Assembly: GCF_018866325.1 (NCBI RefSeq)
Contig: NZ_CP076457.1
Location: forward strand, 5,677,001 to 5,741,000
Direction of reading: 5' to 3'
Source of the DNA: Streptomyces sp. YPW6
GTDB lineage: Bacteria > Actinomycetota > Actinomycetes > Streptomycetales > Streptomycetaceae
Length of the DNA: 64,000 nt
The notes under the pieces were generated by a model. It was given only the letters and a program-made list of their open reading frames with translations. It did no database searches and was not told where the DNA came from. The position numbers and the translations under genes were made by a program. Position 1 is the first letter of the stretch, and every line of letters starts with the position of its first letter. Positions 1-64,000 of this stretch are shown here, in pieces.

Positions 1-113
1 CCAGGCCCTGCACGCCGGGACCAGGCCCTGCACGCCCGGATCAGGCTTACTACGCGCCGGAACCAGGCTCCGCACGCCCGGATCAGGCTTACTACGCGCC
101 GGAACCAGGCTCC
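1..113. repeat. Tandem repeat: 42-bp unit in two perfect copies plus related 20-bp units
   Basis: Positions 30-71 and 72-113 are identical 42-bp copies. They are preceded by two near-identical 20-bp units (1-20 and 21-40, one base different) that share the same cores (ccagg...cacgcc). The array continues to or beyond the left edge. It lies downstream of the stop of the minus-strand gene ending at 178. I see no coding signal in it. Confidence 0.85.
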
Positions 114-177
114 GCACCCTCGGATCAGGCCCGGCCACGTGCCTCGATCAGTCTCTCCTGTGCGCCTCGACCAGCAC

Positions 178-1560
178 CTACGCGCTCCCGCCGCCGCGTT
201 CCTCGCGGATGCCGGAGACGACCCGGGCCGCGGTCTGCCGCACGGCCTCGGTCTCGGTCAGGAAGTGCCAGTAGTCGGGGTGGCGCCCTTCGAGGCCGGC
301 GATGGCCCGCTCCAGCCGGGCGACGGAGTCGTCGAGCGGCCTTGCGTGCCGGGGGTCGGGCGTGTGCCGACCGGCCATGGCGAGGCGCTGGGCGTCCCGC
401 ACCGCGAACCGGGTCCGCTCGATCTCCTGCTGCGGGTCCTTCGCGACGGCGTTCAGCTGCTGCAGCCGGTCTCCGGCGGCGGACACGGCCTCGTCCACCG
501 TGTTGAGCAGGGCGCGGACCGTGGACAGCCGGGACGTGGCGTCCGCCCAGCGCTGCTCCTCCCGCGCCTTCGCCGCCTCGGCGAGCTTGTCCTCCGCCTG
601 CCGGACATGGGTGGCGGCCTGCTCCGGGACGGGCTGGAGGTCCTGCCAGCAGGCGGCGGAGAAGCGGCGCCGCAGCTCGCTGAGCACCGGCTCCACCGAA
701 CCCGCCCGGGTCGTCAGCGCCTGTGCCCGGGTCCGCAGGGACACCAGGCGCCGGTCGATCTCGGCGGCCCGCTCGGGCAGCCGCTCCGCCTCGGCGCGCA
801 CGGCCTCGGCATCGCGGAGCACCACATCGGCGCGCTGGAGCGTCTCCGGGACTCCGTGTTTCCCCGCGCCCTGGTTCAGCTTGGTCAGCTCGGGGGCGAG
901 CGCGGCGAGCCGGGCGGCCAGCTCGTCGGCCCGCAGCCCCGCTGCCCGCACGGTGTCGAGGGCGCCGGTCGCCGCGAGGAGCGCCTGACGGGCCCGCTCG
1001 ACGGCCGGTGCGAGCCGGGCGAGCTGGGTTTCCGCGCTGCCCAGCAGCGGCCCGAGTCCCTGGGCGAAGCGGTCCAGCTCGCCCTTGACCCGCACGAGGT
1101 CGTCCTTGGCCCGGGTCAGCTCGGTGCGGGCCCGGGAGGCGACGGCGGGCTCCAGATCGTCCCGGTCCAGGTCGTGGCTGTCGACGGCGGTGATGTAGGC
1201 GTGGCTGACCTCGTCGATGCGCCGGCCGAGCGCGGCGAAGTCCTCGGACGCCTTGCGCCCGCGCGAGGAGCTGTCCACGGCGTTGATGGTCTCGATGGAG
1301 ATCCGCAGATCTCGCTGGGCGGTGTCCAGCTCGTAGAAAGCCTCGGCGGCGGCGTCCTTCGCGGCCTGCGCCTCGGCCCGCTGGCTCTCCGCGCCGCGCC
1401 CGCCGAACCAGCGGCGCGTCCCGCCTCCGGCGAAGGCTGCGGGCAGGGCGGCCAGCACAAGGGGCACGGGCAGCACCATCAGCGCCAGAAGGTCCCGGCC
1501 ACTCCGAACGGCGGAACTCGCACCCGCTCCTGCCTCCGGCCGCGCGTTGGTCGCCGTCAC
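178..1560 (-). CDS. Coiled-coil membrane-anchored hypothetical protein
   Basis: 460 aa from a GTG start chosen because GGAGAGG lies about 4 nt upstream. The same frame stays open to 2625, but that extension overlaps the upstream lipoprotein gene and is a shadow. One hydrophobic segment (about residues 25-45, LLALMVLPVPLVLAAL) is followed by roughly 400 residues rich in Ala, Arg, Glu and Leu with heptad-like spacing. This suggests a long coiled coil on one side of the membrane. I recognise no catalytic motif and no named family. The gene follows the DUF4097 lipoprotein by about 70 bp on the same strand, so the two are probably co-transcribed. Confidence 0.75.
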   Translation of the reverse strand: MTATNARPEAGAGASSAVRSGRDLLALMVLPVPLVLAALPAAFAGGGTRRWFGGRGAESQRAEAQAAKDAAAEAFYELDTAQRDLRISIETINAVDSSSRGRKASEDFAALGRRIDEVSHAYITAVDSHDLDRDDLEPAVASRARTELTRAKDDLVRVKGELDRFAQGLGPLLGSAETQLARLAPAVERARQALLAATGALDTVRAAGLRADELAARLAALAPELTKLNQGAGKHGVPETLQRADVVLRDAEAVRAEAERLPERAAEIDRRLVSLRTRAQALTTRAGSVEPVLSELRRRFSAACWQDLQPVPEQAATHVRQAEDKLAEAAKAREEQRWADATSRLSTVRALLNTVDEAVSAAGDRLQQLNAVAKDPQQEIERTRFAVRDAQRLAMAGRHTPDPRHARPLDDSVARLERAIAGLEGRHPDYWHFLTETEAVRQTAARVVSGIREERGGGSA

Positions 1561-1631
1561 ATCCCTCTCCCGTGCCGATTCTCCCTGCCCGGTACATTCT
1601 CCCACCAGGTAAGGACGAACACACGGGTCGG

Positions 1632-2444
1632 TTAGTTCGCGCTTCGCACCGTGACTTCCCCGTTGTCGCTGTGGGCCTTCACCACGTGGGCGCTGTCGTC
1701 GCCGCGCGGCACGGCCACGGAGACGTCCCCGTTGTCCGCGGAGGCGTCGACCTTGTACTTCTGGCCACCGGGCGGCAGATCGATGGTGATGCTTCCGTTG
1801 TCGCTCACGGTGTCCACCAGGTCGGGCACGGACGCGAAGCCCAGCCGGATCTCCCCGTTGTGGGCCCGGGCGACCACGGAGGAGCCGGATATCCGATCGG
1901 CCCGCACCTCCCCGTTGTCGCTCTTCAACTTCAGCGCGCCGCTCGCGTCCCGCACGTTGATCTCGCCATTGTCGGAGGACAGATCCAGCGCACTGGTGAA
2001 GCCGGTGGCGCTGACCGTCCCGTTGTCCGATGCGGCGGTCACCGCGACTCCGCGCGGCACCTTCACCCGGTGCCGGGAGTCGCAGTTGTTGGCGAGGCCC
2101 TGGCACTTCACCCGGAGCGTGAGGGTGTCGTCCTCCATCTTCCAGACCGTGTCCGGGCCGCTGCCGAACACCACCCACCCGTCGACCTGCCGTTCCACCT
2201 CGACCTGCTCCACATCGGCCGGCACGAGGTCCACGACACCGTTCTCGGCGTCGACGGTCAGCGTCCTGCCTTCCAGAGCGAACGACTTGCGCTCGACGGG
2301 GGCGCCGTCCACGTCCGTGCTCCCGCACCCGGTGAGAGCAAGCCCCAGCAACGCCACCCCGCCCCCGAGAGCGAGGGCCCGCCCGGTGCCCCCGAGGCGC
2401 GCCCCGGAACGGGTGAGGGCCGGTGCGCTCGTAACGATGTCCAC
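1632..2444 (-). CDS. DUF4097-type lipoprotein with SDNG beta-strand repeats
   Basis: 270 aa from a GTG start with GGGGGA 10 nt upstream. The N-terminus is a lipoprotein signal: a basic stretch, a hydrophobic segment and the lipobox LALTGC near residue 40, so the mature protein should be tethered to the outer face of the membrane. The C-terminal half contains seven short repeats centred on (S/A)(D/H)NG followed by alternating hydrophobic residues (SDNGTV, SDNGEI, SDNGEV, HNGEI, SDNGSI, ADNGDV, SDNGEV). This is the pattern of DUF4097/adhesin-like right-handed beta helices. No enzymatic role is evident. Confidence 0.85.
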   Translation of the reverse strand: MDIVTSAPALTRSGARLGGTGRALALGGGVALLGLALTGCGSTDVDGAPVERKSFALEGRTLTVDAENGVVDLVPADVEQVEVERQVDGWVVFGSGPDTVWKMEDDTLTLRVKCQGLANNCDSRHRVKVPRGVAVTAASDNGTVSATGFTSALDLSSDNGEINVRDASGALKLKSDNGEVRADRISGSSVVARAHNGEIRLGFASVPDLVDTVSDNGSITIDLPPGGQKYKVDASADNGDVSVAVPRGDDSAHVVKAHSDNGEVTVRSAN

Positions 2445-2629
2445 GGTGATCGATCCCCCAGTGCGTGCGGTGCGTGCCACCGGACGTCGTCGCCGGTGCA
2501 CTCAAACCGTATGCAGTCACAGCCCCCGGCGGGATACGGCCGACCACCGTCTCGGGGGTGGGGTTATCCCCCGGTCCCGAACGGTTTATGAGCAGGGCCC
2601 GGGTCCATGTACGCTGTTGCCTCATCCAC

Positions 2630-2704
2630 GGGTGCGTAGCTCAGGGGTAGAGCGCTGCTCTTACAAAGCAGATGTCGGCGGTTCGAAACCGTCCGCGCCC
2701 ACCA
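2630..2704 (+). tRNA. tRNA-Val (anticodon TAC)
   Basis: A full cloverleaf can be folded. The acceptor stem pairs GGGTGCG with CGCGCCC (one T.G pair), the D arm is GCTC/GAGC, and the anticodon stem is CTGCT/AGCAG around the loop CTTACAA (anticodon TAC). The T arm carries TTCGAAA, and the discriminator A is followed by an encoded CCA. The 3' half (2667-2705) is repeated exactly at 5093-5131, which marks this tRNA as the integration site of a mobile element. Confidence 0.96.
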
Positions 2705-2705
2705 G
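2667..2705. repeat. Attachment site copy (attL), 39-bp direct repeat in the tRNA 3' half
   Basis: This 39-bp segment runs from the 3' side of the anticodon stem through the T arm and CCA. It recurs without mismatch at 5093-5131. Duplication of a tRNA 3' end in the same orientation, with an integrase fragment just inside, is the standard signature of tRNA-targeted tyrosine-recombinase elements. Confidence 0.9.
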
Positions 2706-2708
2706 CAC

Positions 2709-2743
2709 AAAGACCCCCCAGCCGATCGTGGCTGGGGGTCTTT
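2709..2743 (+). terminator. Hairpin terminator after tRNA-Val
   Basis: The inverted repeat AAAGACCCCC / GGGGGTCTTT, extended by AGCC/GGCT, has a short loop and begins 5 nt after the tRNA CCA. It may serve both the tRNA and, in reverse, the integrase remnant. Confidence 0.8.
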
Positions 2744-2773
2744 GACATCCACCTCTGACTTCAACGGGCGCGG

Positions 2774-3256
2774 TCACCCACGGTCGGGCCGCTGCCGCCT
2801 CAGCATGCGGTCGAGGTGACTCACGGCCTCGCGCTGCGTGTCCTGGACGACGTGGGCGTAGATGTTCATCGTGACCGCGATCTGACTGTGCCCGAGGATC
2901 TCCATCACGACACGGGGAGCGACCCCGGCGGCGGTGAGCAGGGTCGCGCAGCCGTGGCGGGCATCATGCAGCCGGATGACGCGAAGCCCGGCGGTGCCGG
3001 CGACCCGGGTGAACGAGCGGTACAGGTTGCGCGGCTCGATCGGCCGGCCGGTGCGCGTGGTGAAGACGTAGCCGGTCTCCTCCCACTGATCACCGGCAGC
3101 CTCACGCAAGGCCGCTTGCCGCAGACGTTCCCAGCGCAGCGGTGCCACGCACAGGGCAGGCAGGGGAAGCGTCTGCTTCCTGCGACGCCCCTTGGGATCG
3201 TCCTCGTACGCCTCACCGCGTACACGCTGCCGCTGAGTGCGGACCTCATCAAGCCC
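2774..3256 (-). pseudogene. Tyrosine recombinase/integrase, C-terminal fragment
   Basis: The frame encodes about 160 residues ending with the catalytic end of a phage-type integrase. Visible signatures are the box II pattern HDARH (H-x-x-R-H), LGHS, and the Tyr of MNIYAHV, together with upstream linker features (PKGRRRKQTLPLP, GRPIEPRNLYRSF). Going upstream, the frame hits a stop at 3257-3259 before the N-terminal SAM-like domain and the box I Arg, so the protein is truncated by roughly half. The gene abuts the tRNA-Val attachment site, as expected for the integrase of this element. It is presumably inactive. Confidence 0.85.
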
Positions 3257-3754
3257 TCATGGGAGCAGGAGCGAACCCAACGCCACAAGGTCGCCTAGCT
3301 GTCGAGCCATGCAGAGTTGGTACAGGTTCTTCTACCTCATCGAGGGCGCGGACTGGCCCCCTTGTGCCCGGCCTTCTGTGCCTTCGGCACCCAGGCCGGG
3401 CCTATGGGCCGCAGCGAACTACGGCCCCTGAGTCGAGAACCAAGCCCGCGGCTTCAAGAGATGCCTCCGGCGGGGGCGCTCAGACTCCGGGATGGACGGG
3501 GCACCGTTCGCGAGTGCCGGCCGGAGCGGGGCGAGCGTCGTGGGGCTCCCATCCCGACCACCTTCGATCCAGGCAGAGCCGAGCGGTCGCGGCCCAGGGC
3601 GTCAAGGTCGTTCGTACAGTGGCGCGCTGCACCTTGACGCCCTGAACCACGACCGCTCCACGACGTGTGGGTCGAAGGCGGACGGGATGGAAGCCGGGTA
3701 AGTGGTGGGTGAGGCTAGGTGACCGGCCGCTAGGGTGCGAGGTGGGGTGATTGA
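3257..3754. other. No convincing gene inside the element remnant
   Basis: Frames in this stretch are short and show no recognisable product or ribosome-binding site. It probably contains debris of the missing integrase N-terminus and neighbouring element genes, but I can assign no fragment. Confidence 0.5.
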
Positions 3755-4096
3755 GTGCGCGGAAGTCTGCCGGTCGAAAATGCGGGGAATGTCCCGCTGT
3801 GCCTCTTTATCGAGCCGTACGGTGAGGACTTCTGGCTCGAACCGGGCGAGGCCGTCACCGTCTCACCGATGAGCGACCGCATCGACGCCCAGTTCGCGGT
3901 GTCTGTTGCGGCCGAGCTGGTGAGCGTGTGGCTCTACGAGGACGGCGACCCCAACAAGGTCATCTCGGACTCCCAGGTGATCGATGCGTCTGGTATCCCG
4001 TTGGAGTGTGGTCACCAGCGTCACGACCGGCGGATTCCCGGACCGTTCTGGCAGTCAGGTGTCAAGCCCGCTGCCTCTCCTGACATCAGCGCCTGA
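3755..4096 (+). CDS. Small conserved Streptomyces hypothetical protein (EPYGEDFW motif)
   Basis: 113 aa from GTG, preceded by a GGTGGGG ribosome-binding stretch. It contains LFIEPYGEDFWLEPGEAVTV near residue 20 and LECGHQR near residue 85. I recall this combination from a widespread family of small acidic Streptomyces proteins that often lie in accessory regions; function unknown. There is no signal peptide or membrane segment. The last 25 residues after the CGHQR motif look like non-conserved extension, so the original stop may have been lost. It is the only apparently intact gene of the element remnant. Confidence 0.65.
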   Translation: MRGSLPVENAGNVPLCLFIEPYGEDFWLEPGEAVTVSPMSDRIDAQFAVSVAAELVSVWLYEDGDPNKVISDSQVIDASGIPLECGHQRHDRRIPGPFWQSGVKPAASPDISA

Positions 4097-5092
4097 CACC
4101 AACAAGCGCGAACCGCATCGGTCAACGCCGAATCTCAGCGGCTCGGTAGCAGGCGCCCGGAGCGCGTTGAACGAGGCCGCAGAACTCCCGTGGACCTGAT
4201 AACGATGAGGCCAGACCTCAAAGCCGTGGAGTGTACGGGCGCCAGCAGCACCATCGGCCGGCCCCCGTGGCCTTTGCACGGTCATTGAGACCCAACCGCC
4301 CACGTGCCCATGCGTCCGAGGTGCGTGGTCGGCGCTGTCAGGTCTCACTCTTGGCCATCAACAGAGCCTGCGTCGCCGGTTAGGCCACGGACTGGATACC
4401 GGACCACCCCCAGGCAGACCAGGGATGCAGCTGCACTACAGAGCTGGATACCCCGGGTGCCGACCACGCGCCGCTGAGGCTACGCGTCCGCACTGACAAT
4501 CGAGACCAGATCTTGGCGGTACAGCAGAGAAGTACAGCAACCGCGCCGACCACTACTGGCCGTCGTTGCGCGTGGACGGCTGTCTGAGCAGGCGTGGAGG
4601 CCTCAGCGACCGCCTTGCCCATGGTTCGCATCGAGGTGCGGCTGTCTCGTATGCACAGCACCAGCCAAGCCAGGGGTGAGATCTTGGTAGCGAGCTGAGC
4701 TGAGCCCGGCACTGCTGCTGGGTTCCGCGCTGCTTGTGCCCGTGGCGTTTCTCTGTCGTTTGCCTCCTCGTCCAAACCGGGATTTTACGTCTGAGAGCGT
4801 GCGAGAGAGGGTGATGACTATGGGCGCTGCCTGGTTGGTTGCTAGCCGCAGCACGGTTGCTGGCATCTGCGAAGGGATGATTGGTGGGGTCCTCCTCACC
4901 TACCTGACGGGCGCAGCAGTGGTGGGCTGAGTCCAGCGCCCCGCTATCGGGTGACATGGAGCGCGGGCGGCCGGCGAGGGGTCTGACATCTATCACTGAC
5001 ATCAACAGCGGTGGACCTCGGCGGTCGTGCTCGGTCCTTCATGGAGCAGGCAGCTTGAGAGTGTGGGGCCGCGCGGCGCGCTGGCCGAACTT
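4097..5092. other. About 1 kb with no supported gene, end of the element remnant
   Basis: Third-position GC bias is weak and several overlapping frames on both strands of 60-150 codons look equally poor. None has a known domain or a clear ribosome-binding site. I see no repeats or RNA signature. The stretch ends at the second tRNA-Val 3'-end copy. Confidence 0.55.
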
Positions 5093-5131
5093 AGCAGATG
5101 TCGGCGGTTCGAAACCGTCCGCGCCCACCAG
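5093..5131. repeat. Attachment site copy (attR), 39-bp direct repeat
   Basis: This is an exact second copy of 2667-2705 (tRNA-Val 3' half including CCA and one following G). Only this half of the tRNA is present, so it cannot produce a tRNA. It marks the right end of the element. Confidence 0.9.
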
Positions 5132-5158
5132 GAGAAGGGCAGCCGAGAGCCTGTTCTC

Positions 5159-5190
5159 GACCCCCGGCCGTGATCGGCCGGGGGTCTTCT
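5159..5190. terminator. Hairpin terminator right of attR
   Basis: GACCCCCGGCCG / CGGCCGGGGGTC with a 4-nt loop is followed by a short T-rich stretch. Its position relative to attR mirrors that of the hairpin downstream of the intact tRNA. It could be the tRNA's original terminator displaced by integration, and it could also stop the minus-strand gene ending at 5225. Confidence 0.75.
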
Positions 5191-5224
5191 CGTGCCGGGT
5201 GTCCGCTGGAGTGCCCGGCGGTCG

Positions 5225-5743
5225 TCAGGTGGACTGCGAGCGGGTGTCGACGGCCCGGCCGGGAGCCGACGGACTGCCGTAGCCGGCGGCTGCCTGCCGC
5301 AGCTCGGTGTGGGTGCGGTGCGTACGCTGCCGCGCCGCTTCGAGCCGGGCCTCGGTCTCCGGCGTGTAGCGGCCGTTCTCCGGGACGCCCGGATCGATGT
5401 CGCTCAGATCCAGCGCACTCCAGGCCGCGCGCCCGGCGGCCCGGAGCAGGGTCTCGTCGGAGACGGCCAGGGCCAGCCGGTCCCGGGCCTCGGTCACATC
5501 ACTGCGGGCCTGGTAGAAGTCCGCCCGGACGACCGGGTCCGGCTCGCCCGCCCGGCGGGCGTCCACCCGGAGCCAGTACAACTGGCGGTAGCGGAGCGCG
5601 GCGCTCAGGAGCCGGCCGGTGAGATCCGCGACGTGCTCGCGGTGCTGCTCGCGCCGGCGGCGCCGGTCGGTCAGCTGCTGGGTGACCGTGACGAGGAGTC
5701 CGCCCGCCAGGGTGCCTATGACGGCGATGGCGCTTTCCCACAT
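5225..5743 (-). CDS. Membrane-anchored hypothetical protein, 172 aa
   Basis: The first 22 residues (MWESAIAVIGTLAGGLLVTVTQ) form one hydrophobic helix. A strongly basic RRRRREQHR stretch and about 140 mostly helical, charged residues follow. This fits a bitopic protein with a cytoplasmic coiled-coil-like tail. I recognise no named domain. The ATG overlaps the stop of a possible 22-codon frame just upstream (TGATG), which suggests translational coupling. It lies immediately outside the integrated element. Confidence 0.75.
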   Translation of the reverse strand: MWESAIAVIGTLAGGLLVTVTQQLTDRRRRREQHREHVADLTGRLLSAALRYRQLYWLRVDARRAGEPDPVVRADFYQARSDVTEARDRLALAVSDETLLRAAGRAAWSALDLSDIDPGVPENGRYTPETEARLEAARQRTHRTHTELRQAAAGYGSPSAPGRAVDTRSQST

Positions 5744-5811
5744 CAGGCGTGATCCCCGTCGGTCTCGCTTCGGTCGCGGTGGTCGGGCTCGAACAGATCG
5801 TCGTCGGTCAT
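5743..5811 (-). CDS. Possible 22-aa leader peptide translationally coupled to the next gene
   Basis: An ATG at 5811 opens a 22-codon frame (MTDDDLFEPDHRD..., very acidic) whose TGA overlaps the ATG of the membrane protein at 5743. A purine-rich AGAAGGGA lies about 11 nt upstream. The peptide is too short to judge by composition. The overlap and spacing favour it being translated; a chance frame is the main alternative. Confidence 0.4.
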   Translation of the reverse strand: MTDDDLFEPDHRDRSETDGDHA

Positions 5812-5961
5812 GGGGCTATCGTCCCTTCTGCCGTTGACCGTTGGAGGCTGATCCGCGCTTGTCCCGCCTGCGGGCTGCTTGCGTCGCATCCTCCATCCAG
5901 TCGCCCGCTGGGGCGGCTTGGCGGTGTTCGGGGCGAACAGCTGACTACGAGGGGGAAGTTG

Positions 5962-6618
5962 ATGGGGCAGATGCTGGCCGACATCTTGGACGGGGCGGCG
6001 CGCGGGCGGTTTCCGGAGACCGACGGCGGGACGACCGTGGTCGCCGCGCCGAGTGGCCGCGACACGGGGGTGATCGCCTTCACCGCGCACTCGGTCGTGT
6101 TCACCGACGAGGATCCCGAGTGGGTTCACGCGACGGCGGCCGCCCTGGACTGCGACGCGCTGGCCGCGACCATGCATCCGCGCTTCCTGGCGGCCTTCCT
6201 GGAACGCACCGGGCGGACCACGGACACGATCGACCTCCTGACCGTGGCGTCCTCGCTGCCCGGTCAACCCGGTCTGGAACTGCGGGAGGTCACCGATCCC
6301 GTGCACCCGCGGGTCGTACGTGCCCGTCGGCGCCGGGACGGGGTGCGGATGTGGGAGGCCGACGGGGGAGTGCTGGTGCTCGGGCGCGGGGTGGCCGGTC
6401 GCTGGGAGGTGGCCGTCGAGCTCGACGAGGACGCCCGGCACCGGGGGCTCGGGCGTGCCCTCGCCACCGCCGCGCGGCATCTCGTGCCCCCGGGCGAACC
6501 GCTCTGGTCGCAGCAGGCCGCGGGCAACGCACGCAGCATCCGGGCGTTCCAGGCCGCAGGATTCCGGCCGGTCGGCTCGGAGGCGCTGCTCCTCGGCCGT
6601 CAGGAGGAGGAGGCGTGA
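5962..6618 (+). CDS. GNAT-family N-acetyltransferase
   Basis: 218 aa from ATG with GGGGGAAG 6 nt upstream. The C-terminal half carries the acetyl-CoA-binding pattern of GNAT proteins (VAVELDEDARHRGLGRALATAA, motif A R-x-x-G-x-G/A, near residue 150) and the later SIRAFQAAGFRPVGSE segment. The N-terminal half resembles a regulatory or substrate-selecting arm. The substrate cannot be inferred. The stop overlaps the GTG of the following inositol-phosphatase-like gene by 4 bp (GTGA), so the two are one transcription unit and translationally coupled. Confidence 0.85.
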   Translation: MGQMLADILDGAARGRFPETDGGTTVVAAPSGRDTGVIAFTAHSVVFTDEDPEWVHATAAALDCDALAATMHPRFLAAFLERTGRTTDTIDLLTVASSLPGQPGLELREVTDPVHPRVVRARRRRDGVRMWEADGGVLVLGRGVAGRWEVAVELDEDARHRGLGRALATAARHLVPPGEPLWSQQAAGNARSIRAFQAAGFRPVGSEALLLGRQEEEA

Positions 6619-7430
6619 CCGGCTCTCCCGCGGAGCCGACGGACACCGAGGTCGCGGCGGCGGCCGCGCTGGCCGGGGCGGCGGTCGTGCGGGCCCGGTT
6701 CGGGCGGCTCCACTCCCGTGTCGACAAGGGCTTCGGAGACTTCGCCACCGACGCCGACCTGGCCGCCGAGCGGGCGATCCTCGACGTCATCCGCGCCGCC
6801 CGGCCCGGGGACGCGGTGCACGGCGAGGAGGGCGGCCGGCAGGGGGCGGCCGACGCGGAGCGGGAGTGGCTGGTGGACCCCCTGTGCGGGACGCTCAACT
6901 ACGCCACCGGCTCCCGGCTCGTCGCCGTCAACGTGGTGCTGCGCGGCGGCCCGGCCGCGGTGGCCGATCCGTTCAGCGGCGAGGTCTTCGTCACCGACGG
7001 GGAGACCGCCCGGCTCCGGTCCGGTGCGGAGGCCGGCGAGCGGCGGTTGGCGCCCACGGCGGACACCCGGCTCGTGGACGTGAACCTCGATCCGCCCTTC
7101 CCGAACGCGCCCGGCTTCCGGGCCGTCGACCTGCTCGCCCACCCCGGCTTCGTCCAGAACTTCCGCCCGCGCGTCGTCTCCACGACGCTGGCGCTCGCCT
7201 GGGTCGCGGCGGGCAGGCGGGCCGCCTACGTCACGGACGGCGGCGATCTGAGCGGGAGCGTGCACTTCGCCGCCGGGATCGCCCTGTGCCGCGCCGCCGG
7301 CTGCGTCGTCACCGGGGTCGACGGAGCTCCTGTCGGACCGGGCGGCGGCCGGGGGCTCGTCGCGGCTGCGGACACCGGGACCCACGAGCTGCTCATGTCG
7401 ATGACCGGCGGTCGCGGCCGGACCGACTGA
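6615..7430 (+). CDS. Inositol monophosphatase-family protein with altered metal ligands
   Basis: 271 aa. The IMPase fold is recognisable from GDFATDADLAAE, HGEEGG (the metal-binding Glu near residues 71-72), WLVDPLCGTLNY (usual pattern D-P-x-D-G-T-x-N-F) and the C-terminal AAG helix. The second Asp of the DPxDGT motif is Cys91 here. The usual W-D-x-A-A-G reads V-H-F-A-A-G, so its Asp is His. Two of the canonical metal-ligand Asp residues are therefore missing while Glu71/72 and Asp88 remain. The protein may be catalytically weak or may have another role. It is coupled to the upstream acetyltransferase. Confidence 0.8.
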   Translation: MTGSPAEPTDTEVAAAAALAGAAVVRARFGRLHSRVDKGFGDFATDADLAAERAILDVIRAARPGDAVHGEEGGRQGAADAEREWLVDPLCGTLNYATGSRLVAVNVVLRGGPAAVADPFSGEVFVTDGETARLRSGAEAGERRLAPTADTRLVDVNLDPPFPNAPGFRAVDLLAHPGFVQNFRPRVVSTTLALAWVAAGRRAAYVTDGGDLSGSVHFAAGIALCRAAGCVVTGVDGAPVGPGGGRGLVAAADTGTHELLMSMTGGRGRTD

Positions 7431-7435
7431 ACCCC

Positions 7436-8059
7436 TCAGACGCGGAGTTCGGGCGGGAAGCCGGTCCAGCGGAGCTCGGCGGGCAGATGACCGGTGTCGT
7501 TGAACAGGAGCAGCGCCGGCGGACGGCCCGGCGCGTAACGGATCACCGTCAGCGCCGCGTTGGCGTGGTTGAGGCCCAGCCAGCGCCACTTCGGGGCGTC
7601 CAGCGCGGCCCGGACGAGCCAGCCGACGAGGAAGTTGTGCGTGACGAGGAGTTCATGGCGGGGCTCGTCGCCCTCGACCGTTCCCGTGAAGCGTGCCAGC
7701 GCCTCCTGAGCGAGCCCCGGGCCCAGCTCGCGCTCCGCCGCCGGGAATGCGGCCAGCCGCGCCAGGGTCTCGTCGGCCGACTCCACCGGCAGCTCCTCCC
7801 GTGACGGCAGGTACGGGAGGTAGTCACCGGCAGGTTCGGACCGCAGCAGAGGAACTCCCGGCAGTTGCTCGCCCACCAGCCGGGCCGTCTGCTCGGCGCG
7901 GGCGAGCGGGCCGTGGTGGATCGCCGTGACCGGTGCCCCGCGCAGCCGCTCGCCGAGCAGGGTGGCCTGGCGGCGGCCGGCGTCCGTCAGCGTGGACTCG
8001 TCGTCGGAGGCCTGGCCGTGCCGGGTCACGTACAGGTAGCGGGCAGCCGATGCCGTCAT
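7436..8059 (-). CDS. Histidine phosphatase (phosphoglycerate-mutase-like) family protein
   Basis: 207 aa from ATG. The catalytic RHG triad is at the N-terminus (YVTRHGQAS), followed by LTDAGRRQA, the second Arg region GPLARAEQTA, a Glu-containing loop (EELPVES) and the distal His in LLVTHNFLVGWLV. These are the standard residues of the branch-2-like histidine phosphatase superfamily. The substrate is not predictable. It is convergent with the preceding gene, with only 5 bp between stops. Confidence 0.88.
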   Translation of the reverse strand: MTASAARYLYVTRHGQASDDESTLTDAGRRQATLLGERLRGAPVTAIHHGPLARAEQTARLVGEQLPGVPLLRSEPAGDYLPYLPSREELPVESADETLARLAAFPAAERELGPGLAQEALARFTGTVEGDEPRHELLVTHNFLVGWLVRAALDAPKWRWLGLNHANAALTVIRYAPGRPPALLLFNDTGHLPAELRWTGFPPELRV

Positions 8060-8243
8060 GGGCGGGTCCTCCGTAGCGGTTCATGATCGTGGAGACGCCT
8101 TGGGGGACGTCGGGCCGTGCCCGGGCGGTTCCGAGGGGGAAGGGCGAAGCGCCCCGGGACCTGATGCGCTGGGCCTGCCCCGGACGTGCGCGCGGCCGGT
8201 CTCCCGGGATGCGCGGGGGCGGCGCCCGGGGCACCGTGGAGGC

Positions 8244-8462
8244 ATGGCCGAGCACCCGCCCGTGATCGTCTATCCGCCTTCCGCGACCGGAGGACGGCGG
8301 GTCACCGTGCACGGCCAGATCGTGGGCCTGGCGCACGGGCGGGGTGAGGTGGCCGCGCTGCTGCGGGCCGCGGGCTTCGCCCCCGGGCCCGACCAGAGCG
8401 TCGAGCTGGACCGGCCCGGACTGATCGAATGGCGCGGCGGCGACCTCGACACCTGGGGGTGA
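8244..8462 (+). CDS. Small hypothetical protein, 72 aa
   Basis: It begins MAEHPPVIVYPPS and is preceded by GTGGAGG, a good ribosome-binding site. The composition is typical of Streptomyces coding sequence, with YPPSATGGRRVTVHGQIVGLAHG suggesting a small beta-rich protein. I recall similar short proteins in other Streptomyces but cannot name a family. Its stop is 4 bp before the GTG of the next gene, with which it probably forms an operon. Confidence 0.7.
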   Translation: MAEHPPVIVYPPSATGGRRVTVHGQIVGLAHGRGEVAALLRAAGFAPGPDQSVELDRPGLIEWRGGDLDTWG

Positions 8463-8466
8463 TCCC

Positions 8467-8820
8467 GTGAAGCGTCGTCGAACGGTACGGGAGAGCGCGT
8501 CGATCGAACCGCCGCCCGGCTACTACCTCGCCGGGGACGCCGGGCGCGAGCCTCCCGGCGCCGCGCAGCGGGCACTGATCCTGGACTGGGTCGTGAGCCG
8601 CCGCATCGCGGGCGGCTGGCGCGTCGAGTCCCGCTCCGGGAGCCAGGTGGTGCTGGTGCGCGGGCAGCCGGTGAACCACGTGCTGCACGCCTTCCTCACC
8701 GTCTTCTCCTGTCTGGTCTGGGGCGTCGTGTGGGCCGGCCTCGCTTTGCTCAACCGCGTCGAGCGGGAGGCACTCACCGTCGACGCCCAGGGGCGCGTCG
8801 TCACGGTCCGTGCGCCCTGA
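8467..8820 (+). CDS. Small membrane hypothetical protein, 117 aa
   Basis: GTG start preceded by GGGGGTGA. The N-terminal half is polar (PPPGYYLAGDAG...), followed by one transmembrane helix around residues 72-95 (LHAFLTVFSCLVWGVVWAGL) and a short basic/acidic end. The middle segment (SRRIAGGWRVESRSGSQVVLVRG) resembles proteins that bind or shield the membrane surface. Function unknown. It follows the 72-aa gene by 4 bp. Confidence 0.72.
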   Translation: MKRRRTVRESASIEPPPGYYLAGDAGREPPGAAQRALILDWVVSRRIAGGWRVESRSGSQVVLVRGQPVNHVLHAFLTVFSCLVWGVVWAGLALLNRVEREALTVDAQGRVVTVRAP

Positions 8821-8995
8821 CTCGGGCCCCCGGCTCCCGGCCCCTTCACCCGAACGGGTGCCTTCCGCTGGCTGCGCCCGGAGGCCGCGAGGAACGTCGG
8901 AGCTGATCCGCCCGCACGACCGGGGCAGGTCAGGGCAGCAGGCGCCCGGCCTCCGTACCGGCTGGACCGGTGCCTGCTCCGGACAAGGAGTCCTC

Positions 8996-9466
8996 ATGTC
9001 GCAGTCCACCACACCCCCGCCCCCACCCGGCGCCTCGCGCCCCGCCGAACCCCGTCCGGGCGGCGATCCCGGCAGCCCGTGGGCGGCCGGGGGAGCGGTG
9101 TTCGCCGGTGTCCTGCTCTTCGTGGACGGCGTCCTCGGAGTGATGAAGGGCATCGCGGGGATCGCCTCGAACGACATCTACACCCGGATCAACGACTACG
9201 TCTTCAAGTTCAGCGTCACCTCGTGGGGCTGGATCCACCTCGTCCTCGGCGTGATCCTCATCCTCGTGGGCTGGGGCATCCTCAGGGGAGCGGCCTGGGC
9301 CCGCGGTGCGGGCGTCGCGCTCGCCTCCCTGAACCTCATCGCCAACTTCATGTGGCTCCCGTACACCCCGGTCTGGGCCATCGTCACCATCGCGATCGAC
9401 GTCTTCGTCATCTGGGCCCTGTGCACCGACCGGTCGAACGAGGACCACTGGGCCAGGAGCGGCTGA
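8996..9466 (+). CDS. DUF7144-type four-helix membrane protein
   Basis: 156 aa from ATG with AAGGAG 7 nt upstream. After a Pro-rich cytoplasmic start there are four hydrophobic helices (about residues 30-50, 75-95, 103-125 and 128-145). They include GGAVFAGVLLFVDGVLGV, ISWGWIHLVLG-like and GRGA-like turns that I associate with the DUF7144 family of small actinobacterial membrane proteins. No function is known. A strong hairpin follows. Confidence 0.78.
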   Translation: MSQSTTPPPPPGASRPAEPRPGGDPGSPWAAGGAVFAGVLLFVDGVLGVMKGIAGIASNDIYTRINDYVFKFSVTSWGWIHLVLGVILILVGWGILRGAAWARGAGVALASLNLIANFMWLPYTPVWAIVTIAIDVFVIWALCTDRSNEDHWARSG

Positions 9467-9489
9467 GCGCCCGGTACGTGGAGCCGTCC

Positions 9490-9521
9490 TGTCCCGTCCC
9501 GCCGTCCGGCGGGGCGGGACA
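9490..9521 (+). terminator. Hairpin terminator
   Basis: TGTCCCGTCCCGCC pairs with GGCGGGGCGGGACA across a GTCC loop, 24 bp after the stop of the DUF7144 gene. There is no U-tract, as is common in Streptomyces. Confidence 0.75.
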
Positions 9522-9638
9522 GTGCGTGGGGAGGGGCCGGCCGCCGGATGGCGGTGCGTGGGGAGCGGCAGGCCGCCGAGCGGCAGCGCAGGGAGCGGCC
9601 GGGTGTCCGTTGTCAGTGGGGCGGTCCACACTGGAGTC

Positions 9639-9863
9639 ATGTGCCGCAGCATCAAGACGCTCCGCCCGCCCGCCCTCCCCGAAGAGGCCACCGAGGAGGA
9701 CATGCGGGCCGCCGCCCTTCAGTACGTACGCAAGGTCTCCGGGTTCCGCGCACCCGCCGCGCACAACCGGGAGGTGTTCGACCGGGCCGTCGACGAGATC
9801 ACCGCAGCGACGATGAAGCTGCTCGACGGGCTGGAGATACGGGGGACGTCGCGGGGCGCTTGA
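9639..9863 (+). CDS. DUF2277 family protein
   Basis: 74 aa starting MCRSIKTLRPP, the characteristic opening of DUF2277 proteins, followed by EEATEEDMRAAALQYVRKVSG and RAVDEIT. These proteins are small, soluble and of unknown function. The 3' end overlaps the 3' end of the convergent DedA-family gene by 65 bp (9799-9863), so the two transcripts are mutually antisense there. Confidence 0.87.
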   Translation: MCRSIKTLRPPALPEEATEEDMRAAALQYVRKVSGFRAPAAHNREVFDRAVDEITAATMKLLDGLEIRGTSRGA

Positions 9864-10464
9864 CCACGAACGCGGCCAAGGCGCCCGCCGCGAACAGCGC
9901 CAGCACCGAGACGGCCGTGCCGAACCACGTCGAGCCCAGCCACCGGCCGCCGAAGTAGCCGAGGCCGACGCTGTACCCGGCCCAGGCCAGGCCCGCCAGC
10001 GCGGACCAGGGGAGGAAGTCGCGCTTCCTGCGGTGGGCGGCGCCCGCGCCGAGGGAGACCACGGAGCGGCCTGCCGGGGCGAACCGGGCGATGATCACCA
10101 GCGCGCCGCCGCCCCGGCTCAGTGCCGCGCCGAGACGTTCCTGCGCGGTGGTCAGGCGACGGGAACGGGCGATGGCCCGGTCCAGCCGGTCGCCCCCGCG
10201 CCAGGCGAGCCGGTAGGCGACGAGGTCGCCGAGCACCGACGCGGTGGCCGCGCAGAGGATCAGGACGACGAGCGAGGGGACCTGTCCGCCCGTGCCGTCA
10301 CCGGAGCCGTTGACGGTCGTGGAGCCGGCTGCCGCCGCCGTGGCGGCCGTGATGACGAGAACACCGCTGGGCAGGAGGGGCAGGAAGACGTCCAGGAGGA
10401 CGGAGACGGCGACCACCACGTAGATCCATGGGCTGCTGGTCAGCGCGGCCACACTCTCCAACAC
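9799..10464 (-). CDS. DedA-family (SNARE-associated/VTT domain) membrane protein
   Basis: 221 aa from GTG with GGGGAG 9 nt upstream. It has several transmembrane helices and the DedA/VTT features: an N-terminal SGVLVITAATAAAAG segment, a central ATASVLGDLVAYRLAWRGG with GDRLDR, the R-F-x-P-x-x-R-S loop (RFAPAGRSVVSLGAGAA) and a C-terminal WAGYSVGLGYFGG helix. DedA proteins are phospholipid scramblases/flippases or undecaprenyl-phosphate translocases; which applies here cannot be told. The tail overlaps DUF2277. Confidence 0.88.
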   Translation of the reverse strand: MLESVAALTSSPWIYVVVAVSVLLDVFLPLLPSGVLVITAATAAAAGSTTVNGSGDGTGGQVPSLVVLILCAATASVLGDLVAYRLAWRGGDRLDRAIARSRRLTTAQERLGAALSRGGGALVIIARFAPAGRSVVSLGAGAAHRRKRDFLPWSALAGLAWAGYSVGLGYFGGRWLGSTWFGTAVSVLALFAAGALAAFVVKRPATSPVSPARRAASSSLR

Positions 10465-10662
10465 CGTCTGATACTCCCCGGTCGTGTCATCGCCGCGACG
10501 GTCGCAGGGGAGCGGCAGGGGCGGCAGGTTCGGCTGTACAGCGTACGCGTGGGGCTTCTCCCGACATCGCCCGGGGCGGGTGATGTTGTGCAGGTCACGT
10601 ACACCTGGCGGCCATGCGCCCGTTAGGCGGGGAGAGCGACCGGCACGAGCGAGGAGCAGCGC

Positions 10663-11445
10663 ATGACGGCATGGATGGTACGGACGGGACGCGGTGCGGC
10701 GCACCCGATTTCGGGACGGCGGCCGACGACGGCATCCGGGGGCGGCGTCAGGCCGCGGAGCCGGGGCATCCCAGGGGGCACGGGCGTGCTGGCGGGGGCG
10801 GCGGCGCTGCTGGCACTGGCGTACGGCGCGGGCGTCGGCGTCGCCTCCCAGGAGACCGCCTCCGGCACCACCGGGGGTCACGGTGCGCACGAGACCCTTG
10901 GCGGTCATGGCGCCACCACTGGTCGCGGGGGTCACGGCGTACACGTGGCGGACCCGAGCGCCTCCGCTGCTGCCGCGGCTGGGGGCGGCAGCTCGTGGAT
11001 GCGGGCCTCGGGGGTCTTCTCCCCGCCCGGTTCGTTCGTCCCGTCCGACGCGCTGACGTACGACACCCGGCTGGTTCCGGCGGGCGCGCGGATCGAGGTC
11101 ACCCAGGTCGCGGGCCCGTCCGCCACCCGCGTCGGGGTGCGCCTGCACGGGTTCGCGCCCGGCCGCGCGTACGGGATGCATGCGCACACCTCGCCCTGCG
11201 GTGCGGACCCGGCCGCCGCCGGCCCGCACTACCAGCACCGCCCGTCGGCGACCGCTGACCCGGTCAACGAGGTCTGGCTGGACTTCCGGACCGATGAGGA
11301 CGGTGACGGGCGGGCCCGTGCCGTGCACGGCTGGAGCTTCCGGGAGGGCGGGGCGCGGTCGGTGGTCATCCACGACCGGCAGGGCGGTGCGGGCGAGAGG
11401 GCGGCCTGCTTCACGGTGCCGTTCGAGCCAGGCGGACGGGTCTGA
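10663..11445 (+). CDS. Exported Cu/Zn superoxide-dismutase-family protein
   Basis: 260 aa from ATG with GAGGAG upstream. The N-terminus contains one hydrophobic segment (TGVLAGAAALLALAYGAGVGVA), giving a signal anchor or uncleaved signal, then a Gly/His-rich linker. The C-terminal 150 residues show the SodC arrangement: GMHAHTSPCG (two metal His and the disulfide Cys), GPHYQH, AVHGWSFREGG, VVIHD and a late Cys in ACFTVPF. Spacing deviates from classical SodC, so activity is likely but not certain. Such proteins in Streptomyces are commonly called superoxide dismutase family. Confidence 0.82.
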   Translation: MTAWMVRTGRGAAHPISGRRPTTASGGGVRPRSRGIPGGTGVLAGAAALLALAYGAGVGVASQETASGTTGGHGAHETLGGHGATTGRGGHGVHVADPSASAAAAAGGGSSWMRASGVFSPPGSFVPSDALTYDTRLVPAGARIEVTQVAGPSATRVGVRLHGFAPGRAYGMHAHTSPCGADPAAAGPHYQHRPSATADPVNEVWLDFRTDEDGDGRARAVHGWSFREGGARSVVIHDRQGGAGERAACFTVPFEPGGRV

Positions 11446-11468
11446 CCCACTGCCACCGTGTGCGCCTC

Positions 11469-11509
11469 GGTGCCCCGCTCCCTCCGTGCGGCCGGGGGAG
11501 CGGGGCACC
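11469..11509. terminator. Bidirectional hairpin terminator
   Basis: GGTGCCCCGCTCCC pairs perfectly with GGGAGCGGGGCACC. It lies between the convergent SodC-like and DoxX genes. Confidence 0.82.
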
Positions 11510-11528
11510 GCTGTACGAGGACCGCCGG

Positions 11529-11978
11529 TCAGACCGAGACGGCGGGGGCCTGGTCCTGCCGCGCCGCGCTCCCGGCGGCGGACGCCGTGTTCCGTGAGCC
11601 GAAGAAGCGGTCCAGGGCGACGGCCCCGGGGCCGGTGAAGACCAGCAGCAGGAACGCCCAGCAGAACATCGCCGACGGTTCGCCGCCGTTCTGGAGCGGC
11701 AGGAACGCCTCCGGCTGGTGCACCTTGAAGTAGGCGTACGCCATCGAGCCCGAGGCGAGGAACGCCGCGGCGCGGGTGCCGAGACCGAGGGCGACCAGGG
11801 TGCCGCAGACCAGCTGGATCACGGCGGCGTACCAGCCGGGCCAGGCGCCGGTCTCCGCCTCGGTGCCGCCGAACATCCCGAAGAGGGTGGCGGCGCCGTG
11901 GAAGGCGAAGAGCAGGCCGACGACGAAGCGGAAGAGGCTGAGCACATAGGGCTGCGCCTGGTTCAAGCGGATGAGCAT
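11529..11978 (-). CDS. DoxX-family membrane protein
   Basis: 149 aa starting MLIRLNQAQPYVLSLFRFVVG, with AGGAG 10 nt upstream; an in-frame start at 12029 is less likely. There are four transmembrane helices with the DoxX features F-R-x-x-x-G-x-x-F-x-x-H-G (RFVVGLLFAFHGAA) near residue 17, and a second G-A-x-L-x-x-G-x-x-x-R (TLVALGLGTRAAAF) near residue 75. DoxX proteins are linked to quinone or thiol-redox membrane functions. The exact role is unknown. Confidence 0.86.
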   Translation of the reverse strand: MLIRLNQAQPYVLSLFRFVVGLLFAFHGAATLFGMFGGTEAETGAWPGWYAAVIQLVCGTLVALGLGTRAAAFLASGSMAYAYFKVHQPEAFLPLQNGGEPSAMFCWAFLLLVFTGPGAVALDRFFGSRNTASAAGSAARQDQAPAVSV

Positions 11979-12092
11979 GGGGGGTGGGCTCCTTGGGTCG
12001 GGGTGGGGACGTGAACCGACTGGGCGCATCAGGTTAGGGAGACCTCACCAGTGCTTGCAACTTCAACATTTTGTCGGGTGGCTGAAAATCAC

Positions 12093-13856
12093 CTAACTCT
12101 CAGGGGTGAGTGAACGCTCCAGAACCGCTTCGAGCTGGGCTCCTCGCTTCCCCGTCGTGGCCTGTACCAATGTCAGCGCAGACTTCCGGCCATGCAGGGT
12201 GAGTGTCATGAGCTGGTTGCCGAACCAGGGGCCGCCCGCCCTGTCCCAGGTGACCGGAGACGTTCCGGCGCGGGAGTGGCGTGCCAGGAGTCGGCCGATC
12301 CGCCGGCCCGCCGCGCTCCAGCCGAAGCGGAATCCCGCCCGGATCCACCGGGGGACCGAGTTGTGCACGGGGGAGCAGGTCAGCTGAAGGGTGCGGGACG
12401 CCGGGGCGCTTCCGGGGTCGGGGGCGGAAGCGGGGGCGGGCGCGGATCCGTGCCCGGTCGGGGCGTCCGGCCGACGGGGCTCGGCGATGTAGGCGTGGTG
12501 CACATCGCCCGAGAGGACGCATACCGTCGCCGGGGCGTCCGGGCCGCTCGCGGCCTCCCGCAGCAACTCCGTGAACCGGTCGAAGGATTCCGGGAAAGCG
12601 GCCCAATGTTCCAGGTCAGCCGCGCGGCGCAGCTTCTCGCCGAAGCGTGCCCAGTGGTCCCCGCGTGCGCCGGCGCACAGGGAGGCGTTCCACCGCTCCG
12701 CGTCGTGGACGAGCGGGGGGAGCAGCCACGGCAGAGAGCTGCCGATGAGCAGATGGTCACAGGAAGTGGGATCGTCCAGAACCGCTGCCCGCAGCCAGTC
12801 GGCCTCCTCGGGGCCGAGCATCGCCCGCTGCCCCTCGGCCAGGACGCGGGCCGCCCGGGTGTCGACCATCACCAGCCGTACTCGGCCGAAAACACGCCGG
12901 TAGCTCCATCGGGTACGGGCGGGATCCGCGTCGGCCTCGGCGGCGAACCGGCGCAGCGCCTCGGTGCCGTCGGGGGATCTCCGGACCGCCGCGTACACGG
13001 GGTCGGCGGCCAGTTCGGCGGGGGAGAGGTTGCCCAGGTGCTGGTGGACCCAGTACGACATCAGCCCGCTGACGATCCGTTCGTGCCACCAGGGTGTGGC
13101 GCGCATGTCCCGCTGCCAGGCGGCGCTGGTGTTCCAGTCGTCGATCACGTCGTGGTCGTCGAAGATCATGCAGGTGGGAACCGTGGAGAGCAGCCAGCGG
13201 ACCTCCGGGTCGCGCCACGATTCGTCGTAGAGGTAGGTGTACTCCTCGTAGTCCGCGATCTCCGTGCCGGGCGGCTCGGTCACGTCCCTGCGGGCGGCGA
13301 GTCTGCGCCGGGTCGCGGCGGAGGTCTCGTCCGCGTACACCTGGTCGCCCAGGAGCAGCAGGACGTCGGGCCGCTCGGCCTCCGGGTCCGCGGCGAGGTG
13401 GGTGGCCAGGGTGACCAGGGCGTCCGGCCCCACGGGGTCGTGCCCGCCGTCCGGGGCGGCCGCCCAGCGGCACGACCCGAACGAGATCCGCACGCCGCCC
13501 GGCGCCGCCCCGGCGAGGTCAGCCGGGCCCTCCGCGCCCTCCGCCCCGTCCCCCGGTGTCGCCACCGGCGGCGTGGTGATGGTGCTCGGCGGGAGGCGGG
13601 TGCCGTCGGGCGGCCAGACGCGCCGGGATCCGATCAGCACCTCGTACGCCGTCGTGGAGCCGGGCGTCAGCCCCTCCACCACGATCAGGGCGTAGTGATG
13701 CCCGGCCACCGAGAAGGTGGGCGAGGACCCCGCGGCGCCGTCCGCGCACCTGACCTCCACGGTGCACGGACGGCTCGCCTCGACCCAGACGGTCGCGGTG
13801 GACCCGGACTCCCAGTCGACGTACCGCAGCAGTGGTCCCAGCCGCAGCCCGGCCAT
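12093..13856 (-). CDS. PhoD-like (alkaline phosphatase D family) metallophosphatase
   Basis: 587 aa. An N-terminal beta-sandwich (about residues 1-95, RVDWESGSTATVWVEAS-like) precedes the PhoD catalytic domain. Metal-binding motifs are visible: SFGSCRW, LLLLGDQVYADE, FDDHDVIDDWN and LSGDVHHAYIAE. No Sec or Tat signal precedes the first domain, unlike classical Tat-exported PhoD, so this paralogue is probably cytoplasmic. The length is normal for these Streptomyces paralogues. The substrate (phosphodiester or monoester) is unknown. Confidence 0.88.
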   Translation of the reverse strand: MAGLRLGPLLRYVDWESGSTATVWVEASRPCTVEVRCADGAAGSSPTFSVAGHHYALIVVEGLTPGSTTAYEVLIGSRRVWPPDGTRLPPSTITTPPVATPGDGAEGAEGPADLAGAAPGGVRISFGSCRWAAAPDGGHDPVGPDALVTLATHLAADPEAERPDVLLLLGDQVYADETSAATRRRLAARRDVTEPPGTEIADYEEYTYLYDESWRDPEVRWLLSTVPTCMIFDDHDVIDDWNTSAAWQRDMRATPWWHERIVSGLMSYWVHQHLGNLSPAELAADPVYAAVRRSPDGTEALRRFAAEADADPARTRWSYRRVFGRVRLVMVDTRAARVLAEGQRAMLGPEEADWLRAAVLDDPTSCDHLLIGSSLPWLLPPLVHDAERWNASLCAGARGDHWARFGEKLRRAADLEHWAAFPESFDRFTELLREAASGPDAPATVCVLSGDVHHAYIAEPRRPDAPTGHGSAPAPASAPDPGSAPASRTLQLTCSPVHNSVPRWIRAGFRFGWSAAGRRIGRLLARHSRAGTSPVTWDRAGGPWFGNQLMTLTLHGRKSALTLVQATTGKRGAQLEAVLERSLTPES

Positions 13857-13961
13857 GTGGTGCCTCCTCGCGACGCCGGTACGGATCGGCTCCGTAACGT
13901 ACAGAACGCGGAGGGAGGGTGCACGGGTCCCGGCGGGGGCGTCGTGAGGCCGGTGGCGGCG

Positions 13962-14606
13962 TCAGCAGCCGTTCAGGGCCGACTGCAGGGCGCTCTTCTC
14001 GGCGGAGTCGACGCTGAGGTTGTACTGCTTCTTGACGTGGACCCAGGCGCGGACGTAAGTGCACTTGTACGCGGAGCGCGGCGGCATCCACTCCGCCGGG
14101 TCCTTGTCGCCCTTGGACTGGTTCACGTTGTCGGTGACCGCGATGAGCTGAGGGCGGGTCAGGTCGTTGGCGAACGACTGGCGCTGGGCGGTGGTCCAGC
14201 TGCTCGCGCCGGAACGCCAGGCCTCGGCCAGCGGGACCATGTGGTCGATGTCGACGTCGGAGGCGGCGCTCCAGGTGGCGCCGTCGTAGGGCGAGTACCA
14301 CGTGCCGCTGACCGCCGCGCAGGAGGAGTTCTGCTGGACGTTCGTGCCGTCGCGCTTGAGGACGACCTCGCGGGTGTTGCAGGTCCCCGACTGCGTGATC
14401 CAGTGCGGGAACTTGTCCCGGCTGTAGCCGCTGGACGAACCCTCCGCGCCCACGGTGAGCTGGCCGAGGTAGGTCCGCGCGGTCGCCGCGCTGACCGGGG
14501 TCGGCATGGCGGCCTGGGCGCTGGGAGCGGTGAACAGGGTGGAGGTGGCGGCGAGCGCTGCGGTTGCGGCGACGACGGAGAGGCGACGCGCGTAGACACC
14601 GGACAT
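13962..14606 (-). CDS. Secreted HNH-family nuclease
   Basis: 214 aa with a clear Sec signal (MSGVYARRLSVVAATAALAATSTLF, cleavage near AQAA). The mature part carries the HNH/GmrSD-C-like core DVDIDHMVPLAEAWRSGAS with downstream RPQLIAVTDNVNQSKGDKDPAEW and a C-terminal YVRAWVHVKKQY. Cys residues (CNTREV, SSCAAV, YKCTYV, LNGC) probably form disulfides. AAGGGAG lies upstream of the ATG. Proteins of this kind are extracellular, relatively unspecific nucleases of Streptomyces used for scavenging nucleic acids. Confidence 0.9.
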   Translation of the reverse strand: MSGVYARRLSVVAATAALAATSTLFTAPSAQAAMPTPVSAATARTYLGQLTVGAEGSSSGYSRDKFPHWITQSGTCNTREVVLKRDGTNVQQNSSCAAVSGTWYSPYDGATWSAASDVDIDHMVPLAEAWRSGASSWTTAQRQSFANDLTRPQLIAVTDNVNQSKGDKDPAEWMPPRSAYKCTYVRAWVHVKKQYNLSVDSAEKSALQSALNGC

Positions 14607-15256
14607 GCGAACTCCCTTGATGTGGGGGGTGCGTGGGTGGGCGACGGTCGGGCTTGGGCGGATCCCGGCCATCGTGGCGACGCCAGGTTTCTGTGGGGTG
14701 GGCGTCAGGTAACAGAGTGGCGACATGTGCACGTCACATCAAGGGGTGTGCAAGGGGAGTGACGGATCGCGGGGGCGCGCCGGTCCGCCACGGAGGCCCG
14801 TTCCGTGGGGTGTTGGGTGCCTCCGGTGGCGGGGTGGGGCGCTCGGGTCGCCGGTCGCGCCCCCTTCGGCGGCGTACGGGATCGGGAGCTTCTGGGCCGG
14901 GGAGCGCCGGGGCGGGAAGGTCCGGGGCGGGAGAGGCCCGGGGTGGAGAGCCGCCGTGATGGGAAGGCCGCGAGGGGGAGGGCCCCGCGGGGTCGGGAAG
15001 GCCCGAGGCTGGAGAGTGGCGGGGCGGGGGCCGTGAGGGTGCGGAACCGCGGGGTCGGGAAGGTCGCGGGGTCGTAAGGCTCCGAGGCCGGAGGGTGGTG
15101 GGGCCGTGAAAGCCGCGGGTTCGGCGAGTCGCGAGGGCGGGGGAGTTCCGAGGCTGGCGGGGCGCGGAGTCGGAAAACCCCGAGGTCGGAGAACCTCGGG
15201 GGCAGGGAATTCTGAGGGCAGGGGTCCGGAGTCTCCGGCCTTTTCCGGCTCGTTCC
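14607..15256. other. 650 bp without a gene, G-rich degenerate repeats
   Basis: From about 14760 to 15240 the plus strand is a purine-rich run of imperfect 15-25-bp repeats (variants of GGGAAGGCC.GAGG, GGGGTCGGGAAGG, CCGAGGCTGGAG). No ribosome-binding site or convincing coding frame is seen. The first 150 bp are the 5' region of the nuclease gene. Confidence 0.55.
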
Positions 15257-15919
15257 TCAGGCCTCGTCGATGTGCAGGCGGATCGAGCCGTCCCCGGCCG
15301 CCTCCACCCGCACCTGCGTCAGGTCCGCCACATGGGCGTCCGGGTTCAGTGCTGCGGCGCGCGGGCCGACGCCCACGACGCGCATGCCCGCGGCGCGGCC
15401 CGCCGCGATGCCCGCCTCGGAGTCCTCGAACACGATGCAGTCCGCCGCGTCGAAGCCCAGTTCCGCCGCGCCCTTGAGGAAGCCCTCGGGGTCGGGCTTG
15501 CTGGCGCCGACCTGTTCGGCCGTGACGCGCACGGCGGGCATCGGCAGCGCCGCCGCACCCATCCGGGCCGTCGCGAGCGCGCTGTCGGCGGAGGTCACCA
15601 GGGCGTGCGGCAGTTCGGCGATCGCGGCCATGAAGGCGGGCGCCCCGCCGATCGGCACGACGCCCTCGACGTCGGCGGTCTCCTCGGCGAGCATCACCCG
15701 GTTGTCCGCGTAGTTCTCCTCCATCGGACGGTCCGGGAGCAGGACGGCCATCGTGGCGTACCCCTGACGGCCGTGCACCACCTTGAGGGCGGCCTCGGGG
15801 TCGAGTCCGTGCTCGGTCGCCCAGCGCCGCCAGCAGCGCTCCACCACCGCGTCGGAGTTCACGAGGGTGCCGTCCATGTCGAGCAGGAGGGCGTGAGCGG
15901 TGAGGACGGTGGCCGGCAT
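15257..15919 (-). CDS. HAD-superfamily phosphatase (subfamily IA, sugar/glycerol phosphatase-like)
   Basis: 220 aa. Motif I is LLLDMDGTLVNSD (nucleophile Asp near residue 14), motif II is ALVTSADS, motif III is the Lys in GASKPDPEGFL, and motif IV is CIVFEDSEAGIAAG. The helical cap (residues 20-80) is of the C1 type found in beta-phosphoglucomutase-like and sugar-phosphate phosphatases. GGAG lies 9 nt from the ATG. A plausible substrate is a sugar or polyol phosphate. Confidence 0.88.
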   Translation of the reverse strand: MPATVLTAHALLLDMDGTLVNSDAVVERCWRRWATEHGLDPEAALKVVHGRQGYATMAVLLPDRPMEENYADNRVMLAEETADVEGVVPIGGAPAFMAAIAELPHALVTSADSALATARMGAAALPMPAVRVTAEQVGASKPDPEGFLKGAAELGFDAADCIVFEDSEAGIAAGRAAGMRVVGVGPRAAALNPDAHVADLTQVRVEAAGDGSIRLHIDEA

Positions 15920-16200
15920 CGGCTGCTCCAGAAGCGCGGGGAGAAAGGCGAACAGCCCGGGCGCGCGTGCCGCGGGTCGGTGACAGAGCAACCCCCGCCC
16001 GCCGGTCAGGGAGTGCGGGCGGGAGCTACTTTGTTCCATCACGATACAAAAACAGGGGCTCGAACGCCAATCCCGCCGCGGCCCCCCCATCTGCTGTCGG
16101 CCTTCTGCTGTCCGTCCGCCTGCTGCCCGCCGTCCGCCACCCGCTGCCCATCGCCCGCCGCCTGCCGCGTCCACCGCTCGGCGTGCGGATCCGTCCGGGC

Positions 16201-17427
16201 TCAGCGGCGTCCGCGTCCGCTCGTCTCCGCTTCCAGCGCGCGCCGCGTGTTCGGCCCGTACACGCCCATCGGGTCGCCCTGGATCGGCTTGTACGACTGG
16301 TAGATCGCCACCGCGTTCTCCACCCGGTCGCTGTAGTACTGGTCGGACGGCCCCGAGTAGAGCCACACCTCCCTGAGCCGGTTCTGCAGCACACCGACCT
16401 CCGGGCCCCGGTCGCCCGGCCGCAGCGAAGGGCCGGCCAGCTCCGCGGGCGGGGCGGCGGACGGTGAGGACGTGGGCGTGCCGCCGTCCTCCGGGGTGGG
16501 CGACGCGCTCGCCGTCGGGGACGCGGACGCGGTGGCGGTCGGCGAGGGCTCCCGGCTCTTCGTCGGGGACGCGGACGCGGACGGCGAGGCCGACGGTGTG
16601 GCCGAACGGGACGGCGTACGGGACGGAGCGGCCGACGCGGAGGGGGACGGGGCCACCGACGCGGCCGGTTCGTCCTCCGTGTCGGGGACGCTCGTGGTCG
16701 CTTCCGGCAGTGCCTCGTCCCCGCTGTCGTCGCCGCCGAACAGCCCGCCGGCGAAGGCCGCCGTGCCGACCACCGCGGCCATGGCCGCCCCCACGGCGAG
16801 CGCCCCGAAGGGTCGCCTGCGGCGCGGCCGCACGGGGTCGGTGGCATAGGCCGGGCCCGCGGCGGCGGTCCGCCTGCGGCTCCCGCTGTCGGCCGGTGCC
16901 GCGTACGCATCGGTGTACACGCCCCCGCCCGAGCCTGCGCCCGTACCCGCACCCGGGGCCATGCCCGCATCCGCACCCGGGCCCGTACCCATGCCCGCGC
17001 GCGCACCCGGGCCTGCGCCCGTACCCGTCCCCACGCCCGTACCGCCGTCCGGGCCGTCGCCGCCCAGGAACAGCGGCATCGTGGTGGCCGCCGTTTCCGG
17101 AGCGCCGGGCCCCTGTCGCTCGGCCCCGAACGTCTCGCCGGTCCACGTTCCGGGCCGCGTGCCCCCGGTCGGGCCGGAGGGCGGGTCCATCCGGTCGGTC
17201 GGGCCGGAGGACGGGGCCACCCGGTCGGTCAGCTTCACGTACGGGCGGATGCGCAGCGGGTCGAAGTCCTCGGCCGCGGCGATCTCCGCCGTACGGGCGG
17301 CCCGCTGCTCGTCCTCCGTGAGCGGGGCCGACCCCGCGCCCGCGCCGCACCGGCACGGCACCCGGTGCTCCGTGCCGGGCTCCCCGGCCGTCCGTCTGCC
17401 GCACTCCGGGCATGCGTGTCCGGTCAT
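16201..17427 (-). CDS. Membrane-anchored peptidoglycan-binding-domain protein with zinc ribbon
   Basis: 408 aa. The N-terminus has a small zinc ribbon (ACPECGRRT...CRCGAG). A long Gly/Thr/Pro-rich region with GTGAGPGARAGMGTG-type repeats follows, then one transmembrane helix (FGALAVGAAMAAVVGTAAFAGG, about residue 210) and a Ser/Pro/Thr-rich linker. The C-terminus is a peptidoglycan-binding domain 1 (LRPGDRGPEVGVLQNRLREVWLY...YGPNTRRALEA). Topology suggests a cytoplasmic zinc ribbon, an extracytoplasmic linker and cell-wall binding. The low-complexity middle is probably variable in length between strains. Confidence 0.82.
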   Translation of the reverse strand: MTGHACPECGRRTAGEPGTEHRVPCRCGAGAGSAPLTEDEQRAARTAEIAAAEDFDPLRIRPYVKLTDRVAPSSGPTDRMDPPSGPTGGTRPGTWTGETFGAERQGPGAPETAATTMPLFLGGDGPDGGTGVGTGTGAGPGARAGMGTGPGADAGMAPGAGTGAGSGGGVYTDAYAAPADSGSRRRTAAAGPAYATDPVRPRRRRPFGALAVGAAMAAVVGTAAFAGGLFGGDDSGDEALPEATTSVPDTEDEPAASVAPSPSASAAPSRTPSRSATPSASPSASASPTKSREPSPTATASASPTASASPTPEDGGTPTSSPSAAPPAELAGPSLRPGDRGPEVGVLQNRLREVWLYSGPSDQYYSDRVENAVAIYQSYKPIQGDPMGVYGPNTRRALEAETSGRGRR

Positions 17428-17591
17428 CGTGGGTCCCCTCCCCTTGAACTGCCTGCGATTATGCAGCCCGCTCCGGCCGGGCCCAACGGCCCACAGGGGG
17501 CGCGGTCCTTCCTCGGCAGGCCATAACGGGGCGAAACGTCCAGGATGGGGGTGTAGTGGATCAGTGGACGCAGCGGACCGAGGAGACGCCC

Positions 17592-19721
17592 ATGTCCCAG
17601 CAGCTGAGCCCGCCGCCCCCGGCCGCGGCCCCCGGTGAGGGACACTCCCACCGGAGCGTCCTGGTGGCGATCGGGGCGCTGCTGCTCGGCATGCTGCTCG
17701 CGGCACTCGACCAGACCATCGTCTCCACGGCGCTCCCGACGATCGTCAGCGAGCTCGGCGGGCTCGACCACCTCTCCTGGGTGGTGACCGCCTATCTGCT
17801 GGCGGCCACCGCGGCGACCCCGCTGTGGGGGAAGCTCGGCGACCAGTACGGCCGCAAGAAGCTCTTCCAGACCGCGATCGTGATCTTCCTGATCGGCTCC
17901 GCGCTCTGCGGGGTCGCCCAGAACATGCCCCAGCTGATCGGATTCCGCGCGCTCCAGGGACTCGGCGGCGGTGGGCTCATGGTGCTGTCGATGGCGATCG
18001 TCGGCGACCTCGTCACCCCGCGCGAACGCGGCAAGTACCAAGGGCTCTTCGGTGCCGTCTTCGGTGTGACGAGTGTCCTCGGGCCGCTCCTCGGCGGCCT
18101 CTTCACCCAACACCTCAGCTGGCGCTGGGTCTTCTACATCAACCTGCCGATCGGCGTCGTCGCGCTGGGCGTCATCGCGGCCGTCCTGCACATCCCGGTC
18201 CGCCGGGAGAAGCACACCATCGACTACCTCGGCACCTTCCTCATCGCGGCCGTCGCGACCAGCCTGGTGCTCATCGCCTCCCTCGGCGGCTCGACCTGGG
18301 CCTGGGGGTCCCCGCAGATCATCGGGCTCGCGGTGCTCGCCGTCGTCCTGCTCGTGGCCTTCATCGCCGCCGAACGGCGTGCCGTCGAGCCCGTGCTGCC
18401 GCTGAAACTGTTCCGGATCCGCACGTTCACCCTCGTCGCCGTGATCAGTTTCGTCATCGGCTTCGCCATGTTCGGCGCGATGACCTACCTCCCCACGTTC
18501 CTCCAGGTGGTCCACGACATCACTCCGACGATGTCCGGTGTGCACATGCTGCCGATGGTGTTCGGCCTGCTGATCACCTCGACCGCCTCCGGCCAGGTCG
18601 TCAGCCGGACCGGCCGCTGGAAGGTCTTCCCGGTCCTCGGCACGGCCCTGACCACCGTCGGCCTGCTGCTTCTCCACCGCCTCGACGAGAACAGTTCCAC
18701 CTGGCTGATGAGCGTCTACTTCTTCGTCTTCGGCGCGGGGCTCGGCCTGGTGATGCAGGTCCTCGTCCTGGTCGCCCAGAACTCCGTCTCCTACCAGGAC
18801 CTGGGGGTCGCCACCTCCGGCGCGACGTTCTTCCGGTCCATCGGCGCGGCGTTCGGCGTGGCCGTCTTCGGGACCATCTTCACCAACCGGCTGACCGGGC
18901 AGCTGACGGACGCGCTCGCCGGACAGCCGCTGCCGCCGGGCATCGACGCGGGCAGTCTGGCCGCCGATCCCCGGGCCCTCGGGCAGCTCCCCGCCGACCT
19001 GCGGCCCGGCGTCCTCAGCGCGTACTCCACCTCCATCACGGACGTCTTCCTGTACGCGGCCCCGGTCGTCCTGCTGGCCTTCGTCCTCGCCTGGTTCCTC
19101 CGGGAGGACAAGCTCCGTGGCTCGGTGACCGCCCCGGACGCGGGCCAGACCTTCGCCTCCAATCCGGTCGAGCGCTCCTCGTACGACGAGTGCGCCCGCG
19201 CCCTGTCGGTGCTCGCCACCCGGGAGGGCCGCCGGGAGATCTACGAGAAGATCACCGCGCGAGCCGGGTACGACCTGCTGCCGGCGTCCGGCTGGCTGCT
19301 TCTGCGGATCAAACGGCACGGCACCGTCGAACCCGCCCGGCTCGCCGAGACGGTTCCCGTGCCGCTGCACGTGATCACCGACGCGGCCCGGCAGATCGAG
19401 GAACGCGGACTGGCCCGCCGGGAGGGGCTGCAGATGATCCTCACCGACTCCGGGGCCGAGGCCGTCGTCCGGCTCTCTCAGGCCCGCGAGGACTCGCTCG
19501 CCGAGCTCCTCGGCGACTGGTGGGGGCCCGAGCGTCCCACCGACCTGGTCCGGCTCGTCAGCGAACTGACCGCCGAGGTCAGCGGTTCCACCCGGGAGCG
19601 GCCCCACGCGCCGACGCCTCCCCGCGACCACGAGGCCCATCTGCGCCGCGACGAGCGCGAGGAACACAGCCGGATCCACGACGACCTCGACGGCCCCGGT
19701 CGCCACCACCCGCCCGTCTGA
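17592..19721 (+). CDS. DHA2-type MFS multidrug exporter fused to a MarR-like winged helix
   Basis: 709 aa from ATG with AGGAG 7 nt upstream. Residues 20-515 form a 14-helix MFS exporter (motif C-like LDQTIVSTALPTIVSELGG, motif A GKLGDQYGRKKLF, LGPLLGGLF, SWRWVFYINLPIG). The C-terminal 180 residues are soluble and helical with a winged-helix pattern (CARALSVLATREGRREIYEKI, ASGWLLLRIKRHG, VITDAARQIEERGLARREG, ILTDSGAEAVVRL) like MarR-family regulators. A transporter joined to a DNA-binding-like domain recurs in Streptomyces; whether the tail binds DNA or drug is open. Confidence 0.88.
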   Translation: MSQQLSPPPPAAAPGEGHSHRSVLVAIGALLLGMLLAALDQTIVSTALPTIVSELGGLDHLSWVVTAYLLAATAATPLWGKLGDQYGRKKLFQTAIVIFLIGSALCGVAQNMPQLIGFRALQGLGGGGLMVLSMAIVGDLVTPRERGKYQGLFGAVFGVTSVLGPLLGGLFTQHLSWRWVFYINLPIGVVALGVIAAVLHIPVRREKHTIDYLGTFLIAAVATSLVLIASLGGSTWAWGSPQIIGLAVLAVVLLVAFIAAERRAVEPVLPLKLFRIRTFTLVAVISFVIGFAMFGAMTYLPTFLQVVHDITPTMSGVHMLPMVFGLLITSTASGQVVSRTGRWKVFPVLGTALTTVGLLLLHRLDENSSTWLMSVYFFVFGAGLGLVMQVLVLVAQNSVSYQDLGVATSGATFFRSIGAAFGVAVFGTIFTNRLTGQLTDALAGQPLPPGIDAGSLAADPRALGQLPADLRPGVLSAYSTSITDVFLYAAPVVLLAFVLAWFLREDKLRGSVTAPDAGQTFASNPVERSSYDECARALSVLATREGRREIYEKITARAGYDLLPASGWLLLRIKRHGTVEPARLAETVPVPLHVITDAARQIEERGLARREGLQMILTDSGAEAVVRLSQAREDSLAELLGDWWGPERPTDLVRLVSELTAEVSGSTRERPHAPTPPRDHEAHLRRDEREEHSRIHDDLDGPGRHHPPV

Positions 19722-19814
19722 GCCCCGCGCGCCTCCCGCGCACCGCCGCCACCACCCGCCCGGACATCACCGAGCGGCCTGAGCCCCGCGCGCCTCCCGC
19801 GCACCGGGGCCGGG

Positions 19815-20303
19815 TCACAGCTCCTTGGCGAACCAGCGCTCCGCGTACGGGTCACGGCGGTGGAACGCCGGCACCTCCCGGTACCCGTGCTTCGCGTACA
19901 GCCCACGCGCCTCGACCAGGTCGTGGCGGGTGTCCAGGCGCAGCAGCCGTACGCCGTACTCCCTGGCCGCCTCCTCCACCGCGGCCAGCAGCAGTCCGCC
20001 GCCGCCCGTGCCCCGGAACGCCGGGCGCACGTACACCCGCGTCAGCTCCGCCGTACCCGCCTCGGCCTCCTCCGTCAGCACCAGCCCGGCACAGCCCGCC
20101 GCCTCGCTCCCGCAGCGGCCGACGACGAACTGCCCGGTCGGCGGGACGAGCAGGTCGGCCCCGTCGTCGGCCAGCCCGTCGGCGATCTCCTCGGCGGTCG
20201 CGGGCCGCTGCCAGTAGCGGCTCGCGACCTCGTCGTAGTAGTCACGGCGCAGGGCGCTCGCATCGGGGGAGTCGAAGCGTTCGGTGGCCACGGTCCAGGT
20301 CAT
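19815..20303 (-). CDS. GNAT-family N-acetyltransferase
   Basis: 162 aa; the start at 20303 (MTWTVATERF) is chosen over an ATG 9 bp upstream without firm evidence. The acetyl-CoA site is visible in LTRVYVRPAFRGTGGGGLLLAAVEEAA, followed by LRLDTRHDLVEARGLYAKHGYREV, a strong GNAT pattern. The substrate is unknown. It is divergent from the serpin gene, with only about 60 bp between starts, so the two share a promoter region. Confidence 0.87.
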   Translation of the reverse strand: MTWTVATERFDSPDASALRRDYYDEVASRYWQRPATAEEIADGLADDGADLLVPPTGQFVVGRCGSEAAGCAGLVLTEEAEAGTAELTRVYVRPAFRGTGGGGLLLAAVEEAAREYGVRLLRLDTRHDLVEARGLYAKHGYREVPAFHRRDPYAERWFAKEL

Positions 20304-20364
20304 GTGGGGCATTCTTGCTGCCGCACGGCCTGACGGCGACGCAATTACCCGTACGGGGGCAGCA

Positions 20365-21597
20365 GTGAGCGACACGTCCGCGAGCGAGGCCGCGACCAGC
20401 GGCGCGACCGCGACCACCAGCACCATCACGACCGGCAGCACCACCACGACCACGATGACGACCCGGGCGATCCAGCATCTCGCCGAACGCTGGATACAGG
20501 CCGGCCCGGCCGCCGCCGGGGGAACGGCGGGCCGGGGCCGAGGACGGGGTCGCCGTTGGTCCCGTAACGAGCCGGCCGCCGGCTTCGTCCGCTCGCCCGC
20601 CGGACTGTGGCTCGCCCTGGCCGCCGTCGCCGCCGGCGCCCGCGGCGGTACCGCGGCCGAGCTCCGGGCCCTCCTCGGTACCGCGGACCGGGAGGCCGCC
20701 CCGGCCGTCACGGAGGTGGCCCGCGAGCTGGCGAGGACCGGTGCGCTGGGCGTCGCCACCCGGGTCTGGAGCCGGGTGCCCGTGCTGCGCGCGTACCGGG
20801 AGGCGCTGCCGGACGTCCGCTTCGACCCGATGGACCCGGCGGCCGCCGACGCCTGGGTGCGCGAGGCCACCGGCGGGCTGATCGCACGGCTGCCGCTGGA
20901 GATCACCGACGACACCCTGCTCGCCCACGTCAACGTCCTGGCGCTGAAGGCCCGCTGGGAGAAGCCGTTCGAGCAGCGGCGCACCCGGGACCTGCCGTTC
21001 ACCGACGCGGCCGGAACGGTCCGCCCGGTGCCGACCATGTTCCGGGACGTGCCGGTGGCCGACGCCTGGAAGGCCGGCGGGGCGCACGTCGTCGAGCTGC
21101 GCTGCGAGCGGGAGCCCGGCGGCGGCCCCGGAGCCCGGGTCCGTCTCGTCCTGGGCGAGCCGGGGGCGGGCCCCGAGCGGGTGCTCCCGGTGGGCTGGGC
21201 GCCCCGGAGCGCGGGTACCGGGCTGGACGCCGACCGGGTGACCATCGGGCTGCCGCGGCTCGCGCTGCGGACCCGGGTGACCGTCACCGAGCAGCTGCCC
21301 GCCCTCGGCGTACGGCTGGCCACCTCCGACGACGCCGACTTCTCGGGCCTCTCGCCCGAACGTCTCCTCGTCTCCGACGTGATCCAGGAAGCCGTGCTGA
21401 AGATCGCCGAGGAAGGCGTGGAGGCCGCGGCCGTGACGGTGGTCGCCATGGCCCCGGCGGGGGCCGCCCCCCGGCCGCAGCGGGTCCACCACCTCGCCTT
21501 CGACCGGCCCTTCGGCCTCGTCGTGCTGGCCGGAACCGATGACGTACCCCTGTTCACCGCCTGGCAGGCGGACACCCCCGCCGACCCGGACGCCTGA
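20365..21597 (+). CDS. Serpin-family protein
   Basis: 410 aa from GTG (GGGGGC upstream). An alternative ATG at 20455 (MTTRAIQHLAERW) would remove a Thr-rich leader and better matches the serpin N-terminus, but it lacks a ribosome-binding site. Serpin landmarks: NVLALKARWEKPF (breach strand), the hinge EEGVEAAAVTVVAM of the reactive-centre loop, and RPFGLVVLAGTDDVPLFTA near the C-terminus. The small-residue hinge (AAA) favours an inhibitory serpin. There is no signal peptide, so it should act inside the cell. Confidence 0.85.
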   Translation: MSDTSASEAATSGATATTSTITTGSTTTTTMTTRAIQHLAERWIQAGPAAAGGTAGRGRGRGRRWSRNEPAAGFVRSPAGLWLALAAVAAGARGGTAAELRALLGTADREAAPAVTEVARELARTGALGVATRVWSRVPVLRAYREALPDVRFDPMDPAAADAWVREATGGLIARLPLEITDDTLLAHVNVLALKARWEKPFEQRRTRDLPFTDAAGTVRPVPTMFRDVPVADAWKAGGAHVVELRCEREPGGGPGARVRLVLGEPGAGPERVLPVGWAPRSAGTGLDADRVTIGLPRLALRTRVTVTEQLPALGVRLATSDDADFSGLSPERLLVSDVIQEAVLKIAEEGVEAAAVTVVAMAPAGAAPRPQRVHHLAFDRPFGLVVLAGTDDVPLFTAWQADTPADPDA

Positions 21598-21850
21598 ACC
21601 CTCCCGCCCCCGCCCGAAGTCTCCGCGTGCCGTCCGAGATTTCCGGTGCGTGCCCGGGGGCTCCCAGGGGCCGACGGCAGCCTTCCGGCGCCCCGTCATC
21701 CTCACGGACGAATTCTTCCGGACCGAAGCAGGATGACAGCCAGGCAAAGAGGGGGTTGATTGGGTCTGCCCCGTGGGGCAATGCGAGGCTTCATCCTGCA
21801 TGCCCCCACTCGAAGGGCGATGCACGGAACGGTGGGAGGGTCGGCGCAGC

Positions 21851-23914
21851 GTGGTGAATGCGGATCACAGGGTGCGCGGTGACGCGGCGGCGGACACGGG
21901 AGCGGGGGCGGGGCTGACCAGGGCCCTGCTCTGGCTGGTCGTGGCCGTGCTCGCGGTACGGCAGGTGGCGGTGGTGCTCCGGCAGCCACCCGGGGAACGC
22001 TTCCTCGATCTGGAGACCTGGATCGGGGAGAACGGCGTCCTGCACATGACGGGCTCGCTGTACGACAGCGGCCGGTTCACCGGGACGCCCTTCGCCGGGC
22101 TCGTCCTGAAGCCGCTCACCGCCACGGCCCAGCAGGCCCTGGGCGTGGCCTGGACGTTCGGGTCCCTGCTGCTCGTCGTCGCCCTCGGCCTCGTCGCCGC
22201 CCGGGCCCTGCCCGCCCCGGTGAGCCGCCGGACGGCCCTGCTCGCGGCCCCCGTCGCGATCAGCCTGCTGATGCTGTCGCTGCCGGTCCGCAACACCCTG
22301 CACCTGGGCCAGACCAGCATCCTGCCCGTCCTGCTGGTGCTCCTGGCCTGGTTCGTCGTCCGGGACCACCGGGCGGCGGGCGTCCTCGTCGGCATCGCCG
22401 CCGCCTTCCAGCCGGTGCTGCTGCTCTTCGCCGCCCTGCTCTGGCTGACCGGCAGACGGCGGGCGTCGGTGAGCGCGGGCGCGGCCTTCGCCCTCGCCAC
22501 GGCCCTCGCCTGGGCCGCGGCGCCGAAGGACTCGTGGACGTACTGGGTGCACCACCTCGCGGGCGCCGGACTGGGGGAGCGGCCGGACAGCCTGGCCAAC
22601 CAGTCCCTGCACGGGGCGCTGCTCCGGCTCGGCCTCGAAGGTCCCGCGGAGATCGCCCTGTTCCTGGTGCTCGCCGCCGGTGTCGTGGTCATCGGGCTGC
22701 GGCGCGCGGTGCGCTACGCCGAGGACGGCCAGCTGCTCCTCGCGGTGGCCGTGACCGGCTGCGCCGTCGTCGCCGTCTCGCCGACCGCCTGGCAGCACCA
22801 ACTGCTCTGGGTGCTCCTCGCGGTCGTCGGCAGGGTCGGCAAGCGGGCCTCCGACCGGCTGGTCTGGCCGTCCGTGGTGGTGCTCGCCGTGACCCTGCCG
22901 GGCACGATGCTGCTGCCGAACATCGAGGCGCTCTTCCCCGTACGCGACAACATCCTGCTCCTCACGGCGCTCGGCGCGGCCTGCCTCGCCCCGTTCGTGC
23001 CCCGCTCCTCGCCGTACTGGCAGCACCCGGTCCCCACCGACTACGCGAAGCCGGTCGCGGCGCGGTGGAGACGCGTGCCGCTCCTGCCGTTCTGGCGCCG
23101 GGTCTTCACCCGCCCCAACCTGCTGCTGGAACTCCTGCTGATCCGGGTCGTCTACGACGCCTACGCCCAGGTCCGCCTCGCCGCCCGGGCGGGCCGCCCG
23201 CTCGCCGAGGAGCACGGCCGGCAGATCCACGCCATCGAGCAGTGGCTGCACATCGACATCGAGCACTGGGTCAACCACACGGTCGTCAAGATCGACTGGC
23301 TGCGGGAGTTCTTCGACTACTACTACTCGACCTTCCACTTCATCGTCCCGCTGACGATCCTCGGCGTGCTGTACGTGCGCCGCCCCGCCGACTACCGCTG
23401 GGTCCGCTCCTCCATCGGCTTCGCCACGCTCCTCGCGCTCGTCGGCTTCTGGCTCTACCCCCTGGCCCCGCCCCGGCTGATGCCCGGCCTCGGCTTCATC
23501 GACACCGTCCACGGGGTGCAGGACTTCGCGAAGCCCGACTACGGGACGCTGACCACCGTCACCAACCAGTACGCGGCGATGCCGTCGCTGCACTTCGGCT
23601 GGTCGCTGTGGTGCGGTGTGGTCATCGTGATGCTGGCCCCGAAGCTGTGGATGAAAGCGCTCGGCCTGCTGCACCCGCTCTTCACCATCGCCGCGATCGT
23701 GGCCACCGCCAACCACTGGGTGCTCGACGCGGTCGGCGGCGCCGTGGTCGTGTCGGCCGGCTTCGGCCTGACGTACGTGCTGTCGGGACCGAGGAAGCTG
23801 GTCGACGAGGAACGGGAAGCGGCGGCGCAGCCCTCCGGACCGCCGCCCGCGGACCCGGCGGCGGAGCAGCCGGAGCCCGTACCGGCCGGAAAGGCGGTGG
23901 CCGGCGGCACGTGA
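21851..23914 (+). CDS. GT87-like glycosyltransferase/PAP2 phosphatase fusion, integral membrane
   Basis: 687 aa from GTG with GGGAGGG 10 nt upstream. Residues 20-390 are a polytopic domain with the early acidic loop typical of GT-C/GT87 mannosyltransferases (FLDLETWIGENGVL) and about nine helices. Residues 410-655 are a PAP2-like domain (YAAMPSLHFGWSLW, then ANHWVLDAVGG), i.e. the P-S-x-H and H-x-x-x-D motifs of inositol-phosphorylceramide-synthase/Aur1-like enzymes. A Pro/Glu-rich tail follows. A plausible role is building or trimming a polyprenyl- or inositol-linked cell-envelope glycolipid; the substrate is unknown. Confidence 0.86.
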   Translation: MVNADHRVRGDAAADTGAGAGLTRALLWLVVAVLAVRQVAVVLRQPPGERFLDLETWIGENGVLHMTGSLYDSGRFTGTPFAGLVLKPLTATAQQALGVAWTFGSLLLVVALGLVAARALPAPVSRRTALLAAPVAISLLMLSLPVRNTLHLGQTSILPVLLVLLAWFVVRDHRAAGVLVGIAAAFQPVLLLFAALLWLTGRRRASVSAGAAFALATALAWAAAPKDSWTYWVHHLAGAGLGERPDSLANQSLHGALLRLGLEGPAEIALFLVLAAGVVVIGLRRAVRYAEDGQLLLAVAVTGCAVVAVSPTAWQHQLLWVLLAVVGRVGKRASDRLVWPSVVVLAVTLPGTMLLPNIEALFPVRDNILLLTALGAACLAPFVPRSSPYWQHPVPTDYAKPVAARWRRVPLLPFWRRVFTRPNLLLELLLIRVVYDAYAQVRLAARAGRPLAEEHGRQIHAIEQWLHIDIEHWVNHTVVKIDWLREFFDYYYSTFHFIVPLTILGVLYVRRPADYRWVRSSIGFATLLALVGFWLYPLAPPRLMPGLGFIDTVHGVQDFAKPDYGTLTTVTNQYAAMPSLHFGWSLWCGVVIVMLAPKLWMKALGLLHPLFTIAAIVATANHWVLDAVGGAVVVSAGFGLTYVLSGPRKLVDEEREAAAQPSGPPPADPAAEQPEPVPAGKAVAGGT

Positions 23915-23937
23915 TCGCCGAGGGCGCGTGCAGCGGG

Positions 23938-23983
23938 CCGAAGGGGTGCCGGGACGGTCGACGTGGTCCCGGCACCCCTTCGG
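23938..23983. terminator. Strong bidirectional hairpin terminator
   Basis: CCGAAGGGGTGCCGGGAC pairs with GTCCCGGCACCCCTTCGG (18 bp, no mismatch) across a 10-nt loop. It lies between the converging fusion gene and the P450 gene. Confidence 0.9.
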
Positions 23984-24047
23984 CGTGGATCGCCGCGTCC
24001 TCACATGGTCCGCCCGCCGTGCGGGCCCCGCCACTCGGCGGAGGGTT

Positions 24048-25310
24048 TCAGGACTCCGGGGAGACGCCCGGGACGCCCACCTGGAGCTGCTTGATCCCGT
24101 TGAGCCAGGCCGACCGCAGCCGTCGCGGATCCTCCAGCAGCCGCAGCTCCGGCAGCACGTCGGCGATGGCGTTGAAGATCAGGTCGATCTCCATCACGGC
24201 CAGCGACTTGCCCAGGCAGAAGTGCGGTCCGCCGCCCCCGAATCCGAGGTGCGGGTTGGGGTCGCGGGTGATGTCGAAGGTCTCCGGGGTGTCGAACACC
24301 TCCGGGTCGTTGTTGGCCGACGAGTAGAAGAGACCCACCCGTTCGCCCTTCCTGATCCGCCGGCCGCCCAGCTCCAGGTCCTGGGTGGCGGTCCGCTGGA
24401 AGGAGACGACCGGCGTCGCCCAGCGCACGATCTCCTCGGCGGTGGTCCTCGGCCGTTCCCGCTTGTACAGCTCCCACTGCTCGGGGTGGGTGAGGAAGGC
24501 GTGCATGCCGTGGCTGATCGCGTTGCGGGTCGTCTCGTTCCCTGCCACCGCGAGCAGGATCACGAAGAAGCTGAACTCGTCGGAGGACAGGTTCCCTTCG
24601 CCCTCCGCGGCGACCAGCTGCGTGACGATGTCCTCGGCCGGGCACGCCTTGCGGGCGGCCGCCAGGTTCATCGAGTACGCCACGATCTCCATCGCCGCCT
24701 CGGCGCCGACCTCCTCGGTGATCGCGTACTCCGGATCGTCGTACGCCGCCATCTTGTTGGACCAGTCGAAGATCTTGGACCGGTCCTCCTGCGGTACGCC
24801 GATGAGCTCCGCGATGGCTTGGAGCGGAAGCTCCACCGCGATGTTCGTCACGAAGTCGAAGGAGCCGTCCGCGTCCGCCGACGCGAGGGCGGTCTCGACG
24901 ATGGAGCGGGCCCGGGAGCGTAGGGCGGCCTCCAGCGAGCGCACCGCGCGCGGGGTGAAGCCGCGCTGGACGATCTGACGGACCCGGGTGTGTTCCGGCG
25001 GGTCCATGTTCAGCATGATCATTTTCTGGACGTCGATCTGGTCGCGGCTGATCGTCTCGTTGAAGCGGATGACGGCGGTGTTGGTGTTCGAGGAGAACAA
25101 CTCCGGGTGCGTGGAGACGTACTTGACGTCCGCGTGGCGGGTGACGGCCCAGTAGCCCGCGTCGCCGAACCCGGAGATGTTGGGCGGCTGGGTGCACCAC
25201 CAGACCGGTGCGGTCTCCCGCATCAGGGCGAACTCCGGGTGCGGTACACGGTCTTGGAGGAGATCGGGATCGGTGAAGTCGAACCCGTCGGGCAGATGGG
25301 GGCAGCGCAT
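24048..25310 (-). CDS. cyp125: Cytochrome P450, CYP125-like steroid C26/C27 monooxygenase
   Basis: 420 aa from ATG with GGAGAGGT upstream. P450 landmarks: oxygen-binding helix I AGNETT (256-261), ExxR (Glu293-Arg296) and haem loop FGGGGPHFCLG with Cys365. The N-terminal CPHLPDGFDFTDPD, MLNMDPPEHTRVRQIV, LPLQAIAELIGVPQEDR, and RWATPVVSFQRTA match M. tuberculosis CYP125 as I recall it, far beyond general P450 similarity. CYP125 hydroxylates and oxidises the terminal side-chain carbon of cholesterol or cholestenone, starting side-chain degradation. It is divergent from a FadA5-like gene, the arrangement seen in Mycobacterium. A KstR-like box lies about 90 bp upstream. Confidence 0.9.
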   Translation of the reverse strand: MRCPHLPDGFDFTDPDLLQDRVPHPEFALMRETAPVWWCTQPPNISGFGDAGYWAVTRHADVKYVSTHPELFSSNTNTAVIRFNETISRDQIDVQKMIMLNMDPPEHTRVRQIVQRGFTPRAVRSLEAALRSRARSIVETALASADADGSFDFVTNIAVELPLQAIAELIGVPQEDRSKIFDWSNKMAAYDDPEYAITEEVGAEAAMEIVAYSMNLAAARKACPAEDIVTQLVAAEGEGNLSSDEFSFFVILLAVAGNETTRNAISHGMHAFLTHPEQWELYKRERPRTTAEEIVRWATPVVSFQRTATQDLELGGRRIRKGERVGLFYSSANNDPEVFDTPETFDITRDPNPHLGFGGGGPHFCLGKSLAVMEIDLIFNAIADVLPELRLLEDPRRLRSAWLNGIKQLQVGVPGVSPES

Positions 25311-25398
25311 GGGCACCTCTCCACTCCGGATCTGATCGCGAAGCGTCCGATGAGCGCCACCCTGCGTCTGACGACCCATCAGGAGCTGCCCGCAAGGT

Positions 25399-25412
25399 AG
25401 TAACGAGTTCTA
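25399..25412. promoter_or_regulatory. KstR-like box upstream of cyp125
   Basis: AGTAACGAGTTCTA matches the published KstR pattern TnnAACnnGTTnnA at seven of eight fixed positions (first T absent). It lies 89 bp upstream of the cyp125 start, in the divergent cyp125/fadA5 region. Confidence 0.7.
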
Positions 25413-25553
25413 CAAGTGGCAAGAGATGTGGCCGGATCCACCGCCCAGGGCGGGAGTCCGGGGGTGCGCGGGAGGCGCTTCCGGTGCGGGGTCGCGCGTG
25501 CGCGGCGCCTGCACGCCCCTTGCGCGGCCGGGCCGCCGTCACGAGACTGCTGA

Positions 25554-26810
<1,257 letters not shown>

Positions 26811-26860
26811 CCCCGTGACGGGCCCGGCGGCCCTGGCGGCCCCAGGGGCCCGGCGGCCCT

Positions 26861-27727
26861 TCACGATGAGCCCGGGGCCGTCCCCTCGGGCTCGTCGAAC
26901 GCCGCCCGCGCGTCGAACGCGGCGCGGCGGGTGGCCCGGCGCAGCGCCCTCAGCAGCGTCGGGCCGAGCGTCAGGGTGAGGACCACCGTCAGCACCGCAC
27001 GCCCCAGGTCCCAGCCCAGCGAGGTCGCCGCGCAGTAGGCCAGGAACCGCACCAGGTTCTCGTGCAGCGGGTCGCCCGCCACGAACGAGACACCCGAACC
27101 GAGACCGGCGATGAGCGGCCAGCCCTGGAGGTTCATCACCGTGCCGTACGCGAACGCCGCCACGCACCCGTAGGCAGCGAGCATCGCCCGCTCGGCTCGC
27201 CCGCGCAGCCGGTCGTGCCCCGGCAGCAGGCCCGCGCCCATGGTGAACCAGCCCATCGACAGCATCTGGAACGGCATCCACGGCCCGACCCCGCCCGTCA
27301 GCAGCGCCGAGGCGAACATGGTCACCGAGCCGAGCACGAAACCGAACCCGGGCCCGAGCACCCGCCCGCTCAGCACCATCAGGAAGAACATCGGCTCCAG
27401 CCCCGCGGTCCCCGCTCCCAGCGGGCGCAACGCCGCTCCGACCGCCGCCAGCACACCGAGCATCGCGACGGCCTTGGCGTCCATCCCGGACTCGGAGATC
27501 GTCGCCACCACCACCGCGACGAGCAGCGGCAGCAGCGCCGCGAACAGCCAGGGCGCGTCCTTCGCGTGCGCGAGCCCGGACCCGGCGTCCGCCAGCAGCG
27601 GCCACCCGAAGGCGACCACACCGACGGCGCCGGTCAGCAGCAGCACGGCCACCGACTTCGGCCCCAGCCGCACGGGCCGGGAAGCCCGCCCGGTGACGTC
27701 TGTCGTCCCCTTCACGCTCACGCTCAC
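26861..27727 (-). CDS. ECF transporter S component (SCO2325-like), probably cobalamin
   Basis: 288 aa from GTG; the start overlaps the ATPase stop by 4 bp (GTGA), with GGTGGGAG upstream. There are six to seven hydrophobic helices, including LGPKSVAVLLLTGAVGVVAFGWPL, GMDAKAVAMLGVLAAVGAALRPLG, LEPMFFLMVLSGRVLGPGFGF and MFASALLTGGVGPWMPFQM. The A-x-L-x-x-G-x-G-P-W-M-P-F pattern is typical of energy-coupling-factor substrate-binding subunits. It is the last gene of a five- or six-gene operon headed by a cobalamin riboswitch, so vitamin B12 or a corrinoid precursor is the likely substrate (inference from regulation). Confidence 0.83.
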   Translation of the reverse strand: MSVSVKGTTDVTGRASRPVRLGPKSVAVLLLTGAVGVVAFGWPLLADAGSGLAHAKDAPWLFAALLPLLVAVVVATISESGMDAKAVAMLGVLAAVGAALRPLGAGTAGLEPMFFLMVLSGRVLGPGFGFVLGSVTMFASALLTGGVGPWMPFQMLSMGWFTMGAGLLPGHDRLRGRAERAMLAAYGCVAAFAYGTVMNLQGWPLIAGLGSGVSFVAGDPLHENLVRFLAYCAATSLGWDLGRAVLTVVLTLTLGPTLLRALRRATRRAAFDARAAFDEPEGTAPGSS

Positions 27728-28791
27728 GCTCCCACCTCCAGCGCCCCGCGAACCTGGGACACGGTCAGCCACTCCTGCGGGGCGAGGATCTTCGCCGTCT
27801 GCGGGGCGAACGCGGGGGAGGAGACCACCACCTGTCCGGTCGGGCCGTCCGCGACGACCTCCCCGTCCGCGAGGATCACCACCCGGTGCGCCAGCTCCGC
27901 CGCCAGCTCCACGTCGTGCGTGGCCAGGACGATCGCGTGCCCCTCGGCCGCGAGCCCCCGCAGCACACCGACGAGCCGGGCCTTCGCCGCGTAGTCCAGG
28001 CCCCGGGTCGGCTCGTCGAGCAGCAGCAGCGGCGGGCGGCCCGTCAGCACGAGTGCCAGGGCGAGCGCGAGGCGCTGCCCCTCGGACAGGTCCCGGGGGT
28101 GGGTGTCGTCCCCGACCCCCGGCAGCAGCCTGGACACCAGCGCCCGGCAGGTGCCCTCCGCCGCGCCCGCGTCCCGGTCGGCGGCGGCGCACTCGGCGGC
28201 CACCGTGTCCGCGTACAGCAGATCGCGCGGCTCCTGCGGTACGAGGCCGACCCGGCGCACCATCGCCCGCGGGTCCGTCCGGGCCGGAGCCAGGCCGCCG
28301 ACGCGCACGGTGCCCGCGGTGGGCTCGATCATGCCGACGAGCGCGCCGAGCAGCGTGGACTTGCCGGCCCCGTTGCGCCCCATCAGGGCCACCGTCTCGC
28401 CCGGCGCCACGGTGAGCGTCACCCGCCGCAGCGCCTCGACCCGGCCGCGCCGCACCCCGAGCCCGTCGACCCGGGTGACCGGATCGACGGGGGCCGGGGC
28501 GGGGGAAGCGGCGGACCTCCGCCCCAGCAGCCGGGCGAGGCGCCCGGGACGGGAGGGACGGGCGGGGACGGGCGGCCGCCCACCAGCCGGACCAGTCGCA
28601 CCAGCCGGACCGGTAGGACCAGCCGAACCGGTAGAACCAGCCGGACCAGCCGGACCAGCCGGACCAGCCGGACCAGCCGGACCAGCCACCGTCCCCGGGA
28701 CCGCGTCCGGCCCGGACGCGGCCTCAGGCGAGCCCGGCCCCGAGGCGGCCTCCCGCGCCCGGTCCGACGCCGGGGACGCGCCCGCCCGCAC
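27724..28791 (-). CDS. ECF-type ABC ATPase (second ATPase domain of the transporter)
   Basis: 355 aa if translation starts at the GTG at 28791, but that start has no ribosome-binding site. Residues 1-100 are a low-complexity linker with PAG/GPA collagen-like repeats. The ATPase domain then shows Walker A GRNGAGKST, Q-loop VPQEPRDL, signature LSEGQRL, Walker B LLLLDEPT and switch LATHDVEL. It overlaps the preceding ATPase gene by 68 bp in another frame. S. coelicolor, as I recall, has a single ATPase gene at this point of the operon, so this may be the C-terminal half of one fused protein split by a frameshift. Confidence 0.75.
   Translation of the reverse strand: MRAGASPASDRAREAASGPGSPEAASGPDAVPGTVAGPAGPAGPAGPAGPAGSTGSAGPTGPAGATGPAGGRPPVPARPSRPGRLARLLGRRSAASPAPAPVDPVTRVDGLGVRRGRVEALRRVTLTVAPGETVALMGRNGAGKSTLLGALVGMIEPTAGTVRVGGLAPARTDPRAMVRRVGLVPQEPRDLLYADTVAAECAAADRDAGAAEGTCRALVSRLLPGVGDDTHPRDLSEGQRLALALALVLTGRPPLLLLDEPTRGLDYAAKARLVGVLRGLAAEGHAIVLATHDVELAAELAHRVVILADGEVVADGPTGQVVVSSPAFAPQTAKILAPQEWLTVSQVRGALEVGA
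28582..28688. repeat. 9-bp tandem repeats encoding a PAG collagen-like linker
   Basis: The plus strand repeats ACCAGCCGG with small variations about eleven times, encoding Pro-Ala-Gly triplets in the ATPase linker. Such arrays expand and contract by slippage, which fits the frame discontinuity 30-100 bp away. Confidence 0.85.
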
Positions 28792-29677
28792 GGGCGTCCC
28801 GGCACCCGGCTGCTCCGAGGCCGCCGCGCACCCCGATGCCCCCGCCGCCCCGGCGGGCCGCGTGCGACAGCCGCTCCCGCAGCCCGCCCGCCCCGCGCCG
28901 GGCGTCCCGTACCGACAGGGGCAGCGGGTCCCAGCCCGCCAGCAGGCCCAGCTCGGCCACCGGCGGCCGGACCGGCGACACCTTCATGATCCCGGCGGGC
29001 GGACCCGTCACCGGGGCCTCGCCCGGGGCGGGCAGCAGCACGACCTGGTCCGCGTACTGCACCACGCGCTCCAGCCGGTGTTCGGCCATCAGCACGGTCG
29101 TGCCCAGGTCGTGCACCAGCCGCTGGAGGACCGCGAGGACCTCCTCGGCCGCCGCCGGGTCCAGCGCGGAGGTCGGCTCGTCCAGCACCAGCACCTTCGG
29201 GTGCGGGGTGAGCACCGAACCGATCGCCACCCGCTGCTGCTGGCCACCCGACAGGGTCGCGATCGGCCGGTCCCGCAGCTCGGCCAGGCCCAGCAGATCG
29301 AGGGTCTCCTCGACCCTGCGGCGCATCACGTCCGGGGCGAGCCCCAGCGACTCCATGCCGTACGCGAGCTCGTCCTCGACGGTGTCCGTGACGAAGTGCG
29401 CCAGGGGATCCTGGCCCACGGTCCCGACCAGATCGGCCAGTTCACGCGGCTTGTGCGTCCGGGTGTCACGGCCGTCCACCGTGACCCGGCCCGACAGCAG
29501 CCCGCCCGTGAAGTGCGGGACGAGCCCCGAAACCGTACCCAGCAAGGTCGACTTGCCGACACCGGAGGGTCCGACGAGCAGCACGAGCTCGCCCTCGGGG
29601 ACCGTGAGGTCGACCCCGGACAGGGTGGGACGCTCCCGGCCCTCGTACCGCACGGAGACCCGCTCGAACCTGATCAC
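28724..29677 (-). CDS. ECF-type ABC ATPase (first ATPase domain)
   Basis: 317 aa from GTG overlapping the ECF-T stop by 4 bp. Walker A GPSGVGKST, Q-loop VGQDPLAHF, signature LSGGQQQR, Walker B VLVLDEPTSALD and switch-loop MAEHRLERV are all present, as in CbiO/EcfA proteins. After about residue 265 the sequence becomes low-complexity Gly/Arg/Ala and runs out of recognisable homology. This is what would be seen if a frameshift had detached the linker and second ATPase domain encoded at 27724-28791. Confidence 0.82.
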   Translation of the reverse strand: MIRFERVSVRYEGRERPTLSGVDLTVPEGELVLLVGPSGVGKSTLLGTVSGLVPHFTGGLLSGRVTVDGRDTRTHKPRELADLVGTVGQDPLAHFVTDTVEDELAYGMESLGLAPDVMRRRVEETLDLLGLAELRDRPIATLSGGQQQRVAIGSVLTPHPKVLVLDEPTSALDPAAAEEVLAVLQRLVHDLGTTVLMAEHRLERVVQYADQVVLLPAPGEAPVTGPPAGIMKVSPVRPPVAELGLLAGWDPLPLSVRDARRGAGGLRERLSHAARRGGGGIGVRGGLGAAGCRDARAGGRVPGVGPGAGGRLGAGLA

Positions 29678-30834
29678 ACCTGCTCCTTGCCGCGTCGCGC
29701 GGGTCTGTCGGCCGCCGCCCGGTTCGACGGCGGTACGGGGGCGACCAGCGCGGGCAGCAGCCCGATCAGCGCCGCCGTCGCCGGCCACAGCGGCAGCACC
29801 GGCGCGGTCAGCGGTACGACCCCGGGGCGCAGCGCCTCCGGATCCACCCCGCCCGCCCAGATCATCGCCACCGCGACTGCCGCACCCGAGCACGCCACCA
29901 GCCAGGCCCGCACACCCCACCGGTCCGGGCGATAGCGGGTACGCACCGAGCGCCGCCCGCCGAGCCGCAGCCCGGCCATCGCGGTCACCAGGCCGGCCAG
30001 CAGCAACGGCAGCCCGTACACCGCCCCCTGCGCGGCCAGCAGACCGTACGTACCGGCGCACACCCCGAGCAGCCCGCCCAGGGTCAGGACGTTGGTGGTG
30101 TGCCGGACGGCCGCCGGGACCCGGGCGGTACGCCCGTACCCCCGCGCGTCCATCGACGCGGCCACCGCCACCGACCGCTCCAGCACCGGCAGCCCGATCT
30201 GCGCCACCGCCCGCACCCCGCCGGTCGGCCGCCCCCGCAGCCGGCGCGCGGTGCGCAGCCGGAGCACGTCGGCCACCATGTTCGGCGCGAACGTCATCGC
30301 GACCACGACGGCGACCCCCGCCTCGTACAGCGCACCGGGCAGCGACTTCAGCAGCCGCGCCGGGTTGGCCAGCGCGTTCGCCGCGCCGACGCAGATCAGC
30401 AGGGTGGCCAGCTTCATCCCCTCGTAGAGGGAGAAGACGAGCTGCTCGGCGGTGACCCGGCCGCCGATCCGCACCCCCTGCGCCCAGTCGGGCAGCGGCA
30501 GCTCGGGCAGGGTCAGCACGGTGTGCGAACCGGGGATCGACGAGCCGAGGAAGACGGAGAACAGCAGCCGCAGCGCCACCACGAACAGCCCGAGCTTCAC
30601 GAACGCGCCGTAACTGCGCGCCCACGGCGCGTCCGTGCGCCGTGCCGCCACCACATACCCGGCCACGCCGACCAGCAGCCCGAGCAGCAGTGGGTTGGTC
30701 GTCCGGGACGCAGCGGTGGCGAGCCCCAGCGCCCACAGCCACCACGCCCCGGCGGGCAGCGCGTTGGCGCGGTCCGCCGCCGGCGCGCGCAGGGCGCGGC
30801 GCAGCAGCCGGGCCGGGGCCGGGGATGCGGTCAC
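29674..30834 (-). CDS. ECF transporter T component (CbiQ-like permease)
   Basis: 386 aa; the GTG overlaps the preceding stop by 4 bp. Five or more hydrophobic helices are present, with the coupling-helix motif in ASMDARGYGRTARV (the A-R-G signature by which EcfT contacts the ATPases) near residue 230, and a preceding LRTARRLRGRP segment. Function: energy-coupling membrane subunit linking ATP hydrolysis to substrate release from the S component. It sits between the exported proteins and the ATPases. Confidence 0.87.
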   Translation of the reverse strand: MTASPAPARLLRRALRAPAADRANALPAGAWWLWALGLATAASRTTNPLLLGLLVGVAGYVVAARRTDAPWARSYGAFVKLGLFVVALRLLFSVFLGSSIPGSHTVLTLPELPLPDWAQGVRIGGRVTAEQLVFSLYEGMKLATLLICVGAANALANPARLLKSLPGALYEAGVAVVVAMTFAPNMVADVLRLRTARRLRGRPTGGVRAVAQIGLPVLERSVAVAASMDARGYGRTARVPAAVRHTTNVLTLGGLLGVCAGTYGLLAAQGAVYGLPLLLAGLVTAMAGLRLGGRRSVRTRYRPDRWGVRAWLVACSGAAVAVAMIWAGGVDPEALRPGVVPLTAPVLPLWPATAALIGLLPALVAPVPPSNRAAADRPARRGKEQV

Positions 30835-31583
30835 CGGCGGCGGCGGGCCTGGACGACGGCGGCGATGCCGAGCAGCAGGACGGCGCCGATGCCGACGAGG
30901 AGCCCGACGGACGGACCGCCGCCGTCCCCGTCGCCCTCTGCGCCCGTCTCCTGGTCGTCCGCGGTCTCGGCGGGGGCGGACGGCTTCGCGCTGCCGCCGT
31001 CGCCGGACACCTGCTCGCCGCAGCCGGACTTCGGGTAGCCGGAGATCGCGCAGAGCAAGGCGCTGTCGTCGTACCGCAGCGGCTTCGCCACCGCGGCGAG
31101 CGCCTCCGCGCTGCTGGCGTCCGGCGCGACCCGGGCGCAGGCCGTCCGCAGGGCGGGCGGCTTCTCCCCGTCCGGGGCGTCCGTGGACGTCCCCGGGTCG
31201 ATCACCAGCGCCACCCGCTTCTTGCCGTCCTCGGCCGGGGTGTCCGCGCAGATCGCCCCGAAGTCGGGGGCGCGGCGCGGCTGGTCGGCGTCGCCGGAGT
31301 CCTCGCTCACGGCGAACCGGAAGCCCTGGACCGTACCGTCGTCCGGGCGCAGGAGGGACGGCCCCTGGGTGGCGTACTCCCAGTTCTTGCCATTGCCCTC
31401 CCAGAAGGACCAGTAGCGGTACCCGGCGGCCTGGGCGTTGCCCGCGCCGAGCAGGAGGCCGGAGGCGGCGACGAGGGCGGCCAGCAGCGAGACGAGGGGC
31501 ACGCGCAGCCGGGCGGGTACCGGCCTGCGCGGTGCACCCGGAGTGCGCCTCACGGCCGCTTGCTCCAGCGGGGCAGGGCTCAC
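30831..31583 (-). CDS. SCO2322-family exported, membrane-anchored protein (DUF4430/transcobalamin-beta-like)
   Basis: 250 aa from GTG overlapping the preceding stop by 4 bp. It has a signal peptide (LRVPLVSLLAALVAASGLLLGAG, AQAA cleavage), an extracytoplasmic domain beginning YRYWSFWEGNGKNWEYATQG, and a C-terminal transmembrane helix with a basic end (VGLLVGIGAVLLLGIAAVVQARRRR). The YWSF...W.Y...GP pattern with DGTVQGFRF is reminiscent of DUF4430, the C-terminal domain of animal intrinsic factor/transcobalamin. It is encoded with an alpha/alpha-barrel partner and an ECF transporter under a cobalamin riboswitch, so a surface corrinoid-capture role is inferred. Confidence 0.82.
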   Translation of the reverse strand: MSPAPLEQAAVRRTPGAPRRPVPARLRVPLVSLLAALVAASGLLLGAGNAQAAGYRYWSFWEGNGKNWEYATQGPSLLRPDDGTVQGFRFAVSEDSGDADQPRRAPDFGAICADTPAEDGKKRVALVIDPGTSTDAPDGEKPPALRTACARVAPDASSAEALAAVAKPLRYDDSALLCAISGYPKSGCGEQVSGDGGSAKPSAPAETADDQETGAEGDGDGGGPSVGLLVGIGAVLLLGIAAVVQARRRR

Positions 31584-32830
31584 GGCTGCTGCTTCTTCCG
31601 GCGCATGCTGAGCAGGAAGCCGATGCCGGTGCCGGCGAGCAGCCCGATCCCGATCAGCCACCCCAGGCTCAGCCCGCCGTCGTCGCTGTCGGTGCCGCTG
31701 GAGGGCTGCGGACCGGTCGGCGTCGGCGAGGGGAGGGCGGTGGCGGCCGGGGAGGGCCCCATGCCGTTGAGCTGCTTGACGAGGTCGACGCCGCCGAAGC
31801 TGCGCGCGTCGGCGCCGGTGGCGTGCGCGGCGAGGATCAGCTGCGCGGTGGCGGCGGGGCCGCCCCGCTTGCCCCAGTCGGTGCCGTTCTTCTGCAGCCA
31901 GGCCACCGACGACGAGGCCTTGTCCTTGTGCCCGGAGGCGGCGAGGGCGACGACGGCGTCCGCGGTGTTGCCGTAGTCGGGCTGCGGGGCGGAGTCCTCG
32001 GTGCCGGGCATCGGGGGCTGCTCCAGGTACGGCTGCTTCTCCAGCGTGTCCGCGAGGAAGGAAGCGCCGTTCTGGGCGCTCTGCTCCGGGCTGAGCTCCT
32101 CGCCCTTCGTGCAGGAGGGGTCCTTGACCGCGTTGGAGGTGCCGGAGGCGATCCCCTTGCCCATCAGGCCGAGCACGGAGGCCGCGGTGGCGTCCAGGTT
32201 GGCGGTCAGCTCGCCCTTCTCGCCCGGCTGGTAGGCGAACGCGCCGCCGTCCTTCTCGCCGCAGGCGATGGCCAGGGACTGGAGCGCGGTGTACGGGGTG
32301 CTGCCGTCGGCGGTCGTGAGCTCGCTGACCGGGACGCCGGTGCGGGCGAGGGCGCCGATGACGATCGAGGTGGAGTTCGCGTCGGACGGGCTGCCGGGGT
32401 TGTAGCCCCAGCCGCCGTCCTCGTTCTGCACGGACTTCAGCCAGTCGGCACCGTTGTTGGCGTCCTCGCGGTGCTGGTTGATCTCGACGAGGGCCTGGAC
32501 GGCGACGGCGGTGGCGTTGGTGTCCATCACGGTCGACGCGTCGCAGGGCTTGGAGGCGTCCCGGTACGAGGTGAACGCCCCGCTGTCGCACTGCTGGCCC
32601 ACCAGCCAGTCCACGGCCTGCGTCGACGGCGTGACGTACTCGATCTTCTGCGCGAGGAAGGCGACCGACTGCCGCCACACCCCGTCGTAGGTGGGGTCCG
32701 TGGTGCCGTAGAGCCCGGCCGGCAGATCCGCCGACGGAGAGGGACTCGGCGCGGCCACGGCCACGGGGGCGGCGACGCCCAGGAGCACGGCGGTGGTCGC
32801 GAGCGCGGCTGCGCTGCGGCGTACGGTCAT
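31580..32830 (-). CDS. Exported prenyltransferase/squalene-oxidase-repeat protein, membrane-anchored (transcobalamin-alpha-like)
   Basis: 416 aa from ATG with GGAGAGG upstream. It has a Sec signal (MTVRRSAAALATTAVLLGVAAPVAVAA), then an alpha/alpha-toroid of terpenoid-cyclase-type repeats (WLVGQQCDSGAF, DWLKSVQNEDGGWGYNPG, SIVIGALARTG, WLQKNGTDWG), Cys pairs, a Pro/Ser linker and a C-terminal helix with a KKQQP end. No DxDD or DDxxD catalytic motif is visible, so it is unlikely to be a cyclase. The same fold forms the alpha domain of intrinsic factor/transcobalamin. As first gene after a cobalamin riboswitch it is a good candidate for B12 binding at the cell surface. Confidence 0.83.
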   Translation of the reverse strand: MTVRRSAAALATTAVLLGVAAPVAVAAPSPSPSADLPAGLYGTTDPTYDGVWRQSVAFLAQKIEYVTPSTQAVDWLVGQQCDSGAFTSYRDASKPCDASTVMDTNATAVAVQALVEINQHREDANNGADWLKSVQNEDGGWGYNPGSPSDANSTSIVIGALARTGVPVSELTTADGSTPYTALQSLAIACGEKDGGAFAYQPGEKGELTANLDATAASVLGLMGKGIASGTSNAVKDPSCTKGEELSPEQSAQNGASFLADTLEKQPYLEQPPMPGTEDSAPQPDYGNTADAVVALAASGHKDKASSSVAWLQKNGTDWGKRGGPAATAQLILAAHATGADARSFGGVDLVKQLNGMGPSPAATALPSPTPTGPQPSSGTDSDDGGLSLGWLIGIGLLAGTGIGFLLSMRRKKQQP

Positions 32831-32869
32831 GACTGGCTGGGCCTCTCCTGCGAGGGCCGGACTCCCCGG

Positions 32870-33085
32870 GCGCACGAGGGCACCGGGCTCCGGCCCCGTA
32901 TGCCTCGACGGTGCCGGCCACCGGGGTTCCGGTGGCCCGAGCCGGTCACGCTCCGCGGAGGGCGGTCCGGCTGCCGTCGGGCGGACGGGTCACGGCTGGG
33001 GCGCTGCGCCGGATTCGCACCGGCTTCCCCCTGTACGGGCATGATGACGACCTGCCCACTCTACCGGTCCGTAGGGGAGCGGCCG
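32870..33085 (-). promoter_or_regulatory. Cobalamin (adenosylcobalamin-type) riboswitch
   Basis: On the minus strand the leader contains the conserved core GGGGGAAGCCGGTG, CGAATCCGGCGCAGCGCC and then CAGCCGTGA (at 33031-32990), the hallmark L5/B12-box block of cobalamin riboswitches. Upstream and downstream helices with GGT/ACC pairing flank it. Outer limits are approximate. It precedes the exported alpha/alpha-barrel gene and the whole ECF operon, which should be repressed when cobalamin is plentiful. Confidence 0.88.
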
Positions 33086-33200
33086 GGGGCCGCACGTCGC
33101 GATGTACGTCACCGGCGTCGTCCCTGGTGGGGGCGGACACGGCGATGTACGCCCCCGGGGCGCGGGCCACGAGGGGCGGGACGTCACACGGCTCTGTACG

Positions 33201-34256
33201 TCACACGGCTCTGTACGTCACCGGGGGCCCGCCCGGGACGGCCTCCGCGCGGCCGAGCTTCACGAGCCGCCGCAGATGGGACTCGGCCTCCGACACGGCG
33301 ATGGACCGCGAGCCGTGCGGGATCTGCTCCCAGGGCCGGTTCCACTCCATCCGCTCCGCGAGCTGCCACGGGGTGAGGGGCGTGGCGAGCAGTGCGAGGA
33401 GCCCGGTCAGCCGCTCCTCGTGGTGGTCCAGCAGCTCCCGCACGCGCCCGCCCGCGTCGGTGAAGGCGTGCTGGTGCGCGGGCAGCACCTCGGCCGCCCC
33501 GAGCCGGCCGATCCGCTCCAGCGAGGCGAGGTAGTCGCCCAGCGGATCGGTGACGGCGGTGTCGTCCGGGTCCTCGTACAGCCCGATGTGCGGACTGATC
33601 CCCGGCAGCAGGTGATCGCCGGAGAAGAGCCGCCCGTTCCCCGCCAGCCCGGCGGGGTGCCGCTCCTCCAGATGGAGGCAGACGTGTCCCGGGGTGTGCC
33701 CGGGGGTCCAGACGGCCCGCAGTCGCCGCCCGGCCAGGTCGAGCAGCTCGCCGGGGACGATCTCGCGGTCGGGCAGGGCGGCGCGCAGTCCCGGCAGGGT
33801 CCGCAGCCGTCCTCCGTCGCGGGCGGCGTGCAGCGGGGCGAGGTGGCCGTCCGGCGCGCCGGCGGCGGCGAGCTTGCGGGTGAGGTAGTCGAGCCAGGTG
33901 CCGGGCTCGGTGTCGCGGGTGCGCCGGACGATCGCGGTGTCGGCCTCGTGCATCGCGATCCAGGCCCCGGAGGCCTCGCGGACCTGAGCGGAGAGGCCGT
34001 GGTGGTCGGGGTGGTGGTGGGTGATGACGACACCGTGGATGTCGGTGACGGCGGTACCGAGGGCGGAGAGCCCGGCCACCAGGGTGTCCCAGGAGGCGGG
34101 ATCGTCCCAGCCGGTGTCGATGAGGACCGGCCCCCGGTCGGTGTCGACGAGATGGACCAGGGTGTGCCCGAGCGGGTTGTCCGGGATGGGCACCTTGATG
34201 CTGTGGACGCCTCCGCCATGGTCGGTCACCTGCGTCACGTGTGTCACCTGCGCCAT
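33201..34256 (-). CDS. Metallo-beta-lactamase-fold hydrolase
   Basis: 351 aa from ATG with GGGGAG upstream. Zinc ligands are visible: THHHPDHHG (HxHxDH, near residue 100), the His in TPGHTPGHVCLH, the Asp in LFSGDHLLPGIS, and the distal His in VLPAHQHAF. The C-terminal 80 residues form a helical winged domain as in the GloB/LACTB2 subgroup. Thioester, lactone or phosphodiester substrates are possible. A KstR-like box 36-49 bp upstream of the start suggests membership in the sterol regulon, perhaps as a thioesterase or lactonase (inference). Confidence 0.86.
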   Translation of the reverse strand: MAQVTHVTQVTDHGGGVHSIKVPIPDNPLGHTLVHLVDTDRGPVLIDTGWDDPASWDTLVAGLSALGTAVTDIHGVVITHHHPDHHGLSAQVREASGAWIAMHEADTAIVRRTRDTEPGTWLDYLTRKLAAAGAPDGHLAPLHAARDGGRLRTLPGLRAALPDREIVPGELLDLAGRRLRAVWTPGHTPGHVCLHLEERHPAGLAGNGRLFSGDHLLPGISPHIGLYEDPDDTAVTDPLGDYLASLERIGRLGAAEVLPAHQHAFTDAGGRVRELLDHHEERLTGLLALLATPLTPWQLAERMEWNRPWEQIPHGSRSIAVSEAESHLRRLVKLGRAEAVPGGPPVTYRAV

Positions 34257-34291
34257 GGGCTCCCCTTCTCCGCTCCGGCCTCCACTCTAAC

Positions 34292-34305
34292 GAGAACTCG
34301 TTCCA
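34292..34305. promoter_or_regulatory. KstR-like box upstream of the metallo-hydrolase
   Basis: GAGAACTCGTTCCA fits the KstR pattern at seven of eight fixed positions and shares the GTTCYA half-site found in all other boxes of the window. It lies 36 bp upstream of the ATG at 34256. Confidence 0.62.
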
Positions 34306-34380
34306 GTGGTAGCCCGGGTCTACCACATCGTCGGAGTGTGGTGGGCATTGACGTCGTGGCCTCCGTGGACTACTGAAACA

Positions 34381-34398
34381 AGAACTGGTATCAGTTCT
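34381..34398. promoter_or_regulatory. TetR-type palindrome upstream of the aldehyde dehydrogenase
   Basis: AGAACTGGTATCAGTTCT has 7-bp perfect arms around GTAT. It lies 69 bp before the aldehyde dehydrogenase ATG. The spacing between AAC and GTT is eight bases, so it is not a KstR box; another TetR-family regulator is likely. Confidence 0.55.
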
Positions 34399-34466
34399 GA
34401 CGGGCAGTCAGTTGAGGGTGCATCGGGCGTCCGGGTTGGTTCACGGTTTCACGGGAGGCGACGGCC

Positions 34467-35936
34467 ATGACGGAACGTACGGAACTGGTGGAGCACGGAC
34501 GCCTGTTCATCGGCGGGGAGTTCACCGATCCGCTCTCCACCGAGGTCATCGAGGTGGTCTCCCCGCACACCGAACGGGTCATCGGCCGGGTGCCGCATGC
34601 CTCGCGGGCCGACGTGGACCGGGCCGTCGCGGCGGCCCGCCGGGCCTTCGACGAGGGCCCCTGGCCGCGGATGCCGCTGGACGAGCGGATCGCGGTGATC
34701 ACGCGGATCAAGGACGCCTTCGCCGTACGCCACGAGGAGTTCGCGCGCCTGATCAGCGCGCAGAACGGCACTCCGTACAGCGCGAGCGTCATGGTGCAGG
34801 CGCTGGCCGCGATGATGGTGTGGGACTCGGCGATCACGGTGGCGCGGACGTTCCCGTACGAGGAACGGCGTGACGGGGTCCTCGGCCCGCTCCTGGTCCG
34901 CCGCGAACCGGTGGGTGTGGTGGCGGCGGTCGTCCCGTGGAACGTCCCGCAGTTCACGGCGGCGGCGAAGCTGGCCCCGGCGCTGCTGGCGGGCTGCACG
35001 GCGGTCCTGAAGGTCTCCCCGGAAACCCCCCTGGACGCCTACGTGTTGGCGGAGATAGCGGAGGAGGCGGGCCTGCCGCCCGGGGTCCTCTCGATCCTCC
35101 CGGCCGACCGGGAGGTCAGTGAGTACCTGGTGGGCCACCCGGACGTGGACAAGGTCTCCTTCACCGGCTCGGTGGCGGCAGGCCGCCGGGTGATGGAGGT
35201 CGCCTCGCGCAACCTGACCCGCGTCACCCTGGAGTTGGGCGGCAAATCGGCGGCAGTGATCCTCCCGGACGCGGACCTGGAGGCCGCGGTGGCGGGCATC
35301 GTCCCGTTCGCCTGGATGATCAACGGCCAGGCGTGCGTGGCACAGACGCGCATCCTGGCCCCGCGCAGCCGCTACGAGGAAATGGCGGAGGCGTTCGCGG
35401 CAGCGGCAGGCGCGCTCCGCGTGGGCGACCCCCTGGACCCGACGACCGAAGTGGGCCCGCTGGTGGCGCGACGCCAACAGCAACGCTCCCTGGACTACAT
35501 CAGGCTGGGCCAGGAGGAAGGCGCCAAGATTCTCACCGGCGGCAGCCGCCCCGCCTCCCAGGAGCGCGGCTGGTACGTCGAACCCACCCTCTTCGGCTCG
35601 GTCGACAACTCCATGCGCATCGCCCGCGAGGAGATCTTCGGCCCGGTCATCTGCCTGATCCCGTACGGGGACGAGGCCGACGCGGTCCGCATCGCCGACG
35701 ACTCCCCGTACGGCCTGAGCGGCAGCGTCTGGACGGCGGACACGGAACGCGGCATCGACATCGCCCGCCGCATCCGCACCGGCACGTACAGCGTGAACAC
35801 CTTCAGCCTCGACATGCTCGGCCCGTTCGGCGGCTACAAGAACTCGGGCCTGGGTCGTGAGTTCGGCCCCGAGGGCTACGGTGAGTTCTTCGAGCACAAG
35901 ATGATCCACCTGCCCGCCGGCTACCGGGAGGCGTGA
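34467..35936 (+). CDS. NAD(P)-dependent aldehyde dehydrogenase
   Basis: 489 aa from ATG with GGGAGGC upstream. Standard ALDH motifs are present: VVPWNVPQFTAAAKLAPALLAGC, FTGSVAAGR (Rossmann), catalytic Glu in LELGGKSAAVI, the catalytic-Cys loop in INGQACVAQTR, EEIFGPVICL and the terminal PFGGYKNSGLGRE. The RILAPRSRY and GTYSVN signatures resemble the Rv0223c-type ALDHs of mycobacteria, as I recall them. It overlaps the ferredoxin start by 1 bp (TGATG). Pairing with a P450-type ferredoxin suggests oxidation of an aldehyde made by a P450, possibly CYP125-derived sterol aldehyde. Confidence 0.88.
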   Translation: MTERTELVEHGRLFIGGEFTDPLSTEVIEVVSPHTERVIGRVPHASRADVDRAVAAARRAFDEGPWPRMPLDERIAVITRIKDAFAVRHEEFARLISAQNGTPYSASVMVQALAAMMVWDSAITVARTFPYEERRDGVLGPLLVRREPVGVVAAVVPWNVPQFTAAAKLAPALLAGCTAVLKVSPETPLDAYVLAEIAEEAGLPPGVLSILPADREVSEYLVGHPDVDKVSFTGSVAAGRRVMEVASRNLTRVTLELGGKSAAVILPDADLEAAVAGIVPFAWMINGQACVAQTRILAPRSRYEEMAEAFAAAAGALRVGDPLDPTTEVGPLVARRQQQRSLDYIRLGQEEGAKILTGGSRPASQERGWYVEPTLFGSVDNSMRIAREEIFGPVICLIPYGDEADAVRIADDSPYGLSGSVWTADTERGIDIARRIRTGTYSVNTFSLDMLGPFGGYKNSGLGREFGPEGYGEFFEHKMIHLPAGYREA

Positions 35937-36169
35937 TGGGCGACCGCTGGCACCTGGAGGTCGACCGCTCCGTCTGCATCGGCTCCGGCATGTGCGTCAA
36001 CCACGCGGGCGACGCCTTCCACCTGGACTCGGCCCGCCAGTCCCACCCGACGACGGAGGACCGCGACGCGGGCGAACACGTCCTGGCGGCGGCGGAGGGC
36101 TGCCCGGTGGAGGCGATCACGCTGACGCTGGCGGGGTCGGGGGAGGTGGTGTTCCCGCCGGAGGAGTGA
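35936..36169 (+). CDS. 3Fe-4S ferredoxin (P450 redox partner type)
   Basis: 77 aa from the ATG that overlaps the ALDH stop; a GTG one codon earlier is possible. Cluster ligands follow the pattern C-x5-C...C-P: VCIGSGMC near residue 14 and GCPVEA near residue 55. The position where a 4Fe-4S ferredoxin would have its second Cys is Gly, which points to a 3Fe-4S cluster. Such small acidic ferredoxins deliver electrons to actinobacterial P450s. The nearest P450 is cyp125, about 10 kb away, making this its plausible partner. Confidence 0.87.
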   Translation: MGDRWHLEVDRSVCIGSGMCVNHAGDAFHLDSARQSHPTTEDRDAGEHVLAAAEGCPVEAITLTLAGSGEVVFPPEE

Positions 36170-36237
36170 GGGGGCCTGGCTTCCTGGCTTTCCGGTCGGC
36201 AGGAAGGGGGACGGAGGCTCTCCTCCGTGTCGACCGG

Positions 36238-36284
36238 CCGGTGCGTCCCCTGCAGGTAGGAAGCCTCTGCAGGGGACGCACCGG
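36238..36284. terminator. Perfect 18-bp hairpin, bidirectional terminator
   Basis: CCGGTGCGTCCCCTGCAG pairs with CTGCAGGGGACGCACCGG across an 11-nt loop, between the converging ferredoxin and FG-GAP protein genes. Confidence 0.9.
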
Positions 36285-36289
36285 AGCCG

Positions 36290-37798
36290 CTACTGACTCT
36301 TCGAGGCGGTGATGACGGGAGTCCTGAATCCGCCCGTTCCGTTGCCCGGGTAGGCGTAGATGTTGCCGTTGGTGTGGATGGCGATCAGATCGGCCTTGCC
36401 GTCGGCGTTGAAGTCCGTGCCGCTCAGCAGACGCATGTTCGTCCAGCCGTCGCTGGTCTTGCCGACGCTCTTGACGGTGCCGTCTCCCCGGCCGGTGTAG
36501 AGGTAGAGCGAACCATTGTTGTGCACGCCGACGATGTCAGCCTTGCCGTCGGCGTTGAAGTCACCGGTGGAGATCATCCGCATGTTGGCCCAGCCGGTAC
36601 CGGCGACTGAGGCGCTGGCGAAGCCGGAGCCCGTGCCCGCGTAGAAGTACAGAGTCCCGTCGGTGTGGACGGCGAGCAGGTCACCCTTCTTGTCGCCGTT
36701 GAAGTCCCCGGCGGAGAACAGGCGAATGTTGTTCCAGCCCGTGCCGGCGACGGAGGAACCGGTGATGCCGTTCTTCCCGTTGCCCGGGTAAAGGTAGAGG
36801 TTGCCGTTCAGATTCGCGGCCAGCACGTCGGGCTTGCCGTCGCCGGTGAAGTCGCTGGCGGCAAGCAGGCGCATGTTGGACCAGCCCTGGCCGATCTTGA
36901 CACGATCGCCGAACGTGCCCTTGCCGTCGCCGGGCTGGGTGTAAAGGTTCTTGTCGGCGGAATCGACCGTCAGGACATCGGCCTTGCCATCACCGTTGAA
37001 GTCGGTGGCAGTCATCAGTTGGGCCCAGGAACGCCCCATGGTGTCCGCGATCCAGGCGCCCACGTCGTCGGTGCGGGTGGCCACCGCATCGGTGCGTGTC
37101 TCGGTCTCCCCCAGGCAGCCGCCTTGCCGAGACCGGGTGGCGATGCCGACGAGCTCCGTGCGTCCATCGAGTTGACGCAGCAGCGGAGCACCGGAGTCGC
37201 CCTTGCACAGACCGTCGTCGGTGGTGGCGCCGACCAGGTTGACTTCCGCGGTGGAGACGCCGCCGACCTTCAACTGCGCCGTGTGCGCGGTACCCGGAAC
37301 CCATTCGGTCCGCGTGCGGCCGAAGCCGATGCCTTGAAGGACCTCGCCCGAATCGGCGGGGGCGGTGGCGAGCGCGATCGGAGCGATGGCAGTGGAGGCC
37401 GGAGTGGCCAGTCGTGCCAGAACGAGGTCACGGCCGGAGTAGGGGACCAGCTCGACGACTTCGCTGACATGCCCACCGCTGCCGTCCAGGGAGCTCCGGC
37501 CGACGCTGGCGACGGTCGTCCACGCCGGCTTGCCCGCTGGTATGTCACCGGCCTGCTGAGGGTTCTCGGCGAAGCACGAGGAGGCGGTCAGCACCCACTC
37601 GCCGTTGACCAGCCCACCGGAGCAGGAGCGGGTGGCTTCGCCCTCACCGATGTGCAGGCGTACCACCGCGGCCTGCGCGGCGGCGGGGGTGGCGGGCCCT
37701 GCGGCCGCGCCGGCAGGTGTGGCGCCGAGCAGGGAGGTGCTGGCGACCGTGGCCAAAGCGGCCGCGAGAAGCGCGGATCGAGAACGTGTGCGATACAC
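36290..37798 (-). CDS. Secreted S1-protease-like protein with five FG-GAP/VCBS repeats; catalytic His absent
   Basis: 502 aa from a GTG with AGGA 11 nt upstream; an ATG at 37873 is possible but would add a poor leader before the signal (ALLAAALATVASTSLLG). The trypsin-like domain shows Cys-SGGLVNGEWVLTASSC where T-A-A-H-C is expected (Ser74 at the His position), Asp124 in GRDLVLARL and GDSGAP with Ser202. The C-terminal half has five calcium-binding-type repeats (DFNGDGKAD, DFTGDGKPD, DFNGDKKGD, DFNADGKAD twice). With His lost it is probably a binding or scaffold protein rather than a protease. Confidence 0.83.
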   Translation of the reverse strand: MYRTRSRSALLAAALATVASTSLLGATPAGAAAGPATPAAAQAAVVRLHIGEGEATRSCSGGLVNGEWVLTASSCFAENPQQAGDIPAGKPAWTTVASVGRSSLDGSGGHVSEVVELVPYSGRDLVLARLATPASTAIAPIALATAPADSGEVLQGIGFGRTRTEWVPGTAHTAQLKVGGVSTAEVNLVGATTDDGLCKGDSGAPLLRQLDGRTELVGIATRSRQGGCLGETETRTDAVATRTDDVGAWIADTMGRSWAQLMTATDFNGDGKADVLTVDSADKNLYTQPGDGKGTFGDRVKIGQGWSNMRLLAASDFTGDGKPDVLAANLNGNLYLYPGNGKNGITGSSVAGTGWNNIRLFSAGDFNGDKKGDLLAVHTDGTLYFYAGTGSGFASASVAGTGWANMRMISTGDFNADGKADIVGVHNNGSLYLYTGRGDGTVKSVGKTSDGWTNMRLLSGTDFNADGKADLIAIHTNGNIYAYPGNGTGGFRTPVITASKSQ

Positions 37799-37907
37799 GG
37801 GAGGAGGCGTCCTTTCTGAAAATGGATTGAGCGACCGGTTGCGCAGCACGGCGTGAAGCCATGAACTCCGCAAGACGGAGAAGGGTGCGCAGGCCCTGGG
37901 GCTGACG

Positions 37908-38088
37908 CTACTTGAAGGTGCGGATCTCGACGAGGACGTGTTCGCGTCCCTCAGGGTCGACGGTTTTCACCGACCGGCTCGTACGTGTCCTTGCCGACCT
38001 GGACGGTGGTGCTCTCCCCTTTGGCGGTCAGCGTCAGATCGGCGTCCATGTCCGAGGTCTTCACGGCGGATACGGACAGGATCTCCAT
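37908..38088 (-). pseudogene. Frameshifted small protein remnant
   Basis: Reading from ATG 38088 gives MEILSVSAVKTSDMDADLTL...VGKDTYEPVGENRRP and a stop at 37951. In the frame one base away, the sequence continues directly with KTVDPEGREHVLVEIRTFK and a stop at 37908. Both parts have coding-like composition and together read as one protein of about 60-65 residues, so a single-base insertion or deletion is likely. Upstream of 38088 the frame is also open to 38160. I do not recognise the family. Confidence 0.5.
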
Positions 38089-38160
38089 CGGGAGAAAGCC
38101 GCCGTCAGAAATCTCATTCACGCACCAAGGGGATCTCTCCAGCGCAGCTCCGCCCGGCAT

Positions 38161-38806
38161 ACTGGTGGGTCGGCGTTCCCTGCGCCCAAAAACATCAGTG
38201 CGTACTGGCGGAGCGGGATCCGCGGACGGGGGTGGATGGATCGCCGCACAGAAGTGGGTCTGGGTGCTGGCGGCTCCATGCTCACCTGGCGACCCGGCTC
38301 CGGCGAGCGCATTGCAGAAGTCCCCCCAGACGGCCCTCGCCTACGTCGACTTGGCGTTCGATGCTCAGGCGGGTGGCTGTGCGCCCATGGCGCAAGAAGT
38401 CCCAACATGTATGTGGTCAACGGTCGAAGGGGTGAATCTCCCCAAAAGCGGGCGATGCGGAGAATGCATCGCCTTGCCCCCCTCGGCGCTCTTCTGATTA
38501 GAACATCCCGGCATTCGAGCAAACTGTCCATATGTGGACCAAGCGGATGATCACGATCTGGTAACCCGGGGGCATTGAGAGTTCGCGGGGTGGTCTGAGC
38601 GAGATTGATTGCCTTGCCCTGCTGGGGAGGGGAGTTTCTCCAACTGGACTGTTCGCCTTCATAGTTGGGAAGGCTGAGTGGAAAGAGCTGAAACTGGCGC
38701 TGTGCGGGTTCTCGACCGGTGTCACCTGTCATCCGCGATCCGGTTCACCGACCGGCAGGGCTTTGTGGCAGCCGGGTTTTCGGGCATCCCGCGCCCCGCC
38801 CTACGC
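38161..38806. other. About 650 bp without a supported gene
   Basis: The sequence from 38160 to 38740 has weak codon bias and lower GC than its surroundings, with short overlapping frames on both strands and no recognisable domain. It is probably decayed DNA or a junction between the protease-like gene and the biosynthetic locus. No terminator hairpin of note was seen. Confidence 0.5.
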
Positions 38807-40087
38807 TCAGACCGCCGGCTCGCCCCCCGCCCCGGTCCGGAGCAGCCCCTCCGGTGCCCGTCGCAGTGCCCGGATCGCCGGGACGCTCAGCATCACCGCC
38901 AGCAGGGCGCACGACATCACCGACGAGAAGATCAGCACCTCGTTCGCGCCGAACGCGTCCGCCGCCGGGCCCGCCAGGGCGCGGCCCAGGGGGATGACCA
39001 TGATGGAGCCCGCGACGTCGTACGCCGAGACGCGGCTCAGGACCGTCAGCGGGATGTGCGACTGGACGCTCGTCGCCCACATCACGCCCCAGAACGCGAA
39101 GCCGTAGCCCGCGATCACGTGGGCGATCGCCGTGGCCGTGAACGACCATTCCAGCGCCGGGGCGAGGGGGTTGAGCGCGAAGCAGAGCATCGCCAGGGCC
39201 CCCGCCACCAGTGGGCGGCGCGGGCGGACCCGCATGCCGATCAGGCCGCCGATGATCGTGCCGGCGCCGTCCGCCGAGGCGATCCAGCCGTACCCGCTCG
39301 CCCCGTGCTGCTCGATCATCAGCGCCGCGCCCAGCGGCAGCGCCGGGCCGAACACGAACAGGCCGTACACCGACCAGACCGCGATCACACCCCACAGCCA
39401 CTGACGGGACCGGAACTCCTGCCAGCCCGTCATCAGCCGGCGCCACATCGGGGCGTCGCCCTCGTCGCGCTCCGTATGCAGCTTGCGCAGGGGGAGCAGG
39501 ACCAGCGCGCTGAGCGCGTACGCCGCCGCGATCACCACGTACGAGCCCGACACCTGCCAGTACGCGACGAGGATGCCCGCCAGGCCCGGACCCAGCAGGG
39601 TGCTCAGCGCCTCGGAGATCCGCAGCAGCGCGTTGGCCTTCTGGATGTCCTGTGCGACCCGGGGGACCATGCTCGCCATCCCGGGCTGGAACATCGCCGT
39701 CGCGGCCCCGCTGAGCGCCATCAGCCCCATGATCTGCCACAGCGGGACGCTGTCGGAGGAGAAGAGGAGCGTGGCCAGCGTGAGCATGGCCAGCATGCGC
39801 ACCACGTCCGCGCAGATCATCATCAGCTGCGGCGTGAACCGGTCGGCCAGCACCCCGCCGAACAGCACCAGCAGCACGATCGGGGTCATCCACGCGGCCA
39901 GCGCGTACCCGACGCCGCTCGCCCCGTGGCCCGCCCCCAGCACCGCCGTGGTCAGGGAGACCATCAGCATGCCGTCGGCCAGCAGCGACGCGCTGCGGGC
40001 CGTGAAGAACAGCCGGAAACGGGTCGACCGCCAGGGGCTCGGCAGCGGGGCCGCCTGCTGCGGAAGGGTCGTGTCGTCAACGCTCAT
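38807..40087 (-). CDS. MFS exporter of the amino-acyl-ACP biosynthetic locus
   Basis: 426 aa, twelve helices, resembling the macrolide-exporter-like (MFS_3/enterobactin exporter EntS-like) group: FTARSASLLADGMLMVSLTTAV, VLFGGVLADRFTPQ, GMASMVPRVAQDIQKANALLRISEALS and LLGPGLAGILV. The start is 1 bp after the stop of the condensation-domain gene (TGA C ATG), so it is the last gene of the four-gene operon PhyH-DUF6271-condensation-MFS. It is the natural candidate to export the product of this locus. Confidence 0.87.
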   Translation of the reverse strand: MSVDDTTLPQQAAPLPSPWRSTRFRLFFTARSASLLADGMLMVSLTTAVLGAGHGASGVGYALAAWMTPIVLLVLFGGVLADRFTPQLMMICADVVRMLAMLTLATLLFSSDSVPLWQIMGLMALSGAATAMFQPGMASMVPRVAQDIQKANALLRISEALSTLLGPGLAGILVAYWQVSGSYVVIAAAYALSALVLLPLRKLHTERDEGDAPMWRRLMTGWQEFRSRQWLWGVIAVWSVYGLFVFGPALPLGAALMIEQHGASGYGWIASADGAGTIIGGLIGMRVRPRRPLVAGALAMLCFALNPLAPALEWSFTATAIAHVIAGYGFAFWGVMWATSVQSHIPLTVLSRVSAYDVAGSIMVIPLGRALAGPAADAFGANEVLIFSSVMSCALLAVMLSVPAIRALRRAPEGLLRTGAGGEPAV

Positions 40088-40088
40088 G

Positions 40089-41891
40089 TCACACCTGCCG
40101 GCTTCTGCCGGTCCCTTCCTCGATGATCTCCAGCCGACGCCATGCGTCGCTCCGGTCCGGCTCGCCGGGCGGGTTCCGGACGAGTACGTAGCGGTGGGGC
40201 GCCAGGACGCCCGAACCGGCGGCCGGGATGAGGGCGGTCAGTGCCCGGTGGGCCGCCTCGGGCGTCAACGGCGTTGCGCCGCAGGCGATGTACGCCGTGA
40301 GGTGCGGGTCCGCCACAGCCGCCGCCCCCGCCGTGCCGTCCGTCGTCCCGTGGGGTCCTGGCTCCTTCGCCACCCGCACGGGCAGTCCGCCCACCGCCCG
40401 GCCGAGGGTCTCGCGCACGGCGTCGGGTGAGACCCAGCAGCCGTCCACCCGCAGCCAGCCGGGCCCGTGTCCGGCGGGGCGGACCCCCGTCACGTCGGTC
40501 AGTGAGTCCATCGGCACGTCCCCGGCGGCGGCCGCCTCCAGGAGCAGGACCAAGCCGGAGAGGAACCCCTCCGCCTCCTCGGGGGCGAACAGCGAGGGGG
40601 CGGCCCACAGGGAGATGTGGAGCTGGGGGGCCGTCCGGTACGTGAAGGCGAGCAGCCGGGTCGGCAGCGTCTGGGGCGGACCCCAGGTGAGCTCGTGCTC
40701 GGCGTCGTCGCGGTCCTGCGCGTCGGTGCCCAGGAGCGGGGCGGGCAGGGCGCTCACGTCGTTGAAGACCACGTCCCGGCCGAAGTGGCTGCCGCGCTCG
40801 GCGGTGACGCGGCCGATCATCTCCCACAGCCGCAGGGAGTCGAACTGGCTGTGCCGGTAGGCGTTGAGCACCGCCCCCCAGGTCCGGGCGACCAGGGCGT
40901 CGAAGGCGGGCACCCGGACGTCCAGGTGGAGCAGCGCGTCCTGGGACGTGGTGGTCACCGAACGGGCGACCCGGGGGTGGAAGCGGTTGGCGCTCGGGAC
41001 GGCGGTGACACAGCTGTCCTGGCCCGCCCGGTGGGCCACCAGCGCGCACCAGGCGGCCATCAGCACGGTGGCCTCGGGGTGCCCGGTGCGGCGGGCCGCC
41101 CCGGCGAGCGCCCGGCCGCCCCGGCGGGAGCGCAGCGTCAGCTGCCGGGCCTCCTCGTCGGTGCCCGGCCGCCTGCCGCGCTGCTCCGCGAACATCTCCT
41201 GCGGCCCGGTGCGCAGGATCCGCTCCCAGTACCTCAGGGACGCCTCCGACTTCCGCAGCCCGGCCGGGGATGCCTCCACGGCTGCCAGGTCGACCGGGGG
41301 CAGGGACGTCAGTTCCGGCAGCTCCTTGCCCGCCAGCAGTTCGGCGAACTCCTCGCGCAGGACGGCCATCGCGCTGCCGTCCGCCACCGCGTGGCTGAAC
41401 GCCAGCGCCACGTGGACCGGTGCTCCGGCCACGGTGAGCAGGGTGATCCGCAGCGGGAACTCCCGCTCCAGGTCGAACCGCCCGGCCCGGGCCGCCCGCG
41501 CCACCGACTCCGCGTACCCCGCCGGGTCGCCGGGGAGTTCGGCGTGGTCGAGGACGGTCACCGTGAACGTGCCCTCCGTCGCCACCACCTGGTCGACCGG
41601 TGCGCACCCCGGTCGGTGCGGGAAGGTGGTGCGCAGCCCCTCGTGCCGTACGGTCAGGGCCCGCAGGGCGTCGGTGACGGCCTGCTGAGCGGTGCCCTCG
41701 GGGACGGGCCACACGTCGTGGATGTTGATGTGGGTGGGGTCGTCCCGCAGGATGCAGCGGATCATGTTGGCCTGGCCCATGGTGACCGGGCCGCGCCGCT
41801 CCTCGCCGCCCGCGTAGGCGAGGGTGACCGTGGTCGTGGTGGTGTGCGGAGTGTTCGGGTGCATGGTGTCCTTGCCGGCGGCGGGGTTCAT
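40089..41891 (-). CDS. Stand-alone condensation-domain protein (NRPS C-domain-like)
   Basis: 600 aa from ATG overlapping the upstream stop (ATGA). Residues 35-480 follow the C-domain order: GPVTMGQANMIRC, ALTVRHEGLRTTF, RFDLEREFPLRITLL, active-site loop FSHAVADG (His167, Asp171, Gly172; the first His of HHxxxDG is Ser) and, later, NDVSALP. Residues 490-600 add a small domain with WLRVDGCWVSPDAVRETLGRA, which resembles a carrier- or substrate-recognition appendage. It likely joins an amino acid from the ACP encoded across the divergent promoter to an amine or alcohol acceptor, or releases it. Confidence 0.85.
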   Translation of the reverse strand: MNPAAGKDTMHPNTPHTTTTTVTLAYAGGEERRGPVTMGQANMIRCILRDDPTHINIHDVWPVPEGTAQQAVTDALRALTVRHEGLRTTFPHRPGCAPVDQVVATEGTFTVTVLDHAELPGDPAGYAESVARAARAGRFDLEREFPLRITLLTVAGAPVHVALAFSHAVADGSAMAVLREEFAELLAGKELPELTSLPPVDLAAVEASPAGLRKSEASLRYWERILRTGPQEMFAEQRGRRPGTDEEARQLTLRSRRGGRALAGAARRTGHPEATVLMAAWCALVAHRAGQDSCVTAVPSANRFHPRVARSVTTTSQDALLHLDVRVPAFDALVARTWGAVLNAYRHSQFDSLRLWEMIGRVTAERGSHFGRDVVFNDVSALPAPLLGTDAQDRDDAEHELTWGPPQTLPTRLLAFTYRTAPQLHISLWAAPSLFAPEEAEGFLSGLVLLLEAAAAGDVPMDSLTDVTGVRPAGHGPGWLRVDGCWVSPDAVRETLGRAVGGLPVRVAKEPGPHGTTDGTAGAAAVADPHLTAYIACGATPLTPEAAHRALTALIPAAGSGVLAPHRYVLVRNPPGEPDRSDAWRRLEIIEEGTGRSRQV

Positions 41892-43198
41892 CGGGTCACG
41901 GCCAGGCCCGCTTCGGTGCTCGCGCGGGTCAGGGCCTCCCAGTGGTCCATCAGGTGCGCGAAGCCGGCCATGTCGTCGCGGGCCTCGTCCAGGAGCCCGG
42001 AACGTCGCTCGGCGAGGGTGTCGGCGACCGTCGTGTAGCGGTCGCCGAGCCGGCGGTAGGCGCGCTCGACGACGTCGAGGCGGCGTTCCACGTCCGTACG
42101 GCCGAGGCCGGTGCTGTCCCGGACGAAACCGGCCACCACGGGGGCCCGCAGGCGGCCCTCGGCGTCGAGCAGCGCTTCCCCGGCCGCCGCCGTCCTCGCG
42201 TACACGGTGTTCAGATACGCCTTCGCGAGCAGGAACTTCGCGAACCGGACCTGGTACGCGAGGAAACCGGCGTCCGTACGCCGTTCCTCCGTGTGGAAGT
42301 TCACGATGTGCCGGTTGTGCTCCAGGCCGGGCAGCCGGGCGTCGTGGGCGAGGTGCAGCAGGAAGTAGTCGCTGCCGATGGTGTCGGTCGCCGGCGGCAG
42401 CGGGACCCTGCCGTACAGCTCGTGGTCGAAGCCGATGTTGCACATGTCCACGCGCATCGGGCTGATGGGGGCGAGCGTGGTGCGGTCGCCGTCGAACGTC
42501 CCGTTCCCCGCGCCCCGGAACGACGCGTCGATCAGGTGGTCGCGCCAGATCTCCGGGGAGCCTTCGGGGAGCGACAGGCCGACCAGTTCGCGGTACGTGC
42601 CGGGGTCGAGCTCGCGGATCTCCGCGACGTCCACCGACATCTCGCCCACGAAGGACCCGCCCGCCACCGCCACCCGGCGGCCGCCCGAGCCCGGGGGCAG
42701 CTTGCTCCTCGTCACGGACTTCCCCGCCTCGTCCGCCCGTTGGCCCAGGTAGGTGAGCTCCTGGTGGAGGGGGAAGACCGGCTCGCCGCCGGCGTGCTGG
42801 TAGCGGCTGTCGGAGTCCCGGCGGTGGACGGACGTGCAGCCGAGGGCCTGGGCGATGAGGAACGCCCGGTTGGTGCACGCCCCGTAGGAGACACGATCCG
42901 GCAGCATCAGCTCCAGCAGCCGGTCCGGCCGGGCCGCGCCGGACCGGTCCGCCACCTCGCGCAGGAAGGCCCGCTGCTCGTCCTCGTCGAGGTGGTGGAC
43001 CCTCACCCCGGGCGCGGCGGGCAGCGCGGCCACCGCCCGCCGATGCCCGGCGAGCACCGGCGCGGGCGAGGAGTCCAGGATCAGCAGGTGCACCTCCGCC
43101 CCGAACTCCCGTGCTCCGTGCGCGGCTTCCTCCGCGATCGCCGCGATGGTGCCGGTGCAGGCCCGGTGGGTGGGCAGAGTCAGGCAGACGCGGCGCAC
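41888..43198 (-). CDS. DUF6271 family protein (glycosyltransferase-A-like features)
   Basis: 436 aa from GTG, overlapping the PhyH gene by 19 bp. The start RRVCLTLPTHRACTGTIAAI, SYGACTNRAFLIAQALGC, VHRRDSDSRY, RVDMCNIGFDH, ATDTIGSDYFLLHL, NRHIVNFHTEERRTDAGFLAYQ match the DUF6271 family as I recall it. The R-D-S-D-S segment after an allowed Rossmann-like N-terminus looks like the DxD of GT-A glycosyltransferases, but no activity has been shown to my knowledge. It is translationally coupled to PhyH and condensation-domain genes, so it should act in the same small-molecule pathway. Confidence 0.85.
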   Translation of the reverse strand: MRRVCLTLPTHRACTGTIAAIAEEAAHGAREFGAEVHLLILDSSPAPVLAGHRRAVAALPAAPGVRVHHLDEDEQRAFLREVADRSGAARPDRLLELMLPDRVSYGACTNRAFLIAQALGCTSVHRRDSDSRYQHAGGEPVFPLHQELTYLGQRADEAGKSVTRSKLPPGSGGRRVAVAGGSFVGEMSVDVAEIRELDPGTYRELVGLSLPEGSPEIWRDHLIDASFRGAGNGTFDGDRTTLAPISPMRVDMCNIGFDHELYGRVPLPPATDTIGSDYFLLHLAHDARLPGLEHNRHIVNFHTEERRTDAGFLAYQVRFAKFLLAKAYLNTVYARTAAAGEALLDAEGRLRAPVVAGFVRDSTGLGRTDVERRLDVVERAYRRLGDRYTTVADTLAERRSGLLDEARDDMAGFAHLMDHWEALTRASTEAGLAVTR

Positions 43199-44286
43199 GA
43201 GGGCTCCCCGCTCCGCGCGGCGGTTGCCGGGCCCGCGGCGTCCTCGACCGGGTCCTGCCAGGAGGACAGCCCCAGCAGCCGGCTGCCCAGCGGGTTCAGC
43301 TCGGCCGTCGGGTAGCGCTTGGACTCGGGCAGCACCGGGTCGCCGACCAGGGTGCGGTTCCAGCGCGGGGTGCGCAGGTGGCGCCAGGACTCCACCCGGG
43401 ACTTGCGCAGCCGCTCGTGCTCCTCCAGCGCGGGCATCATCGACAGGTACTGCACGGCCCGCACCCCGTTCTCGGAGAGGTTGCGGGCCACCCCGTGGGC
43501 CAGCAGGCCGTTCCAGATGAGCAGGTCGCCGGGGCGCAGATCCGGCCGTACGACGGGGAGTTCGTCCCGGTCGACGGCGGGGCGCAACGGGTCCCGGTCC
43601 GCGGGCTGGGCGACCTTCCAGGCGTCGAACTGCCGGAACAGCTCCGGGCAGCACTGGAAGCCGCCCGTCTCCGGCCGGGTGTCGTTGAGCGCGATGATGC
43701 CCTGCACCCGCTGCGGCGGCACGGCGAGCGTGGTGTCGATGTCCCAGTGCAGCTCGATGTCGAAGCCCCGGTCCGTCGGCTCGATCAGCGCACGGTCGCG
43801 GTTGCCCCGGTTGGGCGGGTTGAGGTTGAGCCGGTCCAGGGTGACCCACAGCTCCTCGCAGTCCCACACGTCGACGAAGGCGTCGTACACCCGCTCCGAC
43901 TGCCGGTTGTCCCAGAGGAGTTGGTGGTGGTACGCCTCCACGAATCCGTAGATGTGCAGTTGCTGGTCCAGCTCGGAGCGCAGCGGCCGGTCCTCGTACC
44001 AGCTCTCCGGGCGGTCCGGGTCCAGGCCCTGGAACTCCCACGTGAAGTCCAGCAGTCGGCGGGCCGTCGCCGCCGGTATCGCCTCCCGGACGATGACGTA
44101 GCCGTAGCTCTGCCAGTGTGCGAAGTCCTCCTCGGACAGCACCCGCAGCGGACGCGACTTGTCGAGCTCCCGCAGCGCCGTCTGGGCGAGGTAGGCCTCG
44201 CCGTCCGCGCTGAAGTACGGGATGTCCGAGGCCGCGCGGTGCAGACGGGCCCGGCGGCGAGGGGCGGGGGTCGTCATGAGGTTCAT
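43180..44286 (-). CDS. Phytanoyl-CoA-dioxygenase (PhyH)-family Fe(II)/2-oxoglutarate oxygenase
   Basis: 368 aa from ATG with GAGGAG upstream. The iron facial triad is visible as His180-x-Asp182 (LHWDID) and distal His264 (NGLLAHGVARN), with an Arg candidate for 2-oxoglutarate downstream. YGYVIVREAIP is the usual PhyH opening. The enzyme likely hydroxylates an amino acid or amino-acyl-ACP. It is the first gene of the minus-strand operon, and its promoter region is shared with the aa:CP ligase operon and contains two dre-like boxes. Confidence 0.87.
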   Translation of the reverse strand: MNLMTTPAPRRRARLHRAASDIPYFSADGEAYLAQTALRELDKSRPLRVLSEEDFAHWQSYGYVIVREAIPAATARRLLDFTWEFQGLDPDRPESWYEDRPLRSELDQQLHIYGFVEAYHHQLLWDNRQSERVYDAFVDVWDCEELWVTLDRLNLNPPNRGNRDRALIEPTDRGFDIELHWDIDTTLAVPPQRVQGIIALNDTRPETGGFQCCPELFRQFDAWKVAQPADRDPLRPAVDRDELPVVRPDLRPGDLLIWNGLLAHGVARNLSENGVRAVQYLSMMPALEEHERLRKSRVESWRHLRTPRWNRTLVGDPVLPESKRYPTAELNPLGSRLLGLSSWQDPVEDAAGPATAARSGEPSCAASA

Positions 44287-44404
44287 GGCAGGTTCTTCTC
44301 CTCGGCCGGCCGCGCGGCGACCCCGGGGGAGCGGGGGCGCCACGGTCGGCGGGACGGATGGGAGTGCCGTGGTGCGAGGAGCCGTGACCACGTCGATCAG
44401 CAGG

Positions 44405-44420
44405 ATTGGTCCAGACCGCC
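44405..44420. promoter_or_regulatory. dre-like (DasR) box 1
   Basis: The core TGGTCCAGACC (44407-44417) matches the centre of the DasR-responsive element TGGTCTAGACCA and the classical chitinase direct repeat TGGTCCAGACCT. It lies 119 bp upstream of the PhyH start. Confidence 0.6.
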
Positions 44421-44508
44421 CGGACTGTCAAGTGCCCGGTACATATGGGGATATGGCATGCCGTCCCGTTCCCGGCGGCCACGGAACTGATACCTCTTGT
44501 TCGGAATT

Positions 44509-44524
44509 TTTGGTCTAGACAACA
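44509..44524. promoter_or_regulatory. dre-like (DasR) box 2
   Basis: The core TGGTCTAGACA (44511-44521) differs from the dre centre only at the last base. It lies 87 bp upstream of the ligase start and 104 bp from box 1. Confidence 0.58.
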
Positions 44525-44607
44525 GGTGAGCGACGGGCCTAGTGTCCAACTGCGTGGTCGGGTTCGTGACGACCTGTCAGCCCGCTTTTCCAGAAAGACG
44601 CGGTCTC

Positions 44608-45468
44608 ATGAACAGATCCAGCACCACCTCCCTTCCGGACATCGAGCTGAAGAGCCCCGGCCCCGGGCTGATCACGCTGGACCCGGTCCGCACCGCGCTG
44701 CTGTGGGGCCTGGACGACCTGCTGACCGGCCTGGCCGCGCAGCTCTCCGCTCCGGAGGTGGTGGGGCCGCCGCTGCTCTCCGTCGACGGACTGGCACGGC
44801 TGGACTTCTTCCGCAACTTCCCTCATCTCGGGGTCTCCGCAGGCCGGTTCGGCCCGGACGTGCTCGACGCTCTCGCCTCCGGCGGCTCCCCCCAGGACCT
44901 TCCGCTCGACCCGACCGGCCATGTGCTGCCGTCCGCGACCTGCTACGGACTGCTGCTCTCCCTGGAGGGCCAGGACGTCGGCGATGACGGGCTGCGGCTC
45001 TCGGCGGTCGGCCGCTGCTTCCGCAACGAGACCCACTACGACGGCCTGCGCCGCCTGTGGGGGTTCCACATGCGTGAGGTGCTCTATCTCGGAACCAAGG
45101 ACGGGGCCACCGAACACCAGGCGCGTGGAGGGGAGTTCGTCCAGGAAGTCGCCGGGCGGCTCGGCCTGACGCTGACCAGGGCGGCGGCCGACGACCCGTT
45201 CTACGACAACGGGGGCTCGCGGGCCCGCCTCATGGCGCTGGACCCGGTCAAGTACGAGTACAGCGCGCCCGACGGCACGGCGATCGCCTCCGTCAACCGG
45301 CACCGCAACTTCTTCGGCGAGCGGCTCGGCATCCGCGCCGGTTCCCACGGGCCCGCGTACAGCTCCTGCGTCGCCTTCGGCGTCGAGCGCTGGGTGCACG
45401 CGATGATCCTCGCCCACGGCACGGCCGAGCGGGCGCTGGAGCGGCTCCGGACCGCCACCGGGGCCTGA
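44608..45468 (+). CDS. Amino acid:[carrier protein] ligase (SerRS-like, stand-alone)
   Basis: 286 aa. Class II aminoacyl-tRNA-synthetase catalytic motifs are present: CFRNE (motif 2, 137-141) and GVERW (motif 3, 258-262), with GFHMREVLYLG and RHRNFFGERLGI between. Cys112, Glu157 and Cys254 lie where the zinc-binding Cys-Glu-Cys triad of Bradyrhizobium/Agrobacterium aa:CP ligases is found. The N-terminal tRNA-binding arm of SerRS is absent. These enzymes adenylate a small amino acid (glycine or alanine in known cases) and load it on the phosphopantetheine arm of a partner carrier protein. That carrier is the next gene. Confidence 0.88.
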   Translation: MNRSSTTSLPDIELKSPGPGLITLDPVRTALLWGLDDLLTGLAAQLSAPEVVGPPLLSVDGLARLDFFRNFPHLGVSAGRFGPDVLDALASGGSPQDLPLDPTGHVLPSATCYGLLLSLEGQDVGDDGLRLSAVGRCFRNETHYDGLRRLWGFHMREVLYLGTKDGATEHQARGGEFVQEVAGRLGLTLTRAAADDPFYDNGGSRARLMALDPVKYEYSAPDGTAIASVNRHRNFFGERLGIRAGSHGPAYSSCVAFGVERWVHAMILAHGTAERALERLRTATGA

Positions 45469-45534
45469 CGGCCACCCCGAGCGCCGCCCCCGGAGCGGCT
45501 CAGTCACCAGAACAGCAAGAGGAGCGATTTTCCC

Positions 45535-45786
45535 ATGGACCAGGTCTCAGCGTGGCTCCACGAGAAGAACCCGGGCCTCGACGGCCCGATCGGCGTGGAC
45601 GAGGACCTCATCGAGGCCCGCCTCATCGACTCGATGGACTTCCTGGAGTTCGTGGATCTCCTGGAGGAGATCTCGGGCGGCAGCATCGATCTGCAGGAGG
45701 TCACCATCGACGACTTCCGCACCCTCGCCCGCGTCAAGGAGCGCTTCCTCGACCCCGCCGGCCACGCGGAGGTCCCGGCCGGGTGA
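45535..45786 (+). CDS. Acyl carrier protein of the aa:CP ligase system
   Basis: 83 aa from ATG with AAGAGGAG 10 nt upstream. Acidic four-helix composition and the phosphopantetheine attachment motif LIDSMDFLEFVDLLEEI with Ser33. The spacing D-S-M-D-F is typical of the small carriers paired with aa:CP ligases. It lies between the ligase and a phosphopantetheinyl transferase, and its stop overlaps the latter's GTG. It should carry the activated amino acid to the PhyH and condensation-domain enzymes encoded on the other strand. Confidence 0.9.
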   Translation: MDQVSAWLHEKNPGLDGPIGVDEDLIEARLIDSMDFLEFVDLLEEISGGSIDLQEVTIDDFRTLARVKERFLDPAGHAEVPAG

Positions 45787-46670
45787 GCGAAGGACCCGGC
45801 CGGGCGGGCGGGGCGCCGGCCTCCTCCGGTGTCCCGCCCGCCGCGCACGGGAAGGGCGGGGACTCCCTCGCACTGGTCGCCACCACCGCCGAGGTGCTGG
45901 CCCACCCGGAGTTGGACGAGAGCCTGCTCGCCCCCTGGGAGCGGCGCCGGCTCGCGGGCGTCCGGGTGCCCGCCCGGCGCGACGACGTGCTGGCGGCCCG
46001 GCTGCTGCTGCGGCTCTGCGCCTCCCGGGTCACCGGGCTGCCACCGCGCGAGGTGGAGCCGGGCCAGCGCTGCCCCGGATGCGGGCGGGACGGGCACGGG
46101 CGGCCGTACCTCCCGGGCCACCCCGGTCTCGGCGCCGGTTTCAGCCATGCCGACGGTCTGGCCGCCGCGGTGGTCGGGCCGGGCCCGGTCGGTATCGACG
46201 TGGAGCCCCTGACCCGTCGGCCGGGGCCCACCTCCGTACTGCGACGGCTCCTGCCGCCCGGCGAGGTGGACGCCGCCTGCGCCGAGACCGAACCCGGTCC
46301 GGCGCTGCTGCGGTTGTGGGTCCGCCGGGAGGCGTTGTTCAAGGCCGGGCGGGACGACCTCCCGGTGACCACGTGGACGGACCGGCACCGCGGGGCCGTG
46401 GTGGCACTCGCCGGGGCCGCCGGGGCGGACGTGGACGGAGCCTCCGGGGTGGACAGGGCCGACGGGGCCGCCGGGACAAGCATGGACGGAGCCGCCGGAG
46501 CCGCCGGGACAGACTCGGACAGGGCCGCCGGAGCCGCCGGGACAAGCGCGGAGGGAGCCGCCGCGGCAGACGTGGACGGGGCCGCCGGGGTGGACGGAGC
46601 CTCCGGCGCGCTCGTGCCTCCGCTCAGCCCCGCTGCTTCCCCGCCCCCGGTTCCGCCGTCAGGTCGATGA
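45783..46670 (+). CDS. 4'-phosphopantetheinyl transferase (Sfp-like) with repetitive tail
   Basis: 295 aa from GTG overlapping the ACP stop by 4 bp. Sfp-type core: SHADGLAAAVVG, GIDVEPL with Asp139 and Glu141 as magnesium ligands, and LRLWVRREALFKA (W-x-x-[KR]-E-A-x-x-K, 179-188). A Cys-rich PGQRCPGCGRDGHGRPYL segment precedes it. It should convert the apo-ACP to the holo form. Residues about 212-285 are an Ala/Gly/Asp repeat (GAAGT, DGAAG variants) unlike the family. The end overlaps the 3' end of the convergent kstR gene by 47 bp. Confidence 0.88.
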   Translation: MSEGPGRAGGAPASSGVPPAAHGKGGDSLALVATTAEVLAHPELDESLLAPWERRRLAGVRVPARRDDVLAARLLLRLCASRVTGLPPREVEPGQRCPGCGRDGHGRPYLPGHPGLGAGFSHADGLAAAVVGPGPVGIDVEPLTRRPGPTSVLRRLLPPGEVDAACAETEPGPALLRLWVRREALFKAGRDDLPVTTWTDRHRGAVVALAGAAGADVDGASGVDRADGAAGTSMDGAAGAAGTDSDRAAGAAGTSAEGAAAADVDGAAGVDGASGALVPPLSPAASPPPVPPSGR

Positions 46671-47247
46671 GCCGGCAGACCGTCTCGATGTCGATCTTCA
46701 CCTGGGCGATCGACGCCCGGCCCGACAGCCAGGTGATCAGTGCCGAGTGCCAGGTGTGCTCGATGACCCGTACCGCGGAGAGCTGCTCCGGAGTCGGGTG
46801 CTCCAGGCCCATCGCGTCCAGGATGATCGCCGTGGTGAGCCGGGAGACCGTGTCCACCTCGGGGCTCACGCTGCGGTCCGCGAAGGTGAGCGCGCGGACC
46901 ATGGCGTCCGCGAGGTGCGGTTCGCGCTGCAGGGCGCGGAAGGCGCGCATCAGCGTCTCGGCCACCCGCTGGGCCGCGTCCTCGCCGGCCGGCGGGCGCT
47001 TGCGGAGCGTGGTGTGCAGGTGCTGGAGCTGGTCCTGCATGGTCGCGACCAGCAGATGGATCTTGGACGGGAAGTAGCGGTAGAGCGTGCCCAGCGCGAC
47101 CCCGGCGGCCTCGGCCACCTCCCGCATCTGCACCGCCTCGAACCCGCCCCGGCTCGCCAGCTGGGCACTGGCGTGCAGGATGCGGCGGCGACGAGCCTCC
47201 TGGCGCTCGGTCAGCGCAGGCGCTGCCGGTCTGGCGTCCGCGGTCAT
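46624..47247 (-). CDS. kstR: TetR-family regulator, KstR-like (sterol catabolism repressor)
   Basis: 207 aa from ATG with GGGGAC upstream. The N-terminal DNA-binding region (RRRRILHASAQLASRGG, EAVQMREVAEAAGVALGTLYRYFPSKIHLLVATM) is almost the sequence I recall for M. tuberculosis KstR (EAVQMRAVADRADVAVGTLYRYFPSKVHLLV). The C-terminal domain keeps HTWHSALITWLSGRAS. KstR represses cholesterol genes and is released by a 3-oxo-cholestenoyl-CoA ligand. Two KstR-like boxes lie 174-209 bp upstream, between this gene and the divergent glycosyltransferase, so autoregulation is likely. It probably controls the boxes at cyp125, fadA5, SCP-x and the MaoC operon. Confidence 0.88.
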   Translation of the reverse strand: MTADARPAAPALTERQEARRRRILHASAQLASRGGFEAVQMREVAEAAGVALGTLYRYFPSKIHLLVATMQDQLQHLHTTLRKRPPAGEDAAQRVAETLMRAFRALQREPHLADAMVRALTFADRSVSPEVDTVSRLTTAIILDAMGLEHPTPEQLSAVRVIEHTWHSALITWLSGRASIAQVKIDIETVCRLIDLTAEPGAGKQRG

Positions 47248-47421
47248 GCTGTCCCCGTTCCACGATCCATGATCCATGGCTTGATCCGCCCGGACGGGCG
47301 AAACGAGCCGTCCGGGCGCGGACAGCATGCCAGGGCGTCCGTCGTGGCGCGAATCACCTGATCCGGCCGTTCCGCCGACGCTACCTGCCGGTAGATTCGA
47401 CGCACGTCGAGCGATCAAGTA

Positions 47422-47456
47422 GGAAACTCGTTCCAGCGAGTCTGAAACTTGTTCTA
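47422..47456. promoter_or_regulatory. Two KstR-like boxes between kstR and the glycosyltransferase
   Basis: Box one, GGAAACTCGTTCCA (47422-47435), matches seven of eight fixed KstR positions. Box two, TGAAACTTGTTCTA (47443-47456), matches all eight. Their starts are 21 bp apart, about two helical turns, so two dimers could bind the same face. Confidence 0.75.
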
Positions 47457-47510
47457 GATTAGCGCGACCGGTTACGCTCCGGCGAACACGCAGTCAGAAG
47501 GGGGCCGAGT

Positions 47511-48824
47511 GTGACCGCTGAGGCCGTAGAGACAGGCCCCCGCACGGGCGACGGCAGCTCCGCCGGGACCGGCGACCGGCCGTTGCGCATCGCACTCCTC
47601 ACATACAAGGGCAATCCTTTCTGCGGCGGCCAGGGCGTCTACGTCCGCCACCTCGGGCGCGAGCTGGCCCGCCTGGGGCACAGCGTCGAAGTGATCGGCG
47701 CGCAGCCCTACCCGGTGCTCGACGAGGGCGTCCCGCTGACCGAGCTGCCCAGCCTCGACCTCTACCGGCAGCCCGACCCCTTCCGCACCCCGAAGCGCGG
47801 CGAGTACCGCGACTGGATCGACCTCGCCGAGGTCGCCACCATGTGGACCGGCGGCTTCCCGGAGCCGCTCACCTTCAGCCTGCGCGCCCGCCGCCACCTG
47901 CTGGCCCGGCGCGGCGATTTCGACGTGGTCCACGACAACCAGACCCTCGGCTACGGGCTCCTCGGCGACCTCGGGGCCCCGCTCGTGACGACGATCCACC
48001 ACCCCATCACCGTGGACCGCAGGCTCGACCTGGCCGCCGCGGCCGGTCGCCGCCGACGTGCCTCCGTACGCCGCTGGTACGCCTTCACCCGCATGCAGAA
48101 GCGGGTCGCCCGCAAGCTGGACACGGTCCTCACCGTCTCCGGTTCCTCCCGCGACGAGATCGTCGAGGACCTCGGCGTGCGCCAGGACCGGATCAGCGTC
48201 GTCCATATCGGCGCCGACACCGACCTGTGGTCGCCCGACCCCGCCGTCCCCGAGGTGCCGGGCCGCATCGTCACCACCTCCAGCGCCGACGTCCCCCTCA
48301 AGGGGCTCGTCCACCTCGTCGACGCGCTCGCCAAACTCCGCACCGAGAACCCCGCCGCCCACCTGGTCGTCGTCGGCAAGCGCGCCGAGGACGGGCCCGT
48401 GGCCCGCGCGATCGAGCGGCACGGGCTCGCGGACGCCGTCGAGTTCGTCAAGGGCATCAGCGACGCCGAGCTGGTCGACCTGGTGCGCAGCGCCCAGGTC
48501 TCCTGTGTGCCCTCGCTGTACGAAGGTTTCTCGCTGCCCGCCGCCGAGGCCATGGCCACCGGCACCCCGCTCGTCGCCACCACCGGCGGAGCGATCCCCG
48601 AGGTCTCCGGGCGCGACGGGGAGACCTGTCTCGCGGTGGAGCCCGGAGACGCGGACGCGCTGGCCGGTGCGCTGGCCCGGCTGCTGGCCGACCCGGAGCT
48701 GCGCGCCCGGCTCGGCACGGCGGGCCGTGACCGGGTGCTGGCCAACTTCACCTGGGCCCGGGCGGCCGCCGGAACGGCCGAGCTGTACCGTCAGGCGATC
48801 ACCGCCCGCGGAGTCCGCAGGTGA
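47511..48824 (+). CDS. GT4-family glycosyltransferase
   Basis: 437 aa from GTG. GT-B fold: N-terminal LLTYKGNPFCGGQGVYVRHLGRELARLGH, middle TVSGSSRDEIVEDLGV, and C-terminal E-x7-E donor site in VPSLYEGFSLPAAEAMATGTPLVATTGGAIPEV. It resembles retaining mannosyl/glucosyl-transferases of lipid or secondary-metabolite glycosylation. It forms an operon with a methyltransferase and a cyclase-fold protein. KstR-like boxes 55 bp upstream suggest that KstR affects this operon. Confidence 0.87.
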   Translation: MTAEAVETGPRTGDGSSAGTGDRPLRIALLTYKGNPFCGGQGVYVRHLGRELARLGHSVEVIGAQPYPVLDEGVPLTELPSLDLYRQPDPFRTPKRGEYRDWIDLAEVATMWTGGFPEPLTFSLRARRHLLARRGDFDVVHDNQTLGYGLLGDLGAPLVTTIHHPITVDRRLDLAAAAGRRRRASVRRWYAFTRMQKRVARKLDTVLTVSGSSRDEIVEDLGVRQDRISVVHIGADTDLWSPDPAVPEVPGRIVTTSSADVPLKGLVHLVDALAKLRTENPAAHLVVVGKRAEDGPVARAIERHGLADAVEFVKGISDAELVDLVRSAQVSCVPSLYEGFSLPAAEAMATGTPLVATTGGAIPEVSGRDGETCLAVEPGDADALAGALARLLADPELRARLGTAGRDRVLANFTWARAAAGTAELYRQAITARGVRR

Positions 48825-48912
48825 CCGCCGTCCCCCGGGCGGCCGCGCGCCCCCGGGCGAGCGTGGACCCGCTCGTCGCAACCCGTACCTCCGACCTCGA
48901 AGGCAGGCCCTC

Positions 48913-49644
48913 GTGCTGACCGTCGACTTCACCCGCTTCCCGCTCGCCGCCGGCGACCGAGTGCTCGATCTGGGCTGCGGTGCCGGCCGGCATGCCTTCG
49001 AGTGCTATCGGCGCGGAGCTCAGGTCGTGGCCCTCGACCGGAACGGCGAGGAGATCCGCGAGGTCGCCACGTGGTTCGCCGCGATGAAGGAGGCCGGCGA
49101 GGCCCCCGAGGGCGCCACCGCCACCGCGATGGAGGGCGACGCCCTCAACCTGCCGTTCCCCGACGACTCCTTCGACGTCGTGATCATCTCCGAGGTCATG
49201 GAGCACATCCCGGACGACAAGGGCGTCCTCGCCGAGATGGTCCGGGTGCTCAAACCGGGCGGCCGGATAGCCATCACCGTCCCGCGCTACGGCCCCGAGA
49301 AGATCTGCTGGGCCCTCTCCGACGCGTACCACGAGGTCGAGGGCGGCCACATCCGTATCTACAAGGCCGACCAGCTCCTCGCCCGGATCCGCGAGGCCGG
49401 CCTCAAGCCGTACGGCACCCACCACGCGCACGCCCTGCACGCGCCGTACTGGTGGCTCAAGTGCGCCTTCGGCGTCGACAACGACAAGGCCCTGCCGGTG
49501 CGGGCGTACCACAAGCTGCTGGTCTGGGACATCATGAAGAAGCCGCTCGCGACCCGGGTCGCCGAGCAACTCCTCAACCCGGTCGTCGGCAAGAGCTTCG
49601 TCGCGTACGCCACCAAGCCGCACCTTCCGAAGGCCGAGGCGTGA
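48913..49644 (+). CDS. Class I SAM-dependent methyltransferase
   Basis: 243 aa from GTG with GAAGGCAGG upstream. SAM-binding motif I is RVLDLGCGAGRHAFE, with the acidic residue of motif II in VVALDRN, then EGDALNLPFPDDSFDVVIISEVMEHIPD and LKPGGRIAITVPR. This is the ubiquinone/menaquinone-type small-molecule methyltransferase pattern. The C-terminal HAPYWWLKCAFGV segment is characteristic of the family found in this three-gene context. It overlaps the next gene by 4 bp. The substrate is unknown. Confidence 0.88.
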   Translation: MLTVDFTRFPLAAGDRVLDLGCGAGRHAFECYRRGAQVVALDRNGEEIREVATWFAAMKEAGEAPEGATATAMEGDALNLPFPDDSFDVVIISEVMEHIPDDKGVLAEMVRVLKPGGRIAITVPRYGPEKICWALSDAYHEVEGGHIRIYKADQLLARIREAGLKPYGTHHAHALHAPYWWLKCAFGVDNDKALPVRAYHKLLVWDIMKKPLATRVAEQLLNPVVGKSFVAYATKPHLPKAEA

Positions 49645-50714
49645 GCACTCCCGAACAGACCGAACACCTCGTTCTGCCGGGCGTCCTGACGGCGTCCCAG
49701 GCCGCCGAGACGGTCGCCGCGATCGCCGCCGTACAGCGGGAGGACGGGGCGCTGCCCTGGTTCCGGGGGCATCACCTCGACCCGTGGGACCACACCGAGG
49801 CCGCGATGGCCCTGGACGCGGCCGGCGCGCACGAGGCCGCCGCCCGCGCCTACGAGTGGCTCGCCCGCAACCAGAACGGCGACGGGTCCTGGTACGCCGC
49901 TTACCACGACGGCGATCCGCGGCAGCCGACCGACCGCAGCCGGGAGAGCAACTTCTGCGCGTACGTGGCCGTGGGCGTCTGGCACCACTACCTCGCCACC
50001 GGCGACGAGGCGTTCGTCGACCGGATGTGGCCCACGGTCTACGCGGCGATCGAGTTCGTGCTCCGGCTCCAGCAGCCCGGTGGCCAGATCGGCTGGAAGC
50101 GGGAGCCGGACGGCACTCCGGTCGACGACGCGCTGCTGACCGGTTCCTCCTCGATCCACCAGGCGCTGCGCTGTGCGCTGGCCATCGCCGAGCGGCGCGA
50201 GGAGCCGCAGCCCGACTGGGAGTTGGCGACCGGGGCACTGGCCCACGCGATCCGCAGGCACCCCGAGCGCTTCCTCGACAAGAACCGCTACTCGATGGAC
50301 TGGTACTACCCGGTCCTCGGCGGCGCGGTCACCGGGGACGAGGCGACCAACCGCATCCAGGAGGGCTGGGACCGCTTCGTCGTCCCCGGCCTCGGGGTGC
50401 GCTGTGTGCTGCCCAACCCCTGGGTGACCGGCGGAGAGAGCTGCGAACTCGCCCTGGCCCTCTGGATGACGGGGGAGTCGGACCGGGCCCTGGAGATCCT
50501 GCAGTCCATCCAGCATCTGCGCGCCGACGGCGGGCTGTACTGGACGGGGTACGTCTTCGAGGGCGACAAGGCCGTCTGGCCGGAGGAGCTGACCACCTGG
50601 ACGGCGGGCTCCCTGCTGCTCGCGGTGGCCGCGCTCGGGGGGGACGAGGCGACCACCGCGGTCTTCGGCGGCGAGCGGCTGCCGGTCGGCCTGGAGCCGG
50701 ACTGCTGCCGCTGA
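49641..50714 (+). CDS. Prenyltransferase/terpene-cyclase-fold protein (alpha/alpha toroid)
   Basis: 357 aa from GTG overlapping the methyltransferase stop (GTGA). It has repeated helical pairs with W/F-rich turns: ALPWFRGHHLDPWDHTEAAMAL, ARNQNGDGSWYAAYHDG, FVLRLQQPGGQIGWK and GGLYWTGYVFEGD. This is the alpha/alpha-barrel of squalene-cyclase-like and glycosidase-like proteins. There is no signal peptide and no DxDD motif. Coupling to a glycosyltransferase and a methyltransferase suggests a role in assembling one lipid or terpenoid-type metabolite. Confidence 0.82.
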   Translation: MSTPEQTEHLVLPGVLTASQAAETVAAIAAVQREDGALPWFRGHHLDPWDHTEAAMALDAAGAHEAAARAYEWLARNQNGDGSWYAAYHDGDPRQPTDRSRESNFCAYVAVGVWHHYLATGDEAFVDRMWPTVYAAIEFVLRLQQPGGQIGWKREPDGTPVDDALLTGSSSIHQALRCALAIAERREEPQPDWELATGALAHAIRRHPERFLDKNRYSMDWYYPVLGGAVTGDEATNRIQEGWDRFVVPGLGVRCVLPNPWVTGGESCELALALWMTGESDRALEILQSIQHLRADGGLYWTGYVFEGDKAVWPEELTTWTAGSLLLAVAALGGDEATTAVFGGERLPVGLEPDCCR

Positions 50715-50737
50715 GCACCGCCGGGGGCGGCGCCGGT

Positions 50738-51028
50738 TCAGCGACGGATCCGGCCCGCCACGGCGTGCCCGATGAAGAGGTAGACCGCCGCCGCGAGACC
50801 GTACCCGGCGACGACGTTCGCCCAGGCCCGGTCGAACGTGAACAGGTCGTACGACCAGCCGGCCAGCCAGCGGGCCGCGTCGTGCACCCACTGCACGAAG
50901 TCGTTGCCGCGGTTGGCGTCCAGCAGGTACATCAGGATCCAGAGGATGATGATGAAGGCCAAGATGTCGGCCACGACGGCGATGACACGTGCCGCTGAGC
51001 TGCTTCCTGAACGGGTTCTGGGAGACAT
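50738..51028 (-). CDS. Small two-helix membrane protein, 96 aa
   Basis: Two hydrophobic helices (about residues 15-40, VIAVVADILAFIIILWILMYLL, and 67-88, WANVVAGYGLAAAVYLFIGHAV) are separated by a polar loop (DANRGNDFVQWVHDAARWLAGWSYDLF). Short basic ends suggest both termini face the cytoplasm. I recall similar small proteins in other Streptomyces, without known function. It is convergent with the cyclase-fold gene. Confidence 0.78.
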   Translation of the reverse strand: MSPRTRSGSSSAARVIAVVADILAFIIILWILMYLLDANRGNDFVQWVHDAARWLAGWSYDLFTFDRAWANVVAGYGLAAAVYLFIGHAVAGRIRR

Positions 51029-51187
51029 GGAGCTCTGGTTGCCGCTTTACCGAGGGTGAAACCCGGAGGGCCCGCGCCGGGTGGCCGTCCGGGGAACGGG
51101 CGCGTCCGGGCGGAAGCGCCGGGAAGGGCCTCCCGCACCGGGCGGATATCAGGATGGTCATCCCGGGATCCGCGGTTAGAGTGCCGC

Positions 51188-51985
51188 ATGACGTCTTGCT
51201 CCTCAGTCTCCTCCCTCTCCTACGATCGCTGCTGCGACGAGATCCTGGCCCAGACCGACGCCCTGCGCGCGGCGCTGAACGGCGCCGATCTCGGTGCCAC
51301 CGTTCCCAGCTGCCCCGACTGGACCCTTCGCGAGCTCGCCGTGCACGTCGGCGGCGCGCACCGCTGGGTCGGCGAGATCGTCCGGACCCGGGCTGCCGAA
51401 GAGGTTCCGGAGGACAAGGTGCCCGGCTTCGAGGGGCCGGACAGTGAGGACCCGGCCGCGCTGGACGCCTGGCTCGCCGAAGGCGCGGCCGCCACCGTCG
51501 CCGCGCTGCGCGAGGCCGGGCCGGACGCGGAGGTCTGGACGTGGGTGAGGGAGCGGCGTACGGCCTTCTGGGCGCGCCGCATGACGCACGAGACGGCCGT
51601 GCACCGGGCGGACGCGGCGCTCGCCGCCCGTGCCCCGTACGAGGTCGACGCCGAGGTGGCCGCGGACACCATCGAGGAGTGGCTGGGCATCGTCGCCCTG
51701 GCCCAGGAGGAGGGCGACCCGGAGGCGGCGGAACTGCGGGGCGGCGGGCGCTCGTTGCATCTGCACGCCACCGACGTGTCCGGCGCGGAGTGGCTGATCG
51801 AGTTCGGCGAGGACCGCTTCACCTGGCGGCACGCGCACGAGAAGGCGACGGTCGCGCTGCGCGGCACGCTCACCGATCTGATGCTCGTCTTCAACCGCCG
51901 CCTGGAGCCCACCGATCCGCGCGTGGAGGTGCTGGGCGACGCGGCGCTGCTGGACTTCTGGCTGGACCGCTCCTCGTTCGGCTGA
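51188..51985 (+). CDS. Maleylpyruvate-isomerase/DinB-like family protein (TIGR03083 type)
   Basis: 265 aa. The N-terminal four-helix bundle has the expected VPSCPDWTLRELAVHVGGAHRWVGEIVR (metal-binding His in HVGGAHRW) and a later WARRMTHETAVHRADA. The C-terminal domain (LHLHATDV...ATVALRGTLTDLMLVFNRRL) is the MDMPI_C/SCP2-like fold. Such proteins are mycothiol-dependent maleylpyruvate isomerases or relatives; which substrate is used here is not evident. Confidence 0.86.
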   Translation: MTSCSSVSSLSYDRCCDEILAQTDALRAALNGADLGATVPSCPDWTLRELAVHVGGAHRWVGEIVRTRAAEEVPEDKVPGFEGPDSEDPAALDAWLAEGAAATVAALREAGPDAEVWTWVRERRTAFWARRMTHETAVHRADAALAARAPYEVDAEVAADTIEEWLGIVALAQEEGDPEAAELRGGGRSLHLHATDVSGAEWLIEFGEDRFTWRHAHEKATVALRGTLTDLMLVFNRRLEPTDPRVEVLGDAALLDFWLDRSSFG

Positions 51986-52069
51986 GGCGTTCCGCCCCCG
52001 GGCGCGGTCGTCGAACTGCGGTCCAGGGGGTGGGGGTTGGTGTCTGCGGTTTGGGGCGTGGAGGGTTTC

Positions 52070-52190
52070 CCGTCTCCCGTCTCCCGTCTGCCGTCTGCCG
52101 TCTGCCGGTGCGACGCCTGCCGGGCCGAGTTGCCGAGTTGCCGAGTTGCCGAGTTGCCGAGTTGCCGAGTTGCCGAGTTGCCGAGTTGCC
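52070..52190. repeat. Two adjacent microsatellites: 7-bp and 8-bp tandem arrays
   Basis: 52070-52108 repeats a 7-mer (GTCTCCC changing to GTCTGCC). 52124-52190 repeats GAGTTGCC exactly eight times with flanks. The arrays lie between the converging isomerase-like and oxidoreductase genes and are probably not coding. Their copy number should vary between strains. Confidence 0.9.
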
Positions 52191-52257
52191 CAGGCGCCGT
52201 CGGGCCTGTCGTCGAACTGTCGCCTGCCGCGCGACGACGGCAGTCTGACGCCAAGGC

Positions 52258-53268
52258 CTAGCTGTTGAGTTCCGCCAGGGTCCGCAGCGTGTGCGGATCC
52301 GGGGCGGTGACCAGCAGATCCGTCACCGGGCCCGCACGCCACAGCTCCAGCCGTTCCGCGATGCGGGCGCGCGGCCCGATCAGCGAGATCTCGTCGGCGA
52401 ACGCGTCCGGGACCGCCCGCACCGCCTCCTCCTTGCGGCCCTGGAGGAACAGCTCCTGGATCCGCCGGGCCTCCTCCTCGTACCCCATGCGGGCCATCAG
52501 ATCGGCGTGGAAGTTGCGCGCGGCGTGCCCCATCCCGCCGATGTAGAAGCCGAGCATCGCCTTCACCGGCCACAGCCCCTCGGCCACGTCGTCACAGACG
52601 TGCGCGCGAGCCATCGGCGCGACCATGAACCCGTCCCGGAGCCCGGCGAGCGAGGCGCGGTGGACGTCGGTGCGCAGCGGCGACCAGTACAGCGGCAGCC
52701 AGCCGTCCGCGATCTCCACCGTCTGCGCGATGTTCTTCGGGCCCTCCGCCCCCAGCAGGACCGGAAGCGCGGCGCGCAGCGGATGCGTGATCGGCTTCAG
52801 CGGCTTGCCGAGCCCGGTGGCGTCCGGTCCGTCGTACGGGTGGGAGTGGAAGCGGCCGGCCAGTTCCACCGGCCCCCGGCGCGCCAGCACCTGCCGGATG
52901 ACCTCGACGTACTCCCGGGTCGCGGTCAGCGGGCTCTTCGGGAACGGCCGCCCGTACCACCCCTCCACCACCTGCGGCCCCGACAGGCCGAGCCCCAGCA
53001 TCATCCGCCCGCCCGAGAGATGGTCCAGGGTCAGCGCGTGCATGGCCGTAGCCGTGGGGGTGCGGGCCGCCATCTGGACGATGCCGGTCCCCAGCCGGAT
53101 CCGCGAGGTGTGGGCGGCGATCCAGGTCAGTGGGGTGAAGGCGTCCGAGCCCCATGCCTCCGCCGTCCACACGGAGTCGTAGCCGAGCCGCTCGGCCTCC
53201 TGGACCAGGGCGAGCTGACCGGTGTCCGGGCCGCGGCCCCAGTACCCGAGCGCGAGTCCGAGCCGCAT
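52258..53268 (-). CDS. LLM-class F420-dependent oxidoreductase
   Basis: 336 aa from ATG with GGAGGGAG 5 nt upstream. Luciferase-like TIM-barrel features: LALGYWGRGPDTGQLALVQEAERLGYDSVWTAEAWGSDAFTPLTW, RIRLGTGIVQMAARTPTATAMHALTLDHLSGGRMMLGLGLSGPQVVEGWYG, and LLGAEGPKNI. The GT-P-T-A-x-A pattern is typical of F420-dependent members. The substrate is unknown. A palindrome 21-35 bp upstream of the start is shared with the SCP-x and MaoC promoters, hinting at a link to lipid or sterol metabolism. Confidence 0.88.
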   Translation of the reverse strand: MRLGLALGYWGRGPDTGQLALVQEAERLGYDSVWTAEAWGSDAFTPLTWIAAHTSRIRLGTGIVQMAARTPTATAMHALTLDHLSGGRMMLGLGLSGPQVVEGWYGRPFPKSPLTATREYVEVIRQVLARRGPVELAGRFHSHPYDGPDATGLGKPLKPITHPLRAALPVLLGAEGPKNIAQTVEIADGWLPLYWSPLRTDVHRASLAGLRDGFMVAPMARAHVCDDVAEGLWPVKAMLGFYIGGMGHAARNFHADLMARMGYEEEARRIQELFLQGRKEEAVRAVPDAFADEISLIGPRARIAERLELWRAGPVTDLLVTAPDPHTLRTLAELNS

Positions 53269-53288
53269 GGCACTCCCTCCGACCGTGA

Positions 53289-53303
53289 CTGACGTATCGT
53301 CAG
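53289..53303. promoter_or_regulatory. Palindrome CTGACG-TAT-CGTCAG upstream of the LLM oxidoreductase
   Basis: Perfect 6-bp arms around a 3-bp spacer, 21 bp upstream of the ATG at 53268. Almost the same element occurs at 58000-58014 and 61207-61221. Confidence 0.65.
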
Positions 53304-53382
53304 ATACGTGGGTGCGGACTGGACTGTACGACAACAGCCCCCCGCCCGGAAGGGCGAGGGGCCGCGGTGCGCGCGCGGGGGA

Positions 53383-54237
53383 TCAGCCGCGCTGGATGCC
53401 CGTGGTGTCCTGCAGGACGCCACGACGGCCGTCCTGCGTCTGGGCGATGAGGTTCTGGCCGCGCTGCTCCACCGCCAGGTACCAGGTGCCCGGCGCCAGC
53501 TCGGCGATCGGGTTCGGCGAACCGTCCTCGCCGTAGAGCGGGCGCGCCACCGGGACGGCGAACCAGAACGGGGCGAAGTCGCCCGCCTGTGCCGCGCCGC
53601 CCTGCGCGGGCTGCTGGGCCTGGGCCTGCTGCGCCTGCGCCGGGTCGCCGTGGGAGGGCTGCCCCTGCTGGGGGCCGCCCGGGTAGCCGTACCCCTGGCC
53701 CGGCTGGGCGCCGTACGGCGCCTGCTGCTGGCCCGGGTAGCCGTAGCCCTGGCCGGGCTGCGCCCCGTACGGCTGATGGCCGCCCTGCGCTCCCTGCGCC
53801 GGGCCGGACGGGCTGAGGAGCGGGGCCTTGAGCGCGGGGACCAGCGGGCCGGCGACGGCTGCGGCGGCCAGCACGATGGCGGCCAGCAGGCCGAGGATCA
53901 GGCCTGCTCCGGCGTTGTTGACGTCGAGAATCGTCCAGAACGCGGTCCACAGGGCGAAGATGGTGAGCGCCACACCGAACTGACCGAGGTCCAGGCCGAC
54001 GACCTTGCGGCCCGGCATCGCGCGGCTGACGATCAGGAGCGCCGCGCCGATCACACCGGCGAGGAAGACGCTCATCAACAGCCCGAGCGAATCCCAGGCG
54101 TTGGGGCTGTCGAACCGGGAGCAGTCGACGCCCTGCGGGCACTCGTAGCTGGAGAAGTCGAGGAAAGAGGCGATGAACAGCACGACCGCTGCTCCGATCA
54201 CCACGCCGTCGCCTCGTGTGAGGGATCGGATATTCAC
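53383..54237 (-). CDS. Four-helix membrane protein with Pro/Gly/Gln repeat linker (DUF5336-like)
   Basis: 284 aa. Four hydrophobic helices lie in residues 10-140 (VVIGAAVVLFIASFLDF, LGLLMSVFLAGVIGAALLIV, FGVALTIFALWTAFWTIL, ILGLLAAIVLAAAAVAGPLV). A linker with two near-identical copies of YGAQPGQGYGYPG follows, then a C-terminal soluble part (PFWFAVPVARPLYGEDG...AELAPGTWYLAVEQRG). The first 140 residues match the DUF5336 type by pattern only. It may be involved in envelope processes; no function is known. Confidence 0.78.
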   Translation of the reverse strand: MNIRSLTRGDGVVIGAAVVLFIASFLDFSSYECPQGVDCSRFDSPNAWDSLGLLMSVFLAGVIGAALLIVSRAMPGRKVVGLDLGQFGVALTIFALWTAFWTILDVNNAGAGLILGLLAAIVLAAAAVAGPLVPALKAPLLSPSGPAQGAQGGHQPYGAQPGQGYGYPGQQQAPYGAQPGQGYGYPGGPQQGQPSHGDPAQAQQAQAQQPAQGGAAQAGDFAPFWFAVPVARPLYGEDGSPNPIAELAPGTWYLAVEQRGQNLIAQTQDGRRGVLQDTTGIQRG

Positions 54238-54404
54238 GTGAAGGTCCTTAGTCGGTCGTTTCGTCGGGGCGGTCGTCGCTGCCGCCGGTGCGGCTCGAAG
54301 CTCGGGAGCGGCTCCCCATCGTACGGATGAATCTATCGTCTGCCCGGGCGGGTTGCCCCGCAGCCCGGGTCATGAACGGTTGTCCCCCCAATATCACCGC
54401 AGAA

Positions 54405-55289
54405 CTACCCCTTCAGGTAGCTCGTAATGCCGTCGGCCAGTCCCTGGGCCGCCTTCTGCCGCCACGCCGCGGCGGTGAGCAGTGCGGCGTCCTCCGGATC
54501 ACGCATATTGCCGCATTCGACGAACACTTTGGGCACGGTCGACAGATTCAGTCCGCCGAGATCATCCCGTGTGTCCAGGCCGGTATTTCCGCCGATGTAA
54601 TTGGAAGGTGCGCTTCCGGTCGAGCGGGCGAAGTGTCCCGCGATCCTCGCGCCGAGATCGGCCGAACTCTTCACGATCTTCGAGGTGTCGGCCCCGCCGC
54701 CTTTGACCTCGGCGGGCAGGATCACGTGGAAGCCCCGGTTGCCCACCGCGGAGCCGTCGGCGTGGACCGACACCACCGCGTCCGCCTTCGCCTCGTTCCC
54801 GATCCGGGCCCGCTCGTCGATGCACGGCCCGAACGGCCGGTCCGCGTCGTGCGTCAGCCGCACCCGGGCGCCCTCGGCCTCCAGCAGGGTGCGCAGCCGG
54901 TGGGAGACGTCCAGGGTGAACCGGGCCTCCGGGTAACCGTCGTTCGTGGCCGTCCCGGTGGTGTCGCACTCCTTGCGGCCGGTGCCGATGTCGACCTGCT
55001 CGTTGATCTCCCGGGTGTGATCGCGGTTGCCCGGATGGTGACCGGGGTCGATCACCACCGTCCGGCCGGTCAGCGGTCCTTCCGGCAGCGGCTTCGCTGA
55101 CGGGGAGGCGGAGGTCTTCGCAGGTGCGGGGGAGGCGGCGTCCGCGCCGGCCCGGGGCGAGGCCGCACCGGACGCGCCGGTTTCCGCGCCGCCGCATCCG
55201 GCGGCGGTCAGGCATACGGCGGCCAGTGCGGCGGCCACGGACAGCGGCCGGGCGCGGCGGGTGGGGGGAGGGCTGTCGTCGTACGGCAC
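54405..55289 (-). CDS. Lipoprotein N-acetylmuramoyl-L-alanine amidase (Amidase_3)
   Basis: 294 aa from GTG; no clear ribosome-binding site, so the start is approximate. The lipobox CLTAAGC is near residue 31, followed by an Ala/Ser/Pro linker. The Amidase_3 domain begins VVIDPGHHPGN (zinc His) and contains HRLRTLLEAEGARVRLTH, DAVVSVHADG (second zinc His) and VFVECGNMRDPEDAAL with the catalytic Glu. It should cleave the bond between N-acetylmuramic acid and the stem peptide on the outer face of the membrane. Confidence 0.88.
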   Translation of the reverse strand: MPYDDSPPPTRRARPLSVAAALAAVCLTAAGCGGAETGASGAASPRAGADAASPAPAKTSASPSAKPLPEGPLTGRTVVIDPGHHPGNRDHTREINEQVDIGTGRKECDTTGTATNDGYPEARFTLDVSHRLRTLLEAEGARVRLTHDADRPFGPCIDERARIGNEAKADAVVSVHADGSAVGNRGFHVILPAEVKGGGADTSKIVKSSADLGARIAGHFARSTGSAPSNYIGGNTGLDTRDDLGGLNLSTVPKVFVECGNMRDPEDAALLTAAAWRQKAAQGLADGITSYLKG

Positions 55290-55469
55290 GCGGCGATGGT
55301 ACCGACCGGCCCTCCGGGGCGACCGGCACCCGCCCGCATCCGGACGGGCCGGATACCGGTGCCGCCTCGCCCCCCGCCCGGGTTCCGACTCCGCCTCACC
55401 CCCCCCCGCTGCCCCGGCTCCGGACCCGCCTCGCCCCCTGCCCTGGCTCCGGTGCCTGCCCTGGTTCAG

Positions 55470-55560
55470 GCCCCGGTCCCGGCCTCGGCCCCGGTCCCGG
55501 CCTCGGCCCCGGTCCCGGCCTCGGGCCCGGTCCCGGCCTCGGCTCCGGTCCCGTGGGGAC
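55470..55560. repeat. 18-bp GC tandem repeat
   Basis: GGCCCCGGTCCCGGCCTC is repeated about four to five times with few changes. It lies in the gap between the amidase start and the 3' end of the methyltransferase gene. No gene is supported in 55290-55585. Confidence 0.85.
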
Positions 55561-55585
55561 GTGGCCCGGAGGCGGTACGTACGGC

Positions 55586-57878
<2,293 letters not shown>

Positions 57879-57999
57879 GTGCGGGGCCTCCCGGGCAGCC
57901 GTCGGTCACCCGGGCTCCCCCCAAGTGCGTGCAGGGTGAACGCTTCTGGTGGCGCTTTCATTCCGGTCCGGTTCACTTCGGTTCGCACCCGGCAGCTTC

Positions 58000-58030
58000 C
58001 TGACCTTCCGTCAGATAGAAACGTGTTCTA
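58000..58030. promoter_or_regulatory. Composite operator: CTGAC-type palindrome abutting a KstR-like box
   Basis: CTGACCTTCCGTCAG (58000-58014) is followed after one base by a TAGAAACGTGTTCTA element (58016-58030) whose 14-mer 58017-58030 matches seven of eight fixed KstR positions. The site is about 120-150 bp from the MFS start and about 200 bp from the SCP-x start. Confidence 0.68.
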
Positions 58031-58233
58031 CTCTTGCGCCGTTCCCGTGGCTGCGACCGGCGGAGACGCGCAGGGGCAGGAGCAGGTGAGCGCGCCCTCC
58101 ACGGATTCCTGATGCCCCGCTGCCTGACCATCGCGGGCGGCACCACCCCAGATCCGGCTCAATGCCGTCGCCGAGCGCGTCCTCGGCCTGCCCCGGGACT
58201 GAACCCCCCTTCCACCACGAGGAGTCGGAAGCG

Positions 58234-59436
58234 ATGAAGGCGTACATCATCGGTGTCGGCATGACGAAGTTCGAGAAGCCCGAGACCCGCGACTGGCAGT
58301 ACTGGGACATGGTCCGCGAGGCCGGCGCCGCCGCCCTGGCGGATGCCGGGATCCGCTACGACCAGGTCGAGCAGGTCCCCGTCGGCTACTGCTTCCAGCC
58401 CTCCACCGCCGGTCAACGTGCCGTCTACGAGCTGGGGTTGACGGGCATACCCGTCTACAACGTCAACAACAACTGCGCCACGGGGTCCTCCGCCCTGATG
58501 CTGGCCCGGCAGTTCGTCGAGGGCGGCGGCAGCGACTGCGTCCTCGCCGTCGGCTTCGAGAAGATGGCCCGCGGCTCCCTGGGCGGCGGGGCGGGCGGCG
58601 GGTCCGGCGCCGCGGACTTCGCGACCTCGCCCGTCGCGCGGCACTACGGCGTCATGGCGGCCCGCCACGGCTTCGAGGCGTCCCCGCCCACCGCCCAGAT
58701 CTTCGGCAACGCGGCCCGTGAGCACATGGAGCGGTACGGGACGACGCCCGCCCAGCTCGCCGCGGTCGGGGCCAAGAACCACCGGCACTCGGTGCACAAC
58801 CCGTACGCCCAGTTCCAGGACCCGTACACGGTCGAGGAGGTTCTCGCCGCCCGTACCGTCCACCGCCCCCTCACCAAGCTCCAGTGCTCGCCCACCTCCG
58901 ACGGCGCGGCGGCGGCCGTCGTGGTCTCCGAACGGTTCGTCGAGCGGAACGCCCTGGGGGAGCGGGCGGTGGAGATCGCCGCCCAGGCCATGGCCACCGA
59001 CACCGAGGCGTCGTTCGCCTCCGGCAGCTGTATCGACGTGGTCGGCGCCCCGATGGCGCGGGCCGCCGCCGAGCGGGTGTACGCCGTGTCGGGCCTGGGC
59101 CCCGACGACCTCGACGTCATCGAGCTGCACGACTGCTTCTCCGTCAACGAACTCCTCACCTACGAGGCGCTGGGTCTGTGCGGCGAGGGGGAGTCCGGCA
59201 AGCTCGTCGAGTCCGGGGCCACCACCTACGGAGGCCGGTGGGTGGTGAACCCGTCCGGCGGGCTGATCTCCAAGGGGCATCCACTGGGCGCGACCGGCAT
59301 CGCCCAGGCCGCCGAACTGACCTGGCAGCTGCGTGGGGAGGCCGGAGCCCGCCAGGTCCCCGGCGCCCGGACCGCCCTCGCCCACAACATCGGCCTCGGC
59401 GGAGCGGCGGTGGTCACGCTGCTGCGGCACGGCTGA
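58234..59436 (+). CDS. SCP-x-type thiolase / lipid-transfer protein (Ltp-like)
   Basis: 400 aa from ATG with GAGGAG upstream. SCP2-thiolase signatures: [13 protein letters not shown], catalytic Cys81 in [35 protein letters not shown], and [14 protein letters not shown] (catalytic His). The size matches the Ltp proteins of mycobacteria that act on sterol-CoA side chains, some as retro-aldolases with a DUF35 partner; no DUF35 gene is adjacent here. Promoter elements link it to the KstR group. The exact reaction, thiolytic or aldolytic, is open. Confidence 0.87.
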
Positions 59437-59747
59437 CGGTCGGCTGAGGGGCGGACGCCGGGGGCGGCTGCGTCGCCGGGGTGCGGGGCTTCGGTCCGGG
59501 TGCGGTCGGCAGGGTGCGGGCCCCGGGTCCGGGCGAGTCCGGGTGGGCGCGGATCCCGGGGCCGGGGGTGGGTGCGGGCTCCAGGGCCGGGTGGGCGCAG
59601 GATGTCGTTCCCGGCTGATCGGGCCGGTGCAGGGCCTCGGTCCGGCGACCGGGGCGGGGCGGGACCTCCGTCCCGGTCGTCTGGGACCCGGGACCTGGAT
59701 CCGATACCCGATGTACGGGCCACGCGACGCCTGCGACCATATCCGTC
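59437..59747. other. 310 bp without a gene, G-rich degenerate repeats
   Basis: The stretch is dominated by imperfect repeats of the kind GGGTGCGGGCTCCGGG and GGTCCGGGCG on the plus strand. I see no supported gene, RNA or strong terminator; it is the 5' region of the MFS gene. Confidence 0.55.
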
Positions 59748-61184
59748 ATGCCCGACGTCTCCGCGCCCGTCTCCGCCCCACCCGCCACCACCCGCATACG
59801 CCCCAGCACCTGGGCCGTCGTACTCGCCGCCTGTACCGGTCAGTTCCTCGTCGTCCTCGACGTCTCCGTCGTCAATGTGGCGCTGCCCTCCCTACGGGCC
59901 GACCTGGGGCTGAGCGCGGCGGGACTCCAGTGGGTCGTCAACGCCTACTCGATCGCGTTCGCCGGGTTCATGCTCCTGGGCGGGCGGGCCGCCGACATCT
60001 ACGGGCGCAAGCGGATGTTCCTCGTCGGGCTCGGCCTCTTCACCGCCGCCTCCCTCGCGGGCGGTCTCGCCCAGGAGGGCTGGCAGCTCCTCGCCGCCCG
60101 CGCCGCGCAGGGCCTCGGGGCCGCCGTCCTCGCGCCCGCCACCCTCACCATCCTCACCGCGGCCGTGCCCGAGGGGCCCGCCCGGACCAGGGCGATCGGC
60201 ACGTGGATGGCGGTCGGGGCGGGCGGCGGCGCGGCCGGCGGGCTCATCGGCGGGGCCCTCACCGACGCCCTCTCCTGGCGCTGGGTCCTCCTGATCAACG
60301 TGCCCGTCGGCGCGCTCGTCCTGATCGCCGCAGCCCTGCGCATCACCGAGGGCCGCGCGGGCGACCGCCGGCGCATCGACCTGCTCGGCGCGGTCCTGGT
60401 CACCGCGGGCCTCGCCGCCGTCGCGTACGGCATCGTCCAGACCGAGGCCGAGGGCTGGACGGCCGCCGCCACGCTCGTCCCGCTGCTCTCCGGGCTCGCC
60501 GTGCTGGCCGCGTTCGTGCTGGTCGAGGCGCGGACCGCCGTCCCGCTGGTGCCGCTGCGCGTCTTCTCCGTACGGGCCGTCTCCTCGGCCAATGTGTCGA
60601 TGCTGCTCATGGGATCGGCGACCTTTGCCATGTGGTACTTCATGACGGTGTACGCCCAGAACGTCCTGGGCTACACGCCGTTGGAGGCCGGTCTCGCTCT
60701 GGTGCCGACCTCGGCCGCCGTCGTCATCGGCTCCAAGGCGGCCCCCCGCCTCATGGTCCGCACCGGGGCGAAGACGCTCGCCGTCGCCGGGGTCCTGGTC
60801 ACCGCCGCGGGCTTCGGCTGGCAGTCCACGATGGGTGTGGACGGCTCCTACCTCACCGCGATCTGCCTGCCCGGTGTCCTCATGATGGCCGGCGCCGGCC
60901 TCGCCTCCACCCCGCTCGCCACCCTCGCCACCTCCGGCGCGGAACCGGGCGACGCCGGACTCGTCTCGGGCCTGGTCAACACCTCCCGCACCATGGGCGG
61001 TGCGCTGGGCCTCGCGGTGCTGTCCACCGTCGCCGCCGCGCGCACGGCGGGTTCCGACGGACTGGCCGAGATCACCGCCGGGTACGCCATGGCGTTCCGC
61101 ACGGCGAGCGGCGTGCTGCTGACCGGGGTGATCGTGATGCTGCTCTGGCTGCCGAACCGCCGCACGCCCCGCCGCGCGCCGTGA
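59748..61184 (+). CDS. DHA2-type MFS transporter
   Basis: 478 aa. Motifs: FLVVLDVSVVNVALPSLRADLGLS, FMLLGGRAADIYGRKRMFL (motif A), LTDALSWRWVLLINVPVGALVL (motif C region) and LVNTSRTMGGALGLAVLSTV. Fourteen helices are expected. Similar proteins export antibiotics and dyes in Streptomyces. It sits between the SCP-x gene and the MaoC operon. It may export a toxic intermediate or be unrelated; the sequence does not decide this. Confidence 0.88.
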   Translation: MPDVSAPVSAPPATTRIRPSTWAVVLAACTGQFLVVLDVSVVNVALPSLRADLGLSAAGLQWVVNAYSIAFAGFMLLGGRAADIYGRKRMFLVGLGLFTAASLAGGLAQEGWQLLAARAAQGLGAAVLAPATLTILTAAVPEGPARTRAIGTWMAVGAGGGAAGGLIGGALTDALSWRWVLLINVPVGALVLIAAALRITEGRAGDRRRIDLLGAVLVTAGLAAVAYGIVQTEAEGWTAAATLVPLLSGLAVLAAFVLVEARTAVPLVPLRVFSVRAVSSANVSMLLMGSATFAMWYFMTVYAQNVLGYTPLEAGLALVPTSAAVVIGSKAAPRLMVRTGAKTLAVAGVLVTAAGFGWQSTMGVDGSYLTAICLPGVLMMAGAGLASTPLATLATSGAEPGDAGLVSGLVNTSRTMGGALGLAVLSTVAAARTAGSDGLAEITAGYAMAFRTASGVLLTGVIVMLLWLPNRRTPRRAP

Positions 61185-61206
61185 AGGCTCTTCCCGTCAC
61201 CACGAT

Positions 61207-61221
61207 CTGACGGTCCGTCAG
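61207..61221. promoter_or_regulatory. Palindrome CTGACG-GTC-CGTCAG
   Basis: Perfect 6-bp arms around GTC, 22 bp after the MFS stop and 52 bp before the KstR box of the MaoC operon. The same element occurs upstream of the LLM oxidoreductase and, with one arm change, of SCP-x. Confidence 0.65.
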
Positions 61222-61272
61222 TGCTCTTCCCAACTTCTCTGGCCTGCGTTATACATGGGCCATCGGCATCGG

Positions 61273-61288
61273 CTAGAACGCGTTCTAG
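61273..61288. promoter_or_regulatory. Perfect 16-bp KstR-like palindrome upstream of the MaoC operon
   Basis: CTAGAACGCGTTCTAG is fully self-complementary, and its central 14-mer meets all eight fixed positions of TnnAACnnGTTnnA. It lies about 300 bp upstream of the MaoC ATG. This is the strongest box in the window. Confidence 0.82.
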
Positions 61289-61336
61289 GAGAGGTGTGTC
61301 CCTTCTCGACGGGGCGCGCCCTGCCGGTCACCGTAC

Positions 61337-61378
61337 GACCTCGGTGCGGCCGACGGTGCGGACGGCCGCGCCGAGGTC
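61337..61378 (+). other. Hairpin in the long leader of the MaoC operon
   Basis: GACCTCGG (61337-61344) pairs with CCGAGGTC (61371-61378), with an inner GGCCG/CGGCC pairing. It lies between the KstR box and the MaoC ATG and is followed by a short T/C stretch. From about 61437 to 61570 the leader consists of imperfect 18-25-bp repeats (AGGACCGACCC, AGGAACGACCC). Attenuation or mRNA stabilisation is possible; the function is unproven. Confidence 0.5.
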
Positions 61379-61588
61379 TTCCCGCCGTGAAGGGCCACCA
61401 CCCTGGACACCCCGGCGCCCCCGGGGGGCACCCGGAAAAGCTCAGGAACGACCCGTAAAACAGGAACGACCCGAAAACCAGGACCGACCCGGAACACTCA
61501 GGACCGACCCAGGACCGCCAAGAGCCGCCCAGGACCACTTCAGGACCGACCCGGAACCACCCCAGGACCATCAAGGAGCTGCTCCGTC

Positions 61589-62443
61589 ATGCCCATTGAT
61601 GCCGCGGCGGCCCTCGCCGCCGAACCCCGCCGGGCCGAGATCGGCTGGGACCACAAGGACGTCCAGCTCTACCACCTCGGCCTCGGCGCGGGCATTCCCG
61701 CCACCGACCCCGGCGAACTGCGCTACACCCTGGAGTCCCGGCTCCAGGTGCTGCCCGGCTTCGCCACCGTCGCGGGCGCGGGCACCGCGGCCCTCGGGGG
61801 AATGGGAGCGCCCGGCATCGACGTGGACCTCACCGCGGTCCTGCACGGCGGCCAGACCGTGCGCGTCCACCGACCGATCCCGGTGACCGGCCGGGCCGTG
61901 CAGACCTCGAAGGTCGCGGCGGTGTACGACAAGGGCAAGGCCGCCGTCATCGTGCTGCGGACCGAGGCGGGCGACGACGACGGCCCGCTGTGGACCAACG
62001 ACGCCGAGATCTTCGTCCGCGGGGAGGGCGGATTCGGCGGGGAGCGCGGGCCGTCCGACCGGCTCACCGTGCCCGAGCGGGCCCCCGACCGCACGGTCGA
62101 ACGGCACATCCGCGAGGACCAGGCTCTGCTCTACCGGCTCTCCGGCGACTGGAACCCGCTCCACGCCGATCCCGCCTTCGCCGAGCTCGCCGGGTTCGAG
62201 CGGCCGATCCTGCACGGGCTCTGCACGTACGGCATGACCCTCAAGGCCGTCACCGACACCCTGTTGGAGGGCGACGTCTCCCGGATCGCCGCCTACCGCA
62301 CCCGCTTCGCCGGAGTGGTCTTCCCCGGCGAGACCCTCCGTATCCGGATGTGGACCGGGGACGGCCGCGTCCTGGTCGCGGTCACCGCCGCCGAGCGCGA
62401 CGACGCGCCGGTCCTCACCGACACGCTCGTCGAACACTCCTGA
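61589..62443 (+). CDS. MaoC-family enoyl-CoA hydratase (Hsd4B-like)
   Basis: 284 aa from ATG with AAGGAG upstream. Double hot-dog layout: the N-terminal half (WDHKDVQLYHLGLGAGIPATD) is a degenerate domain. The C-terminal half carries the hydratase-2 motif DQALLYRLSGDWNPLHADPAFA, with catalytic Asp and His in G-D-x-N-P-L-H, and GFERPILHGLCTYG. The order and length fit the sterol Hsd4B hydratases of mycobacteria and rhodococci. It should hydrate a trans-2-enoyl-CoA side chain to the (R)-3-hydroxy acid, which an SDR of the Hsd4A type would then oxidise. Confidence 0.88.
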   Translation: MPIDAAAALAAEPRRAEIGWDHKDVQLYHLGLGAGIPATDPGELRYTLESRLQVLPGFATVAGAGTAALGGMGAPGIDVDLTAVLHGGQTVRVHRPIPVTGRAVQTSKVAAVYDKGKAAVIVLRTEAGDDDGPLWTNDAEIFVRGEGGFGGERGPSDRLTVPERAPDRTVERHIREDQALLYRLSGDWNPLHADPAFAELAGFERPILHGLCTYGMTLKAVTDTLLEGDVSRIAAYRTRFAGVVFPGETLRIRMWTGDGRVLVAVTAAERDDAPVLTDTLVEHS

Positions 62444-62516
62444 GCACCGCTCCGAACCCACCCCCGAGGCGCACCAGAACCCTGCTGTAGATCACGATGT
62501 GAGGGGAGCCGCAGCC

Positions 62517-63593
62517 ATGCGCGCAGCCGTACTGCACGAGACAGGCCAGGAGAAGCTCGAAGTCCTCGACGACGTCGAGGCGGTGGGCTTCGGCCCGGGA
62601 AGGGTCAGGCTCCGCATCCGCGCCACCGGCCTCTGCCACTCCGACGTCTCCGCGATGAGCGGCGTCCTTCCGCAGCCGGCCCCCTTCGTCCCCGGCCACG
62701 AGGGGGCGGGAGAGGTCGTCGACGTCGGCGACGGGGTGAGCGGACTGCGCGTCGGCGACCGGGTCCTCGTCTGCTGGCTGCCCGCCTGCGGGGACTGCCC
62801 GTCCTGCAAGCGCGGCCAGACCCATCTGTGCCTGGCGGGCTTCATGAACGCGGGCACCCCCAACTTCAAGCGTCCCGGCGGCGACGTCTTCGGCTTCGCG
62901 GGCACCGGCACCTTCGCCGAGGAGGTCGTCGTCGGTGCGTCCTGCGCGGTGCCGATCCCCGACGACGTGCCGTTCGAGATCGCCGCCCTGATCGGCTGCG
63001 GGGTCACCACCGGCCTCGGTGCGGCCATCAACACGGCCCAGGTGGAGACCGGTTCGTCGGTCGCGGTGATCGGCTGCGGCGGCGTCGGCATCTCCACGAT
63101 CCAGGGCGCCCGGGTCCGGGGCGCGGCCCAGATCATCGCCGTCGACCCGGTCGCCTCCCGCCGCGAGGCCGCCCTGCGCTTCGGCGCCACCGAGGCCGTC
63201 GCCCCCGGTGAACTGGCCGACGCCAAGCAGCGCGTCACCGGAGGCGAGGGCTTCGACTACGTCTTCGAGGTCGTCGGCAAGTCCGCCACCGCCCGCACCG
63301 CCTACGAGAACACCCGCCGCGGCGGCACCCTGTGCGTCGTCGGGGCCGGAGCCATGGACGACACTTTCCAGGCCAACATGTTCGAGCTGTTCTTCGACGA
63401 GAAGCGCATCCTTCCCTCCCTGTACGGCGGCGGGGACGTCCTGCGCTCCTACGGGCGGGCCATCGCGCTCTGGCGGGCCGGCCGCATCGACCTGGAGTCG
63501 ATGATCACCCACCGGGTCCGGCTGGACGGGATCAACGACGCCCTGGACCAGATGCGCACGGGCGAAGCGCTGCGCACCTGCATCGAGCTCTGA
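62517..63593 (+). CDS. Zinc-dependent alcohol dehydrogenase (MDR superfamily)
   Basis: 358 aa from ATG with GAGGGGAG upstream. Catalytic zinc ligands lie in GLCHSDVS, GHEGAGEV and GCGVTTGLG. Four structural-zinc Cys are in CGDCPSCKRGQTHLC, and the NAD site is VIGCGGVGIST. This is the zinc ADH/formaldehyde-dehydrogenase type of actinobacteria. It follows MaoC by 73 bp and precedes the SDR by about 35 bp, so it is in the same operon. It probably oxidises an alcohol arising in sterol or lipid side-chain breakdown. Confidence 0.87.
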   Translation: MRAAVLHETGQEKLEVLDDVEAVGFGPGRVRLRIRATGLCHSDVSAMSGVLPQPAPFVPGHEGAGEVVDVGDGVSGLRVGDRVLVCWLPACGDCPSCKRGQTHLCLAGFMNAGTPNFKRPGGDVFGFAGTGTFAEEVVVGASCAVPIPDDVPFEIAALIGCGVTTGLGAAINTAQVETGSSVAVIGCGGVGISTIQGARVRGAAQIIAVDPVASRREAALRFGATEAVAPGELADAKQRVTGGEGFDYVFEVVGKSATARTAYENTRRGGTLCVVGAGAMDDTFQANMFELFFDEKRILPSLYGGGDVLRSYGRAIALWRAGRIDLESMITHRVRLDGINDALDQMRTGEALRTCIEL

Positions 63594-63627
63594 ACCCCGC
63601 CCGCACCCGAGGAAGCCGAGGACCGTG

Positions 63628-64000
63628 ATGTCACTTTCCCTCCCGCTGGACGGGCTGTCCGCGATCGTCACCGGCGCGGGCCGCGGCCTCGGCCGCGCCG
63701 AAGCCCTCGAACTGGCCCGCCTCGGCGCGGCCGTCGTCGTCAACGACTACGGACAGCCCGGCCGCGACGGCTCCGGCGAGGCCTCCGCCGCGCCCGCCGA
63801 GGAGGTCGCCGCCGAGATCCGCGCGGCGGGCGGCCGGGCCCTCGCCCACCTCGGTGACGTCTCCGACCACGAACAGGCCCGCGAACTGGTCGAGTCGGCG
63901 GTCTCCGCGCACGGCCGGCTCGACATCCTCGTCAACAACGCGGGCATCCTGCGCGACCGGATGGTCTTCTCGATGACCGAGGAGGAATGGGACGCCGTGG
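63628..64000 (+). CDS. Short-chain dehydrogenase (Hsd4A-like), 3' end outside the window
   Basis: Partial: 124 codons from ATG (a GTG lies just before it), open to the window edge. NAD(P) site VTGAGRGLGRAEALELARLGAAVVVND (TGxxxGxG) and NNAG motif in DILVNNAGILRDRM are present; the Ser-Tyr-Lys catalytic residues should lie beyond 64000. The NDYG...GS insertion resembles the peroxisomal multifunctional enzyme type 2/Hsd4A group of 3-hydroxyacyl-CoA dehydrogenases. Next to an Hsd4B-like hydratase it probably performs the following oxidation step. Confidence 0.85.
   Translation, partial: MSLSLPLDGLSAIVTGAGRGLGRAEALELARLGAAVVVNDYGQPGRDGSGEASAAPAEEVAAEIRAAGGRALAHLGDVSDHEQARELVESAVSAHGRLDILVNNAGILRDRMVFSMTEEEWDAV

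Follow-up and report, generated by a model that had tools for sequence, protein, structure and literature searches.

Remnant of a RepSA-type AICE in tRNA-Val(TAC) of Streptomyces sp. YPW6 with a nested tRNA-Ile-type end and a conserved hairpin

The segment 2660–5131 of the window (the whole stretch of 64,000 nucleotides analysed here, positions 5,677,001 to 5,741,000 of contig NZ_CP076457.1) can with high confidence be regarded as the remnant of a RepSA-type AICE (actinomycete integrative and conjugative element) residing in a tRNA-Val(TAC) gene. It is a mosaic that encloses the end of a tRNA-Ile AICE, has a large internal deletion, keeps its attL and carries a decaying attR. This reading is based on homology, gene loss, the empty site of a relative, the repeats, arm-type words, the hairpin and the nested tRNA-Ile end. 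The features of the region are:

2630–2704, plus strand: tRNA-Val(TAC), the target gene (ARAGORN; Rfam tRNA, 67.2 bits), its 3' part forming the attL core
2660–2705, plus strand: attL core of 46 nt, a length repeated by complete elements
2709–2743, plus strand: terminator-like hairpin, recognised by sequence and similar to a hairpin in other elements; putative function
2743–2762, plus strand: left pair of arm words, TGACATC (2743) and its one-base variant TGACTTC (2756); putative arm sites
2774–3246, minus strand: C-terminal fragment of a tyrosine recombinase, residues ~230–385, start missing (PF00589, E 7.5e-17)
3246–3247: deletion junction, where the integrase is joined to the distal part of the element
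3431–3716, plus strand: conserved non-coding module
3541–3700, plus strand: long hairpin of ~160 bp within the module; candidate single-strand origin
3755–4096, plus strand: putative open reading frame of 113 aa with no Pfam match, its DNA 80% alike in G049
4081–4238, plus strand: decayed right end of a tRNA-Ile(GAT)-type AICE, with arm words at 4081 and 4094 and the remnant of an attR core from 4196
4984–5003, plus strand: right pair of arm words, TGACATC at 4984 and 4997
5090–5131, plus strand: attR core of 42 nt, with a 4-nt deletion in the anticodon-loop part

The first-pass annotation had described an exact 39-bp repeat of the tRNA 3' half 2.4 kb away, and the longest exact repeat is indeed 39 bp (2667–2705 and 5093–5131, spacing 2,426 bp). 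A 74-base query including it found two places only in the genome of 7,695,589 bp, the second copy with E 1.6e-13. The accompanying statement that both attachment sites are clean has to be corrected, since attR has lost 4 nt and one of the four arm words is substituted. Direct repeats of elements at tRNA-Val(TAC) in other genomes are 45–46 nt long and start at tRNA position 31. Compared with its own 46-nt attL, the attR of the window changes from CTTACAAAGCAG to CTTAGCAG, and the same 4-nt deletion distinguishes its CCGAACTTAGCAG from CCGAACTTACAAAGCAG in L163, L164 and L040. Thus the repeats are exact over 39 nt, but the full-length att is not intact. The attL core is preserved because it is part of the tRNA gene itself; attR is free to decay, and 4 nt are gone already. 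GC content between the cores (2706–5092) is 66.3% versus 72.7% for the whole window. The terminator-like hairpin just inside attL would be common to the ends of the tRNA and integrase genes and seems to be element-borne.

TGACATC occurs in pairs with a spacing of 13 bp close to either end of the element, the chance expectation for the exact word being 0.26 in 2,388 bp. All eight other elements inspected have it at +38 and/or +51 from the left att, and seven of the eight at −107 and/or −94 from the right one (−116 and −103 in L046). Offsets in the window are +39 on the left, plus the variant at 2756, and −109 and −96 on the right, so three of the four words are exact and the fourth has one substitution. 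Judged by these positions, the pairs are putative arm-type sites of the integrase. A similar 7-mer, TGACACC, is given in PMC3583192 as a TraA-bound clt repeat of pWTY27, and this resemblance makes a role in transfer possible for the arm words.

The integrase fragment, placed about 70 bp from attL by the first-pass annotation, has its stop codon at 2774, which leaves 69 bp to the repeat; in the closest loci the distance between integrase and att copy is 72 bp. When genome contigs were scanned for the 124-aa fragment, 316 matching stretches were confirmed, and the 80 best of them make up 79 loci. Identity to the top nine loci among these best 80 of 316 is 94–97%; eight of the nine have an integrase that is complete before the tRNA-Val sequence, and in L039 it is truncated. 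That locus holds a 6.1-kb tRNA-Val element (4354–10488) whose cargo comprises one gene for a GmrSD-type restriction endonuclease and one for a NERD-domain protein. The proposed comparison of the same tRNA across Streptomyces did yield full-length elements. For instance, L040 (Streptomyces sp. CB02058) has a complete one between two att copies, with Pfam assignments of NERD, GntR/UTRA regulator, FtsK/SpoIIIE, DUF2637, RepSA (E 2e-153), excisionase-like HTH_17 and integrase, and in L163 (genome G082) the tRNA is accompanied by matches to this set of proteins and by an att copy 13.3 kb further on. Window DNA matches L163 up to its position 3615 (integrase; 95%) and again from 12992 (81%), which indicates that ~9.4 kb is missing. 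When a panel of 12 proteins was compared with 2600–5200 at E < 0.1, two integrases were the sole matches, and RepSA, TraB and Xis gave none.

The same locus is empty in G287, where the flanks are collinear with those of the window (93% identity on the left, 89% on the right). Matches to the right flank at E 1e-30 exist in 4 of 392 genomes, the window's own counted. The nearest of them by this flank, G203 (92%), also has a gutted integrase and an altered attR, but its junction retains ~20 additional bases of the integrase and continues with sequence just upstream of the hairpin. A deletion shared by G203 and the window is thereby ruled out; elements were gutted more than once in this group, and the history of the window element cannot be read from G203. 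The genomes searched did not include a strain with precisely this element in undeleted form. A phage origin was also considered and dropped, as the phage collection gave no match at E 1e-5.

The notion of a degraded integrative element at tRNA-Val is therefore borne out by intact elements at the same tRNA, the empty site of G287 and the integrase C-terminus next to attL. It would fail if the 3' half of the tRNA had simply been duplicated and the integrase fragment beside it were unrelated, and the first-pass annotation had named repeats in strains lacking any integrase as the sign of this. Such cases do exist: in 5 of the 17 surveyed genomes where att occurs twice, the panel detects no integrase. 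At this locus, however, simple duplication is ruled out by the empty site together with the AICE content, in which integrase, arm-type words and right end are arranged as in complete elements and the hairpin is present, and we consider this explanation extremely improbable.

For the AICE remnant, the probable order of events would begin with insertion by tyrosine recombination into the 3' half of tRNA-Val(TAC), Int presumably being the inserter, so that the end of the tRNA is rebuilt. The incoming AICE would already have been a mosaic, with the right end of a tRNA-Ile-specific AICE and its decayed attachment core inside. A large internal deletion would then have removed integrase residues 1–229, xis, repSA, DUF2637 and traB and brought codon ~230 of the integrase next to the distal, attR-proximal part. 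Thereafter attL would be held by the tRNA gene and attR, free to decay, would lose its 4 nt. Deletions with similar endpoints may recur, as 8 of 15 junctions in truncated tRNA-Val integrases lie between residues 213 and 247. This hand count takes repeat loci once, omits L030, L166 and the second copy of L057, includes two junctions from one locus and refers to loci partly chosen via the C-terminal fragment, with matches below 60% identity filtered out and the interval set afterwards; the clustering is a lead only. L048 contains tandem tRNA-Val att copies (5368–10405 in reverse-complement coordinates), and the integrase behind each of them breaks off at residue 247.

Could the remnant still move as a small non-autonomous, CIME-like passenger served in trans by the integrase and replication functions of a related AICE? 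Thirty-nine of the 46 core nucleotides are identical, three of the four arm words are exact, other small att-flanked remnants are hosted by tRNA-Val as well, and helper mobilisation of defective AICEs is discussed in PMC9513070. We nevertheless regard continued mobility as unlikely: the attR core is short by 4 nt, G203 has an altered attR as well, and the next best integrases of the own genome are distant (36% and 31% identity). The 4-nt deletion and the arm-word substitution make the ability to excise doubtful, and a related Int in trans would at best excise the remnant poorly. The single RepSA match of the genome lies at 3.68 Mb, outside the remnant, and adjoins an integrase of 26% identity (G000:C1:3681362–3683981); the two probably belong to a second, unrelated AICE that has no hairpin of the kind described below.

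Among known classes, a functional AICE combines an integrase, a replication initiator and an FtsK/TraB transfer gene, and 2600–5200 retains only the integrase C-terminus. AICE homology at the same tRNA between att copies makes the segment an AICE remnant. It also has the structure of a CIME, being att-flanked with no functional integrase or transfer genes, its attR carrying the deletion. DAICEs, defined in PMC9513070 by retained traB with rep and/or int missing, are likewise gutted AICEs between direct repeats at tRNA genes, but they have traB, and TraB is absent here at E < 0.1. The traB-less element trace at tRNA-Arg from that paper is a nearer match. AICE03, described there in tRNA-Val of Streptomyces S1A1-7 and S1D4-23, is similar in its AICE family and in its 46-nt repeats, equal in length to the attL core, but it is complete; the likeness is one of description and does not imply the same integrase or tRNA isoacceptor. 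TR1, a CIME of plant-associated Streptomyces, is att-flanked and dependent on another element, too. Its mobilisation is reported as shown in PMC8369830, whereas that of the window remnant is hypothetical, and its attR is damaged.

The suggestion that tRNA-Val(TAC) is a recombination hotspot is supported. We surveyed 46 Streptomyces genomes, hand-picked for a good tRNA match and ≤10 contigs (at least two eligible ones, G224 and G280, were omitted), over 17 kb downstream of the tRNA and with integrases recognised by similarity to the panel. A second att copy and/or an integrase was found in 21 genomes and neither in 25, the latter group including L133, scored as empty despite a possible AICE ~72 kb further on. 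A second att copy was present within 17 kb in 17 of the 46, an integrase no more than about 2 kb from the tRNA in 16, and integrase, Rep and Tra together in six. The equal length of the contigs of L054 and L133 suggests that an AICE with tRNA-Val att repeats lies ~72 kb downstream of the tRNA, and a large island may occupy the space between. Of the 79 loci obtained from the best 80 of 316 stretches, 38 have a tRNA-Val match, in part incomplete, and nine have two att copies; in five of these nine (L039, L040, L048, L054 and L055) neither copy is a whole tRNA, a pattern like that of tandem arrays. Accretion of elements at tRNA-Arg and defective elements are reported in PMC9513070.

The interior of the remnant bears the trace of another target gene. 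Positions 4060–4230 are similar to right ends of AICEs in tRNA-Ile(GAT). Two arm words precede a perfect tRNA-Ile core by 117–118 and 104–105 bp in L229 and L219 (one word in L236), and in the window they precede the decayed core at 4196 by 115 and 102 bp. Eighteen of the first 20 bases of this core match, the next best site in the 64 kb reaching 14, and elsewhere in the genome the tRNA-Ile core (≤3 mismatches) occurs only at 3.81 Mb, 1.9 Mb away. The nested core recurs, with 2 substitutions, in the tRNA-Val locus L048. Most likely, an int-att module for tRNA-Ile was swapped for a tRNA-Val one, or two AICEs recombined; integrase switching, proposed in PMC9513070, fits a module swap. The adjacent 4240–4980 (about 740 bp) gives scattered matches only. 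Within it, segments of 120–190 bp from 4316–4650 recur at 72–85% identity in many Streptomyces genomes, one of them also at 3.40 Mb of the own genome. Three tandem copies of 42 nt occupy the edge of the window (1–133).

The module 3431–3716 has 35 copies of at least 180 bases in the compared loci, the window itself accounting for two, and is also present in pMR2 and other plasmid records, where no feature or annotation lies under the hairpin in the incomplete gene table. Folded as single-stranded DNA, the hairpin outdoes all 200 shuffled versions, whichever strand is taken (z −4.2 and −5.6). On an alignment of 33 sequences (A2, with L167, L034 and L038 omitted) 49 pairs are predicted and 97.8% of cells pair, with changes on both sides at 15 of the 49; none of 500 shuffles reached 97.8% or 15, although the structure was derived from the very alignment on which it is scored. 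Slid structures on A2 pair only 32–41%, and the number of additional pair types stands out less, 34 of 500 shuffles reaching it. After exclusion of three mainly-G-T pairs, the remaining 46 contain 1,485 Watson-Crick, 5 G-T and 27 other cells, and this rarity of G-T suits selection on DNA over RNA. Conversion between the arms could contribute to the pairing pattern. Selection to keep the hairpin in remnants found no support, as just two of 12 compared tRNA-Val loci (L116 and L164) match the window there.

With a covariance model of the hairpin, matches at E ≤ 1e-5 were obtained in 82 of 150 Streptomyces genomes. Forty low-contig genomes contain 39 hairpin loci and 68 RepSA loci, palindrome strands and split RepSA matches having been merged by hand. 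RepSA lies within 15 kb at 23 of the 39 (random placement: mean 0.27, maximum 3), always on one side, 3.1–10.5 kb off and on the opposite strand (23/23). The same arrangement was registered in 17 of 20 regions around strong model matches, seven of whose genomes are also among the 40; L237 and L238 have no RepSA and L225 is cut by a contig end. Conversely, the hairpin is not a constant component of RepSA replication, since RepSA is missing within 15 kb of 16 of the 39 hairpins and only 22 of the 68 RepSA loci carry one. Four of the 65 strongest Prim-Pol loci among the matches listed also lie within 15 kb of a hairpin.

Strong intramolecular structure kept by compensatory change, and a single orientation to a rolling-circle gene wherever RepSA is near, are what one expects of a single-strand origin, and we infer that 3541–3700 is a candidate for this function with a predicted priming role. 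Of ten plasmids scanned for the loop only two have it: a 9.9-kb circular plasmid of S. longwoodensis NBC 00630 (unnamed5), where it is exact on an unrelated long stem, and pMR2 of Micromonospora rosaria, with 3 differences. In both, rep is on the opposite strand and no feature of the gene table lies at the loop. The sso (sti) of pIJ101 (PMC4170104) is similar in the role proposed for the hairpin, but the loop motif did not exceed shuffled levels there, nor in pSN22, pJV1, pSNA1, pSVH1 and three further plasmids. With slightly less than even confidence we propose both that the hairpin is a member of a so far undescribed family of single-strand origins (or of other cis sites that act as ssDNA), common to Streptomyces AICEs of differing integrases and target tRNAs, the Micromonospora AICE pMR2 and the free circular S. 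longwoodensis plasmid, and that the remnant records a switch of integrase and att from tRNA-Ile to tRNA-Val.

It is a serious possibility, though one we would place below even, that the hairpin is instead a transfer site (clt), a structured RNA or a terminator. Its incomplete association with RepSA and the few Prim-Pol neighbours leave room for this, and clt sites, according to PMC3583192, also lie in non-coding DNA and may have inverted repeats. However, the conserved loop shows, on reading of the alignment, none of the tandem short direct repeats of clt, the same loop sits on an unrelated stem in the circular plasmid, and an RNA would fit poorly with the paucity of G-T cells. A search for a known RNA was equally negative: no Rfam family attained its gathering score, and we regard the sub-threshold miRNA matches (the best with 39.9 bits against a cut-off of 97) as accidental fits to a long hairpin. 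Full-text searches of open papers brought up no description of the hairpin; most subscription papers lay outside their scope, so it may have been described earlier, for instance in the pSAM2 replication papers cited in PMC3218068.

Gutted AICEs at tRNA genes are ordinary and expected. The present locus is a further example, at tRNA-Val, for which we give the deletion junction, a relative with the empty site and a survey of how often the site is occupied. The hairpin and the nested tRNA-Ile end deserve more attention than the remnant itself. The nested attachment end is direct sequence evidence that AICEs switch target genes and retain other parts. Should the covarying hairpin with its single orientation to repSA prove to be a single-strand origin, AICE biology would gain a cis-element open to testing.
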